Below the pieces are notes generated by a model, which worked only from the letters and a program-made list of their open reading frames with translations, was not told the origin of the DNA and did not search any database. The position numbers and the translations under genes are program-made. Of a stretch of DNA of 41,448 nucleotides, positions 1-41,448 are shown in pieces; within the stretch, counting starts at the first letter, position 1; every line of letters begins with the position of its first letter. Source of the stretch: Candidatus Tenebribacter davisii (GTDB lineage: Bacteria > Cloacimonadota > Cloacimonadia > Cloacimonadales > TCS61); NCBI GenBank assembly GCA_030765535.1, contig JAVCCH010000187.1, positions 1 through 41,448 of the forward strand, in the 5' to 3' direction.

Positions 1-873
1 ACATTTGCTATGGCTATAATATTCTCTCGAGCCTGTTATAGCTTTACCACAGTGTTTGCAGAAAAGAACATTCCTGAGTGGTAGTCTTTCGTCATTTAAG
101 GTTTTATTTTTTACATTTCTTTGCTTTTTTTTATCTTTGATAATCTCCTGAACATCATTGAAAAGTTTTTTATCAATAACAACTGGAAATTTTCCTTTTA
201 TTGTTTTACCGGTCTTATCATCAATAAGAATTCCTGTATATTTCGGATTTTTTAACCTATGCCTAATTGTACTTTCTGCATTTTTGCTGTATCCTTCTGA
301 GCTAAGTTTTTCACTTATCTCCTTATAGTTATAACCTTTTAATGCTAGAGTGAATATTCTTGTGACTTCATTAACTTCATGTAAGTTACCAAAAATTCCA
401 TAAGGTATTCTCCCAGTAAGTTCTCCTGCATCCTTTCTTAATGCAATACTTTCTCGTGTAGCTTTGGCATTTCTCTTCTTCTCCAGTTCACCTTCATAAG
501 CTTTACTTATAAAGTGAATATATATAGCCTCACCAAGTATCTCAGGAGCACTACAGTCAATCAGTTTTACTTTGTTTTCTCTTAATATATCAACAATCTT
601 ATATGCCAGACCAACTGAGCGGGATAGCCGTTTAGAATCGGATACTATTAGATAATCAACTTCCTCTGAATGCGCTTTAATATAAGCAAGCATCTGATTC
701 ATCTCCAGTCTCTCAGGATCATCTCCTGCAGCTACCTCAGAATAAGTGTTAATCACTTCTAAATTCTCTGCCTTCGCTTTATCATTACAGGTTTCAGATT
801 GCTCCGGTAAAGTGTTATTCCTTTTATGTTGCCTTTTAGTACTAATCCTTGTATATATTATTACACTTTGCAT
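1..873 (-). CDS. Large serine recombinase (resolvase/invertase family), 3' end beyond the window
   Basis: Site-specific recombinase that cuts DNA through a serine nucleophile. I translated it by hand from the minus strand; 291 residues are visible. The N-terminal catalytic domain shows YTRISTKRQ (residues 7-15, nucleophile Ser11) and the arginine motif KRLSRS (81-86). A recombinase domain follows (LTGRIPYGIFG from about 152). A zinc-ribbon begins with CKHC (272-275), and Cys291 is the last residue before the window edge. The start is well supported: AAGGAG lies four bases upstream of the ATG. Proteins of this type move integrative elements or phages. It sits inside the element that ends at the tRNA fragment near 2726. 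Family assignment is firm; whether it is active cannot be judged without the C-terminus. Confidence 0.9.
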   Translation of the reverse strand, partial: MQSVIIYTRISTKRQHKRNNTLPEQSETCNDKAKAENLEVINTYSEVAAGDDPERLEMNQMLAYIKAHSEEVDYLIVSDSKRLSRSVGLAYKIVDILRENKVKLIDCSAPEILGEAIYIHFISKAYEGELEKKRNAKATRESIALRKDAGELTGRIPYGIFGNLHEVNEVTRIFTLALKGYNYKEISEKLSSEGYSKNAESTIRHRLKNPKYTGILIDDKTGKTIKGKFPVVIDKKLFNDVQEIIKDKKKQRNVKNKTLNDERLPLRNVLFCKHCGKAITGSREYYSHSKC

Positions 874-1387
874 GCTACTCCTTTTTCCATAGTAATAAAC
901 GGTTAAGATAATAATAATTACTTATCTTGATACTATCCCATTACTACTCTTAGATAGTGTTTACAGCAATTTACGATTGTAAATTCTTTGTATCTGGTTA
1001 TCTTGTAAAACCAGTGATGGAAATTATTGCCCAACCCTATCTTATCGTATAGCATAGTGTTACAAGAGTAAGACGTTATTCTTCTCAGCAAGATAGCCTA
1101 CTTCAGCACCATCATCTTAGGATTAGATAAGAGCAAAATCAAAAGATAATACTTGAGCATTATTTTTCCCTCCTGATGGAGAATTATTTTTCTATTAGTT
1201 ATAAGAAGAATAATTGATGGTGATGTCAAGAAAATTGGTAGGAGTGGTTTTTATTCTGGATTAGTCCTATGAATTATCCCTTTCTATTGCCTTCATAAGC
1301 AAGTAAATTTGCTTCATTTCTTCTAACAAAATAGTTCGAACTGAGGAGGGTTGGGGGTACCAAACAAGTTAACATCTTTCGCAATTA
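874..1387. other. Gap between the two recombinase genes with inverted repeats
   Basis: Apart from the possible 20-residue peptide, no gene is visible. Two inverted repeats lie just upstream of the serine recombinase start: AAGATAA...TTATCTT (905-928) and AATTTAC-GATT-GTAAATT (968-985). A near-direct repeat, ATAGTGTTTACA and ATAGTGTTACA, occurs near 954 and 1053. These could be regulator or recombinase binding sites, but this is inference. Confidence 0.45.
1098..1160 (-). CDS. Possible 20-residue hydrophobic peptide
   Basis: The reading frame MLKYYLLILLLSNPKMMVLK begins nine bases after an unusually good ribosome site (AGGAGG). A TTGACA hexamer lies further upstream on the same strand, but the best -10 match (TATAAC) is 20 bases away, which is long. 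The peptide is hydrophobic and lies upstream of the serine recombinase, so it could be a leader peptide or a small membrane peptide. It may also be chance. No family is recognised. Confidence 0.3.
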   Translation of the reverse strand: MLKYYLLILLLSNPKMMVLK

Positions 1388-2527
1388 TTAATCTAATCCG
1401 ATACCAGCCAGGGCCTCTGTTGCCATAGTCTTATGCTTCTTAAGAACATGAAGATATTTCATGGTTGATTTTATACTTGTGTGCCCAAGTAACTTGCTTA
1501 CATGATAAATATCCACTCCCTTTAAAAGCAGTAGGCATGCAAAAGTGTGTCTTGCCACATGCCAAGTGATCACTTTTTCAATCCCTGCATTTCTTACCCA
1601 TTGCTTGATCTTTATATTACCTGTTGAATTGGACCCTATCCCTTCAAAGATATGAGAATTACCGTATTTCTTCATCTCAACGACTATTTTAATAGCTTGA
1701 GGTGGAAGTGTGAATTCTACAAACTCTTCAGTCTTACCTTGTTTTATCTTAATTTCATCACCATGGATATCAGAGAACTCTAGATCTTTTAGATCTTCCC
1801 ATCGAAATCCAGATAAACAACCAAATATAAATGCTTTGCATACTACGAATGAATTATTGGGTGGTGGTGTTTTCGCCAGGGACATGAACTCCTCTTCTTC
1901 TAAATACTGCCTATCAGTGATATTGTTCTTAAAAGAGAATTTCCTAGGTATGGGATTTTCGACAATATGATTGTTCTCAACTAAAAAACCCACGAATTCT
2001 TTAAACTTTTGCAAGTAGCTATTTTTTGAGCTATTCAATAAGTCTTGTCTATCTAAGTAGTTCTTAAATTTGAAGCAAAATGGTTTTGTGATATCTTTAA
2101 TCAAGATATTTGGTTTACCCGCATTAAATTTTATGAGATGTGACAATGCATTAGAAAAGTTTTTTTTTGTATTCTTTTTTTTGTATTTAGCGGTATAATA
2201 CTCTTTAAATAAAAACATAAAACTAGCTTCTTGAACGATATTATTTTTGTCGTCCTCATCCATAAAGGTCAAATTTTTTTCAGCCTTAAATTGTCTCTCC
2301 AAGTCATTTAACTTTTTTTTGGCCTGCATGATGATTTTACTATCGTTACTAATAGCTCCAGCAGTACCTTTGATAGTAAGTGATAATGTTCCTCTTCGTC
2401 TATCTAAACCTTTTCGACAAACTTCATAGTTGAGAGAGTATCCGGAAGCAATTTCTCTGAATCTTAGTTTAAAGGTATTTTCGGGTGCATTTTGAGCATG
2501 TATTTTAGCATCGGTTCTCTTATCCAT
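1388..2527 (-). CDS. Tyrosine recombinase / integrase, tRNA-targeting
   Basis: Phage-type integrase of about 379 residues, using the ATG that follows AAGAGGTAATT; an in-frame ATG eight codons further upstream lacks such a site. The N-terminal third is an arm-binding and SAM-like core-binding region. The catalytic domain has SGFRWEDL (Arg near 242), a candidate lysine near 265, HVARHTF (His 323, Arg 326), LGHTS (His 349) and the nucleophile Tyr 358 in MKYLHV. All expected catalytic residues are present. The overall form resembles integrases of Bacteroidota conjugative and mobilisable elements. The gene starts about 170 bases from the tRNA 3' fragment at 2699-2726, the usual position for an integrase next to its own attachment site. 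It is therefore the likely integrase of the element on the left. Confidence 0.93.
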   Translation of the reverse strand: MDKRTDAKIHAQNAPENTFKLRFREIASGYSLNYEVCRKGLDRRRGTLSLTIKGTAGAISNDSKIIMQAKKKLNDLERQFKAEKNLTFMDEDDKNNIVQEASFMFLFKEYYTAKYKKKNTKKNFSNALSHLIKFNAGKPNILIKDITKPFCFKFKNYLDRQDLLNSSKNSYLQKFKEFVGFLVENNHIVENPIPRKFSFKNNITDRQYLEEEEFMSLAKTPPPNNSFVVCKAFIFGCLSGFRWEDLKDLEFSDIHGDEIKIKQGKTEEFVEFTLPPQAIKIVVEMKKYGNSHIFEGIGSNSTGNIKIKQWVRNAGIEKVITWHVARHTFACLLLLKGVDIYHVSKLLGHTSIKSTMKYLHVLKKHKTMATEALAGIGLD

Positions 2528-2698
2528 AATTACCTCTTTTTTAAGATTCAAGTATAAACGTGGCTAAATATGTGGCAAGATTTTTCAAAAATGATTAAAA
2601 AAGAACAAAAAACATAGAGACATTTTATAGGCTTAAATCATTATATTATTATACTTATACATGTCATTACATAAATAACTTGAAAACCTATGATTATT

Positions 2699-2726
2699 CT
2701 GGGTTCAAATCCCAGCGTCTCCGCCA
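2699..2726 (+). other. Attachment site: duplicated 3' end of a tRNA gene (probably tRNA-Ser)
   Basis: The stretch CTGGG-TTCAAAT-CCCAG forms a complete T-arm, followed by a seven-base acceptor strand CGTCTCC, discriminator G and encoded CCA. No D-arm or anticodon arm precedes it, so it is not a whole tRNA. A G discriminator with an expected 5' strand GGAGACG fits tRNA-Ser best. This is the classic product of integration into the 3' end of a tRNA gene. The intact gene should lie to the left of the window, at the other end of the element. Confidence 0.8.
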
Positions 2727-2915
2727 TTTATTTTGTGGCTTGCGCAGCAAACATAAAACCGAACGAGATGTATTTTTTACCTTTTTTCTTAGGAAAAATA
2801 CATCTGTTCGAATTATCGACTTTACAAAACAAAACGATATGAAAGCAAGATGTTGAATTGCGAAGCAAAACACATCGGTCTTATTGGCTTTCTAATAAAC
2901 GATGTGATATTCCAG
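2727..2915. repeat. Intergenic hairpin repeats next to the attachment site
   Basis: No gene is seen. A near-perfect inverted repeat of 17-18 bases (2760-2777 against 2794-2810, one extra base in the left arm) encloses a T-rich loop. Two small hairpins of the pattern TTGC-N3-GCAA occur near 2739 and 2859, and a third with a four-base loop is near 33685. This looks like a dispersed short palindromic repeat family of the host chromosome. Confidence 0.55.
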
Positions 2916-3743
2916 TTACTTTGCTCTTTGTCTTTTTATATACCATAGAATCAATAGAAACAATACCACTACTAATATCAGTACCAACCATGGAAAAGAT
3001 TTGGCAGGAATAATGGTAATCGTCTTGAATCCTTTATAGATAACCGGCGCTTGTGAGAAATTGTAAAATCCAAATTTACCATTCTTATAAGTTTTATCTT
3101 TTATTCTCTTACTGAATATGTTCCGCTCTCCATCTTTTATTGTAATTGTAAATGAATCTGGATCATATTTCAGAATGAATCCATATTCCTTTTCGAACTC
3201 CCATCCTTCTGTTTCCTCATGAAAGAGAAGCGAAACTTTCCCTTCACTACCTTCTGTGTTCCAGAGATCTTCCCCATCGAACGGTTGTGAAGCTTTCAAA
3301 TTGCCAAATTCCGGACCGGTATAATCCGCATTAGCAATTTTAATACTTATGCCCTGTTTTGCCAGTCCGCAACCACCATATTTCTGTTCACCTTTTTTCC
3401 AATCTACCAGATAGAAATGTCCGGGATCCTGATAACCAAAAACAAAACCAACGAAGTCATCATCGCTGTTAGTTTTCATGAGCCATGATCCCTCGATCGT
3501 GCTACCTGTAATATCAATATCACTTACCAGGATCGCAGGATCTCCATTTATATTCTGTGTTGCCCACTGGTTAACATTACTCAGTTCCCATGCTCCGCGT
3601 CCCTGTCCATTAGCAGGATATTTATAGATCACTTCCTTCCAGGCACTAAGGTCAACCCAATTTTCAATATATTCCACTTTTTTGCCACAACCCATACAAA
3701 GCATGATTGCCATTATCAGACAGATCATAATTACATAACGCAT
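2916..3743 (-). CDS. Membrane-anchored thrombospondin C-terminal-like (lectin fold) protein
   Basis: A 275-residue exported protein. The N-terminus is a hydrophobic signal ending in MGC at Cys19, resembling but not matching a standard lipobox. Residues from about 30 to 240 resemble the thrombospondin C-terminal domain, a concanavalin-like jelly roll. DDDFVGFVFGYQDPGHFYLV (94-113) followed by DWKKGEQ is very close to the animal TSP-C core. LLFHEETEGWE, KDKTYKNGKFGFYNFSQAPV and the final FKTI strand also fit in order. A transmembrane helix near 250-268 is followed by KRQRAK. The calcium-binding repeats of animal thrombospondins are absent. An AGAGGGGG ribosome site supports the start. Substrate or partner is unknown. 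Lipidation together with a C-terminal membrane helix is odd, so either the lipobox is not used or the tail is a sorting signal. Confidence 0.7.
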   Translation of the reverse strand: MRYVIMICLIMAIMLCMGCGKKVEYIENWVDLSAWKEVIYKYPANGQGRGAWELSNVNQWATQNINGDPAILVSDIDITGSTIEGSWLMKTNSDDDFVGFVFGYQDPGHFYLVDWKKGEQKYGGCGLAKQGISIKIANADYTGPEFGNLKASQPFDGEDLWNTEGSEGKVSLLFHEETEGWEFEKEYGFILKYDPDSFTITIKDGERNIFSKRIKDKTYKNGKFGFYNFSQAPVIYKGFKTITIIPAKSFPWLVLILVVVLFLLILWYIKRQRAK

Positions 3744-3891
3744 ATTTCCCCCTCTTAAAAAACTATTATTATTTCATTTGTGTTTTAAATCCTTTCTCCT
3801 TGCTTATTCCAACCACGATTTGGAATCTAAATTTGAGTTTACAAGAATTTAGCAACGAAGTAGCACTGACAAGAAAAATTACAGATCCAGT

Positions 3892-5106
3892 CTATTCAGA
3901 TTCTATAACTTCTCCTTTTTCATTTTTTGCAATCCATTGGTTATTTTCTACAGTAAATACTAGCCTTGTACCCTTTTCTCTCAAAACCCACTGGGGAAGA
4001 CGACCTTTCCAATGAATTAGACCGTCAAGGTCAAATGAATTAGCAAAATCCTTAATTTGAATTTTAAATTTATCATTATTAATGACTTCTTCAACTAGGA
4101 CATACTCAACTTTTAACAATCTTAAATATTTCTCAACAATATCTGGTTTTAAAACTAAATTGTCTGTATTGGCTTTCAATGCTAGTGTTGGATACAACAA
4201 ACCAGCAAAAATATTCTGTTGAAAGTGATGTTCTGCAATAGCTATAGAAATTTTGTATAAATATTCACGATCATCAACTATTTTTCTGGCAAATTCTTTG
4301 GAGAAAAATTCTTTTATTATTTTATTAGCGGGTGATTGCTTTTTAATTTCATTATCATTCTGCCAATCTGGACATGCTCTAATTGAACTAAGACTAGAAA
4401 AAACATCTGGATGATATCCGACATTATTCACTAATAAGGGCTCTGTGGTCTCCCAATGAGAAATTACTAAACACTCTTTTGCTTTAACACCGAGTTCCCA
4501 AAATGAGGATTCTCTTGCGGTACTACAGTAAAATAATGACTGTCCTTGCCTTCCAGCTCTATGTAATGTCTTTACATTTTTTTTTGGTGGATAGGATATT
4601 TGTGAAATATATTTAGGTTTATCATTCCATATTACACCACGAAATAGTTTACTTCCTTTTGGAATTATAGGAGTTATCTGAATATACCCCTTTGATAATA
4701 GACCAATATGCTTCTTGATCTCATCAATTGATTCAGTCAATAAATCTAAATTTTTTATTATTTTGATTTTTTTTCTAATTAGATTTAAATCAATGTGATC
4801 AGAAAAAACTGCACTATCAGAAGATTTTATTTTATATTTACCATTTCGAAAAAATTCAACATCACAAGATATTTTAGGAAAAATAGGAGAGTTCTCTAAT
4901 TTTTTTAAATTATCTAATAATATTGGTGTAATATTAAGGTTATGCTTTTCTGCAGATTCACTATCAATTGAATTCAGAGTATAATGTGCTGACCATATTG
5001 AATTATAATTTTGTTTTTCAAAGTGGAAAGTAACTGAATCCCAATTAAGTATGTTTTCAGTCAAAACTTTACTTAATTTTTGTATTGCTTCTTTGTCATA
5101 AACCAT
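3892..5106 (-). CDS. RES-domain protein, possible NAD-consuming toxin
   Basis: A 404-residue protein whose second half fits the RES fold (ParT/MbcT-like; known members degrade NAD+ or ADP-ribosylate). Visible landmarks in order are KLFRGV (Arg156), RAGRQGQSLFYCSTARESSF with Glu204 just after it, and AGLLYPTLALKANTDNLVLKP (300-320). The last corresponds to the usual YPS...G.N.VL.P, but here the serine is threonine (Thr307). Residues 1-150 form an extra N-terminal region that I do not recognise; several RES proteins carry such extensions. Typical stand-alone RES toxins are about 150-230 residues and follow an antitoxin gene. No intact antitoxin is visible in the gap upstream, only short broken frames. 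A membrane signal is absent, so it is cytoplasmic. The RES call is good; the toxin role is inference. Confidence 0.68.
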   Translation of the reverse strand: MVYDKEAIQKLSKVLTENILNWDSVTFHFEKQNYNSIWSAHYTLNSIDSESAEKHNLNITPILLDNLKKLENSPIFPKISCDVEFFRNGKYKIKSSDSAVFSDHIDLNLIRKKIKIIKNLDLLTESIDEIKKHIGLLSKGYIQITPIIPKGSKLFRGVIWNDKPKYISQISYPPKKNVKTLHRAGRQGQSLFYCSTARESSFWELGVKAKECLVISHWETTEPLLVNNVGYHPDVFSSLSSIRACPDWQNDNEIKKQSPANKIIKEFFSKEFARKIVDDREYLYKISIAIAEHHFQQNIFAGLLYPTLALKANTDNLVLKPDIVEKYLRLLKVEYVLVEEVINNDKFKIQIKDFANSFDLDGLIHWKGRLPQWVLREKGTRLVFTVENNQWIAKNEKGEVIESE

Positions 5107-5138
5107 CTATACTCTTTTAGTTTCATTTTAAAATTAAT

Positions 5139-5198
5139 TTAGTTATTTCCTAATATTTGTTCAATACTACATTTTAATTTATCATCAACATCTTCCAT
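5139..5198 (-). other. Short open frame upstream of the RES gene, possible gene remnant
   Basis: The 19-codon frame MEDVDDKLKCSIEQILGNN ends just before the RES gene. The same frame can be read nine codons further upstream before meeting a stop, and an overlapping frame starts MTIRNQRTF. It may be the tail of a decayed small gene, for example an antitoxin, or nothing. Confidence 0.2.
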
Positions 5199-5242
5199 AC
5201 TTAAAAGTTCTTTGATTTCGTATCGTCATTTTTTATTAACAA

Positions 5243-5641
5243 TCACTCTTCCATATAAGCACGCAAATTCTTAACTGCAAAATTGGGATAATCAGATTCA
5301 ATGATCAAACTTGAAGAATAGGTGAGCTGCCAGAGAGTGTTTTCACCGGATGCAAGTGAGTAATTAACTGTAGTTCTTGTGCCACCAAACTTAGTAGTAA
5401 ATGTACTGTCTGCATAAAATTCAGCTTCTATGTACCAAGGTGGATAGAATGTGTCATCACCGTCATTGCTCACAGTTCCTTTTACTATCAATTCTGTGGA
5501 TGTAAATAAGTATTCTGTAATTTCAAAATTTGCGTCATCCAGTACAGATACATCATCAGCACCAACCACACTACTTTCGTTACAGCTTACTGTAAATATA
5601 ACGGTTAATATAATTACAGTAATTGTGATAATAGATTTCAT
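5243..5641 (-). CDS. Small outer-membrane or periplasmic lipoprotein
   Basis: A 132-residue protein with a clear lipoprotein signal: a hydrophobic stretch ends in FTVSC, giving Cys20 as the lipidated residue. The mature part is acidic and beta-rich, with the pattern of a single immunoglobulin-like or FxLYD-like sandwich (ELIVKGTVSNDGDDTFYPPW, then YIEAEFYADSTF). Such domains often occur as small lipoproteins with no known role. The sequence does not reveal a function. It is separated from the RES gene by about 136 bases, so co-transcription is uncertain. The start is preceded by AAAGGAG. Confidence 0.65.
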   Translation of the reverse strand: MKSIITITVIILTVIFTVSCNESSVVGADDVSVLDDANFEITEYLFTSTELIVKGTVSNDGDDTFYPPWYIEAEFYADSTFTTKFGGTRTTVNYSLASGENTLWQLTYSSSLIIESDYPNFAVKNLRAYMEE

Positions 5642-5687
5642 AATATACTCCTTTTGTTCAAAATTATATTTGCTTTCATCCCGTACT

Positions 5688-6161
5688 TCAATTAATCAAT
5701 TTATTTACAAATTCATCAATTGCTTCATAATCAATCTCACTTACATCAGTGGATCTACCCGATATTTTTTTTATAATTATTTTCTCAATAAAATTCATTT
5801 TGTCAAAGATGAATTCTCCTCTAAAATAACCATTCACTATTGATCTATTTCGTAATTCTTGCGGATAAGCATTTTCAAATTGCTCATTACGCTTATCAGT
5901 TTTATCCATGCAAACCATGAATAAAGCAGTTCGTTTTGTAAGAAGCACGTCAATATTTTTAGCAATAAATTGTTTTAGCTTTTTCTGCATAGATCCGAAA
6001 TGAATTGAGCCACCGATAATTATTGTGTCATAATTTTCCAAAACAATCGATGAAGAAGAACTAAGGTTGAACATTGTTGAATTTTCAATTTTATCACTTA
6101 ATAATTTTGTTATCTTTTCAGTTGTCCCATGTTTTGACATATAAATAATTGCAGTTTTCAT
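5688..6161 (-). CDS. Flavodoxin-domain protein (HemG-like)
   Basis: A 157-residue flavodoxin. The FMN phosphate loop is seen at the N-terminus as YMSKHGTTEKI. The second strand IIIGGSIHFGSMQKKLKQFI matches the flavodoxin and menaquinone-dependent protoporphyrinogen oxidase (HemG) pattern. I take the ATG preceded by AAAAAGGACATAAT as the start, not the GTG six codons upstream. HemG uses FMN to oxidise protoporphyrinogen to protoporphyrin during heme synthesis. However, many proteins of this pattern are general electron carriers, and no heme gene lies nearby. The protein is cytoplasmic, possibly membrane-associated. Fold confident, exact reaction not. Confidence 0.75.
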   Translation of the reverse strand: MKTAIIYMSKHGTTEKITKLLSDKIENSTMFNLSSSSSIVLENYDTIIIGGSIHFGSMQKKLKQFIAKNIDVLLTKRTALFMVCMDKTDKRNEQFENAYPQELRNRSIVNGYFRGEFIFDKMNFIEKIIIKKISGRSTDVSEIDYEAIDEFVNKLIN

Positions 6162-6193
6162 TATTATGTCCTTTTTCACTTTTCTATCTCATG

Positions 6194-6218
6194 TCACACT
6201 AAGTTAATCAAAGTGTGA
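6194..6218. repeat. Inverted repeat between kdsD and the flavodoxin gene
   Basis: TCACACT and AGTGTGA form a perfect seven-base stem with an 11-base loop, 32 bases upstream of the flavodoxin start. There is no T-run, so it could be an operator rather than a terminator. The rest of this 193-base gap shows no gene. Confidence 0.35.
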
Positions 6219-6354
6219 AGGTAGCCTTTCTAAGTTGCCCGGCAAGAGAACTCAATCCTTCGATAAATTCAGGAATTTCACAAGCTCGTGATATAAATAT
6301 TACTTAATTACTTCTTATGTTACGTCTCTTTTGAGATAGAGATAGCAGGATGAG

Positions 6355-7320
6355 TTAGCCTACAACACCTGCATTGATAAGGTCATGCATATGCAGCATA
6401 CCGACAGGTTTATTATTCTTATCAACTATCGGCAGCATGGTTATCTTATTGTCTTCCATTAAATTCAAGGCATCAACGGCTAATTCTTCCGGCTGCATAG
6501 ATTTTGGATCTACTATCATAACTTCTGTAACTTTCAGATTCAGATCAGTTAAACCTTTTTCCATCATTCTACGCAGATCACCATCAGTAATTATGCCAAT
6601 AAGTTTACCTTCATCATTTATTACACTGGTACATCCCAAACCTTTAGAGGTCATTTCAATTATCGCTTTATTCATTTTTGCAGAATGGGCAACAATTGGA
6701 TTATCCTTGCCGGAATGCATTAAATCATTAATTTTACAGATCAGTCTTTTGCCAATTGTTCCACCAGGATGGAATTTAGCGAAATCATTTTCATCGAAAT
6801 TCCTTTTTTTAAGCAAAGTAACTGCAATTGCGTCACCCACAGCTAAAGCAACCGTTGTACTGGCAGTTGGGACAAGACCGAATTGTTCATATTCTTTCGG
6901 GACAAAGCAATCAATTGTAATTGATGCATTATTTGCTAATTGAGATTTCAGATTTCCAGTTAAAGCAATAATTGGAATTTTACGGAATTTAATATATGGT
7001 ATTATAGAAGTAAGTTCATTAGTATTTCCGCTATTAGAAACAGCGATAACCACGTCATTATCTTCCAGCATACCAAGATCTCCATGAATCCCTTCTGCAG
7101 CATGCAAAAAAATTGCTGTAGTACCTGTACTCACCAGAGTTGCTGCAATTTTACGTGCAACTATTCCAGTCTTCCCCATTCCGGTAACAACGACTTTTCC
7201 CTTGCAATTGAATAATAGATCTATCGCAGCTTCGATCTTGGAATCAATTCTATCTGCAACTTCGTTTATTGCTTTAGCTTCCAATTTCAGTTCATCTTTA
7301 ATGAATCTGATAATATCCAT
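6355..7320 (-). CDS. kdsD: Arabinose-5-phosphate isomerase
   Basis: Interconverts ribulose 5-phosphate and arabinose 5-phosphate, the first step of Kdo synthesis for LPS. The 321 residues are the usual length. A SIS sugar-isomerase domain runs from about 35 to 180, with TGMGKTG (46-52), SNSGNTNEL (95-103) and the family signature FHPGG (His184). Two CBS domains (about 205-321) follow, with VINDEGKLIGIITDGDLRR near the middle. An AGGAGC ribosome site sits directly before the ATG. It lies downstream of thrS on the same strand, but two palindromes in the gap may separate their expression. With rfaE2 elsewhere in the window it shows that the organism makes Kdo- and heptose-type LPS core. A GutQ paralogue role cannot be excluded. 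Confidence 0.93.
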   Translation of the reverse strand: MDIIRFIKDELKLEAKAINEVADRIDSKIEAAIDLLFNCKGKVVVTGMGKTGIVARKIAATLVSTGTTAIFLHAAEGIHGDLGMLEDNDVVIAVSNSGNTNELTSIIPYIKFRKIPIIALTGNLKSQLANNASITIDCFVPKEYEQFGLVPTASTTVALAVGDAIAVTLLKKRNFDENDFAKFHPGGTIGKRLICKINDLMHSGKDNPIVAHSAKMNKAIIEMTSKGLGCTSVINDEGKLIGIITDGDLRRMMEKGLTDLNLKVTEVMIVDPKSMQPEELAVDALNLMEDNKITMLPIVDKNNKPVGMLHMHDLINAGVVG

Positions 7321-7347
7321 TTTTGCTCCTGAGTTATCTTTCGTAGG

Positions 7348-7390
7348 GGTAGAATATTCTACCTTCTTTTTTAACAGCTCAATGAGCTGT
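7348..7390. repeat. Two adjacent perfect palindromes between thrS and kdsD
   Basis: GGTAGAATATTCTACC (7348-7363) is a 16-base perfect palindrome. ACAGCTCA-A-TGAGCTGT (7374-7390) is an eight-base stem with a one-base loop. On the strand of the flanking genes neither is followed by a T-run, so they are poor terminators. The AGCTC/GAGCT core recurs in the hairpin at 37809-37827 and, interrupted, at 41221-41300. Confidence 0.55.
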
Positions 7391-7404
7391 CACTACAATT
7401 CAGC

Positions 7405-9321
7405 CTATTTTTTCCCTTCTACTTCTGAAAGGATCCTCTCTGTAATTTCGTTTATCTGGAAACTGCCCAGATCACCTTCACCATGACGCCTTACAGATAC
7501 AGAATTTGATTCTTTCTCCCTCTGTCCTGCAATTAACATATAAGGTATTTTCTGCATCTCAGATTCCCGAATTTTGTAACCTATTTTTTCATTTTTAAAA
7601 TCAACTTCGCTTCTTATCCCACTCTTCTTAAGTTCATCATTAACCTTTTTTGCATATTCAATGTAATGATCGGATATTGGCAGAATTTTAACCTGAATCG
7701 GGCACAACCAGACCGGGAAATTACCCGCATGATATTCAATGAGTGTACCAAAGAATCTCTCCATAGAACCAAGTAATGCTCTATGCACCATAAATGGGCG
7801 ATGCGGCTGATTATCTTCACCGATATATTCCATTTCAAACCTGGTGGGAAGATTAAAATCAAACTGGATAGTGGAACACTGCCAGGAACGATTTAGGGCA
7901 TCCTTGATCTTAATATCGATCTTCGGACCGTAAAACGCTCCCCCACCTTCATCAACTTCATATTCTATTTCTAATTTCTTTAAGGCTTTTTCCAATGAAG
8001 TAGTTGCTTTATCCCAATCCTCTTTTTCACCAACAGCTTTTTCCGGCATTGTTGATAAATATATTTCAAAATCCTTAAAACCAAATGCTTTAAGAATATT
8101 CAAACTAAATTCAATTACTTCTTCTATTTCATTATCTAGTTGATCTGGTGTACATATAATATGTGCATCATCCTGAGTAAATCCTCTAACCCTCATTAAC
8201 CCATGTAATGAACCTGAATTTTCATACCTGTAAACTGTTCCCATTTCTGCATACTTTATGGGAAGTTCACGATAACTTCTTTTTTGTGATTGATAAATCG
8301 CAATATGGAATGGACAGTTCATGGGTTTAAGATAATACTGCTGATCATCAACTTCAATGGGACTGTACATACTCTCATTATAAAAACCCAGATGACCGCT
8401 TTTTTCCCAAAGTCCAGCCTTGCCTATATGGGGAGTTTTAACAAGTTTATAGTTTTCAGCAAAATGACGTTTTTTCCAGTAATCTTCCACTATTGAACGC
8501 ATCATTGCTCCATTGGGATGCCATAATACAAGCCCAGGACCAACTTCATCTGAGAATGAGTAAAGATCGAGTTCTTTCCCTATTTTGCGATGATCTCTTT
8601 TCTTTGCTTCTTCTAAATAATACAGGAAAGTATTCAGTTCTTTATTGGAAGGGAAACTCACCCCGTAAATTCTCTGCAGCATTTTATTCTTAGCATCTCC
8701 ACGCCAATAAGCACCGGAAGTCTTGAGAAGCTTTATCGCTTTGATCTTTCCAGTATCCAAAATATGAGGACCGCGGCAAAGATCAGTAAAATTACCTTGT
8801 GTATAGGTTGAAATAATTTCATCATCAGGAATAGCTTCCAGCAATTCTAACTTATAATCTTCTTTAAGTCCCGAAAAAAGTCTAACTGCTTCTTTTTTAG
8901 TAAGTTCCTGTCTTTTATATTCAGCATTAAGCTTAGATAGTTCTTTCATCTTTTGTTCGATCTTTTCCAGATCTTTATCAGTAAATGGAACAGCTTTATC
9001 AAAATCGTAATAGAAACCATTATCTATAGCAGGACCAATGGCAATTTTGATATTCGGAAAAAGTTCTTTAACAGCTTGTGCTAATAGATGTGCAGTACTG
9101 TGCCAGTATACTTTCTTACCTTCTTTACTATCAAATTTAAAAAGTTTTACAGCAGCATCATTGGCAATTTTAGACTTAAGATCTACCAATATTCCATTTA
9201 TTTCAGCTACAATAGTTTGTTTTGCCAGACCATGACTGATGCTTTCCGCAATTTCAAGCGGTGATATATTTTTCGGATATTCTTTTATTGAACCATCCGG
9301 AAATTTTATTTTTATATTCAT
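7405..9321 (-). CDS. thrS: Threonyl-tRNA synthetase
   Basis: Charges tRNA-Thr in the cytoplasm. It is full length at 638 residues. The TGS domain (1-62) is followed by the editing domain with HSTAH (74-78). The class II core contains the zinc-site segment LKPMNCPFHIAIYQ, motif 2 with LHGLMRVRGFTQDDAHI, and the zinc-ligand segment MVHRALLGSMERF. The anticodon-binding domain occupies the last hundred residues (VWLCPIQVKILPI onward). No key residue is missing. It ends 84 bases before kdsD and starts nine bases after the stop of the solute-binding protein gene, so these two are probably co-transcribed. Ribosome site: the AGAGGAAAAA before the ATG. Confidence 0.98.
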   Translation of the reverse strand: MNIKIKFPDGSIKEYPKNISPLEIAESISHGLAKQTIVAEINGILVDLKSKIANDAAVKLFKFDSKEGKKVYWHSTAHLLAQAVKELFPNIKIAIGPAIDNGFYYDFDKAVPFTDKDLEKIEQKMKELSKLNAEYKRQELTKKEAVRLFSGLKEDYKLELLEAIPDDEIISTYTQGNFTDLCRGPHILDTGKIKAIKLLKTSGAYWRGDAKNKMLQRIYGVSFPSNKELNTFLYYLEEAKKRDHRKIGKELDLYSFSDEVGPGLVLWHPNGAMMRSIVEDYWKKRHFAENYKLVKTPHIGKAGLWEKSGHLGFYNESMYSPIEVDDQQYYLKPMNCPFHIAIYQSQKRSYRELPIKYAEMGTVYRYENSGSLHGLMRVRGFTQDDAHIICTPDQLDNEIEEVIEFSLNILKAFGFKDFEIYLSTMPEKAVGEKEDWDKATTSLEKALKKLEIEYEVDEGGGAFYGPKIDIKIKDALNRSWQCSTIQFDFNLPTRFEMEYIGEDNQPHRPFMVHRALLGSMERFFGTLIEYHAGNFPVWLCPIQVKILPISDHYIEYAKKVNDELKKSGIRSEVDFKNEKIGYKIRESEMQKIPYMLIAGQREKESNSVSVRRHGEGDLGSFQINEITERILSEVEGKK

Positions 9322-9330
9322 TTTTTCCTC

Positions 9331-10623
9331 TTAGTCTTCTCTTTTTGCTATTTTCTTTTCTATCATCTCAGCAGCCTTATCAAGGGCTTTTTCCGGGGTT
9401 AGCATTCCCCTGATCACCTTTTCAATAACATGCTCTTCCATATATTTTCGTGTTTCAAACCACTCACTGATCTGCGGTTCGTATGTAGCATAATTCAGTT
9501 GATCATAGACCGAAGCAATTTCCGGATTACTGGCAATTCTATTTTTTAAAGCATCAACTTTCATTGCACTTTTACGTACCGGCATATAATAGGTCAATTC
9601 ACTCCATCTAGCCGTTTGCTCAGTATCCGTGAACCATTTCACAAATTCCCAGGCTGCCAGTTCTTTTTTCCTATCTTCCTCATTCTTGAAAATAACTACG
9701 TTCGTACCGCTAATGATGTTCTTTTTAGTCTCTTTGATAGGGATTGCAGAAATTCCCATGTTGAAGTTAATTCCTGTTCTCAACATGAAAGCCATTGAAA
9801 CGCTTGAATCTTCATAGAAAGCTACTTTCTGAGCTGTGAAATCCTTCTGCCCTTCATAACCCGGAGAGAGATAACCTGTCTTATCTTTGTTTAGGATATT
9901 TGTGAAGAATTCCAAAGCCTGTACGCCTGCTTTGCTATTGAATAAAGGTTTTGTGTTATCTTCATTCATGATCTCTCCACCAGCTTGCAGCAACAAATTC
10001 TCAAATTGCCAGGCACTTATCTTCACAGTGGTACCATACTGGTCTATTTTACCATCACCATCTGTATCCTGTGTTAATTTCTGGCAATAAGTTCTGAATT
10101 CTTCCCAGGTCTTTGGTGGTTTATTTGGGTCCATATCATTTTGGAATAATATATCTTTATTGTAATATTGAACTCTAACACTTTTATTGAACGGGAAGGA
10201 AACCAGCTTGCCATCCATAGTATTGCTATCAATAAAAACAGGATAAATATCATCCATTTCTTCCTGACCAAAATTGGGATCTTCCTTTATAAAATCTTCA
10301 ATCGGCGCAATTACTTCTCCTTCCAGCATATTTGCTATCCAGGCTTCATAAGCTTGTGCTACATCCGGTTGATTACCAGTTTGAAAAGAAGCCATTAACT
10401 TCTGTGATAATGCTGTATAATTTCCCATATTTACTGACTTCACATGTATCTTTGGATGTGTATCATTAAACTGTTGAACCAGTTCTGCCAGTGCATCGCC
10501 AAGTGGCCCACCCATCGCCTGCCAGAAAAGTACTTCAGTAACATCACTATTTACTGTTTCTTTCTTTCCACAACCCAATATTATCAAACTTAACAAAATT
10601 ATTAATAACGCTATTTTCTTCAT
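9331..10623 (-). CDS. ABC transporter substrate-binding lipoprotein (family 1, sugar type)
   Basis: A 430-residue extracellular solute-binding protein, UgpB/MalE-like, that would bind a sugar or glycerol-phosphate compound in the periplasm. The signal ends with the lipobox LIILGC (Cys18). The mature protein starts with TEVLFWQAMGG and QFNDTHPKIHVKSVNM, typical of family 1 binding proteins. A DTDGDGKID segment is a calcium-loop type motif, known from some sugar-binding proteins. TAAGGAG precedes the ATG. No permease or ATPase gene follows; the next gene is thrS, so its transporter partners must lie elsewhere. Substrate cannot be told from sequence. Confidence 0.88.
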   Translation of the reverse strand: MKKIALLIILLSLIILGCGKKETVNSDVTEVLFWQAMGGPLGDALAELVQQFNDTHPKIHVKSVNMGNYTALSQKLMASFQTGNQPDVAQAYEAWIANMLEGEVIAPIEDFIKEDPNFGQEEMDDIYPVFIDSNTMDGKLVSFPFNKSVRVQYYNKDILFQNDMDPNKPPKTWEEFRTYCQKLTQDTDGDGKIDQYGTTVKISAWQFENLLLQAGGEIMNEDNTKPLFNSKAGVQALEFFTNILNKDKTGYLSPGYEGQKDFTAQKVAFYEDSSVSMAFMLRTGINFNMGISAIPIKETKKNIISGTNVVIFKNEEDRKKELAAWEFVKWFTDTEQTARWSELTYYMPVRKSAMKVDALKNRIASNPEIASVYDQLNYATYEPQISEWFETRKYMEEHVIEKVIRGMLTPEKALDKAAEMIEKKIAKRED

Positions 10624-10923
10624 TTAGAACTCCTTAAAGAATTTTTGGCAAATTAAATTGCACTATCTCAAAGTCAATATAATTTTATGTTTGAAATCCA
10701 TTTAAAATTCATTTATGAGATAGTATGATGGTTCATTCATGCTGATTAACCAAAATATTTTTGACGCATCAAAATAATACGTCCGGCATCAAATTTAGCA
10801 CTCATTATATTTGTTAGTTATATTTTTTAGATTATTTTAGAAGAATTTACTAGAAATAAATCTCGCATTGACAAATGTGGAAAAGGAAAAATTATTAACA
10901 TAATTAAAATGGAAGAGGATTTT
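10624..10923. promoter_or_regulatory. Divergent intergenic region with an inverted repeat and a possible promoter
   Basis: No gene is visible. ACTATCTCA (10662-10670) and TGAGATAGT (10716-10724) form a nine-base inverted repeat upstream of the solute-binding protein gene. Toward the flavin reductase gene, TTGACA (10868-10873) is followed after 17 bases by a weak -10 candidate, ATTATT. Both are suggestions from pattern only. Confidence 0.3.
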
Positions 10924-11403
10924 ATGAAAAGAGAAATATTTTCTAAAGTACATTCTGCAACAAAACATCCAGCCAGAATTGCCTTGGCAATCGTGAAAGA
11001 TAAAGATGATAAATATAATATGATCACACTAGAATGGTTTATGAAAACATCTATTAAGCCACCTATGTTTGCCATTTCAATTGGGCATACACGTTATTCA
11101 CATGAGTGTTTACAGAATTTCAGATTCTTTAATTTATGTCTCCCATCCAAAGAGATGATTGCAGTTTCAAAAATATGCGGTTCATTATCAGGCAGAGATA
11201 TTGATAAATTCGAAAAAACCAATGTTGAGTGGTTTACAGGTCGACTAGCAAAACTGCCAGTTCTAAAGAATGCTAAAGCAAATTTTGAATGCAAAGTAAT
11301 AACCCAGGTTAGAAGTGGTGATCACACTATTTTTGTGGGTGAAGTGAAGTATAGCTGGCTGAATGAAGATAAAGAAGTGCAGCTAGTTAAAGATTTACTA
11401 TAG
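10924..11403 (+). CDS. Flavin reductase-like FMN-binding protein
   Basis: A 159-residue protein of the split-barrel flavin reductase family, which binds FMN and reduces it or passes electrons (flavoredoxin type). The expected N-terminal pattern is seen: PARIALAIVKDKDDKYNMIT followed by LEWFMKTSIKPPMFAISIG, then RYSHECLQNFRFFNLCLP. Conserved later parts are SGRDIDKF and a final strand FVGEVKYSWL. The start is the second ATG, since GAGGATTTT precedes it; the first ATG five codons earlier has no such site. It is a single-gene unit facing the neighbouring operons, ending at a strong terminator shared with tldE. The electron donor and partner are unknown. Confidence 0.82.
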   Translation: MKREIFSKVHSATKHPARIALAIVKDKDDKYNMITLEWFMKTSIKPPMFAISIGHTRYSHECLQNFRFFNLCLPSKEMIAVSKICGSLSGRDIDKFEKTNVEWFTGRLAKLPVLKNAKANFECKVITQVRSGDHTIFVGEVKYSWLNEDKEVQLVKDLL

Positions 11404-11440
11404 TACAGTTAAAATAAAATTCTAATACATAAATACATAT

Positions 11441-11475
11441 AAAAAAAGGGTGGAAATTCCACCCTTTTAATTTTT
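11441..11475. terminator. Bidirectional rho-independent terminator
   Basis: GGGTGGA-AAT-TCCACCC is flanked by an A-run on the left and TTTTAATTTTTT on the right, so it works in both directions. It lies between the convergent flavin reductase and tldE genes. Confidence 0.9.
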
Positions 11476-11481
11476 TATAAT

Positions 11482-12813
11482 TTATCCACTTATATTGAGT
11501 TCTTTTATCAATACGGATGAGGCACCGTTACTGCTTATATCAAAATTGAAATTGTCGGCAATAGCTTCAACATCACTTAACATCTGAAGAAAATTGCCAC
11601 TTACTGTAAATGGCTTAAGAGAGTGTTTACGTTTACCATTTTCCCACAAAAATCCCTGTGCTCCAAGCGAAAAATCACCTGATATTGCATTAGCACCTGA
11701 ATGCATTCCCTGTAAGCTTACGATCTCGATTATGCTATCATGTTTGTTAAATAGATCAGCTTCTTTATGCTCACCCGCTTCGATCATGAAATTTGATGTG
11801 CTGATCCCAAGTGTACCTTTGTACCCTCTAGCAGCATTCCCGGTTGATCGCACTCCATCTTTCCTGGCAGTAATTGTGTTATGTAAGTATGTTTTTAATA
11901 TACCTTTTTCTATAAGAACTGTTTTCTCGGTTGGATATCCTTCACTATCAAAAGCTGAAGTTGAAAATCCTTCTGGATGAAGGCTATCATCAACGATAGT
12001 AACTTTTTCATCAGCGATCTTTTGTCCGATCTTGCCCTTGAGTAGAGATCTTCCTTCCTGAACTGACTTAGCATTAAATATACTCGAGAAAGTAGCAAGC
12101 ATTGTAGCCATCATTTCATTGTTGAATACAACCGGATATTTCCCTGAATTTACAGGTAAACCATTCAATAGATCAGTACTTTTCTTCACACTTACTTCAG
12201 CCATCTTCTTCGGATCAAATTTTGAAAAATCTCTAGTTATGAGAAAATCCATTCCCATACGTTTATCATCCTTTTCTGCAGATAGAACTCCTACATAAGA
12301 ATACGCATAATTCTGTGTATCTTCTCTATCCAAACCTTTACTATTTGCAATTCTACTATAACTTTTCCCATCAGCATACATTGCATAAGGAACATTAAAA
12401 ACACGTTCATCGGCTTGTTTAGCATATTTTTCCAGATCTTTTGCCAGCTGGATCTTATCACTCACATCAACTTTGTCCAGCTCTTTGGAATATACATTTG
12501 GACAATCTTTATTTTCAGGATAATTTTCCATTATTACCAGATCATCGTCTTCTGTATATTTTGCATTCTCAATAGCTTCATCTACAATACGTTTGAAAGT
12601 TTCTTCATCAAATTTCTCAGTGTAAGCATAACCAACTTTTCCGCCAGTTATAATTCTTACTCCAATACCTTTTGAATCTGCGTAATTAAATGATTCGACA
12701 TTCTGTTCATTAATTTTTACAGAAAAGGAATTTCCTGCTGAGAGCAGAATTTCTATATCGTCTGTTTTGTCTTTTGCATAAGCAAATATCGTTTCGAATT
12801 CTTTTGAATACAT
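11482..12813 (-). CDS. tldE: TldE/PmbA-type subunit of the TldD-TldE protease
   Basis: About 443 residues, from the ATG behind AAGGAGGAGCGGAA; an earlier in-frame ATG would overlap the upstream gene and lacks a ribosome site. TldE forms a heterodimer with TldD that degrades unfolded peptides. In enterobacteria it matures microcin B17 and degrades the CcdA antitoxin. As expected of TldE, there is no HExxxH metal motif. Family landmarks include the N-terminal alpha/beta part with GVRIITGGKVGYAYTEKF, and the C-terminal TRKDGVRSTGNAARGYKG and SGDFSLGAQGFLWENGKR. It follows tldD by 13 bases, so the two are one operon. Transcription ends at the bidirectional terminator. Confidence 0.93.
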   Translation of the reverse strand: MYSKEFETIFAYAKDKTDDIEILLSAGNSFSVKINEQNVESFNYADSKGIGVRIITGGKVGYAYTEKFDEETFKRIVDEAIENAKYTEDDDLVIMENYPENKDCPNVYSKELDKVDVSDKIQLAKDLEKYAKQADERVFNVPYAMYADGKSYSRIANSKGLDREDTQNYAYSYVGVLSAEKDDKRMGMDFLITRDFSKFDPKKMAEVSVKKSTDLLNGLPVNSGKYPVVFNNEMMATMLATFSSIFNAKSVQEGRSLLKGKIGQKIADEKVTIVDDSLHPEGFSTSAFDSEGYPTEKTVLIEKGILKTYLHNTITARKDGVRSTGNAARGYKGTLGISTSNFMIEAGEHKEADLFNKHDSIIEIVSLQGMHSGANAISGDFSLGAQGFLWENGKRKHSLKPFTVSGNFLQMLSDVEAIADNFNFDISSNGASSVLIKELNISG

Positions 12814-12826
12814 TTCCGCTCCTCCT

Positions 12827-14209
12827 TTATTTTCTTCCACCAACGATTATCTCGTCTATTTTTATGGCAGGCTGCCCCACATTTGTGGGTACACTTCCAC
12901 TTACTGAACCACACATTCCCTGAGCCATTTCCATATTATCAGAGATCATGCTGATCTTTAATAACGCATCCGCACCATTCCCAATCAGTGTTGCACCACG
13001 TACAGGCTCAGCAATCTTTCCATTTCTTATCATGTATCCTTCACCTATGGAAAAGTTGAAGTTACCAGTTCCTGGGCTAACTGAGCCCCCACCCATTTTA
13101 GCAGCATATATTCCTTCATCTATCGAAGCAATCATCTCATTAAAATCGTCATTGCCGTTAGCAATATATGTATTTCTCATACGACTTGCAGGAGCAAATT
13201 TATAAGATTGTCTTCTTCCACTTCCAGTTCTGGCAAAACCTGTTTTAAGACTTCCCATCTTATCAACCATATATGATTTCAGGATGCCGTTTTCAATGAG
13301 TACGGTTTTCTTTGTTTCCATCCCTTCATCATCAATATTTTCACTACCCCATTCATTAGGCATAGTTCCGTCATCAATCGCGGTAAGTTTATCAAAAGCA
13401 ATTTTCTTCCCCATTTTACCAACAAATACAGATGCTCCTTTGGCAACTGCTGTAGTTTCTAATGAATGACCACAAGCTTCATGGAAGATAACACCGCCAA
13501 AACCATTATCTATAACAACAGGGAATTTACCACTTGGAGCATAATCAGCATTCAGCATGGTTACTGCAACTCTTGCCGTCTCCTTACCAAGTTCAACCGG
13601 ATCTATTGAGTTGAAGAATTCATAGCCAGCAAATCTTCCAGGTCCTTCTCCTCCAACCTGCTTCTCGGTTCCATTAGAAGCAATAGAAGAAACATAAACC
13701 CTTGAATAATTTCTGTTATCTTCTACGTGAAGTCCTTCGCTATTAGCTATCATAACATGTTGATTCTTTTCCATAAATCTTATATCAACCTGGCTTATTT
13801 GATTGTTATATCCACGCGAAGCTTCATTCACTTTACGTATGAAGTCGATTTTTTCTTTTTTGGCAATTGTATTATTAGGAATTATAACTTTATGGATATT
13901 GGTAATATCCCTTTTTGTAAGGTCGATAGAAGTGACAACATCTCCACCTTTCGCAGCTTTGCTTACTGCATCAGCGGCTTTAAGCAGAGCTTCTTCACTC
14001 AGGTCATTTGTAAAAGCATATATGGCTGTATGACCATAAAAGACTCTTACCCCTGCGCCATAGTCATTACCAACTATATTCTGCTTTGTTTTATTGTCGT
14101 TAAATGCAATAGATGAATTGAAAGTATTCTCTACAAACAACTCAGCAAAATCAGCACCATTTGAAAGAGCTTTATCTATCACTTTTTCGATGATGTTCTC
14201 GTTTAACAT
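12827..14209 (-). CDS. tldD: TldD metalloprotease subunit
   Basis: Catalytic partner of TldE. The start is the ATG after AGGAGGCATA, giving 460 residues; 23 extra in-frame codons upstream have no ribosome site. The zinc motif HEACGH (243-248) is intact, with the expected context FGGVIFHEACGHSLE. The segment FARTGSGRRQSYKFAPASRM and the terminal GMCGSVSGSVPTNVGQPAI fit the family. It heads the two-gene tldD-tldE operon, divergent from der across 185 bases. In that gap a TTGACA on this operon's strand lacks a good -10 at the right distance. Cytoplasmic; the natural substrate here is unknown. Confidence 0.96.
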   Translation of the reverse strand: MLNENIIEKVIDKALSNGADFAELFVENTFNSSIAFNDNKTKQNIVGNDYGAGVRVFYGHTAIYAFTNDLSEEALLKAADAVSKAAKGGDVVTSIDLTKRDITNIHKVIIPNNTIAKKEKIDFIRKVNEASRGYNNQISQVDIRFMEKNQHVMIANSEGLHVEDNRNYSRVYVSSIASNGTEKQVGGEGPGRFAGYEFFNSIDPVELGKETARVAVTMLNADYAPSGKFPVVIDNGFGGVIFHEACGHSLETTAVAKGASVFVGKMGKKIAFDKLTAIDDGTMPNEWGSENIDDEGMETKKTVLIENGILKSYMVDKMGSLKTGFARTGSGRRQSYKFAPASRMRNTYIANGNDDFNEMIASIDEGIYAAKMGGGSVSPGTGNFNFSIGEGYMIRNGKIAEPVRGATLIGNGADALLKISMISDNMEMAQGMCGSVSGSVPTNVGQPAIKIDEIIVGGRK

Positions 14210-14394
14210 TATGCCTCCTAGCTTTATATTATTGTAGTTGAAAAATTTATAATTAGTTAATATGTCAAGTGCTTTCAAATTATAATGAGTACAGTTTTAT
14301 ATATTTAAATTCTATCTATCATTTAATTTGACAGATTAGGCTTTCAGCAAAGATTGACCACTGAAAATTAAAGAACAAAAGGAAAATAAAATAT

Positions 14395-15714
14395 ATGAGA
14401 AAAAACATAGTAGCAATAGTTGGAAGACCTAATGTAGGGAAATCAACACTATTTAACAGGATTTGCCGCAAGCGTAGTGCTATAGTTGATTTTGAAGAAG
14501 GCGTAACTAGAGATCGAAAATACGAAGAGGCTGAATGGAGCGGACACAACTTTGTGGTTGTAGATACTGGTGGAATCATTCCCAAATCCAGCAACAGTAT
14601 AGATAAAGCTGTGAAATTCCAGGCAGAGGTAGCTATTGAAGAAGCTGATTTCATTCTATTTGTTGTAGATACAAAAACCGGTACAACAGCCATTGATATG
14701 GAGGTCGCTAAAATATTATCTCCGCATCGGGAAAAAGTAATGCTGGTAGCTAATAAAACTGATAATGAAAAGGATGAACTTGAAATTTACGAATTTCTGC
14801 AATTAGGTTTTGGCGATCCTTTTCCTATTGCCGCTGTTCATGGGCGTAATACTGGTAATTTTCTGGATGAAGTAGTAAAAAATATTGATACTCTTCCAAC
14901 CGACAATATTATTGAAGAAGATAATATTAAAGTGGCAATCGTTGGAAAGCCAAATGTTGGAAAGTCATCCCTTGTTAATCGCTTATCCGGAAAAGAAGAA
15001 AATATTGTTACCGATATTCCCGGTACGACTCGAGATTCAATTGATCTTAATTTAAAATATAAAAATAACAAATTTACCTTCATAGATACAGCAGGATTAA
15101 GACGCAAAAAGCGGATCAAATATGGTGTGGAATATTTTAGTACCATGCGCACGATTGAAAGCATTAATCGTGCAGATATAGTTCTTCTACTCTTAGATGC
15201 AAATGACGTAATATCCACTCAGGATCAAAGAATAGCCTCCTATGCAGCTAGAAATTACAAAGAATTGATTATCATATATAATAAATGGGATCTGATAGAA
15301 AAAGATAACTCTACTTTTGGGCAATATGTCGAAAAATTGAGAAGTGAAATGAAATTTGTTGAATTTGCTCCAGTTATTTTTGTTTCTGCCCTCACAGGTC
15401 AACGTACACAAAGAATTTTCGATCTGCTACTTGAAGTTGATGAAGAGAGTAAAAAGCGGATACCAACCAGCCAGTTAAACAAATTTTTACAAAGAGTAAC
15501 CGCCAAGTTCCCTCCGGCTCATTCCAGCGGAAAGCACTCTATGATATATTATTGCTCACAAGTTAAAACAAAACCTCCAACTTTTATATTTTTCTGTAAT
15601 AATGCAAAATTGATCACAACACACTATAAACGTTATTTAAATAACCAATTACGTGAAGAATTCAAGTTCAGTGGAGCCTCCATTAAAACGATTTTCAGGA
15701 GTAGAGAAAAGTAA
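14395..15714 (+). CDS. der: Ribosome assembly GTPase Der (EngA)
   Basis: Double-GTPase that acts in 50S subunit assembly. It has the normal length (439 residues) and layout. The first G domain has GRPNVGKST (10-18), DTGG and NKTD. The second has GKPNVGKSS (about 182-190), DTAG and NKWD. A KH-like C-terminal domain follows, ending with REEFKFSGASIKTIFRSREK. All nucleotide-binding motifs are intact. It is the first gene of a very long plus-strand run; plsY begins one base after its stop. Confidence 0.98.
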   Translation: MRKNIVAIVGRPNVGKSTLFNRICRKRSAIVDFEEGVTRDRKYEEAEWSGHNFVVVDTGGIIPKSSNSIDKAVKFQAEVAIEEADFILFVVDTKTGTTAIDMEVAKILSPHREKVMLVANKTDNEKDELEIYEFLQLGFGDPFPIAAVHGRNTGNFLDEVVKNIDTLPTDNIIEEDNIKVAIVGKPNVGKSSLVNRLSGKEENIVTDIPGTTRDSIDLNLKYKNNKFTFIDTAGLRRKKRIKYGVEYFSTMRTIESINRADIVLLLLDANDVISTQDQRIASYAARNYKELIIIYNKWDLIEKDNSTFGQYVEKLRSEMKFVEFAPVIFVSALTGQRTQRIFDLLLEVDEESKKRIPTSQLNKFLQRVTAKFPPAHSSGKHSMIYYCSQVKTKPPTFIFFCNNAKLITTHYKRYLNNQLREEFKFSGASIKTIFRSREK

Positions 15715-15715
15715 G

Positions 15716-16330
15716 ATGGAAATTATTTTATCTCTTTGTGCTGCATATCTACTGGGAAGTATTCCTACAAGTTACATCATGGGAAAACTAACACAAGGAA
15801 TTGATATACGCAAATTTGGCAGTGGAAACGTAGGAGCAACAAATGCTTTGCGGATTCTTGGTACTAAAATCGGGATTTTTACTTTAATTGTAGATATCGG
15901 TAAGGGAGTGTTAGCAGTAAATATCACTCGGTACATTATTAATCAGCCTTCTGATCTTATAGTTATTCTTGCAGGTGTATTAGCAATATTTGGTCATATT
16001 TTCACTATCTTTCTCAGGTTTAAAGGTGGAAAAGGAGTAGCAACATCAGCCGGTGTTTTTATTGCTCTTGCTCCTATCCCAACCGTAATCGCTTTTTCTG
16101 TCTTCATTGTAACAGTTTGGCTTAGTAAATTTGTATCTCTGGGGTCAATAACGGCTGCAATTGCCTTATTCCTTGCTGAATTAGTAATTAATATTGTAAA
16201 TTCATTTACTGATCCTGAGATTCTGATCTTCACCTTTTTTATAAGTTTATTCATTATTATCCGACATAGAGCCAATATTCACCGTCTGCTAGAGGGAAAT
16301 GAAAATAAAATTAGTTTTAAGAAAAAATAA
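15716..16330 (+). CDS. plsY: Acyl-phosphate:glycerol-3-phosphate acyltransferase
   Basis: Integral membrane enzyme that makes lysophosphatidic acid from acyl-phosphate and glycerol 3-phosphate, the first committed step of phospholipid synthesis. The 204 residues contain several hydrophobic helices. Signature motifs are GSGNVGATNALR (36-47) and RFKGGKGVATSAG in the second loop, plus RHRANIHRLLEG near the C-terminus. The chosen ATG lies one base after the der stop. The in-frame ATG further upstream lies inside der and would add 21 polar residues. Translation is probably coupled to der. Confidence 0.97.
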   Translation: MEIILSLCAAYLLGSIPTSYIMGKLTQGIDIRKFGSGNVGATNALRILGTKIGIFTLIVDIGKGVLAVNITRYIINQPSDLIVILAGVLAIFGHIFTIFLRFKGGKGVATSAGVFIALAPIPTVIAFSVFIVTVWLSKFVSLGSITAAIALFLAELVINIVNSFTDPEILIFTFFISLFIIIRHRANIHRLLEGNENKISFKKK

Positions 16331-16343
16331 TCTGGAGCAATAA

Positions 16344-17705
16344 ATGTGCGGTATTATTGGTATTTTTGGAAATGAGAAAGCAGCCAATATGGCAACTTTA
16401 GGGCTTTTTGCAGAACAGCACCGCGGACAGGAAAGCTGCGGTATGGCAGTAAACAATGGTACTACAATAAAGCTTCGAAAAAAAATGGGATTGGTTAAGG
16501 ATATCTTTACACCTGAAAAGATCATGGAGCTTGAAGGAAAAATTGCAATTGGACATGTTCGTTATCCTACTCGTGGTTCTTCATCAGTTTATAATTCTCA
16601 ACCACATATTGTAGAAACTTTATCCGGTCCTTCTTATGCTCTTTCCAGTAATGGAGATATCGTAAACTACCGTGAATTAAGAAGCTGGTTAGAGGGGAAG
16701 GGAGTCTATTTTGCCAGTGGAAATGATGGTGAACTCATCCTTAAGTTCATTGTTTATCATGTAGAACGAGAAAATTTATCAATCCAAAATGCCATTTTAG
16801 AATTGATGAAAAGTGTTAAAGGTGCTTACTCAACGATCCTGGCAACCAAAACTGAAATGTACCTTTTCCGTGATCCATATGCTTTTCGACCTATGAGCTA
16901 TGGTAAAACTAAAGATGGGACAATTGTTGTTGCTTCCGAAAGCTGTGCTCTGGATATTCTTTACATGGAATGGATAAGAGAAGTTAAACCGGCTGAAATA
17001 ATTATAGTTAATGATGACGGAATTAATAATATTGAGAATGATCCTAATAAATTTCGAGTTACTAAAACTAATAAACATTGTATTTTTGAACATATCTATT
17101 TTTCAAGACCGGATAGTGTAATATTTGAAGAGAGTGTCTATGAAGTAAGAGAAAAGATCGGTGCTATAATAGCAGAAAATGATGATTTAGATCCTGATGT
17201 TGTCGTTCCAGTACCAGATTCATCGAATTTTATTGCGCTGGGTTATGCAAAATATAAGAGAAAGCCCTATGAACTTGGCTTGATCCGAAATCATTATGTA
17301 GGAAGAACTTTCATCAAACCGGAACAAACAATTCGCGATGAAAGTGTATATCAAAAATTCAATCCACTGCCAAATTTTTTTAAAGGTAAGATAGTAACAC
17401 TAATTGATGATTCGATCGTTCGTGGTACTACACTTCGTAAAATAGTTAAACTTGTACGTAGGGCTGGTGCAAAAGAGATACACTTACGCATTGGTTCACC
17501 GGCAGTAAAAAATCCGTGTTATTATGGTATAGATACTCCAACTCGTGAAGAATTGATCGCCAATAATAAATCTGTAGAAGAGATAAGAGAATATATCGGT
17601 TCTGATTCACTAAAATACCTAACTATAGAGCAATTGGAAAGAGCGGTAAGAAAACCTGAGAATTTTTGTTACGCATGTTTTAATGGGAGATATCCGGTAA
17701 AATGA
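16344..17705 (+). CDS. purF: Amidophosphoribosyltransferase
   Basis: First step of purine synthesis, making phosphoribosylamine from PRPP and glutamine. The glutaminase domain starts MCGIIGIFG, so Cys2 is the nucleophile and becomes N-terminal after removal of Met alone; there is no propeptide. The transferase half carries the PRPP loop VTLIDDSIVRGTT. Four cysteines sit where the iron-sulfur type (Bacillus-like) enzyme has its ligands: NKHCIFE, KNPCYYG and the terminal FCYACF (442, 445). The cluster is therefore likely. At 453 residues it is of normal size. Its stop overlaps the rfaE2 start (ATGA). No other purine gene is beside it. Confidence 0.96.
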   Translation: MCGIIGIFGNEKAANMATLGLFAEQHRGQESCGMAVNNGTTIKLRKKMGLVKDIFTPEKIMELEGKIAIGHVRYPTRGSSSVYNSQPHIVETLSGPSYALSSNGDIVNYRELRSWLEGKGVYFASGNDGELILKFIVYHVERENLSIQNAILELMKSVKGAYSTILATKTEMYLFRDPYAFRPMSYGKTKDGTIVVASESCALDILYMEWIREVKPAEIIIVNDDGINNIENDPNKFRVTKTNKHCIFEHIYFSRPDSVIFEESVYEVREKIGAIIAENDDLDPDVVVPVPDSSNFIALGYAKYKRKPYELGLIRNHYVGRTFIKPEQTIRDESVYQKFNPLPNFFKGKIVTLIDDSIVRGTTLRKIVKLVRRAGAKEIHLRIGSPAVKNPCYYGIDTPTREELIANNKSVEEIREYIGSDSLKYLTIEQLERAVRKPENFCYACFNGRYPVK

Positions 17706-18175
17706 TGAATAAACTTAAAACCTGGAAAGAAATTTCTGAGCTTGTTTCAGAACTCAAAGCAAAGAATAAAAAAATTGTATTTACAAATGGCTGTTTCGAT
17801 ATTCTTCATGCAGGTCATGTACAGTACCTTGCAGAAGCTAAGAATTTGGGAGATATTCTCATCCTCGGTTTGAATAGTGATTACTCAGTGAAAAGACTAA
17901 AGGGTAATGATCGTCCTATCAATTCCGAGAATGAAAGGGCAATCGTATTATCTGCACTTTCATCAGTTTCTTATATAGTTAAATTCAATGAAGATACGCC
18001 ATATATGTTAATAGATCACATTAAACCTGATATCCTGGTAAAAGGTGGTGATTGGAAGGTTGAAGATATCGTTGGTTCTGATATTGTTAAGTTATATAAT
18101 GGTGAGGTAAAAAGTCTCTCACTTATTAAAGGTAAATCATCTTCAGATATAATTAATAAAATCAAAGAGAAGTAA
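17702..18175 (+). CDS. rfaE2: D-glycero-beta-D-manno-heptose 1-phosphate adenylyltransferase
   Basis: Makes ADP-heptose for the LPS core. This is the stand-alone version of the C-terminal half of HldE, 157 residues. FTNGCFDILHAGHVQYLAEA carries the nucleotidyltransferase HxGH motif, and later LVKGGDWKVEDIVGSDIV and LIKGKSSSDIINKI are characteristic of the family. The kinase half (rfaE1) is not in the window. An ATGA overlap couples it to purF. A GTG/ATG choice is not an issue, although a second ATG follows immediately. Confidence 0.95.
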   Translation: MMNKLKTWKEISELVSELKAKNKKIVFTNGCFDILHAGHVQYLAEAKNLGDILILGLNSDYSVKRLKGNDRPINSENERAIVLSALSSVSYIVKFNEDTPYMLIDHIKPDILVKGGDWKVEDIVGSDIVKLYNGEVKSLSLIKGKSSSDIINKIKEK

Positions 18176-18178
18176 TAA

Positions 18179-18580
18179 ATGGAAGATATTGCAATTGTTA
18201 GAAAAGTTGAAGATAATTTAGTATATGTTGAAATAGAAAGATCAGGTTCATGTGAGGGATGTGCAGTTCACGGTATTTGTAACCTTAATGATAAAACAAT
18301 AATACATAAAATTAAAACGGATCGTGATCTGAAGGTCGGTGATAGAATTGAAATACACATTAAGCCATCTTTAAAGATATTTTCTTCTTTTGTTGTATTT
18401 ATAGTCCCCGTTCTATTTATGCTATGTTTTTACGTGATGGGTAAATTTTTATTCAAATTAAGTGAAGATCTGTCAATTGTAGTTTCAATGTTAGGTTTAT
18501 TATTGAGTGGTCTGATCATATATTTAATCGATAAATTGTATGCAAATAAATTAAATTTCAAAATTATCAAAAAAATTTAA
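18179..18580 (+). CDS. RseC/MucC-like positive regulator of sigma-E or SoxR-reducing protein
   Basis: A 133-residue membrane protein. The N-terminal soluble part has a cysteine cluster CEGCAVHGIC (25-34) that probably binds a metal or iron-sulfur cluster. Two transmembrane helices follow (about 62-83 and 92-112) in the layout of the RseC/MucC family. Members act with the Rnf complex to reduce SoxR, or in envelope stress control. It sits three bases after rfaE2. Neither rnf nor rpoE genes are visible, so its partner is unknown. The family assignment rests on the cysteine cluster and topology. Confidence 0.8.
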   Translation: MEDIAIVRKVEDNLVYVEIERSGSCEGCAVHGICNLNDKTIIHKIKTDRDLKVGDRIEIHIKPSLKIFSSFVVFIVPVLFMLCFYVMGKFLFKLSEDLSIVVSMLGLLLSGLIIYLIDKLYANKLNFKIIKKI

Positions 18581-18600
18581 CATTATTAATGAGGTAAATA

Positions 18601-18957
18601 ATGAAAATTCATTTACACGAAATGGTTTTTTATGGTTATCACGGAGTTCATCCTGAAGAGAGAAAATTAGGGCAAAGATTTATCGTTAATTTTTCTTATG
18701 AAACTGATGCAAAACATGATGCAGAGATCAAATCACTACAAGATACAGTAGATTACACAAAGGTTTTCTCGATTATCAAACATACCATGGAAGAACGTGA
18801 ATTTTTCCTACTGGAAGTTTGTGCAAACACCATTCTTGATTCTATCTTAATCTCTTTTCCAAATATTATTTATGCTGATGTTAGAATTAAAAAACCATCT
18901 GTTCCAATAAATGGTTCTCTTGACTCAGTTGAAGTAGAAATGGAAAGAGATCGTTAA
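18601..18957 (+). CDS. folB: Dihydroneopterin aldolase
   Basis: Folate pathway enzyme that converts dihydroneopterin to hydroxymethyl-dihydropterin. The 118-residue protein begins with the family pattern FYGYHGVHPEERKLGQRFIV, with catalytic Glu near 20. It carries the DTVDYTKVF segment and the active-site lysine in RIKKPSVPI. Length is normal. The next gene is folK, the following step of the pathway, ten bases away. AGGTAAATA precedes the ATG. Confidence 0.95.
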   Translation: MKIHLHEMVFYGYHGVHPEERKLGQRFIVNFSYETDAKHDAEIKSLQDTVDYTKVFSIIKHTMEEREFFLLEVCANTILDSILISFPNIIYADVRIKKPSVPINGSLDSVEVEMERDR

Positions 18958-18967
18958 AAGGAAGTTA

Positions 18968-19423
18968 ATGTACTGCTATCTTGGTCTTGGCTCAAATCTG
19001 GGTGAAAAACAAAAATATATTAAAAAAGCTATCGAGCAAATATCCAATCTAGAATTTGTTGAAATTATTAGGACAAGTTCAATCATAGAAACTGAACCTT
19101 ATGGTAAGATCGATCAACCTGTTTTTTTTAATTGTGTTGTTGAACTTCAAACTGCGCTGACACCAGAAAATTTATTGAAAAAGTGTTTAGACATAGAAAA
19201 CAGACTCGGACGTGTTAGAAAAGAGAAATGGGGACCCAGGACAATAGACATTGATCTATTACTTTATGAAAATGTAGTTATGAATACCAAAACATTAATT
19301 CTTCCCCACCCTGAGTTGCATAAAAGAAAGTTTGTATTAGAATCTCTTAATGAATTATGCCCGAATCTCATGCATCCAATAATAAAGAAAAATATAAAAG
19401 AAATCTATCTGGAGTCAAAATGA
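18968..19423 (+). CDS. folK: 2-amino-4-hydroxy-6-hydroxymethyldihydropteridine pyrophosphokinase
   Basis: HPPK, which transfers pyrophosphate from ATP to hydroxymethyl-dihydropterin. It starts YLGLGSNLGEKQKYI, has GRVRKEKWGPRTIDIDLLLY with the RxxDxDLLxY metal-binding motif, and ends HPELHKRKFVLESLNELCP. At 151 residues it is complete. The stop overlaps the start of the GlmU-like gene by ATGA. It follows folB directly, so the two steps are made together. Confidence 0.96.
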   Translation: MYCYLGLGSNLGEKQKYIKKAIEQISNLEFVEIIRTSSIIETEPYGKIDQPVFFNCVVELQTALTPENLLKKCLDIENRLGRVRKEKWGPRTIDIDLLLYENVVMNTKTLILPHPELHKRKFVLESLNELCPNLMHPIIKKNIKEIYLESK

Positions 19424-20175
19424 ATAAAACTGCCGCGATAATACTTGCTGCCGGTAAAGGTACTCGAATGAAATCTGATAAGCCGAAAGTAATTTTCGAA
19501 TTAGCAGGCAAGCCAATGATAAACCGAGTTGTAGATACCGCCAATAAAATTGATAGTGACCTTATTGTTGTTGTTGTTGGTTATAAAAAAGAACAGGTTA
19601 TAAATGTTGTTCCAGAAAATGAAAATATAAGGTTTGTTGAACAGATCGAGCAAAATGGTACAGGACATGCAGTAATGGTTACAAAAGATATTTTTCATGA
19701 TTATAAAGGAGATGTTTTCATCCTTTGTGGTGATGTACCACTTCTCAGGCATAAAACCCTGGAAAAGATTCAAGATCACCACCGTCTTCATAATGCTTCT
19801 TGCACTGTTCTTACAGCGGTTATGGATGATGCCCTTAAATATGGCAGGATTGTGCGTAACTCAGAAGGTGAAGTACAAAGAATTGTAGAATTCAAAGATG
19901 CTGCTGAGGAAGAAAAAAAGATTAAAGAGATCAATACTGGAATCTATTGCTTTGACGCTGAAGATCTTTTCAGTGCATTAAAGAACATTAATAACAATAA
20001 TAAACAAAATGAATATTATTTAACAGATACATTAGAAATTCTTAATAAAAACAATAAACTTGTTACATCTGTGTTGTTAGATGATATGGTTGAAGCTTCC
20101 GGCGTAAATTCCAGAGAACAATTGAATATTTTAGAAGCAGAATTTATTAATAGACGTAAACATTTTGAAGAATAA
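19420..20175 (+). CDS. GlmU-type UDP-sugar pyrophosphorylase domain without the acetyltransferase half
   Basis: A 251-residue nucleotidyltransferase matching only the N-terminal half of GlmU. Motifs present are LAAGKGTRMKSDKPKVIFEL (nucleotide loop), EQNGTGHAVM, LCGDVPLL and INTGIYCF. The left-handed beta-helix acetyltransferase half of bifunctional GlmU (usual total about 450) is absent, and the frame stops cleanly. It would therefore make UDP-GlcNAc from GlcNAc-1-phosphate, with acetylation done elsewhere. Alternatively it handles another sugar 1-phosphate. The start overlaps the folK stop. Confidence 0.88.
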   Translation: MNKTAAIILAAGKGTRMKSDKPKVIFELAGKPMINRVVDTANKIDSDLIVVVVGYKKEQVINVVPENENIRFVEQIEQNGTGHAVMVTKDIFHDYKGDVFILCGDVPLLRHKTLEKIQDHHRLHNASCTVLTAVMDDALKYGRIVRNSEGEVQRIVEFKDAAEEEKKIKEINTGIYCFDAEDLFSALKNINNNNKQNEYYLTDTLEILNKNNKLVTSVLLDDMVEASGVNSREQLNILEAEFINRRKHFEE

Positions 20176-20236
20176 GCATTATGTTTTATCTTAAGTATGA
20201 AATAATAAACGATAAAGTTAAAAGAAGGAGCACGAT

Positions 20237-20734
20237 ATGAGTAATATATTATATTCACCCTGGCGCCTGGAATACATTTTATCCAATAAAACTAAAAAAT
20301 GTATCTTTTGTATTAAACCTGCTGAGAATAATGATGAAAAGCATCTGATACTTTATCGTAGTAAGCACAGTTTCGTTATTATGAATGTTTTTCCATACAA
20401 TAATGGACACCTAATGGTCGTTCCCAATAAACACGTTCCTAATTTGAATGGATTGAATAGAGATGAGATCTCGGACCTTTTTATATCTGTGCAATTATGC
20501 GAGAAAATATTACACCGTACCTACTCCCCAGACGGAATTAATATTGGTTTAAATCTTGGAAAAGCTGCGGGAGCTGGCATTGATGAACATCTTCATGTAC
20601 ATATTGTTCCACGTTGGAACGGTGATGTCAATTTCATGACTTCAATTTGTGGGACCAGAGTAATTCCAGAATCTTTTGAACTTGCTTATACTAAACTTAA
20701 AGAACAGTTTGACAATGAGAAATCCGAAAAATAA
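20237..20734 (+). CDS. HIT-family nucleotide hydrolase/phosphorylase
   Basis: A 165-residue histidine-triad protein. The triad HLHVHIVPRW gives His118, His120 and His122. NNGHLMVVPNKHV (56-67) is the second family motif. A CIFC pair at 22-25 near the N-terminus is a likely zinc site, as in bacterial Ap4A-phosphorylase-like members. It acts on dinucleoside polyphosphates or AMP conjugates; the exact substrate is not readable. The start follows GAAGGAGCACGAT. The gene for a membrane protein begins inside its 3' end. Confidence 0.92.
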   Translation: MSNILYSPWRLEYILSNKTKKCIFCIKPAENNDEKHLILYRSKHSFVIMNVFPYNNGHLMVVPNKHVPNLNGLNRDEISDLFISVQLCEKILHRTYSPDGINIGLNLGKAAGAGIDEHLHVHIVPRWNGDVNFMTSICGTRVIPESFELAYTKLKEQFDNEKSEK

Positions 20735-21164
20735 TTTGTTCTACAATCATAAACATGCATTACTAATGATAGTTACGTTAATACTATTATTCGGTTCTGT
20801 AATGTATATTTTGTTCTTTAAGGAAAAAAAAAGTGAAATTCCAGAAGAAGTTGTGATTGATATTATTTCACTTAAATTATCCATATTAAATGGATGTGGT
20901 GTTTTGGGAGCTGCCAGTCAGGTTAAAGATCATTTTATAGATCAAGACCATAGCAACATTGACATCATTTCCTGGGAAAATGTTGAAAGTAATAAATTCA
21001 TATACGGTAAATCAATTATCGTAGTGAAAAGGAAAGATGAAATTAAGCTAAAATATTTGATGAGAATAACTGGTATAACTAGAAAGATCTATGCTGTAGA
21101 TGAAAATGCAATAGAAGATTTCCAGATAATTCTTGGAAGAGATTTTAGGTCATATTTTAAATAG
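20715..21164 (+). CDS. Membrane-anchored LytR C-terminal domain protein
   Basis: About 149 residues, taking the ATG inside the HIT gene (AATGAGAAATCC), so the two frames overlap by 20 bases. One transmembrane helix (about 13-33) is followed by a periplasmic domain. This starts LSILNGCGVLGAASQVKDHF, the pattern of the LytR_C domain found at the end of LCP (LytR-CpsA-Psr) proteins and as a separate unit in many diderms. The catalytic LCP domain is absent. It may bind cell-wall polymers. It sits directly before rsfS. Confidence 0.72.
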   Translation: MRNPKNNLFYNHKHALLMIVTLILLFGSVMYILFFKEKKSEIPEEVVIDIISLKLSILNGCGVLGAASQVKDHFIDQDHSNIDIISWENVESNKFIYGKSIIVVKRKDEIKLKYLMRITGITRKIYAVDENAIEDFQIILGRDFRSYFK

Positions 21165-21170
21165 GAGATT

Positions 21171-21521
21171 ATGGAACAAAAACAAGTTATTGCCAATATA
21201 ATTAATTGGATGGAAGAAAAAAAAGCTATCGATATTAAACATATCGATGTTACGGGAAAAACCGATTTTACAGATAACCTGATAATATGCAGTGGTACTG
21301 CAAATCTGCATAATAAAGCTATTGCTGAAAATATTGTTCAAAATGCTAAAGAGAATAAAATTGATGTCCTAGCTACGGAAGGTAAGAATTCCAGTACCTG
21401 GATATTGATAGATTTTGGTGACATTATTGTTCATATTTTCAGCCAGGATAAACGAGAATATTACAAGATTGAAGATCTTTATAATGTTAGTTCCAGAATT
21501 AAAAAGGAAAGTAAAGAATAA
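21171..21521 (+). CDS. rsfS: Ribosomal silencing factor RsfS
   Basis: Binds ribosomal protein uL14 and blocks subunit joining in starved cells. At 116 residues it has the usual length. It shows the family layout: DIKHIDVTGKTDFTDNLIIC near the start, then STWILIDFGDIIVHIFSQDK and REYYKIEDLY near the end. TAGGAGATT precedes the ATG. It lies between the LytR_C gene and argS with spacings of six and five bases. The LytR_C-rsfS adjacency is a common arrangement. Confidence 0.95.
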   Translation: MEQKQVIANIINWMEEKKAIDIKHIDVTGKTDFTDNLIICSGTANLHNKAIAENIVQNAKENKIDVLATEGKNSSTWILIDFGDIIVHIFSQDKREYYKIEDLYNVSSRIKKESKE

Positions 21522-21526
21522 AACTT

Positions 21527-23176
21527 ATGAAAACAAAAATTTATAATGATATTATTAATTCACTAATAAAGATCAATTCTAAATTTAACGATAACTTTAC
21601 AGTTGAAATTCCTAATATCGTTGAACATGGTGATTTTTCTAGTAATGCAGCTTTAATTAATGCTAAAAATCTCAAAATGAAACCAATTGATATTGCTCAG
21701 AAGATCGCTGACGATCTCTCCAAAAAGAAAGAATACAAATCCGTTGAGATCGCAGGTCCTGGATTTCTCAATTTTAAATTAGCATATTCCTTGTATTATA
21801 AAGAATTACAGGGAATTGTTGAAGCTCATGATAAGTACGGTTCATCTAATTATGGAAAACAAAAGAAAGTACTTATTGAATTTATAAGCGCTAATCCTAC
21901 CGGCCCCTTAAATGTTGTTAGCGCACGCGCTGGAGCCTATGGTGATTCTCTTTATCGTATAATGAATCACATCGGTTTTGAGCCATTTAGAGAATTCTAT
22001 GTTAATGATGCTGGAAATCAAGTTGATATTCTTGCTGAATCTCTTGAGATAAGATATCGTGAATTACATGGACATGTAGTTGAAGATTTTCCATTCGAAG
22101 CTTATCATGGTGAATATCTAAAAGATCTTGCTTCTGAATTAAGCACTGTAGAAGGCACAAAACTCTTTCATATGACTGAAGAAGACCGTTTGGAGCGAAT
22201 GAGAATTTTTGCCCTTGATGCGATACACAAAATGCAGGTTAATAGTTTAAATCGATTTGATGTTCATTTTGATAACTGGATGTCAGAAAAGAAGTTGCGG
22301 TCAGAAGGAATTCTGGAAGAAGCATTAAGCTATCTGGCTGAAGCTGGTTGCACTTATGATAAGGATGATGCTGTTTTCTTCTCATCAACTAAATTCGGTG
22401 ATGAAAAAGATCGTGTACTCATCAAAGCTGATGGTAATCCAACCTATCTCGTACCGGATATTGCCTATCATCTAACAAAATATAATCGTGGATTTGATAT
22501 TATTATTGATGTTCTAGGACCTGACCATCATGGCCATGTTTCCAAACTTAGAGCCGCAATGAAAGCACTTGAGCTTGATGGCTCAAAATTGGAAGTTGTC
22601 TACCTTCAGCACATCAATCTTTTGCAGGATGGTGAAGTAGTTAAAATGTCTAAACGTGCTGGTAAAATTGTTTCCATGGATGAACTACTTGATGAAGTCG
22701 GAAAAGATGCTGCACGTTATTTCTTTATTAACAGAAAACCATCAGCTCACCTTGATTTTGATCTGGAACTTGCTAAGAAAAAATCAAGTGAAAATCCTGT
22801 ATTTTACTGTCAGTATGCGTATGCAAGGATAAATAGTATTTTAAAGAAAGCAAAGAAAGCAAAATTATCACTTAAGAAATTCGATGTAAAGAATTTGAAA
22901 AAGCTGAAGAAGATTGACGAGATCAATTTAGTTAAAAAAATGATGGATCTATCATCTATTCTCAAACTTTGTGCTGATAATAGAGAACCACATCGATTAG
23001 CTGCTTATGTGCATGAACTAGCTGGAATGTTCCATAAATATTATGCAAAATATAAGATTATTGATGAAGAGAAAGCTGAGCTCAGTCTGGCAAGACTATA
23101 TCTTATCAGCGCTGTACAAAATGTGATCTCAATTTCATTATATCTCATGGGTATATCTTCACCAAAAAAAATGTAA
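21527..23176 (+). CDS. argS: Arginyl-tRNA synthetase with a non-canonical HIGH motif
   Basis: Class I synthetase charging tRNA-Arg; 549 residues, complete. The N-terminal Add1 domain has VEHGDFSSNAAL. The core has EFISANPTGPL (118-128), where the normal continuation HVGH is replaced by NVVS (129-132), followed by ARAGAYGDSL. The KMSK motif is intact (373-376, VVKMSKRAGK). So are DAGNQVDILA, DVLGPDHHGH and the anticodon-binding domain, which ends SISLYLMGISSPKKM. The HIGH histidines normally contact ATP phosphates. Everything else looks functional and no second argS is seen here. The replacement may be lineage-specific. Confidence 0.95.
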   Translation: MKTKIYNDIINSLIKINSKFNDNFTVEIPNIVEHGDFSSNAALINAKNLKMKPIDIAQKIADDLSKKKEYKSVEIAGPGFLNFKLAYSLYYKELQGIVEAHDKYGSSNYGKQKKVLIEFISANPTGPLNVVSARAGAYGDSLYRIMNHIGFEPFREFYVNDAGNQVDILAESLEIRYRELHGHVVEDFPFEAYHGEYLKDLASELSTVEGTKLFHMTEEDRLERMRIFALDAIHKMQVNSLNRFDVHFDNWMSEKKLRSEGILEEALSYLAEAGCTYDKDDAVFFSSTKFGDEKDRVLIKADGNPTYLVPDIAYHLTKYNRGFDIIIDVLGPDHHGHVSKLRAAMKALELDGSKLEVVYLQHINLLQDGEVVKMSKRAGKIVSMDELLDEVGKDAARYFFINRKPSAHLDFDLELAKKKSSENPVFYCQYAYARINSILKKAKKAKLSLKKFDVKNLKKLKKIDEINLVKKMMDLSSILKLCADNREPHRLAAYVHELAGMFHKYYAKYKIIDEEKAELSLARLYLISAVQNVISISLYLMGISSPKKM

Positions 23177-23188
23177 ACTTATTACAGC

Positions 23189-23689
23189 ATGAAAAAAATC
23201 ATTATTCTTTCTGATACTCATAAAAATCAAGAACTAATACAAAAAGTTTTTGCTAATGAACAAGATTTTACGCATGTTATACATTTAGGCGATGTTTACG
23301 AAGATCTGAACAATAATTCAAATATAAACATAAAAGTTAAACTTCATCGAGTTCCCGGCATTTTCCATCCCGGCTACAAAGAGGGAACAGTACCTGCTAT
23401 CTTAAAAATAGATATTGATAACTGGAGGTTTGTTCTAGCTCATAGAATTGAAGATCTGCTCAAGATTAAAAATACTTCTGATATCTATTTATATGGTCAT
23501 ACTCATCATTGGAGTTATGAGTGTATTGATAATAAGTATTTTATAAATCCTGGTCATTTGAAGGCAAAAGAAGACCGCGGCAGAAAAGCATCGTATGTTG
23601 TTATGTTCATCGATAAAGAAATAATTGATATTCAGTTTAAATATATTGATGGGAAAATATTCAAACAAAAAAAGATAAAAAAAATGTAA
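23189..23689 (+). CDS. YfcE/MJ0936-type metallophosphoesterase
   Basis: A 166-residue calcineurin-like phosphoesterase. Metal-binding motifs appear in order: LSDTHKN (DxH), HLGDVYED (GD), LAHRIEDL, and LYGHTHHW (GHTH). After the core comes INPGHLKAKEDRGRKASY, typical of the YfcE/MJ0936 phosphodiesterase group. The in vivo substrate is unknown. It starts 12 bases after argS and precedes the moxR gene by 52 bases; that gap has AGGGAGGATC as ribosome site for moxR. Confidence 0.9.
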   Translation: MKKIIILSDTHKNQELIQKVFANEQDFTHVIHLGDVYEDLNNNSNINIKVKLHRVPGIFHPGYKEGTVPAILKIDIDNWRFVLAHRIEDLLKIKNTSDIYLYGHTHHWSYECIDNKYFINPGHLKAKEDRGRKASYVVMFIDKEIIDIQFKYIDGKIFKQKKIKKM

Positions 23690-23741
23690 CGAAATATTTA
23701 ATTAACGTTTAGTATTTATAAATAATTTTAAGGGAGGATCA

Positions 23742-24728
23742 ATGAAGATTGAAGAAATTAATCAGAAAGTAATGGAAAAAAGCGAAATAATCAATAAGAT
23801 ACAACAAGAAACTGAAAAAGTTATTGTAGGGCAGAAATATATGATCAAACGTCTTCTTGTAGGACTTCTTGCTGATGGGCATGTTCTGCTTGAAGGAGTT
23901 CCAGGTTTAGCAAAAACTCTTGCTGTAAGTACTCTGGCAAACACCATTAAATCTACATTCAAGCGTATCCAATTCACACCTGACCTTTTACCTGCAGACC
24001 TTGTGGGAACTTTAATTTACAATCAGAAAACCAGTGAATTTGTTGCTAAGAAAGGTCCTGTTTTTGCAAATTTTATTCTAGCAGATGAGATCAATCGTGC
24101 ACCGGCTAAAGTGCAATCTGCCTTATTGGAATCTATGCAGGAACGACAGGTTACAATTGGAGATACAACTTATCCTTTACCAAAACCGTTTTTAGTTATG
24201 GCAACTCAGAATCCTTTGGAACAGGAAGGTACATATCCTCTTCCCGAAGCTCAAGTTGACCGCTTCATGCTTAAACTAATAATTAATTATCCTACTCGTG
24301 AAGAGGAAAAGCTCATCCTTAATAGAATGGTCAGAAAAGATGACATTATCGTGAAATCTGTTGTTGAGCCCAAAGATATCATGGAAATGAGAGAATTGAT
24401 CAAAGATATATATATGGAAGATAAGATAGCGGAATATATTCTAGATCTTGTTTTTGCTACCCGTGAACCAGGTAAATACAAGAATCTAAATGAACTTTCT
24501 GACCTTATAGATTGCGGAGCATCTCCCCGGGCAACCATATATCTTGCACAGGCCGCAAAAGCGCATGCCTTCCTGGAACACCGTGGCTATGTAACTCCAG
24601 ATGATATAAAAGCAATTGGTAAAGATATTTTAAGACATCGAATAATACTTACCTATGAAGCAGAAGCTGAGCAAATAACTCAGGAAGATATTGTCACCAG
24701 AATATTTGATGAAATTGAAGTTCCATAA
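23742..24728 (+). CDS. MoxR-family AAA+ ATPase
   Basis: A 328-residue chaperone-like ATPase that acts with VWA-domain proteins. Walker A is GVPGLAKT (52-59), Walker B FILADEI (111-117). The sensor segment MATQNPLEQEGTYPLPEAQ and arginine-finger context DRFMLKL are typical of MoxR. A C-terminal lid domain carries SPRATIYLAQAAKAHA. It opens the Bat locus (moxR, DUF58, BatD-like, batA and on), whose products are thought to remodel or insert periplasmic complexes under stress. Strong ribosome site AGGGAGGATC. Confidence 0.96.
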   Translation: MKIEEINQKVMEKSEIINKIQQETEKVIVGQKYMIKRLLVGLLADGHVLLEGVPGLAKTLAVSTLANTIKSTFKRIQFTPDLLPADLVGTLIYNQKTSEFVAKKGPVFANFILADEINRAPAKVQSALLESMQERQVTIGDTTYPLPKPFLVMATQNPLEQEGTYPLPEAQVDRFMLKLIINYPTREEEKLILNRMVRKDDIIVKSVVEPKDIMEMRELIKDIYMEDKIAEYILDLVFATREPGKYKNLNELSDLIDCGASPRATIYLAQAAKAHAFLEHRGYVTPDDIKAIGKDILRHRIILTYEAEAEQITQEDIVTRIFDEIEVP

Positions 24729-24759
24729 TTATTTTTTGTGGTAAAAAAATAAAAATAGT

Positions 24760-25644
24760 ATGGAAACAAAAGATATAATAAAAAAAGTTCGTAAAATTGA
24801 GATAACGACCAGGAATCTGGTTTCTGATCTTTTTTCCGGAGAATATCACAGTTTATTCAAAGGACAAGGATTGGAATTTTCTGAAGTACGCGAATATCAA
24901 AGCGGTGACAGTTTTCGTCAAATCGACTGGAATGTTACAGCACGTCAGGGATTCCCCTACATAAAGAAATTTGAGGAAACACGTGAACTCAATGTTATGT
25001 TCTTAATTGATAGCAGTGCTTCTACCCTATTTGGAACAAAAAGTTACCTTAAATCGGAATTTATCACAGAGATCACTGCAGTTCTATCTTTCTCCGCATT
25101 ATCAAACAATGATAAAGTTGGACTGTTGCTGTTCACTGATGAAGTGGAAAAATACATTCCTCCTACAAAAGGGAAAAAATCAGCGCTCAGGATCTTGCGT
25201 GATATATTATACTTTAAACCAAAACAAACTGGCACGAATATCAAAAATGCTGTTGAATACATCTATCGTCTTATCAAGAAGCGAAGTATTATTTTTGTAA
25301 TTTCAGATTTCCTGGATACAAATTATTTAGAGAGCTTAAAAATATTAGCAAAGAAGCATGATGTAATTGCCTTGAGAATTCAGGATAAAGCTGAATTTGA
25401 GATGCCTAAAGCAGGATTACTTTATCTCCAGGATCCAGAAACTGGAAAAACATTTGCAGTTAACTCTTCTAATTCTAAATTTAGAGAAAAATATACTCAG
25501 GAAATTATGCGACAAGAATCTGAACTCTCTGAACAGTTCAGAAAAATGAAGATCGATCTTGTTACATTGAACACAGATGAACCATATACTCCTGAATTAA
25601 TGAAGTTCTTTAAATTCCGGGTTAAAATGAGGAATAAGAGGTAA
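24760..25644 (+). CDS. DUF58 protein with a VWA-like fold
   Basis: A 294-residue cytoplasmic protein. The DUF58 signature is clear: YQSGDSFRQIDWNVTARQGF, then YIKKFEETRELNVMFLIDSS. The metal-ion-dependent adhesion site DSSAS is intact. DUF58 genes almost always follow moxR, as here, 31 bases apart. They are thought to be an adaptor or substrate for the ATPase. Function in this organism is by family only. Confidence 0.94.
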   Translation: METKDIIKKVRKIEITTRNLVSDLFSGEYHSLFKGQGLEFSEVREYQSGDSFRQIDWNVTARQGFPYIKKFEETRELNVMFLIDSSASTLFGTKSYLKSEFITEITAVLSFSALSNNDKVGLLLFTDEVEKYIPPTKGKKSALRILRDILYFKPKQTGTNIKNAVEYIYRLIKKRSIIFVISDFLDTNYLESLKILAKKHDVIALRIQDKAEFEMPKAGLLYLQDPETGKTFAVNSSNSKFREKYTQEIMRQESELSEQFRKMKIDLVTLNTDEPYTPELMKFFKFRVKMRNKR

Positions 25645-25663
25645 CACAAACATCTTGTTTGTG
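25645..25663. repeat. Perfect hairpin between DUF58 and the next gene
   Basis: CACAAACA-TCT-TGTTTGTG is an eight-base perfect stem immediately after the stop codon. No T-run follows on the plus strand, so it may be an mRNA stability element rather than a terminator. Confidence 0.55.
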
Positions 25664-25671
25664 AATGTTAA

Positions 25672-26607
25672 ATGAGAAATTTAAACTTAAAAATTAAGAT
25701 TATTGCACTATTAATAATAATATTAATTCCACTTTTGGTTTTTTCTGCCGAGTTGGATTATCAACTGGAAAAACCACAAAAGCTTTTTGTAGGTACACCA
25801 TTTAAACTGCATGTGAATATTTCCTCAGCAGTTTCCGACAGTATATTTTCAACTCAACAGGATACTCTGGATATATTCATTTTAAAAGATATCCAATCAT
25901 CTGAAGAAATAGATGACAAAATCAAATCTACATTTATAGATCTCACCTATCAGCCTTTTGACACAGGTGAGTTTACCTTTCCTGAACTTGAGTTTGCCTT
26001 GAAAACTGCTGATAGCCTGGAAATACTAAAAACTAAAGAATTTATCCTGAATATCTCGTCAGTGATCACGGACAGCACAGAGGTTATCAAAGATATTGCA
26101 GCACCGCTGGCTGTTCATTTCAAATTTTTAGATTATTTTATTCCTATATTAATCATATTTTTTATCGTTTTAATTATTAAATATTTAATTAAATTAATTA
26201 GTAAATCTAAGTCCAAAGCTAAAGATGAGCCTGTGATATATGATGATAGACCTGCCTACATAATAGCTCTGGAGTTACTGAACAAACTAATAAAGAAAGA
26301 TCTACTCGGTAAAGGTGATTATTTAAACTATTATTTCAGGATCTCTTTTATTCTGCGTTTTTTCATTGAACTTCAATACAAAATAAATGCAGTTGAAATG
26401 ACAACCAGCGAGATACGAGATAATCTTAACAATACTGATTTTACAGAAAAATCTGAAATTTTGAAATTTTTGAGACATGCTGATATGGTTAAATTTGCTA
26501 AAGCTGTACCGGATAGTATTGAATCCGTTGACGCAATTAACTGGTTAGAAAATTATCTGATTACATTTGAGAAAGTAGATAAAGTTGTGGAGAGTAACAA
26601 TGCTTGA
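25672..26607 (+). CDS. Short BatD-like membrane protein
   Basis: A 311-residue protein with an N-terminal signal (cleavage near FSAEL), a periplasmic beta-sandwich domain of about 120 residues, one transmembrane helix (about 151-174) and a cytoplasmic helical tail. This is the layout of BatD-like proteins encoded between DUF58 and batA. The periplasmic part starts LDYQLEKPQKLFVGTPFKL, which resembles the first domain of BatD. The full BatD is encoded further down, so this is a second, reduced relative. Its last codons overlap the batA start. Confidence 0.7.
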   Translation: MRNLNLKIKIIALLIIILIPLLVFSAELDYQLEKPQKLFVGTPFKLHVNISSAVSDSIFSTQQDTLDIFILKDIQSSEEIDDKIKSTFIDLTYQPFDTGEFTFPELEFALKTADSLEILKTKEFILNISSVITDSTEVIKDIAAPLAVHFKFLDYFIPILIIFFIVLIIKYLIKLISKSKSKAKDEPVIYDDRPAYIIALELLNKLIKKDLLGKGDYLNYYFRISFILRFFIELQYKINAVEMTTSEIRDNLNNTDFTEKSEILKFLRHADMVKFAKAVPDSIESVDAINWLENYLITFEKVDKVVESNNA

Positions 26608-27589
26608 GTTTGTTAATCAAAAGTGGTTTTGGGCTCTTCTTATTTTAATACCCTATTTATTATATGAATTTTTTATAAACCATAAGAAAAAAGTCAGATT
26701 GATCCACAGCCGGGTTGATCTGATCAAATCAATAACAGGTAGAAGCAGTTTATTGCAGTATATTCCCATTATTATCAGAACGCTTACAATCATCTTTCTT
26801 ATCATAGCTTTGGCAAGACCTCGCATGGCTCATAAAAAACAGCAAATAACCGGGAAAGGTATTGATATCATACTAGCTATTGATGAGAGTGGAAGTATGA
26901 AAACTGTAGATTTTAAGCCCACAAATAGACTTGAAGCTGCTAAAAAAGTTGCAGCTGATTTCATTGAAAAACGTAGAAATGATCGAATTGGTCTTGTTGT
27001 TTTTTCTGATAACGCCTATACTCAATGTCCCCTTACACTCGATTATAATATTCTTATGTCCATTATGGATAAAGTCTCCATTGATGAAGATGCAAGCGGA
27101 ACAGCGATAGGAATGGGAATTGCCACATCAGTTGCCAGACTAAAGGATTCTCAGGCAAAATCTAAAGTTATTATCCTCATTACAGATGGAAGAAATAATG
27201 CCGGTGAGATCGAGCCATTCGATGCAGCAGGACTTGCTTCAGCATTCGGCGTAAAAGTCTATCCAATTGGAGTTGGGAGAAAAGGACTTGTGGATTATCC
27301 TGTTCAAACAGCTTTAGGTGTACGTTATCAGAAAGTAAAGATCGATATTGATATGGATTCACTAAATAAGATAGCTGAAATAACTGGCACAGAGCACGCA
27401 AGACTGGCATCAAATACAGAAGAATTATCAATTATTATGGATCACATAGATACAATGGAAAAAACAGAATTGAAAATAAATGATTATTTTCTTTATCAAG
27501 AATTATTTTGGAAATACATATTTGCTGCATTTATTTTAATGTTAATTGAGTTTATATTCAGAATTGTGATTAAAAAAGAAATTCCTTAG
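26600..27589 (+). CDS. batA: BatA-type von Willebrand A membrane protein
   Basis: About 329 residues, using the ATG that overlaps the previous gene's stop. Two N-terminal transmembrane helices are followed by RPRMAHKKQ, then a VWA domain starting IDIILAIDESGSM with the intact DxSxS metal site. TNRLEAAKKVAADFIEKR and LITDGRNNAGE follow. A C-terminal helix ends the protein. Bat proteins are linked to oxidative-stress tolerance in Bacteroides and to virulence in Leptospira. Likely sits in the inner membrane and works with MoxR. Confidence 0.93.
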   Translation: MLEFVNQKWFWALLILIPYLLYEFFINHKKKVRLIHSRVDLIKSITGRSSLLQYIPIIIRTLTIIFLIIALARPRMAHKKQQITGKGIDIILAIDESGSMKTVDFKPTNRLEAAKKVAADFIEKRRNDRIGLVVFSDNAYTQCPLTLDYNILMSIMDKVSIDEDASGTAIGMGIATSVARLKDSQAKSKVIILITDGRNNAGEIEPFDAAGLASAFGVKVYPIGVGRKGLVDYPVQTALGVRYQKVKIDIDMDSLNKIAEITGTEHARLASNTEELSIIMDHIDTMEKTELKINDYFLYQELFWKYIFAAFILMLIEFIFRIVIKKEIP

Positions 27590-27597
27590 GAGGAAAA

Positions 27598-29241
27598 ATG
27601 AAAAAGATTTTATTACCGCTTTTATTAGTATTAATTGTTGTTAGTTTAGGTGCAATTGAATCTACCATTTCAGCAGTTACCGTGTATGCAGATAGAGCAC
27701 AAATAACACGTTCTGCTAATACTTATTTTACCAAAGGGGAACATAAGATACTGTTTGATGATCTTCCTCAAACTATTGAACAAAACAGCATACAGGCAAA
27801 CGGAAAAGGAAACGCAATAATTCGTGATGTAACTTTTAAAACTGAACAATTTGCTGAAATAACAGATGAGACTAAGAAAGCTCTTTCAGATAAACTGCAA
27901 CAGTTGCAATACACGCAAAAAGAGTTAAATGATAAGACATCGCAAGCAAGCAATCTGAAACAAGTTGTTGTAAATATTCTTGCAAAACTTACAAGTACCA
28001 GCGAGGAGACAGAGAATGTTGAACTTGATCCGGAAAAATGGATCAAAATGGTAGAATTCTATCGTACTAAGCAGGCAGCACTCGATCAGGAAATCAGGGA
28101 AACAGATAGATCTAAAAGAGAACTTATTGGAGAAATCGATAAAGTTAGCCGAGAACTCCAAGAGCTGGGTCAACTAGCTTATAAATATAAGAATATGGTT
28201 GAAATTCTGGTTGATGTAAAAAAAGATGGTAATCTTAAACTTGACCTGTCTTATATTGTTTACGGTCCTTCCTGGACACCTGTTTATGATCTTAGAGTAG
28301 ATTCCGAATATAAAACAATGCATCTTACCTATAAAAGTAATATTTTTCAAACAACAGGTGAAGACTGGAAGAATGTAGATCTTAAACTATCTACTGCAAA
28401 ACCGAATATCAGTTCTCAGCCACCTGAATTGTATCCTCAGTATATTTCAATTTACAGTCCACAACCAATGAGAGGTACAAAACAAAAAATGAGTGCCAGG
28501 TCTGGAATGAGTAATGAAATGGCTACTTCAATTGAGGGAATGACAGCATCAAGAGTTTATCAAGAAATGGATATGCTTGATATCGAACATTCCGTTTCAA
28601 CTGTTGAATCCGGTGCAACTTCAGTTGTTTTTGATATTGATGGCAGCAACACAATAAAAAGTGATAACGAACCGCATATGGTTACAATTACAATCCAAGA
28701 ATTTCCGGCAGGATTCCGATATTCAGCAATCCCAAAAAATTCACAATTTGCTTATCTGAAGGCTAAAGTGAAAAATGATTCTGATTATCCATTCCTACCT
28801 GGAGATACAAATGTATTTTTAGACAACAATTTTGTAGCAAATTCATATTTGAAAGCGGTAGCACCAACAGAAGAGTTCTGGACGTTTTTAGGTGTAGATG
28901 AATCAATTAAAGTAGAGTACAAATTCGTGAAGAAATATGATGAGACTGGTGGGATATTTGTTGAGAAAAATAAGAAGATATTTGAATATCTCATCAAGAT
29001 AACAAACAACAAAAAAACACAAGAAGAGATCGTAGTATGGGATCAACTTCCAATCTCACAAAATGAAAAAATTAAAGTAAAATTGATCGAGCCTAACTAT
29101 AAAGATGACACAGAGATCTTGAAGATCAATGAGCATAAATATGTTGAATGGTTTTTCAATCCTAAACCCGGTGAAAAGTTAAATATCCCATTCAAATTTT
29201 CTGTTGAATATCCCATTGGCACACAAATTAAAGGACTATAG
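27598..29241 (+). CDS. DUF4139/MuiA-like secreted protein inside the bat operon
   Basis: A 547-residue protein with a cleavable signal (first ~19 residues). The N-terminal DUF4140 pattern ISAVTVYADRAQITRSA is followed by a coiled coil (about 85-205). The DUF4139 part follows, with LDLSYIVYGPSWTPVYDLRV and TTGEDWKNVDLKLSTAKP, and ends in a beta domain. Such proteins are called mucoidy inhibitor A-like; their role is unknown. It lies between batA and batB, nine and 19 bases from each, so it is co-expressed with the Bat complex. This position is unusual to me. A TAGGAGG ribosome site supports the start. Confidence 0.88.
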   Translation: MKKILLPLLLVLIVVSLGAIESTISAVTVYADRAQITRSANTYFTKGEHKILFDDLPQTIEQNSIQANGKGNAIIRDVTFKTEQFAEITDETKKALSDKLQQLQYTQKELNDKTSQASNLKQVVVNILAKLTSTSEETENVELDPEKWIKMVEFYRTKQAALDQEIRETDRSKRELIGEIDKVSRELQELGQLAYKYKNMVEILVDVKKDGNLKLDLSYIVYGPSWTPVYDLRVDSEYKTMHLTYKSNIFQTTGEDWKNVDLKLSTAKPNISSQPPELYPQYISIYSPQPMRGTKQKMSARSGMSNEMATSIEGMTASRVYQEMDMLDIEHSVSTVESGATSVVFDIDGSNTIKSDNEPHMVTITIQEFPAGFRYSAIPKNSQFAYLKAKVKNDSDYPFLPGDTNVFLDNNFVANSYLKAVAPTEEFWTFLGVDESIKVEYKFVKKYDETGGIFVEKNKKIFEYLIKITNNKKTQEEIVVWDQLPISQNEKIKVKLIEPNYKDDTEILKINEHKYVEWFFNPKPGEKLNIPFKFSVEYPIGTQIKGL

Positions 29242-29260
29242 TTTTTTGGAGAGTAAATAG

Positions 29261-30274
29261 ATGCATTGGGGAAATCCATATTTGTTGTTCCTGATAATAC
29301 TGATCCCGGTATTCCTGATACTGGTTGGTGTGGCTAATCATAATAGAAAAAATAATTTCTCAAAATTCGCTGAAGTAAAATTCTTTGATTTCTTTATGCA
29401 GCAGTTTTCCGGTTTCCACTGGTCACTGAAAAATTTCATATTTGTTTTTGCTTTTCTGTTCATCATAATTGCTCTGGCCAGACCGCGTTGGAATAAGGAA
29501 GTTCAGATCATTAAAAAAGAAGGAATCGATATTGTTGTAGCGATTGATGTATCCAAAAGTATGGATGCAACTGATATTCAACCAAGCAGGATCATGAGAG
29601 CCAAAGATCAGATCTCACTTTTTACTGATCAACTCAAAGGTGATAGAATAGCTATAGTTGCTTTTGCAGGTAAAAGCTTTGTGCAATGCCCACTCACAAA
29701 TGATTATGAAGCTGTAAAATTATTCTTGAATCTTCTGGATACAGAGACAGTTCCGTCCTATGGCACTGATATTGGTGAAGCGATTACCAGCGCATTAGAA
29801 TTATTTGGAGAGAAGGAAAAACATAAAGTCATTATCATAGTTAGTGATGGAGAAGATCTGGAGAAAAATGCTACAAAAATCGCAGAAGAAGCTGGTAAAC
29901 AGAATACCATTATATATACTTTGGGTATAGGTTCACCGGAAGGCAGTACAATTCCCATTAAAAAAAGATCTGGTGATATTGTTTATGCTAAGGACGATAA
30001 AGGCGATATTGTTTTTACTAAACTCGATATAACAACCCTTACACAGATAGCTAAAAAAGGTAATGGACGCTTCTTCCCTATTACTCCTCAACAATCAGAA
30101 ATATTTGAAATATTGAAAAATATTAATTCTATTGAGAAAAAGAAATTTGATTCTAAAGAATATGTAAGATTCAAAGAGCAATACAAATACTTTGTCGTTG
30201 CTGCCTTGATATTATTACTGATAGAATCTCTAATAATTTACAAAAAGAAAACAAAGTTCAAAAGAGTACTATAA
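29261..30274 (+). CDS. batB: BatB-type von Willebrand A membrane protein
   Basis: A 337-residue protein with two N-terminal helices and the RPRWNKEVQ linker. The VWA domain has GIDIVVAIDVSKSM (DxSxS intact), QPSRIMRAKDQISLF, FAGKSFVQCPLTNDYEAV and VSDGEDLEKNA. A helix near 308-325 anchors the C-terminus. It is the second VWA partner of BatA, with which it is known or thought to assemble. Its stop overlaps the start of batC by one base. Confidence 0.94.
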   Translation: MHWGNPYLLFLIILIPVFLILVGVANHNRKNNFSKFAEVKFFDFFMQQFSGFHWSLKNFIFVFAFLFIIIALARPRWNKEVQIIKKEGIDIVVAIDVSKSMDATDIQPSRIMRAKDQISLFTDQLKGDRIAIVAFAGKSFVQCPLTNDYEAVKLFLNLLDTETVPSYGTDIGEAITSALELFGEKEKHKVIIIVSDGEDLEKNATKIAEEAGKQNTIIYTLGIGSPEGSTIPIKKRSGDIVYAKDDKGDIVFTKLDITTLTQIAKKGNGRFFPITPQQSEIFEILKNINSIEKKKFDSKEYVRFKEQYKYFVVAALILLLIESLIIYKKKTKFKRVL

Positions 30275-31011
30275 TGAAAACAAAATTATTTATTCTATTT
30301 CTGATATTAACTTCTTCACTTCTGTATTCTGAAGTTTTAAATTATGATAAAGCAATCAGAAACTTGAAAGGAGTTAAATCATACAGTAATGAAGACTTTG
30401 AAAATTCTGAAAAAATATTTGAACAAAATTCAATCAAATATCCTGAAGATCCCAAACTACATTATAATCAGGCAAATAGTCAGGTTAAAAATGGTAAACT
30501 GGAAGAAGCTGAACAGAATTACAAACTAGCTTTAAACAACGATAAATTCAAGGCTAGATCAAAGGCTTTGCAAAATATGGGAAATGTAAAATTTCTGCAA
30601 AAAGATTACAAGAATGCTATCAAGAACTTCAGAGAATCACTGATCGAAGATCCCCAAAATACCGATGCACGCTATAATTACGAACTTGCAGCTAAAATGC
30701 TGCAGCGTCAACAACAACAAAAACAACAACAAGACAAAAACAAAAATGATCAAGATAAAAAAGACGAAGAAAAAAATAAACAAAAGCAAAAACAAGATAA
30801 ACAGGATGATGAGCAAAAAGAACAAGAGCAAAAGCAAGATGAACAGAAACAAGATGAAAAACAAAAGTCTCAAGAACAAAAAATGAAAGAACAAAAGAAA
30901 GAAGATGCTGAAAAGATCTTGAAAGCATTAATGCAAAAAGAGAAAGAAGAGATGCAAAAAGAGAAAGAGAAAATGAATGTTGACAGAACAAAAACTGGTA
31001 AATACTGGTAG
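30274..31011 (+). CDS. batC: BatC-type tetratricopeptide protein with a charged low-complexity tail
   Basis: A 245-residue secreted or periplasmic protein. After a signal peptide, two to three TPR units span about 35-140 (YPEDPKLHYNQANSQVKNGK; FRESLIEDPQNTDARYNYEL). From about 146 to 235 the sequence is almost wholly Gln, Lys, Asp and Glu. The DNA there is a purine-rich, A-heavy run. This tail is typical of BatC in several phyla. It probably scaffolds the other Bat proteins in the periplasm. Confidence 0.88.
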   Translation: MKTKLFILFLILTSSLLYSEVLNYDKAIRNLKGVKSYSNEDFENSEKIFEQNSIKYPEDPKLHYNQANSQVKNGKLEEAEQNYKLALNNDKFKARSKALQNMGNVKFLQKDYKNAIKNFRESLIEDPQNTDARYNYELAAKMLQRQQQQKQQQDKNKNDQDKKDEEKNKQKQKQDKQDDEQKEQEQKQDEQKQDEKQKSQEQKMKEQKKEDAEKILKALMQKEKEEMQKEKEKMNVDRTKTGKYW

Positions 31012-31034
31012 TTCATAGTTAATTTAAGGAAATA

Positions 31035-32807
31035 ATGAAAAAAATATTTTTTATCAGTTTAATTATAGTTTCTCAGCTTCTGTTGGCCCAAACAATAGAA
31101 GTAGATTCATATGTAGATAAAAACAAGATTGGGATATCTGACCTTTTAAAATTTACACTTGAAATATCAGGTGAAGATGTTGGGAATATTTCAACCCCGG
31201 GATTACCAGAAATAAAAAACTTTGAAAACCTTGGCTCATCAACTTCTTCTTCATCTTCTTATTCTTTTGTAAATGGTAAAATGAACTCGAAAGTTACTAA
31301 AAGCTATAAATATACACTACGCCCTCTTAATACTGGAAACTATCTAATTCCTCCAATCACAATTAAACTAAAACAACAAACATTTACTACTGATCCCGTT
31401 CATATAACTGTTATCAAAGGTTCTACTCATCCGGCTCCACCTACCTCTCCTAACTTCAGCCGACAATCCAACGCCTCTGTTGACCTCAGCGATAACCTTT
31501 TCATGATCACAGATATTAGTAAAACGAGTGCTTACGAAGGTGAACCATTAATTGTTGAATATAAGCTTTATTCCAGGTATGATATAGCTAATCTGGCATT
31601 TGCCGGAGATACAAATTTCGAAGGTTTCTGGAAAGAAGATATTTTTATTCCTAAGAGCATTAGCTTCAAACGGGAAACCTATAAAGGTGTTATGTACAAT
31701 AAAATGCTTATGCGATCTGTTGCACTATTCCCAACTAAAAGTGGAAATATCAAGATCCCGTCCTTAGAATTAAATGTTGATGTAAGAACTCAATCACAGA
31801 GCTTTTTCGATTTTGGTACGACAAAAAAATACAACATTAAAAGTGAACCAAAAACTGTTATAATTCATTCAATTCCACAAAATGATAGACCAGCAACATT
31901 TTCAAATGCAGTAGGAAATTTTAATATCTCCAGTAAAATAAGCCAGACTCAGATGAAAGTTGGAGATTCATTTACTTACACAATCACAATAAATGGAATG
32001 GGAAATCTTAAACAGTTCGATCTCCCAATAGTTAAGGAAGTTAATAACCTCCGATTTCTAGATCCTGAAATTTCAACAAGCATTAATAATAATAAAATAT
32101 CAGGCAAGAAAACAATAAAATACCTGATTATAGCACAGGAGAAGGGGAACTACACTCTTTCTTCTGAATCATTTAGCTATTTTGATACCTCTTCAGGCAA
32201 ATATAAAATATTAAAGACAAAACCATATAATTTAAAAGTTGGCGAAGGTGATCTTACTTATGTTGCCAGTAGTGGTGCACAATCTATTGTGAATAAGGAA
32301 GGTTCGGATATTGGTTTTATCATAACTGATAGTTTACTTGTTTCAAAGAAAGTTTACTTTAATACATTTAGGTATTGGTTTATCTGGCTTATTGTTTTGC
32401 TTTTTATTCCAGTTTCCGTTTTGTATTCAAAAGAGAAAAGTAAACTAGCGGGTAATATTGATTATACACGCCAGAAGAAAGCTAATAGAATATTAAAGAA
32501 ATATATGAAAGAAGCAAGCAAATTCGCCAGCAATGATGATCAAAGATTTTATGCTGCTGCACAGCTGGGATTAAGCAGTTACCTGGCAGATAAACTAAAA
32601 GAGCCACGCGGAAGTTCGAGCGATGATATTCTTACTGAATTAGCCTTAAAAAAATTCCCGGTTGAGCTTATAGAAAAAATAAAGAAACTCTTTGAGACTT
32701 GTGATCAAGCACGATTTATGCCTGGTGGATTTTCTCAAGAGAAAATTGAACTTGATTTCCAACATGTTAAAGAAACCATAAATGATATTATGAAATGTAA
32801 ATTTTAG
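31035..32807 (+). CDS. batD: BatD oxygen-tolerance protein
   Basis: A 590-residue protein with a signal ending LLLAQ, followed by repeated beta-sandwich domains (VDSYVDKNKIGISDLLKFTL; YKYTLRPLNTGNYLIPPITI; MKVGDSFTYTITINGMGNLK). One transmembrane helix lies near 448-468, and a helical cytoplasmic tail contains RGSSSDDILTEL. This is the full-length BatD layout. The short BatD-like gene earlier in the locus is probably a relative of its first domain. It starts 23 bases after batC. Confidence 0.92.
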   Translation: MKKIFFISLIIVSQLLLAQTIEVDSYVDKNKIGISDLLKFTLEISGEDVGNISTPGLPEIKNFENLGSSTSSSSSYSFVNGKMNSKVTKSYKYTLRPLNTGNYLIPPITIKLKQQTFTTDPVHITVIKGSTHPAPPTSPNFSRQSNASVDLSDNLFMITDISKTSAYEGEPLIVEYKLYSRYDIANLAFAGDTNFEGFWKEDIFIPKSISFKRETYKGVMYNKMLMRSVALFPTKSGNIKIPSLELNVDVRTQSQSFFDFGTTKKYNIKSEPKTVIIHSIPQNDRPATFSNAVGNFNISSKISQTQMKVGDSFTYTITINGMGNLKQFDLPIVKEVNNLRFLDPEISTSINNNKISGKKTIKYLIIAQEKGNYTLSSESFSYFDTSSGKYKILKTKPYNLKVGEGDLTYVASSGAQSIVNKEGSDIGFIITDSLLVSKKVYFNTFRYWFIWLIVLLFIPVSVLYSKEKSKLAGNIDYTRQKKANRILKKYMKEASKFASNDDQRFYAAAQLGLSSYLADKLKEPRGSSSDDILTELALKKFPVELIEKIKKLFETCDQARFMPGGFSQEKIELDFQHVKETINDIMKCKF

Positions 32808-32828
32808 TTATATAGGATTAATTTAAAT

Positions 32829-33593
32829 ATGAAAAAAATTATGTTACTTTCACTCTTGTGGACTATTTGTACCAGCATCTTTGCCGTAAGTCAAACTGGA
32901 TTAACATTCAGGGAAGCTATTGAATCATACAATAATAAAGATTATCAAACTTCTCTTACAAAATTCAGCATGATAGAGAATGAAGGGATAATCAACGCTG
33001 ATCTATATTACAATATTGGCAACTGCTATTTCAGGATTAATGAAGTAGGCAGAGCAATACTCTATTTCAAAAAAGCACTAAAAGTAAGATCAGATCACAA
33101 AGCAGCTCGTAGAAACCTGGAGTATGCTTTCACATTTACTAAAGATAAGCAGGAATCTGAAAATGAAAATGTTATCAGATCATTCTGGTTAAAGGCTTTT
33201 GACTCAATTTCTATAAACCTGATAGCAATAATTACACTATTAATTTTTATAATTATAATTATGCTCATTTGTTTAATGATAATTCACTATAGAAATCGCG
33301 AAAAGACAGTTCCCATATTTCTTACAACTATTTTCATTTTTCTTTTTACTGCATTTCTTATTATCAGTATATTGAAGTGGCAGGAATTCCACAAAACAGA
33401 CGAAGCTGTTTTACTCAGTACTTCCGCTATTGGTTATAGTGGTCCCAGTGAAGATTTCACCCGTGTATTCACAATTCACGAAGGAATGGTTTTAACAATT
33501 GAAAGAATTGAAGGTAACTGGAGTTTGATCAAACTGGAAAATGGACTTGGCGGTTGGATAATAAGCGATACTTATGTTAAGATAGAACTTTAG
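32829..33593 (+). CDS. batE: BatE-type protein: TPR, two membrane helices, SH3 domain
   Basis: A 254-residue protein. A signal peptide is followed by TPR units (about 25-105, with NADLYYNIGNCYFRINEVGR), two transmembrane helices (about 126-152 and 160-183) and a bacterial SH3 domain. The SH3 begins near AVLLSTSAIGYSGPSEDFTR and closes with WSLIKLENGLGGWI. This is the usual BatE layout. It is the last gene of the bat operon; after its stop the DNA turns to repeats. Confidence 0.88.
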   Translation: MKKIMLLSLLWTICTSIFAVSQTGLTFREAIESYNNKDYQTSLTKFSMIENEGIINADLYYNIGNCYFRINEVGRAILYFKKALKVRSDHKAARRNLEYAFTFTKDKQESENENVIRSFWLKAFDSISINLIAIITLLIFIIIIMLICLMIIHYRNREKTVPIFLTTIFIFLFTAFLIISILKWQEFHKTDEAVLLSTSAIGYSGPSEDFTRVFTIHEGMVLTIERIEGNWSLIKLENGLGGWIISDTYVKIEL

Positions 33594-33607
33594 ATATGGA
33601 GAATGAA

Positions 33608-33762
33608 AATCCAATATCCAACAAGGAATGTCCAATAATGAAGTATAAAAAACTTGGATATTCGATATTCCGTGTTCAAAAAGTCGGCTTGCGATAGCAA
33701 ACGATTTATCTGCTTCGGTTGGTTATTCAATATCTAACAAGGAATTATCAATGTTGAAGTAT
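33608..33762. repeat. Imperfect direct repeats in the gap after batE
   Basis: Two copies of a 39-40 base unit, AATCCAATATCCAACAAGGA... and ATTCAATATCTAACAAGGA..., each running to TGAAGTATA, occur about 115 bases apart. Between them lies TTGCGATAGCAA, the same small hairpin type as near 2739 and 2859. No gene is visible in the 209 bases between batE and the next gene. Confidence 0.6.
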
Positions 33763-33802
33763 AAGAAAGTTAAAGATTTTCGCAATGGTTGCTAGGAAAA
33801 AT

Positions 33803-34657
33803 ATGAATTATAAAAATATATTATTGATCATACTGCTAATGCTCATCACAATTCAACTTACTGCAATAGAGCTTATCTCACTGCAAGGTAATCCAATCCA
33901 GGGCGGAATAGTAATTTGCAGAACTGATGATTCAATTGAAAAAATTTTTCTCGACCATACAGAAATCCCAATTTTTGAGAATAGAGCAATCTTTGGTTTT
34001 GACCGTGATGAGAAACTTAAACATAAAATTACGGTAGTTTTAGAAAACGGTAGTATGTTTACATCTGTTTTCTACATTTCCAAACGCAATTATCAGATCC
34101 AGAGAATTAACGGAATTGAAAAAAAATATATTGAACAACCTCAAGCTTCAGCAACTATTCAAAGAATTACAGTGGAATCTGAAAAGCTTAAAAATAGACG
34201 AAGTAAATTACTCAAAAATAATGATATCTATTTTGATAAATTCTGTCTTCCAATTTCCGGCTGCAGGATATCAGGAGTTTTTGGCAGCCAGAGAATTCTT
34301 AATGGAATTCCAAACAAACCACATAACGGACTTGATATTGCTGCTCCCAAAGGCACTGATATCAAGGCTATGACAACCGGTGTTGTAACACTTACTGGAG
34401 ATTATTTTTATAATGGTAAATTCGTTTTACTCGATCATGGCAGTGGATTAAGCTCTATTTATATACACATGAGTACCGTAAATGTTGAAATGGGAGATTA
34501 TATCCTTGCAGGTGATAAAATTGGAGAGGTTGGTTCTACGGGGCGTTCAACTGGAAATCATCTACATTGGGGTGTTGGCTGGCGATCAAAACGTATTGAT
34601 CCTGAACTATTACTGCAGAATATGGATGAAGTTTTCTTAAAAATACTAAAGAAGTAA
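33803..34657 (+). CDS. M23 (LytM) peptidase domain protein
   Basis: About 284 residues, starting at the ATG after GCTAGGAAAAAT. A signal peptide (about 1-24) precedes an N-terminal beta domain that I do not recognise. The peptidase domain follows CLPISGCRISGVFGSQR. Zinc-site motifs are HNGLDIAAPKGT (HxxxD) and HLHWGVGW (HxH), with IYIHMS between, so it looks catalytically intact. Such proteins cut peptidoglycan cross-links in the periplasm or activate amidases. It precedes the S74 array by 422 bases. Confidence 0.92.
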   Translation: MNYKNILLIILLMLITIQLTAIELISLQGNPIQGGIVICRTDDSIEKIFLDHTEIPIFENRAIFGFDRDEKLKHKITVVLENGSMFTSVFYISKRNYQIQRINGIEKKYIEQPQASATIQRITVESEKLKNRRSKLLKNNDIYFDKFCLPISGCRISGVFGSQRILNGIPNKPHNGLDIAAPKGTDIKAMTTGVVTLTGDYFYNGKFVLLDHGSGLSSIYIHMSTVNVEMGDYILAGDKIGEVGSTGRSTGNHLHWGVGWRSKRIDPELLLQNMDEVFLKILKK

Positions 34658-35079
34658 AAATCTATAAAATCTAATTACTAATAACTTATTTGAAATTACT
34701 TAAACATATTTGCGTTCTTTATTTTTATAAGAAGTTCACAGCATTTAGTAACATATTAGTCTTAAAATCTTAATGTTTTATTTCTTATATCAATTGATAA
34801 ATTATTGATTTGATAATATAATTTTATCAATTTATACTTGACACAGATATATTTTAATTATTACATAGCATTAAATACTGACCAGTAAAAAAATATATAC
34901 TGATTAATTTTTATTATTAAGTATTTTGGAATCTTACTTTCAATAATGAATGATGTCTATAGTAAAAGAATTCTAATTTATTGTTATCTTAAACTCTAAC
35001 CAGGTGCAAATTATGATCTATTTTTAAAACTTAAACGCTTGATGAATCAATCTTTTATTTTACTTTAAAAGGAGTTATT
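34658..35079 (+). promoter_or_regulatory. AT-rich upstream region of the S74 array
   Basis: No gene is seen. A perfect ten-base inverted repeat, AATTGATAAA (34792-34801) and TTTATCAATT (34823-34832), lies just before TTGACA (34838-34843). A -10 box at the proper distance is weak. This could be the operator and promoter of the array. If so, the transcript has a leader of roughly 200 bases. All of this is inference from pattern. Confidence 0.4.
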
Positions 35080-36324
35080 ATGAAAAATCTATTTATCCTA
35101 TTTCTATTAATTACAACATTGTGCCTGTGGGCACAGAATGTACCGCAAATCATTGATTACCAGGGCAGGCTTGCTGATAGTGACGGCAACTACCTTAACG
35201 GTGTATTTACAGTTGATTTTTTGATCTTTCATGTAGAGACTTATGGAACCCCAGTCTGGATTGAAACACAGGATGTTACCACAGACAATGGTATCTTTCA
35301 TGTATTGCTTGGTTCTGTGACTACATTACCAAGTGATCTTTTTGATAATAATGAATGCTGGTTAGAATTAGCTGTAAGTGAAGAGACACTTTCACCGAGA
35401 ACAATTATAGCAAGCGTTCCCTATTCCATTAAAGCTGAAAGTGCATATACAGTTGAAGCACCTCTCAATATTAGTGGAAATGCTGATTCTCCAAATAGCG
35501 TTATTACTGGTACAAACACCGGTACAGGTTATGGTGTCTATGGTAAAAATGACGACAGTGGAAATTATGGTTACCTGGGAGGTACATACTACGGTGTTTA
35601 TGGACATAGTTATACAAATCATCCTGGTGTTTACGGTTATAATACATACCTTTCCGGTTGTGGTGTTATTGGGTTTAGTACTGGTGATATGAGCTATGGT
35701 GGTAATTTTGAAGGGGGTTCTATTGGTGTTTTTGGTATGGTAATTCCAGGTGGAAGCGGTTCCTATTATGGAATATATGGAAACGTTTACGGTGGTACAG
35801 GCACGAATTATGCAGTTTATGGTTACACTGGGGGTAGTAATAGTACTAACTATGCTGGGTATTTTGTTGGTAATTTAGCTTATACTGGAACAATTAGCAA
35901 TCCTTCCGATGAACGTTTTAAAGAAAATGTACAGCCATTCGGGAATGCTCTATCTAAAATCAAGCTTATGAATGTGCATACGTATAACTACATACAAATG
36001 GCAGAAGAAAAACAGTTTGTACTACCAGAAGGTAAACAGATCGGGCTGATAGCCCAAGAACTGGAAGAGGTCATTCCTGAACTGGTAACTGAAAATGTTC
36101 ATGCTTATGATAAGAATAAAGGCATCGAAGGTGCAGAAAGAGATGTGGAAGAAATTGAATATAAAGGAATAAATTATATTGGTCTTATTCCGGTTCTCAT
36201 CGAAGCTATCAAAGAACTACAAACTCTGAATGAAGAACAGCAAAGACAAAACGAAGAACAGCAACAACAGTTAAGAGAACAACAAAGTCAGATCGATGAA
36301 CTTCTAAGAACTGCCGGGAATTAA
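35080..36324 (+). CDS. Secreted S74 endosialidase-chaperone protein, array copy 1
   Basis: A 414-residue exported protein. The signal peptide ends near LWAQN (20). The N-terminal domain (21-125, IDYQGRLADSDGNYLNGVFT to RTIIASVPYSIKAE) is shared by all five array members and occurs in many FCB-group surface proteins. Residues 130-265 are GVYG-type repeats (YGVYGKNDDSGNYGY) expected to fold as a trimeric beta-solenoid. SDERFK (276-281) starts the S74 domain, with the Ser276-Lys281 dyad intact and EKQFVLPEGKQIGLIAQELE following. A Gln-rich coiled coil ends the protein. S74 domains trimerise and then cut themselves off. Ribosome site AAAAGGAGTTATT. The function is probably surface binding or adhesion. 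Confidence 0.85.
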   Translation: MKNLFILFLLITTLCLWAQNVPQIIDYQGRLADSDGNYLNGVFTVDFLIFHVETYGTPVWIETQDVTTDNGIFHVLLGSVTTLPSDLFDNNECWLELAVSEETLSPRTIIASVPYSIKAESAYTVEAPLNISGNADSPNSVITGTNTGTGYGVYGKNDDSGNYGYLGGTYYGVYGHSYTNHPGVYGYNTYLSGCGVIGFSTGDMSYGGNFEGGSIGVFGMVIPGGSGSYYGIYGNVYGGTGTNYAVYGYTGGSNSTNYAGYFVGNLAYTGTISNPSDERFKENVQPFGNALSKIKLMNVHTYNYIQMAEEKQFVLPEGKQIGLIAQELEEVIPELVTENVHAYDKNKGIEGAERDVEEIEYKGINYIGLIPVLIEAIKELQTLNEEQQRQNEEQQQQLREQQSQIDELLRTAGN

Positions 36325-36359
36325 AGATAGATTCAAAATAAATGTTAAAAGGAGTTATT

Positions 36360-37802
36360 ATGAAAAATCTATTTATCCTATTTCTATTAATTACAACATT
36401 GTGCCTGTGGGCACAGAATGTACCGCAGACAATAGACTACCAGGGCAGACTTGCTGATAGTGACGGCAACTACCTGAACAGTGTAATCACAGTTGATTTT
36501 TTAATTTTTAGTGTAGAAACAGGTGGAACTTTACTTTGGAATGAAACACAGGATGTTTCATGTGCCAATGGCATCTTTCATGTTCAACTCGGTTCGGTAG
36601 CTGCATTCCCCAGTACCCTCTTTGATGGTTCAGACCGCTGGCTGGAACTGGAAGTGGGAGGAGAAACACTTTCACCTAGAACAATTGTAGCAAGCGTTCC
36701 TTATGCCATTAAAGCAGAAACTGCCTATAATGTGGAAGTACCCCTAAACCTTAGTGGAAATGTTTCTGACCCCAATAGTGTTATTACTGGCGAAAATACG
36801 GGTACAGGCTATGGTGTTTTGGGTATACATAATGAAAGCAGTAATATTGGTTATTTAGGAAATTCAGTAAGTGGTGTTTACGGTTATTGTATTGAGCCTA
36901 CTACAAAAGGCGTTTATGGTCTGCACTCCAATGGAAATTATGGTTACCTTGGTTCATCCGATTATGGTGTTTATGGACATAATTATTCAAGTTCTGGTGC
37001 CGGTGTTTACGGTTATAATACATCAGTTAACGGATATGGTGTTTATGGTAATAGTACTGGTAAATATGGTGGTTACTTTAATGCAAGTTATAATAGCAGC
37101 CTAACACACGTAATTCATGCTGAGTACACAGGTACAGGCAATATGCATGCTACAGGGGTTTATGTGATATGCAAACCGACAGATTGGTATGGATATGGCG
37201 GACAATTCGAGGGTGGCCGGATTGGGATTATAGGTAGAGTATCACCAATAGGGAATGAACACTATTGGGGAGTGTATGGAGTTGCTAATGGTGGATCAGG
37301 TATAAATTATGCAGTTTATGGCTATTCATATGATGGTGGTACAACCTATGCAGGGTATTTCAATGGTAATGTTCATGTTACTGGAACATTCACCAATCCT
37401 TCCGATGAACGTTTCAAAGAAAATGTGCAACCATTCAAAAATGCTCTTTCTAAAATTAAATTAATGGATGTGCATACTTTTAATTTTATCCAAATGGCAG
37501 AAGAAAAGCAATTAGTACTTCCGGAAGGGAAGCAGATCGGTCTGATAGCACAGGAGCTGGAAGAAATTCTTCCTGAGCTAGTTGTGGATAATGTTCATGC
37601 TTATGATAAAAGTGAAGGTATCGAAGGAGCAGAAAGCGATATAGAAAGAATAGAGTATAAAGGAATAAATTATATTGGTCTTATTCCGGTTCTTATCGAA
37701 GCTATTAAAGAACTACAAATGCAAAACGAAGAACATCAGCAGAAGTTACAAGCTCAACAAAAACAGATCGATGAACTTCTAAGAGCTGACAGGAAAAAAT
37801 AA
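36360..37802 (+). CDS. Secreted S74 endosialidase-chaperone protein, array copy 2
   Basis: A 480-residue paralogue of copy 1, from the ATG after AAAAGGAGTTATT; six in-frame codons upstream are not used. The leader and signal peptide region is identical to copy 1 over 83 bases. The N-domain differs more (VETGGTLLWNETQDVSCANG). The GVYG repeat region is longer and closely matches copy 3 (GVLGIHNESSNIGYLGNSV). The S74 dyad is Ser348-Lys353 (SDERFK), intact. The coiled-coil end EEHQQKLQAQQKQIDELL matches the orphan tail found after copy 4. A hairpin leader to copy 3 follows. Confidence 0.86.
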   Translation: MKNLFILFLLITTLCLWAQNVPQTIDYQGRLADSDGNYLNSVITVDFLIFSVETGGTLLWNETQDVSCANGIFHVQLGSVAAFPSTLFDGSDRWLELEVGGETLSPRTIVASVPYAIKAETAYNVEVPLNLSGNVSDPNSVITGENTGTGYGVLGIHNESSNIGYLGNSVSGVYGYCIEPTTKGVYGLHSNGNYGYLGSSDYGVYGHNYSSSGAGVYGYNTSVNGYGVYGNSTGKYGGYFNASYNSSLTHVIHAEYTGTGNMHATGVYVICKPTDWYGYGGQFEGGRIGIIGRVSPIGNEHYWGVYGVANGGSGINYAVYGYSYDGGTTYAGYFNGNVHVTGTFTNPSDERFKENVQPFKNALSKIKLMDVHTFNFIQMAEEKQLVLPEGKQIGLIAQELEEILPELVVDNVHAYDKSEGIEGAESDIERIEYKGINYIGLIPVLIEAIKELQMQNEEHQQKLQAQQKQIDELLRADRKK

Positions 37803-37808
37803 TGTAGG

Positions 37809-37827
37809 GATAGCTCAGAGAGCTGTC
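37809..37827 (+). repeat. Leader hairpin before array copy 3
   Basis: GATAGCTC-AGA-GAGCTGTC is an eight-base stem including one G-T pair. It is followed by CGAATAAATTATAAAAAAGG and the ATG. The same leader, broken by an insertion, precedes copy 5. The 7374-7390 palindrome shares its core. Confidence 0.6.
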
Positions 37828-37854
37828 CGAATAAATTATAAAAAAGGAGTTATT

Positions 37855-39312
37855 ATGAAAAATCTATTTATTCTATTTCTATTAATTACCTCATTGTGCC
37901 TCTGGGCACAGAATGTACCGCAAACAATAGACTACCAGGGCAGACTTGCCGATAGTGATGGCAATTATCTTACTGGTGTTTATTCAGTTGAATTCGATCT
38001 GTTTAATTTGGAAACCGGTGGCAGCGAATTATGGATCGAGAATCAGGATGTAAATGTTGCTAATGGTATTTTTCACGTTCTCTTGGGTTCGGTAAATCCA
38101 TTTCCTGCAGGTCTTTTTGATAACTCTGTTCTCTGGTTGGAATTTCACGTAGGAGCAGAAATTCTATTGCCACGAACCAGAATCGCCAGTGTTCCTTATT
38201 CCATCAAAGCAGAAACAGCCTATACGGTAGAAGCACCTCTCAACCTTACTGGAAATGTTGCTTCACCAAATAGTGTTATTACAGGTGAAAATACCGGTAC
38301 AGGTTACGGTGTTTTGGGAATACATAGCAACAGTAATAACATTGGTTACTTAGGAAATTCAGTCAGTGGTGTTTATGGTTATTGTATTGAAACTACCACA
38401 AAAGGCGTTTATGGTTTACACTCCAGTGGAAATTATGGTTATATAGGTTCATCCGATTATGGTGTATATGGGCAGAATTATGTAAGTGCTGGTTCTGGTA
38501 TTTACGGTTATAATACTGCACTTAATGGATATGGCGTTTACGGTAATAGTACAGGTTATTATGGTGGGTACTTTACTTCAAATTATAATAATAGTCTTAC
38601 CCATGTAGTACACGCTGAATTCACAGGTACAAGTACTAATGCCATTGCTGTTTATGGTAAAAGCATACCTGAAGATTATCAAGGTTATGGTGGATGGTTT
38701 GAAGGCGGTTTTAGAGGTGTTATTGGCATAGTATACCCAACAGGTAGTAACACTTATACTGGAGTGTATGGTTTAGCTAGTGGTGGTTCAGGTACAAATC
38801 GTGGAGTCTATGGTTATGCCTCAGGCACAGGAACTAACTATGCTGGGTATTTCAATGGTAATTTAGCTTATACCGGAACACTCAGCAATCCTTCTGATGA
38901 ACGTTTTAATGAAAATGTACAGCCATTTAAAAATGCTCTTTCTAAAATAAATTTAATGAATGTGCACACCTTTAATTTCAAACAAATGTCAGAAGAAAAA
39001 CAATTAGGACTTCCAGAAGGTGAACAGATAGGTCTTATCGCCCAGGAATTAGAAAAAATACTTCCTGAACTGGTATCAGATAATGTTCATACTTATGACA
39101 AAAATGAAAGCACCGAAGGAGCAGAAAGGGATATGGAAAGAATTGAATATAAAGGAATAAATTATATTGGTCTTATTCCAGTTTTAATAGAAGCTATGAA
39201 AGAACAGCAAGAACAGATAGAAACACAACAACAGCAGATTGAAGCACAGCAAAGGCAAAACGAAGAACAACAAAGACAGATATATGAACTTCTAAGAGCT
39301 GCCGGGAATTAA
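37855..39312 (+). CDS. Secreted S74 endosialidase-chaperone protein, array copy 3, dyad lysine lost
   Basis: A 485-residue paralogue with the same layout: signal peptide, common N-domain (VPQTIDYQGRLADSDGNYLT), GVYG repeats (130-340), S74 domain and a long Gln-rich coiled coil (EQQEQIETQQQQIEAQQRQN). The S74 start reads SDERFN, so the lysine of the Ser-Lys dyad (position 352) is asparagine through one base change at 38910 (AAA to AAT). In the phage endosialidase chaperone this lysine is needed for self-cleavage. The protein may therefore keep its chaperone domain. The rest of the domain is preserved (KQLGLPEGEQIGLIAQELEK). Confidence 0.86.
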   Translation: MKNLFILFLLITSLCLWAQNVPQTIDYQGRLADSDGNYLTGVYSVEFDLFNLETGGSELWIENQDVNVANGIFHVLLGSVNPFPAGLFDNSVLWLEFHVGAEILLPRTRIASVPYSIKAETAYTVEAPLNLTGNVASPNSVITGENTGTGYGVLGIHSNSNNIGYLGNSVSGVYGYCIETTTKGVYGLHSSGNYGYIGSSDYGVYGQNYVSAGSGIYGYNTALNGYGVYGNSTGYYGGYFTSNYNNSLTHVVHAEFTGTSTNAIAVYGKSIPEDYQGYGGWFEGGFRGVIGIVYPTGSNTYTGVYGLASGGSGTNRGVYGYASGTGTNYAGYFNGNLAYTGTLSNPSDERFNENVQPFKNALSKINLMNVHTFNFKQMSEEKQLGLPEGEQIGLIAQELEKILPELVSDNVHTYDKNESTEGAERDMERIEYKGINYIGLIPVLIEAMKEQQEQIETQQQQIEAQQRQNEEQQRQIYELLRAAGN

Positions 39313-39347
39313 TGATAGAATCCAAATACATTTAAAAAGGAGGTCGT

Positions 39348-41078
39348 ATGAATAAATTATTTATCACTATTTTACTTTTCACCTCAATGTGCCTGTGGGC
39401 ACAGAATGTACCGCAGACAATTGACTATCAGGGCAGATTGGCTGATAGTGAAGGCAACTACCTTAACGGTGTAGCCACTATTGATTTTCTCATCTTTCAT
39501 GTAGAGACTTATGGAACCCCAGTCTGGATTGAAACACAGGATGTTACTGCAGACAATGGTGTCTTTCATGTATTACTTGGTTCTGTGACTACACTACCAA
39601 GTGATCTTTTTGATAATAATGAATGCTGGTTAGAATTAGTTGTAAATGGAGAAACACTAGCTCCCAGAACTGCTATTGCCAGCGTCCCTTTTGCTATTAA
39701 AGCCGAAACTGCCTACACACTAGAGAACATGGGTTCCGGTTCAGGTTTGGATGCTGACCTATTAGACGGACAGGATTCCAGTGAGTTTATGCCTGCAAAT
39801 GCTGATAACTGGGTGAATACAACCGGTGATACAATGACGGGCAATCTTGTTGTAAATGCAGATTTCCAGGCTACAGGTGTAACCAGTGACAGCGGTGGAG
39901 ACGCAGGAACAAATGGGCAGGTACTCTCAAGTACAGGTACAGGTACTAATTGGATAGACACAGCTGCATCTGGTGATATAACAGAAGTGACAGCTGGTAC
40001 TGGGCTAACTGGTGGTGGAACTGCCGGCGCTGTAACCTTGAATGCAGATCTTGCCGGGAGTGGTGCAGCAACTACTCTCTCACGCAGTGATCATAACCAC
40101 GATGTGAGTTATGTTAACGAGGGGCAAGAAAGCAGCGTTACATCGAGCATGATAACTGATGGTGAAATATCTGTATCCGATTTACAGGATGGTGCAAGCT
40201 TAACAGAGATACTGGACGATGATGGAACAGGTTCTGGTTTGGATGCTGACCTATTAGACGGTCAGGATTCCAGTGAGTTTATGCCTGCCTCTACTACCTG
40301 GGGTGATATAACAGCAGTGACAGCCGGAACTGGTTTAACTGGTGGTGGAACTTCCGGTGATGTTACCTTGAATGCAAACCTTTCTGGGAATGGTGCAGCA
40401 ACTACTATCTCCCGCAGTGATCATAACCATGACAGCTCGTACGCGCCCATCAGTCATGCCCACAGTGGCAGCGACATCACGAGTGGTACCATCGGGAATG
40501 GCTTCTTCAGCGCGTATAGCGACCTGGGCACAGAAGGACGCTTGGACAATAATGCCACGACTGACCTGCTCACCCGTACCCAGTCCGATGGTAGATATCT
40601 ACAGGGGATTTCGACAGCCACCACGAGCGGGCTCAATGGGGGAGGGACATCTGGCACTTTGACCCTCAGCGTCGATCCAACTGATTTCAATGCGGTGCCC
40701 ATCAACTCGGGGACGGGAAGCCAGATTAACCTTTCCGAAACGCCGCAGACACTTCGGCAAGCTTCCATCAACGTGCCGGTCGCCGGGAGAGTGGTCGTGA
40801 TGGCAAATCTCGACGTTGCGAAGCACACCACGGCATCCGCATACGCCGGCTTCTGGCTCAGCACCTCTGCGACGTCCACGTCCGGGCAATCACCCACGTC
40901 TGTCGGCTGGGGGACGAGTAACACATACGCTGTCGAGTACAGTAATGTCGCGCTATCCACCGTGTATTCGGTTTCTGCAGGAACGACGACCGTGTACCTT
41001 CGTGGAACGATGACCGCCGCCGGACAGAGTTTCTACGCGCTTCGAGGCAACATCACGTTGCTGTTCGTGCCCAACTAA
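39348..41078 (+). CDS. Chimeric surface protein, array copy 4, with tail-fibre repeats and a GC-rich tip
   Basis: A 576-residue protein. Residues 1-125 are the array signal peptide and N-domain, nearly identical to copy 1 over one stretch. The GVYG repeats and S74 domain are absent. Instead there are tail-fibre-like modules: GSGLDADLLDGQDSSEFMPA twice, and GTGLTGGGT...SRSDHNHD twice. A C-terminal domain of about 140 residues follows (from about 440, VPINSGTGSQINLSETPQTL, ending ALRGNITLLFVPN), beta-rich, like a trimeric C1q- or tail-fibre-tip sandwich. DNA from about 40437 is much richer in GC than its surroundings. Likely a cassette from another organism or phage, joined in frame at the SRSDHNHD repeat. 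Ribosome site AAAAAGGAGGTCGT. Confidence 0.85.
   Translation: MNKLFITILLFTSMCLWAQNVPQTIDYQGRLADSEGNYLNGVATIDFLIFHVETYGTPVWIETQDVTADNGVFHVLLGSVTTLPSDLFDNNECWLELVVNGETLAPRTAIASVPFAIKAETAYTLENMGSGSGLDADLLDGQDSSEFMPANADNWVNTTGDTMTGNLVVNADFQATGVTSDSGGDAGTNGQVLSSTGTGTNWIDTAASGDITEVTAGTGLTGGGTAGAVTLNADLAGSGAATTLSRSDHNHDVSYVNEGQESSVTSSMITDGEISVSDLQDGASLTEILDDDGTGSGLDADLLDGQDSSEFMPASTTWGDITAVTAGTGLTGGGTSGDVTLNANLSGNGAATTISRSDHNHDSSYAPISHAHSGSDITSGTIGNGFFSAYSDLGTEGRLDNNATTDLLTRTQSDGRYLQGISTATTSGLNGGGTSGTLTLSVDPTDFNAVPINSGTGSQINLSETPQTLRQASINVPVAGRVVVMANLDVAKHTTASAYAGFWLSTSATSTSGQSPTSVGWGTSNTYAVEYSNVALSTVYSVSAGTTTVYLRGTMTAAGQSFYALRGNITLLFVPN
39741..39796 (+). repeat. Tail-fibre module repeat A, first copy
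   Basis: Encodes SGLDADLLDGQDSSEFMPA. The second copy at 40233-40288 differs at two of 56 bases. Confidence 0.9.
39972..40099 (+). repeat. Tail-fibre module repeat B, first copy
   Basis: Encodes GDITEVTAGTGLTGGGT through to SRSDHNH. A second, more diverged copy of the same length lies at 40302-40429, and the GC-rich segment begins right after it. Confidence 0.88.
40233..40288 (+). repeat. Tail-fibre module repeat A, second copy
   Basis: Pairs with 39741-39796. Such near-identical in-gene repeats can recombine and change the length of the stalk. Confidence 0.9.
40302..40429 (+). repeat. Tail-fibre module repeat B, second copy
   Basis: Pairs with 39972-40099. Its end, encoding SRSDHNHDSSYAP, is where base composition changes, so it probably served as the crossover site. 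Confidence 0.85.
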
Positions 41079-41146
41079 CGGTCCGCCTGTTCCTGCAACT
41101 GCAGGAAAGGGCGAGAAAGTCCCCCTACGTTAAAACTACGGTGGAC
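40437..41146 (+). other. GC-rich segment, probable foreign cassette
   Basis: Two 60-base lines that I counted inside it have about 52% and 60% G+C; a line of array copy 3 has about 37%. The segment covers the 3' part of copy 4 and about 70 bases past its stop, including the hairpin TTCCTGCA-AC-TGCAGGAA (41090-41107) that may be the donor gene's terminator. It ends where S74-type coiled-coil sequence resumes. Confidence 0.75.
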
Positions 41147-41149
41147 AAG

Positions 41150-41209
41150 GAGAAATTACAAGCTCAACAAAGGCAGATAGATGAACTTCTGGGATCAATA
41201 GAAAAATAA
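41150..41209 (+). pseudogene. Orphan 3' end of a displaced S74 gene
   Basis: The frame EKLQAQQRQIDELLGSIEK then stop matches the coiled-coil end of copy 2 (QKLQAQQKQIDELL). It has no start and is not in frame with the chimeric gene upstream. It is best read as the tail left when the GC-rich cassette replaced the rest of a former S74 copy. Confidence 0.8.
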
Positions 41210-41226
41210 TAATGTAAGGATAGCTC

Positions 41227-41294
41227 CTGCCTGCCAAGCCGAAGTTGTACGCTCGTTCTACGTAGTAGTGTTACTACGAAGGGTGAAAAAGTTG
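41227..41294. mobile_element. 68-base insertion in the leader hairpin of copy 5
   Basis: The leader reads GGATAGCTC, then about 68 foreign bases, then GAACTGTCCGAATAATTATA, whereas before copy 3 the two parts form one hairpin. The insert holds its own perfect stem, CGTAGTA-GTGT-TACTACG (41261-41278). It looks like a tiny palindromic repeat element. No transposase or clear target duplication is visible. Confidence 0.5.
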
Positions 41295-41329
41295 GAACTG
41301 TCCGAATAATTATAAAAAAAGGAGGAATT

Positions 41330-41448
41330 ATGTTGAGTTTCACGAAATCCCGACTTTCGGGGAAAAACTTATTTATTACTATTTTACTTTTTATCTCATT
41401 GTGTCTCTGGGCACAGAATGTACCGCAAACCATCGACTACCAAGGCAG
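41330..41448 (+). CDS. Array copy 5, start of a further secreted paralogue (3' end beyond window)
   Basis: Only 39 codons are seen: MLSFTKSRLSG, then KNLFITILLFISLCLWAQN and VPQTIDYQG, the array signal peptide and start of the N-domain. Compared with its siblings, 30 bases (41333-41362, ten codons) are inserted in frame straight after the ATG, lengthening the basic n-region of the signal peptide. Ribosome site AAAGGAGGAATT. Whether it has an S74 or a tail-fibre type C-terminus is not visible. Confidence 0.8.
   Translation, partial: MLSFTKSRLSGKNLFITILLFISLCLWAQNVPQTIDYQG

Follow-up and report, generated by a model that had tools for sequence, protein, structure and literature searches.

A mosaic gene with a GC-rich end in a tandem array of putative MAT-like fibre genes of Candidatus Tenebribacter davisii

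The 41,448-nucleotide window analyzed here is a complete contig (G000:C28) of the 3.0 Mb genome of Candidatus Tenebribacter davisii, a draft in 218 contigs, whose close relatives are Candidatus Cloacimonadota MAGs, including Ca. Tenebribacter burtonii. The right end of the window carries a tandem gene array on the plus strand. The array starts 3′ of bat-type genes and an M23 peptidase gene (33785–34657; Pfam PF01551), which marks its left boundary, and this order of bat genes, M23 peptidase, and array is kept in five sister genomes (G001, G004, G005, G006, and G007). Copies 1 (35080–36324), 2 (36342–37802, with a likelier start at 36360), and 3 (37855–39312) each consist of an N-domain, GVYG repeats, and an S74 domain (Pfam Peptidase_S74, matches of 8e-14 to 4e-16). 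They are followed by copy 4 (39348–41078), a mosaic gene of 576 residues, and by the start of copy 5 (41330–41448), which encodes a signal peptide and the motif NVPQTIDYQG. The array in the window is incomplete because the contig stops 119 bp inside copy 5. Copies 1 and 2 contain the S74 motif as SDERFK, and the lysine of SDxxxK is likewise kept in every sister S74 end checked; copy 3 has an asparagine at this position and may lack self-cleavage, because SDERFN replaces the SDxxxK motif. A tyrosine integrase gene (1388–2551, minus strand), with Phage_integrase and SAM-like domains, lies close to the left edge of the window, 33 kb from the array. Neither an invertase nor a reverse transcriptase next to repeats, as in a shufflon or DGR, was found among the window proteins scanned, and the array runs past the contig. 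No Rfam families were found within the array.

Copy 4 is a single open frame with a signal peptide and anchor N-domain (39348–39728, aa 1–127) that are 85, 75, and 69% identical in DNA to those of copies 1, 2, and 3, respectively, as expected from an initial annotation of this DNA, which held that the gene retains the leader and N-domain of the array. In the stalk (aa 128–363), the DLLDG and GDIT..GGG..SRSDHNHD modules occur twice in succession, with DNA identities of 97% and 87% between the repeated parts. Specifically, unit 1 (39735–40103) comprises GSGSGLDADLLDG, a linker, and the GDIT..GGG..SRSDHNHD module, with the first SRSDHNHD at 40080–40103. A second linker (40104–40229), of resident GC3 (0.36), leads to unit 2 (40230–40433), which ends in the second SRSDHNHD (40410–40433) and, as judged by homology to the G004 array locus L038 and by the GC3 change point, is the last resident-like coding DNA. 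The stalk matches phage tail PHROGs, in line with the tail-fibre modules originally described for copy 4. Viral contigs contain at least 200 stretches with stalk-related modules, and one viral protein bears the same DLLDG and HNHSASNITSGT modules as copy 4. S74 was sought in copy 4 without a Pfam match of any kind, as opposed to the clear matches in copies 1–3, and an S74 stub lies outside the gene; the reported absence of the S74 domain is thus upheld.

The composition of copy 4 changes abruptly along its length. GC3 is 0.32–0.36 through residue 363 and 0.685 (~0.69) beyond. The best change point by maximum likelihood falls after codon 361 of 576, where GC3 jumps from 0.32 to 0.69 with a log-likelihood ratio (LLR) of 37.2, a value reached in none of 1000 shuffles (maximum 13.2). 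Copies 1–3 have no such break (LLR 3.9–5.0), and the highest GC3 over any 213-codon stretch in the 18 window genes examined is 0.413, versus 0.685 in the copy 4 tip. The mosaic that the initial annotation had described is therefore real, and its break is sharp and located at the second SRSDHNHD module, with the end of which the change point coincides; its position is residue 361–363 and not 440. The stalk has an overall GC of 0.43–0.49, yet its GC3 stays resident, so the higher overall GC is an amino-acid effect rather than foreign DNA, and only about aa 364–576 look foreign. Copy 4 is a fusion, whose GC-rich foreign part of ~645 bp (40434–41078) extends from the second SRSDHNHD to the stop codon, and the frame is open across the junction.

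The left edge of this segment is also seen by comparison with a sister genome. Stalk unit 2 is 77% identical in DNA to positions 6750–6954 of L038, in the second array gene of G004, through the SRSDHNHD codons. Beyond them, copy 4 and this YadA-tipped G004 copy share no alignable DNA, and both part at the same base. The first and second stalk modules of copy 4 likewise diverge here, at the end of SRSDHNHD. Because the G004 copy and the two modules of copy 4 part there, the SRSDHNHD module is a boundary with at least three continuations. GC3 also rises in the last 40–67 codons of array genes ending in Lcl_C (L040:3311–4861 and L042:6401–7780).

The GC-rich segment is subdivided into an adaptor and a terminal domain. 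The adaptor (40434–40667, aa ~363–440, GC3 0.66) contains HAHSGSDITSGT..SAYSDL..LLTR and GLNGGGTSGTLTL fibre modules and shares 44% identity with a module in G005 whose composition is native. The terminal domain (40668–41075, aa 441–576, GC3 0.70) is an orphan by sequence. A comparison of residues 440–576 with proteins, the check proposed alongside the initial annotation, returned no sequence relative of aa 441–576: none was found in 125 Cloacimonadota genomes, in phage and plasmid records (tblastn), or among PDB sequences, Pfam, PHROGs, and NCBIfam. Tip peptide patterns were likewise found neither in viral contigs, scanned twice, nor in GTDB contigs, pattern scans being sensitive to close relatives only. 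A weak match to Roseobacter phage SIO1 gp6 is confined to the stalk.

Two single-sequence AlphaFold2 models of the tip are all-β and of low confidence (mean pLDDT 54 and 66). Foldseek retrieves mostly TNF/C1q-like folds, and the Bdellovibrio MAT tip Bd2734 (PDB 8okw) and the BC2L-C lectin appear in the lists of both models. Phage proteins reach 2.6e-5, and no PDB match lies under an E-value of 0.001. Because the PDB E-values miss this threshold and the top matches of the second model are to SEC14L4, we regard the fold as a lead and not a result. Within these bounds, the terminal domain of copy 4 is probably a TNF/C1q-like β tip, which is predicted to sit at the fibre end and to bind a ligand on a surface, a glycan being compatible with the fold. 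A binding function is suggested by fold and family.

Downstream of copy 4, a genus-type inter-gene spacer (41082–41149) forms hairpins (fold z −2.9) and ends in a ribosome-binding site, AAGGAG. Positions 41082–41158 are 88% identical to L039:5657–5733 in G005, a spacer located 3′ of an S74 array gene. This refutes the possibility that the ~70 bp between stop codon and stub, with a GC of 0.56, belong to the GC-rich import. The 22-base core of the spacer occurs once in the window genome, and the idea of a high-copy mobile repeat there was therefore rejected; sister species have the element as well. A related hairpin-rich spacer motif is scattered in the genus (41082–41149; L039:5657–5733), with up to nine copies in G007. 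The spacer leads into a stub (41148–41209) that is the 3′ end of an S74 array gene and encodes EKLQAQQRQIDELLGSIEK followed by a stop; positions 41148–41226 are 83% identical to 37738–37816, the 3′ end of copy 2 and its spacer. The stub is followed by an array spacer (41210–41329), 94% identical over 50 bp to the spacer preceding an array gene in L051. No plus-strand open reading frame of 60 or more residues exists between the copy 4 stop and copy 5. S74 coiled-coil DNA thus lies past the stop codon, as the initial annotation had claimed. Its displacement from copy 4, the other half of that claim, is not established: since the spacer before the stub ends in a ribosome-binding site, the stub may be the rest of the next array gene, and the sister genomes compared yielded no S74 gene assignable to exactly this array position.

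In the five sister genomes, genes at the same locus carry different C-terminal ends. G001 has three S74 ends; G004 has S74 and then the YadA-like end of the second array gene of L038, which is YadA-head-like (PF18792, at its cut-off). G005 has S74 and Lcl_C, with one Lcl_C and three S74 ends on a second contig; G006 has an unclassified end and then S74; and G007 has Lcl_C. In a tree of N-domains, copy 4 groups with copy 1, which ends in S74, and with G006 copy 1, which has a non-S74 end (support 90/82). The Lcl_C copy of G005 falls among the G005 S74 copies (support 100/99). The latter are 89–92% identical in DNA to the Lcl_C copy over the first 377 bases, with no aligned homology past them. 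These comparisons show tip diversity and anchor–tip decoupling at this locus, the sequences of anchors and ends having separate histories. The exchange of tips on a common anchor is well supported, because near-identical anchors bear different ends and the homology between copy 4 and the YadA copy of G004 stops at one and the same base in both. The proposal that the locus exchanges binding ends holds up in this comparison, in which gene order is the same, C-termini differ, and a single clade of N-domains includes copies with different ends.

Three further features were observed in these genomes. A second leftover 3′ end is present at L038:7739–7950 in G004, where a second YDWAAGSLWEDD terminus with its stop, and then the last codons of an Lcl_C gene, come after the YadA-like end. 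In array copy 1 of Ca. Tenebribacter burtonii (L041:6462–8276, minus strand), the C-terminal end matches no Pfam family and represents a further uncharacterised tip. A gene for a Big_9/cadherin-like protein (L039:5733–7448) with a Por_Secre_tail/FlgD-type C-terminal sorting domain lies next after the array in sisters. Contig C63 of the window genome starts inside such a gene and was rejected as the missing right flank, because this family has 131 matches in the genome.

The position of the S74 stub can be read in two ways. The reading that we slightly favour, rating it a little above even, is that an S74 gene once followed copy 4 and survives only as the stub: a deletion joined the leader of that gene, ending in AAGGAGAA, to its own coiled-coil end via AGAA microhomology, copy 4 already having its GC-rich end. 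A complete genus-type spacer precedes the stub, with a ribosome-binding site where the next gene should begin. The same element in G005 ends in GGAGAAAATATG, a ribosome-binding site plus start, directly before the next ATG, and related spacers also lead into an ATG in contig C160 of G005 and in G007. In the window, GGAGAA instead passes straight into the S74 coil, the junction lying within an AGAA common to leader and coil, and a normal array spacer and copy 5 follow the stub. Because of this leader and AGAA junction, a deletion explains the stub at least as well as a true C-terminal replacement, which we consider possible at somewhat lower probability. A fragment with tip, stop, and spacer would then have recombined at the stalk repeat on its left and at S74 coil microhomology on its right. 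Replacement predicts an S74-type stub directly downstream of copy 4, as observed, and has a parallel with another tip and another stub in G004. There, the YadA-like end is followed by TACAATGTTCGTGCAGTTCGGGCTTTTTAA, which corresponds to the end of an Lcl_C gene (YNVRAVRAF) and the downstream spacer of the Lcl_C gene; no leader intervenes, so this comparable stub looks more like replacement and speaks against deletion. The single genomic occurrence of the 22-base core, in an element shared with sister species, further allows that the spacer arrived with a donor fragment. However, replacement requires that the GC-rich tip and a genus-type spacer were already linked in the donor, and nothing links the stub to copy 4 over a lost neighbor.

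Two other accounts concern the locus as a whole. That the GC-rich piece stems from another organism and was joined via the conserved stalk repeat during assembly is very unlikely, even though the genome is a draft, the contig ends inside a repeat array, and the GC3 break is exact. The genus-type spacer, the S74 stub, and copy 5 all lie on the right of the segment, so a chimera needs two false joins ~650 bp apart; in addition, the frame is open through the junction, and an independent fusion at the same module exists in a sister genome. Phage fibres typically have such stalk modules and S74 domains, which, together with the phage-type integrase gene, could mean that the segment belongs to a prophage or a phage tail-fibre locus and not to an adhesin array of the bacterium. 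We hold this to be extremely improbable because a signal peptide and an N-domain are present in all copies, the neighbors are housekeeping, bat, and M23 genes in an order kept in sisters, and virion genes were not identified near the array.

We consider it likely, from comparison of the sequences, that the locus comprises tandem genes for secreted, MAT-like trimeric fibres whose tips are diversified by recombination in stalk modules. The products, with their signal peptide and fibre modules, would be trimeric and surface-exposed. Each gene would comprise a conserved surface-proximal N-domain, phage-fibre-type stalk modules, and an exchangeable C-terminal end: an S74 auto-processing chaperone, Lcl_C, a YadA-head-like end, or, in copy 4, a TNF/C1q-like tip. 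The recombination behind the exchange would take place in or next to repeated stalk modules, a type of module found in array genes and phage tail fibres alike. Such recombination through stalk modules, in line with the initially proposed capture of a foreign tip through a conserved stalk repeat, is a well-supported inference. Genome, viral, phage, plasmid, and protein-family searches yielded no donor for the GC-rich end. The S74 stub would record a later or concurrent rearrangement, either a deletion affecting the next S74 gene or a replacement, whose far edge it would mark. More tentatively, the array may be a dedicated tip-switching locus, in which stalk modules act as standing recombination sites that take up foreign tips time and again from phages or other bacteria, with stubs of the earlier ends left behind; this stronger claim seems to us rather speculative. 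If true, the binding repertoire of the cell would turn over faster than the species. The anchor, junction module, foreign end, and leftover stubs are all readable in sequence, which makes the diversification of bacterial surface-binding fibres testable and links chromosomal adhesins to phage fibre modules.

The array has features in common with several known systems. Copies 1–3 contain the endosialidase chaperone S74 domain (PF13884), which copy 4 lacks and which in copy 3 has SDxxxN for SDxxxK. As in the exchange of tips between S74 phage tail fibres, the genes combine the same stalk modules and S74 chaperone ends in a modular mosaic build; unlike phage fibre genes, they are chromosomal, secreted, and tandem, with a non-phage N-domain. 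CDI/Rhs polymorphic toxins have a conserved N-terminal part, a C-terminus that varies after a conserved motif, and leftover C-terminal pieces downstream, and an orphan end can be fused by deletion (PMC3150448). The array resembles them in its conserved N-terminal part, its variable end past a conserved motif, and its downstream leftovers, but its product would be a fibre and not an effector. Copy 4 has no Pfam toxin domain, no immunity gene was seen, and the stubs cannot be a reservoir because they span only about 10–20 codons.

The closest resemblance may be to the mosaic adhesive trimer (MAT) proteins of Bdellovibrio bacteriovorus, in which a signal peptide is followed by a conserved domain of ~130 residues and a long fibre that ends in S74 with SDxxxK or in an adhesive fold, including a TNF-like one; tip swapping in these fibres has been proposed as a hypothesis (PMC10769870). 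The NCBIfam model Bdello_MAT_N matches all 10 N-domains tested (best 2.3e-15), with copies 3 and 4 under the curated cut-off (36–46 versus 60 bits), and the array is thus best called MAT-like rather than a certified MAT member. Array genes resemble them in a signal peptide followed by a putative MAT-type N-domain, a predicted fibre, and S74 or adhesive-type ends; the MAT-type ends encountered are the SDERFK S74 of copies 1–2, Lcl_C and YadA-like ends in sisters, and the low-confidence TNF-like model of copy 4. In contrast to MAT, the genes here are in tandem at one locus, their N-domain is distant, and no report of predation was found for the phylum. Exchange is visible across sister genomes, with leftover 3′ stubs, and, unlike the hypothesis for the predator, it concerns a fixed locus in a non-model phylum that can be compared species by species. 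The array of this little-known sediment bacterium is much like the mosaic fibres with which the predator Bdellovibrio binds its prey.
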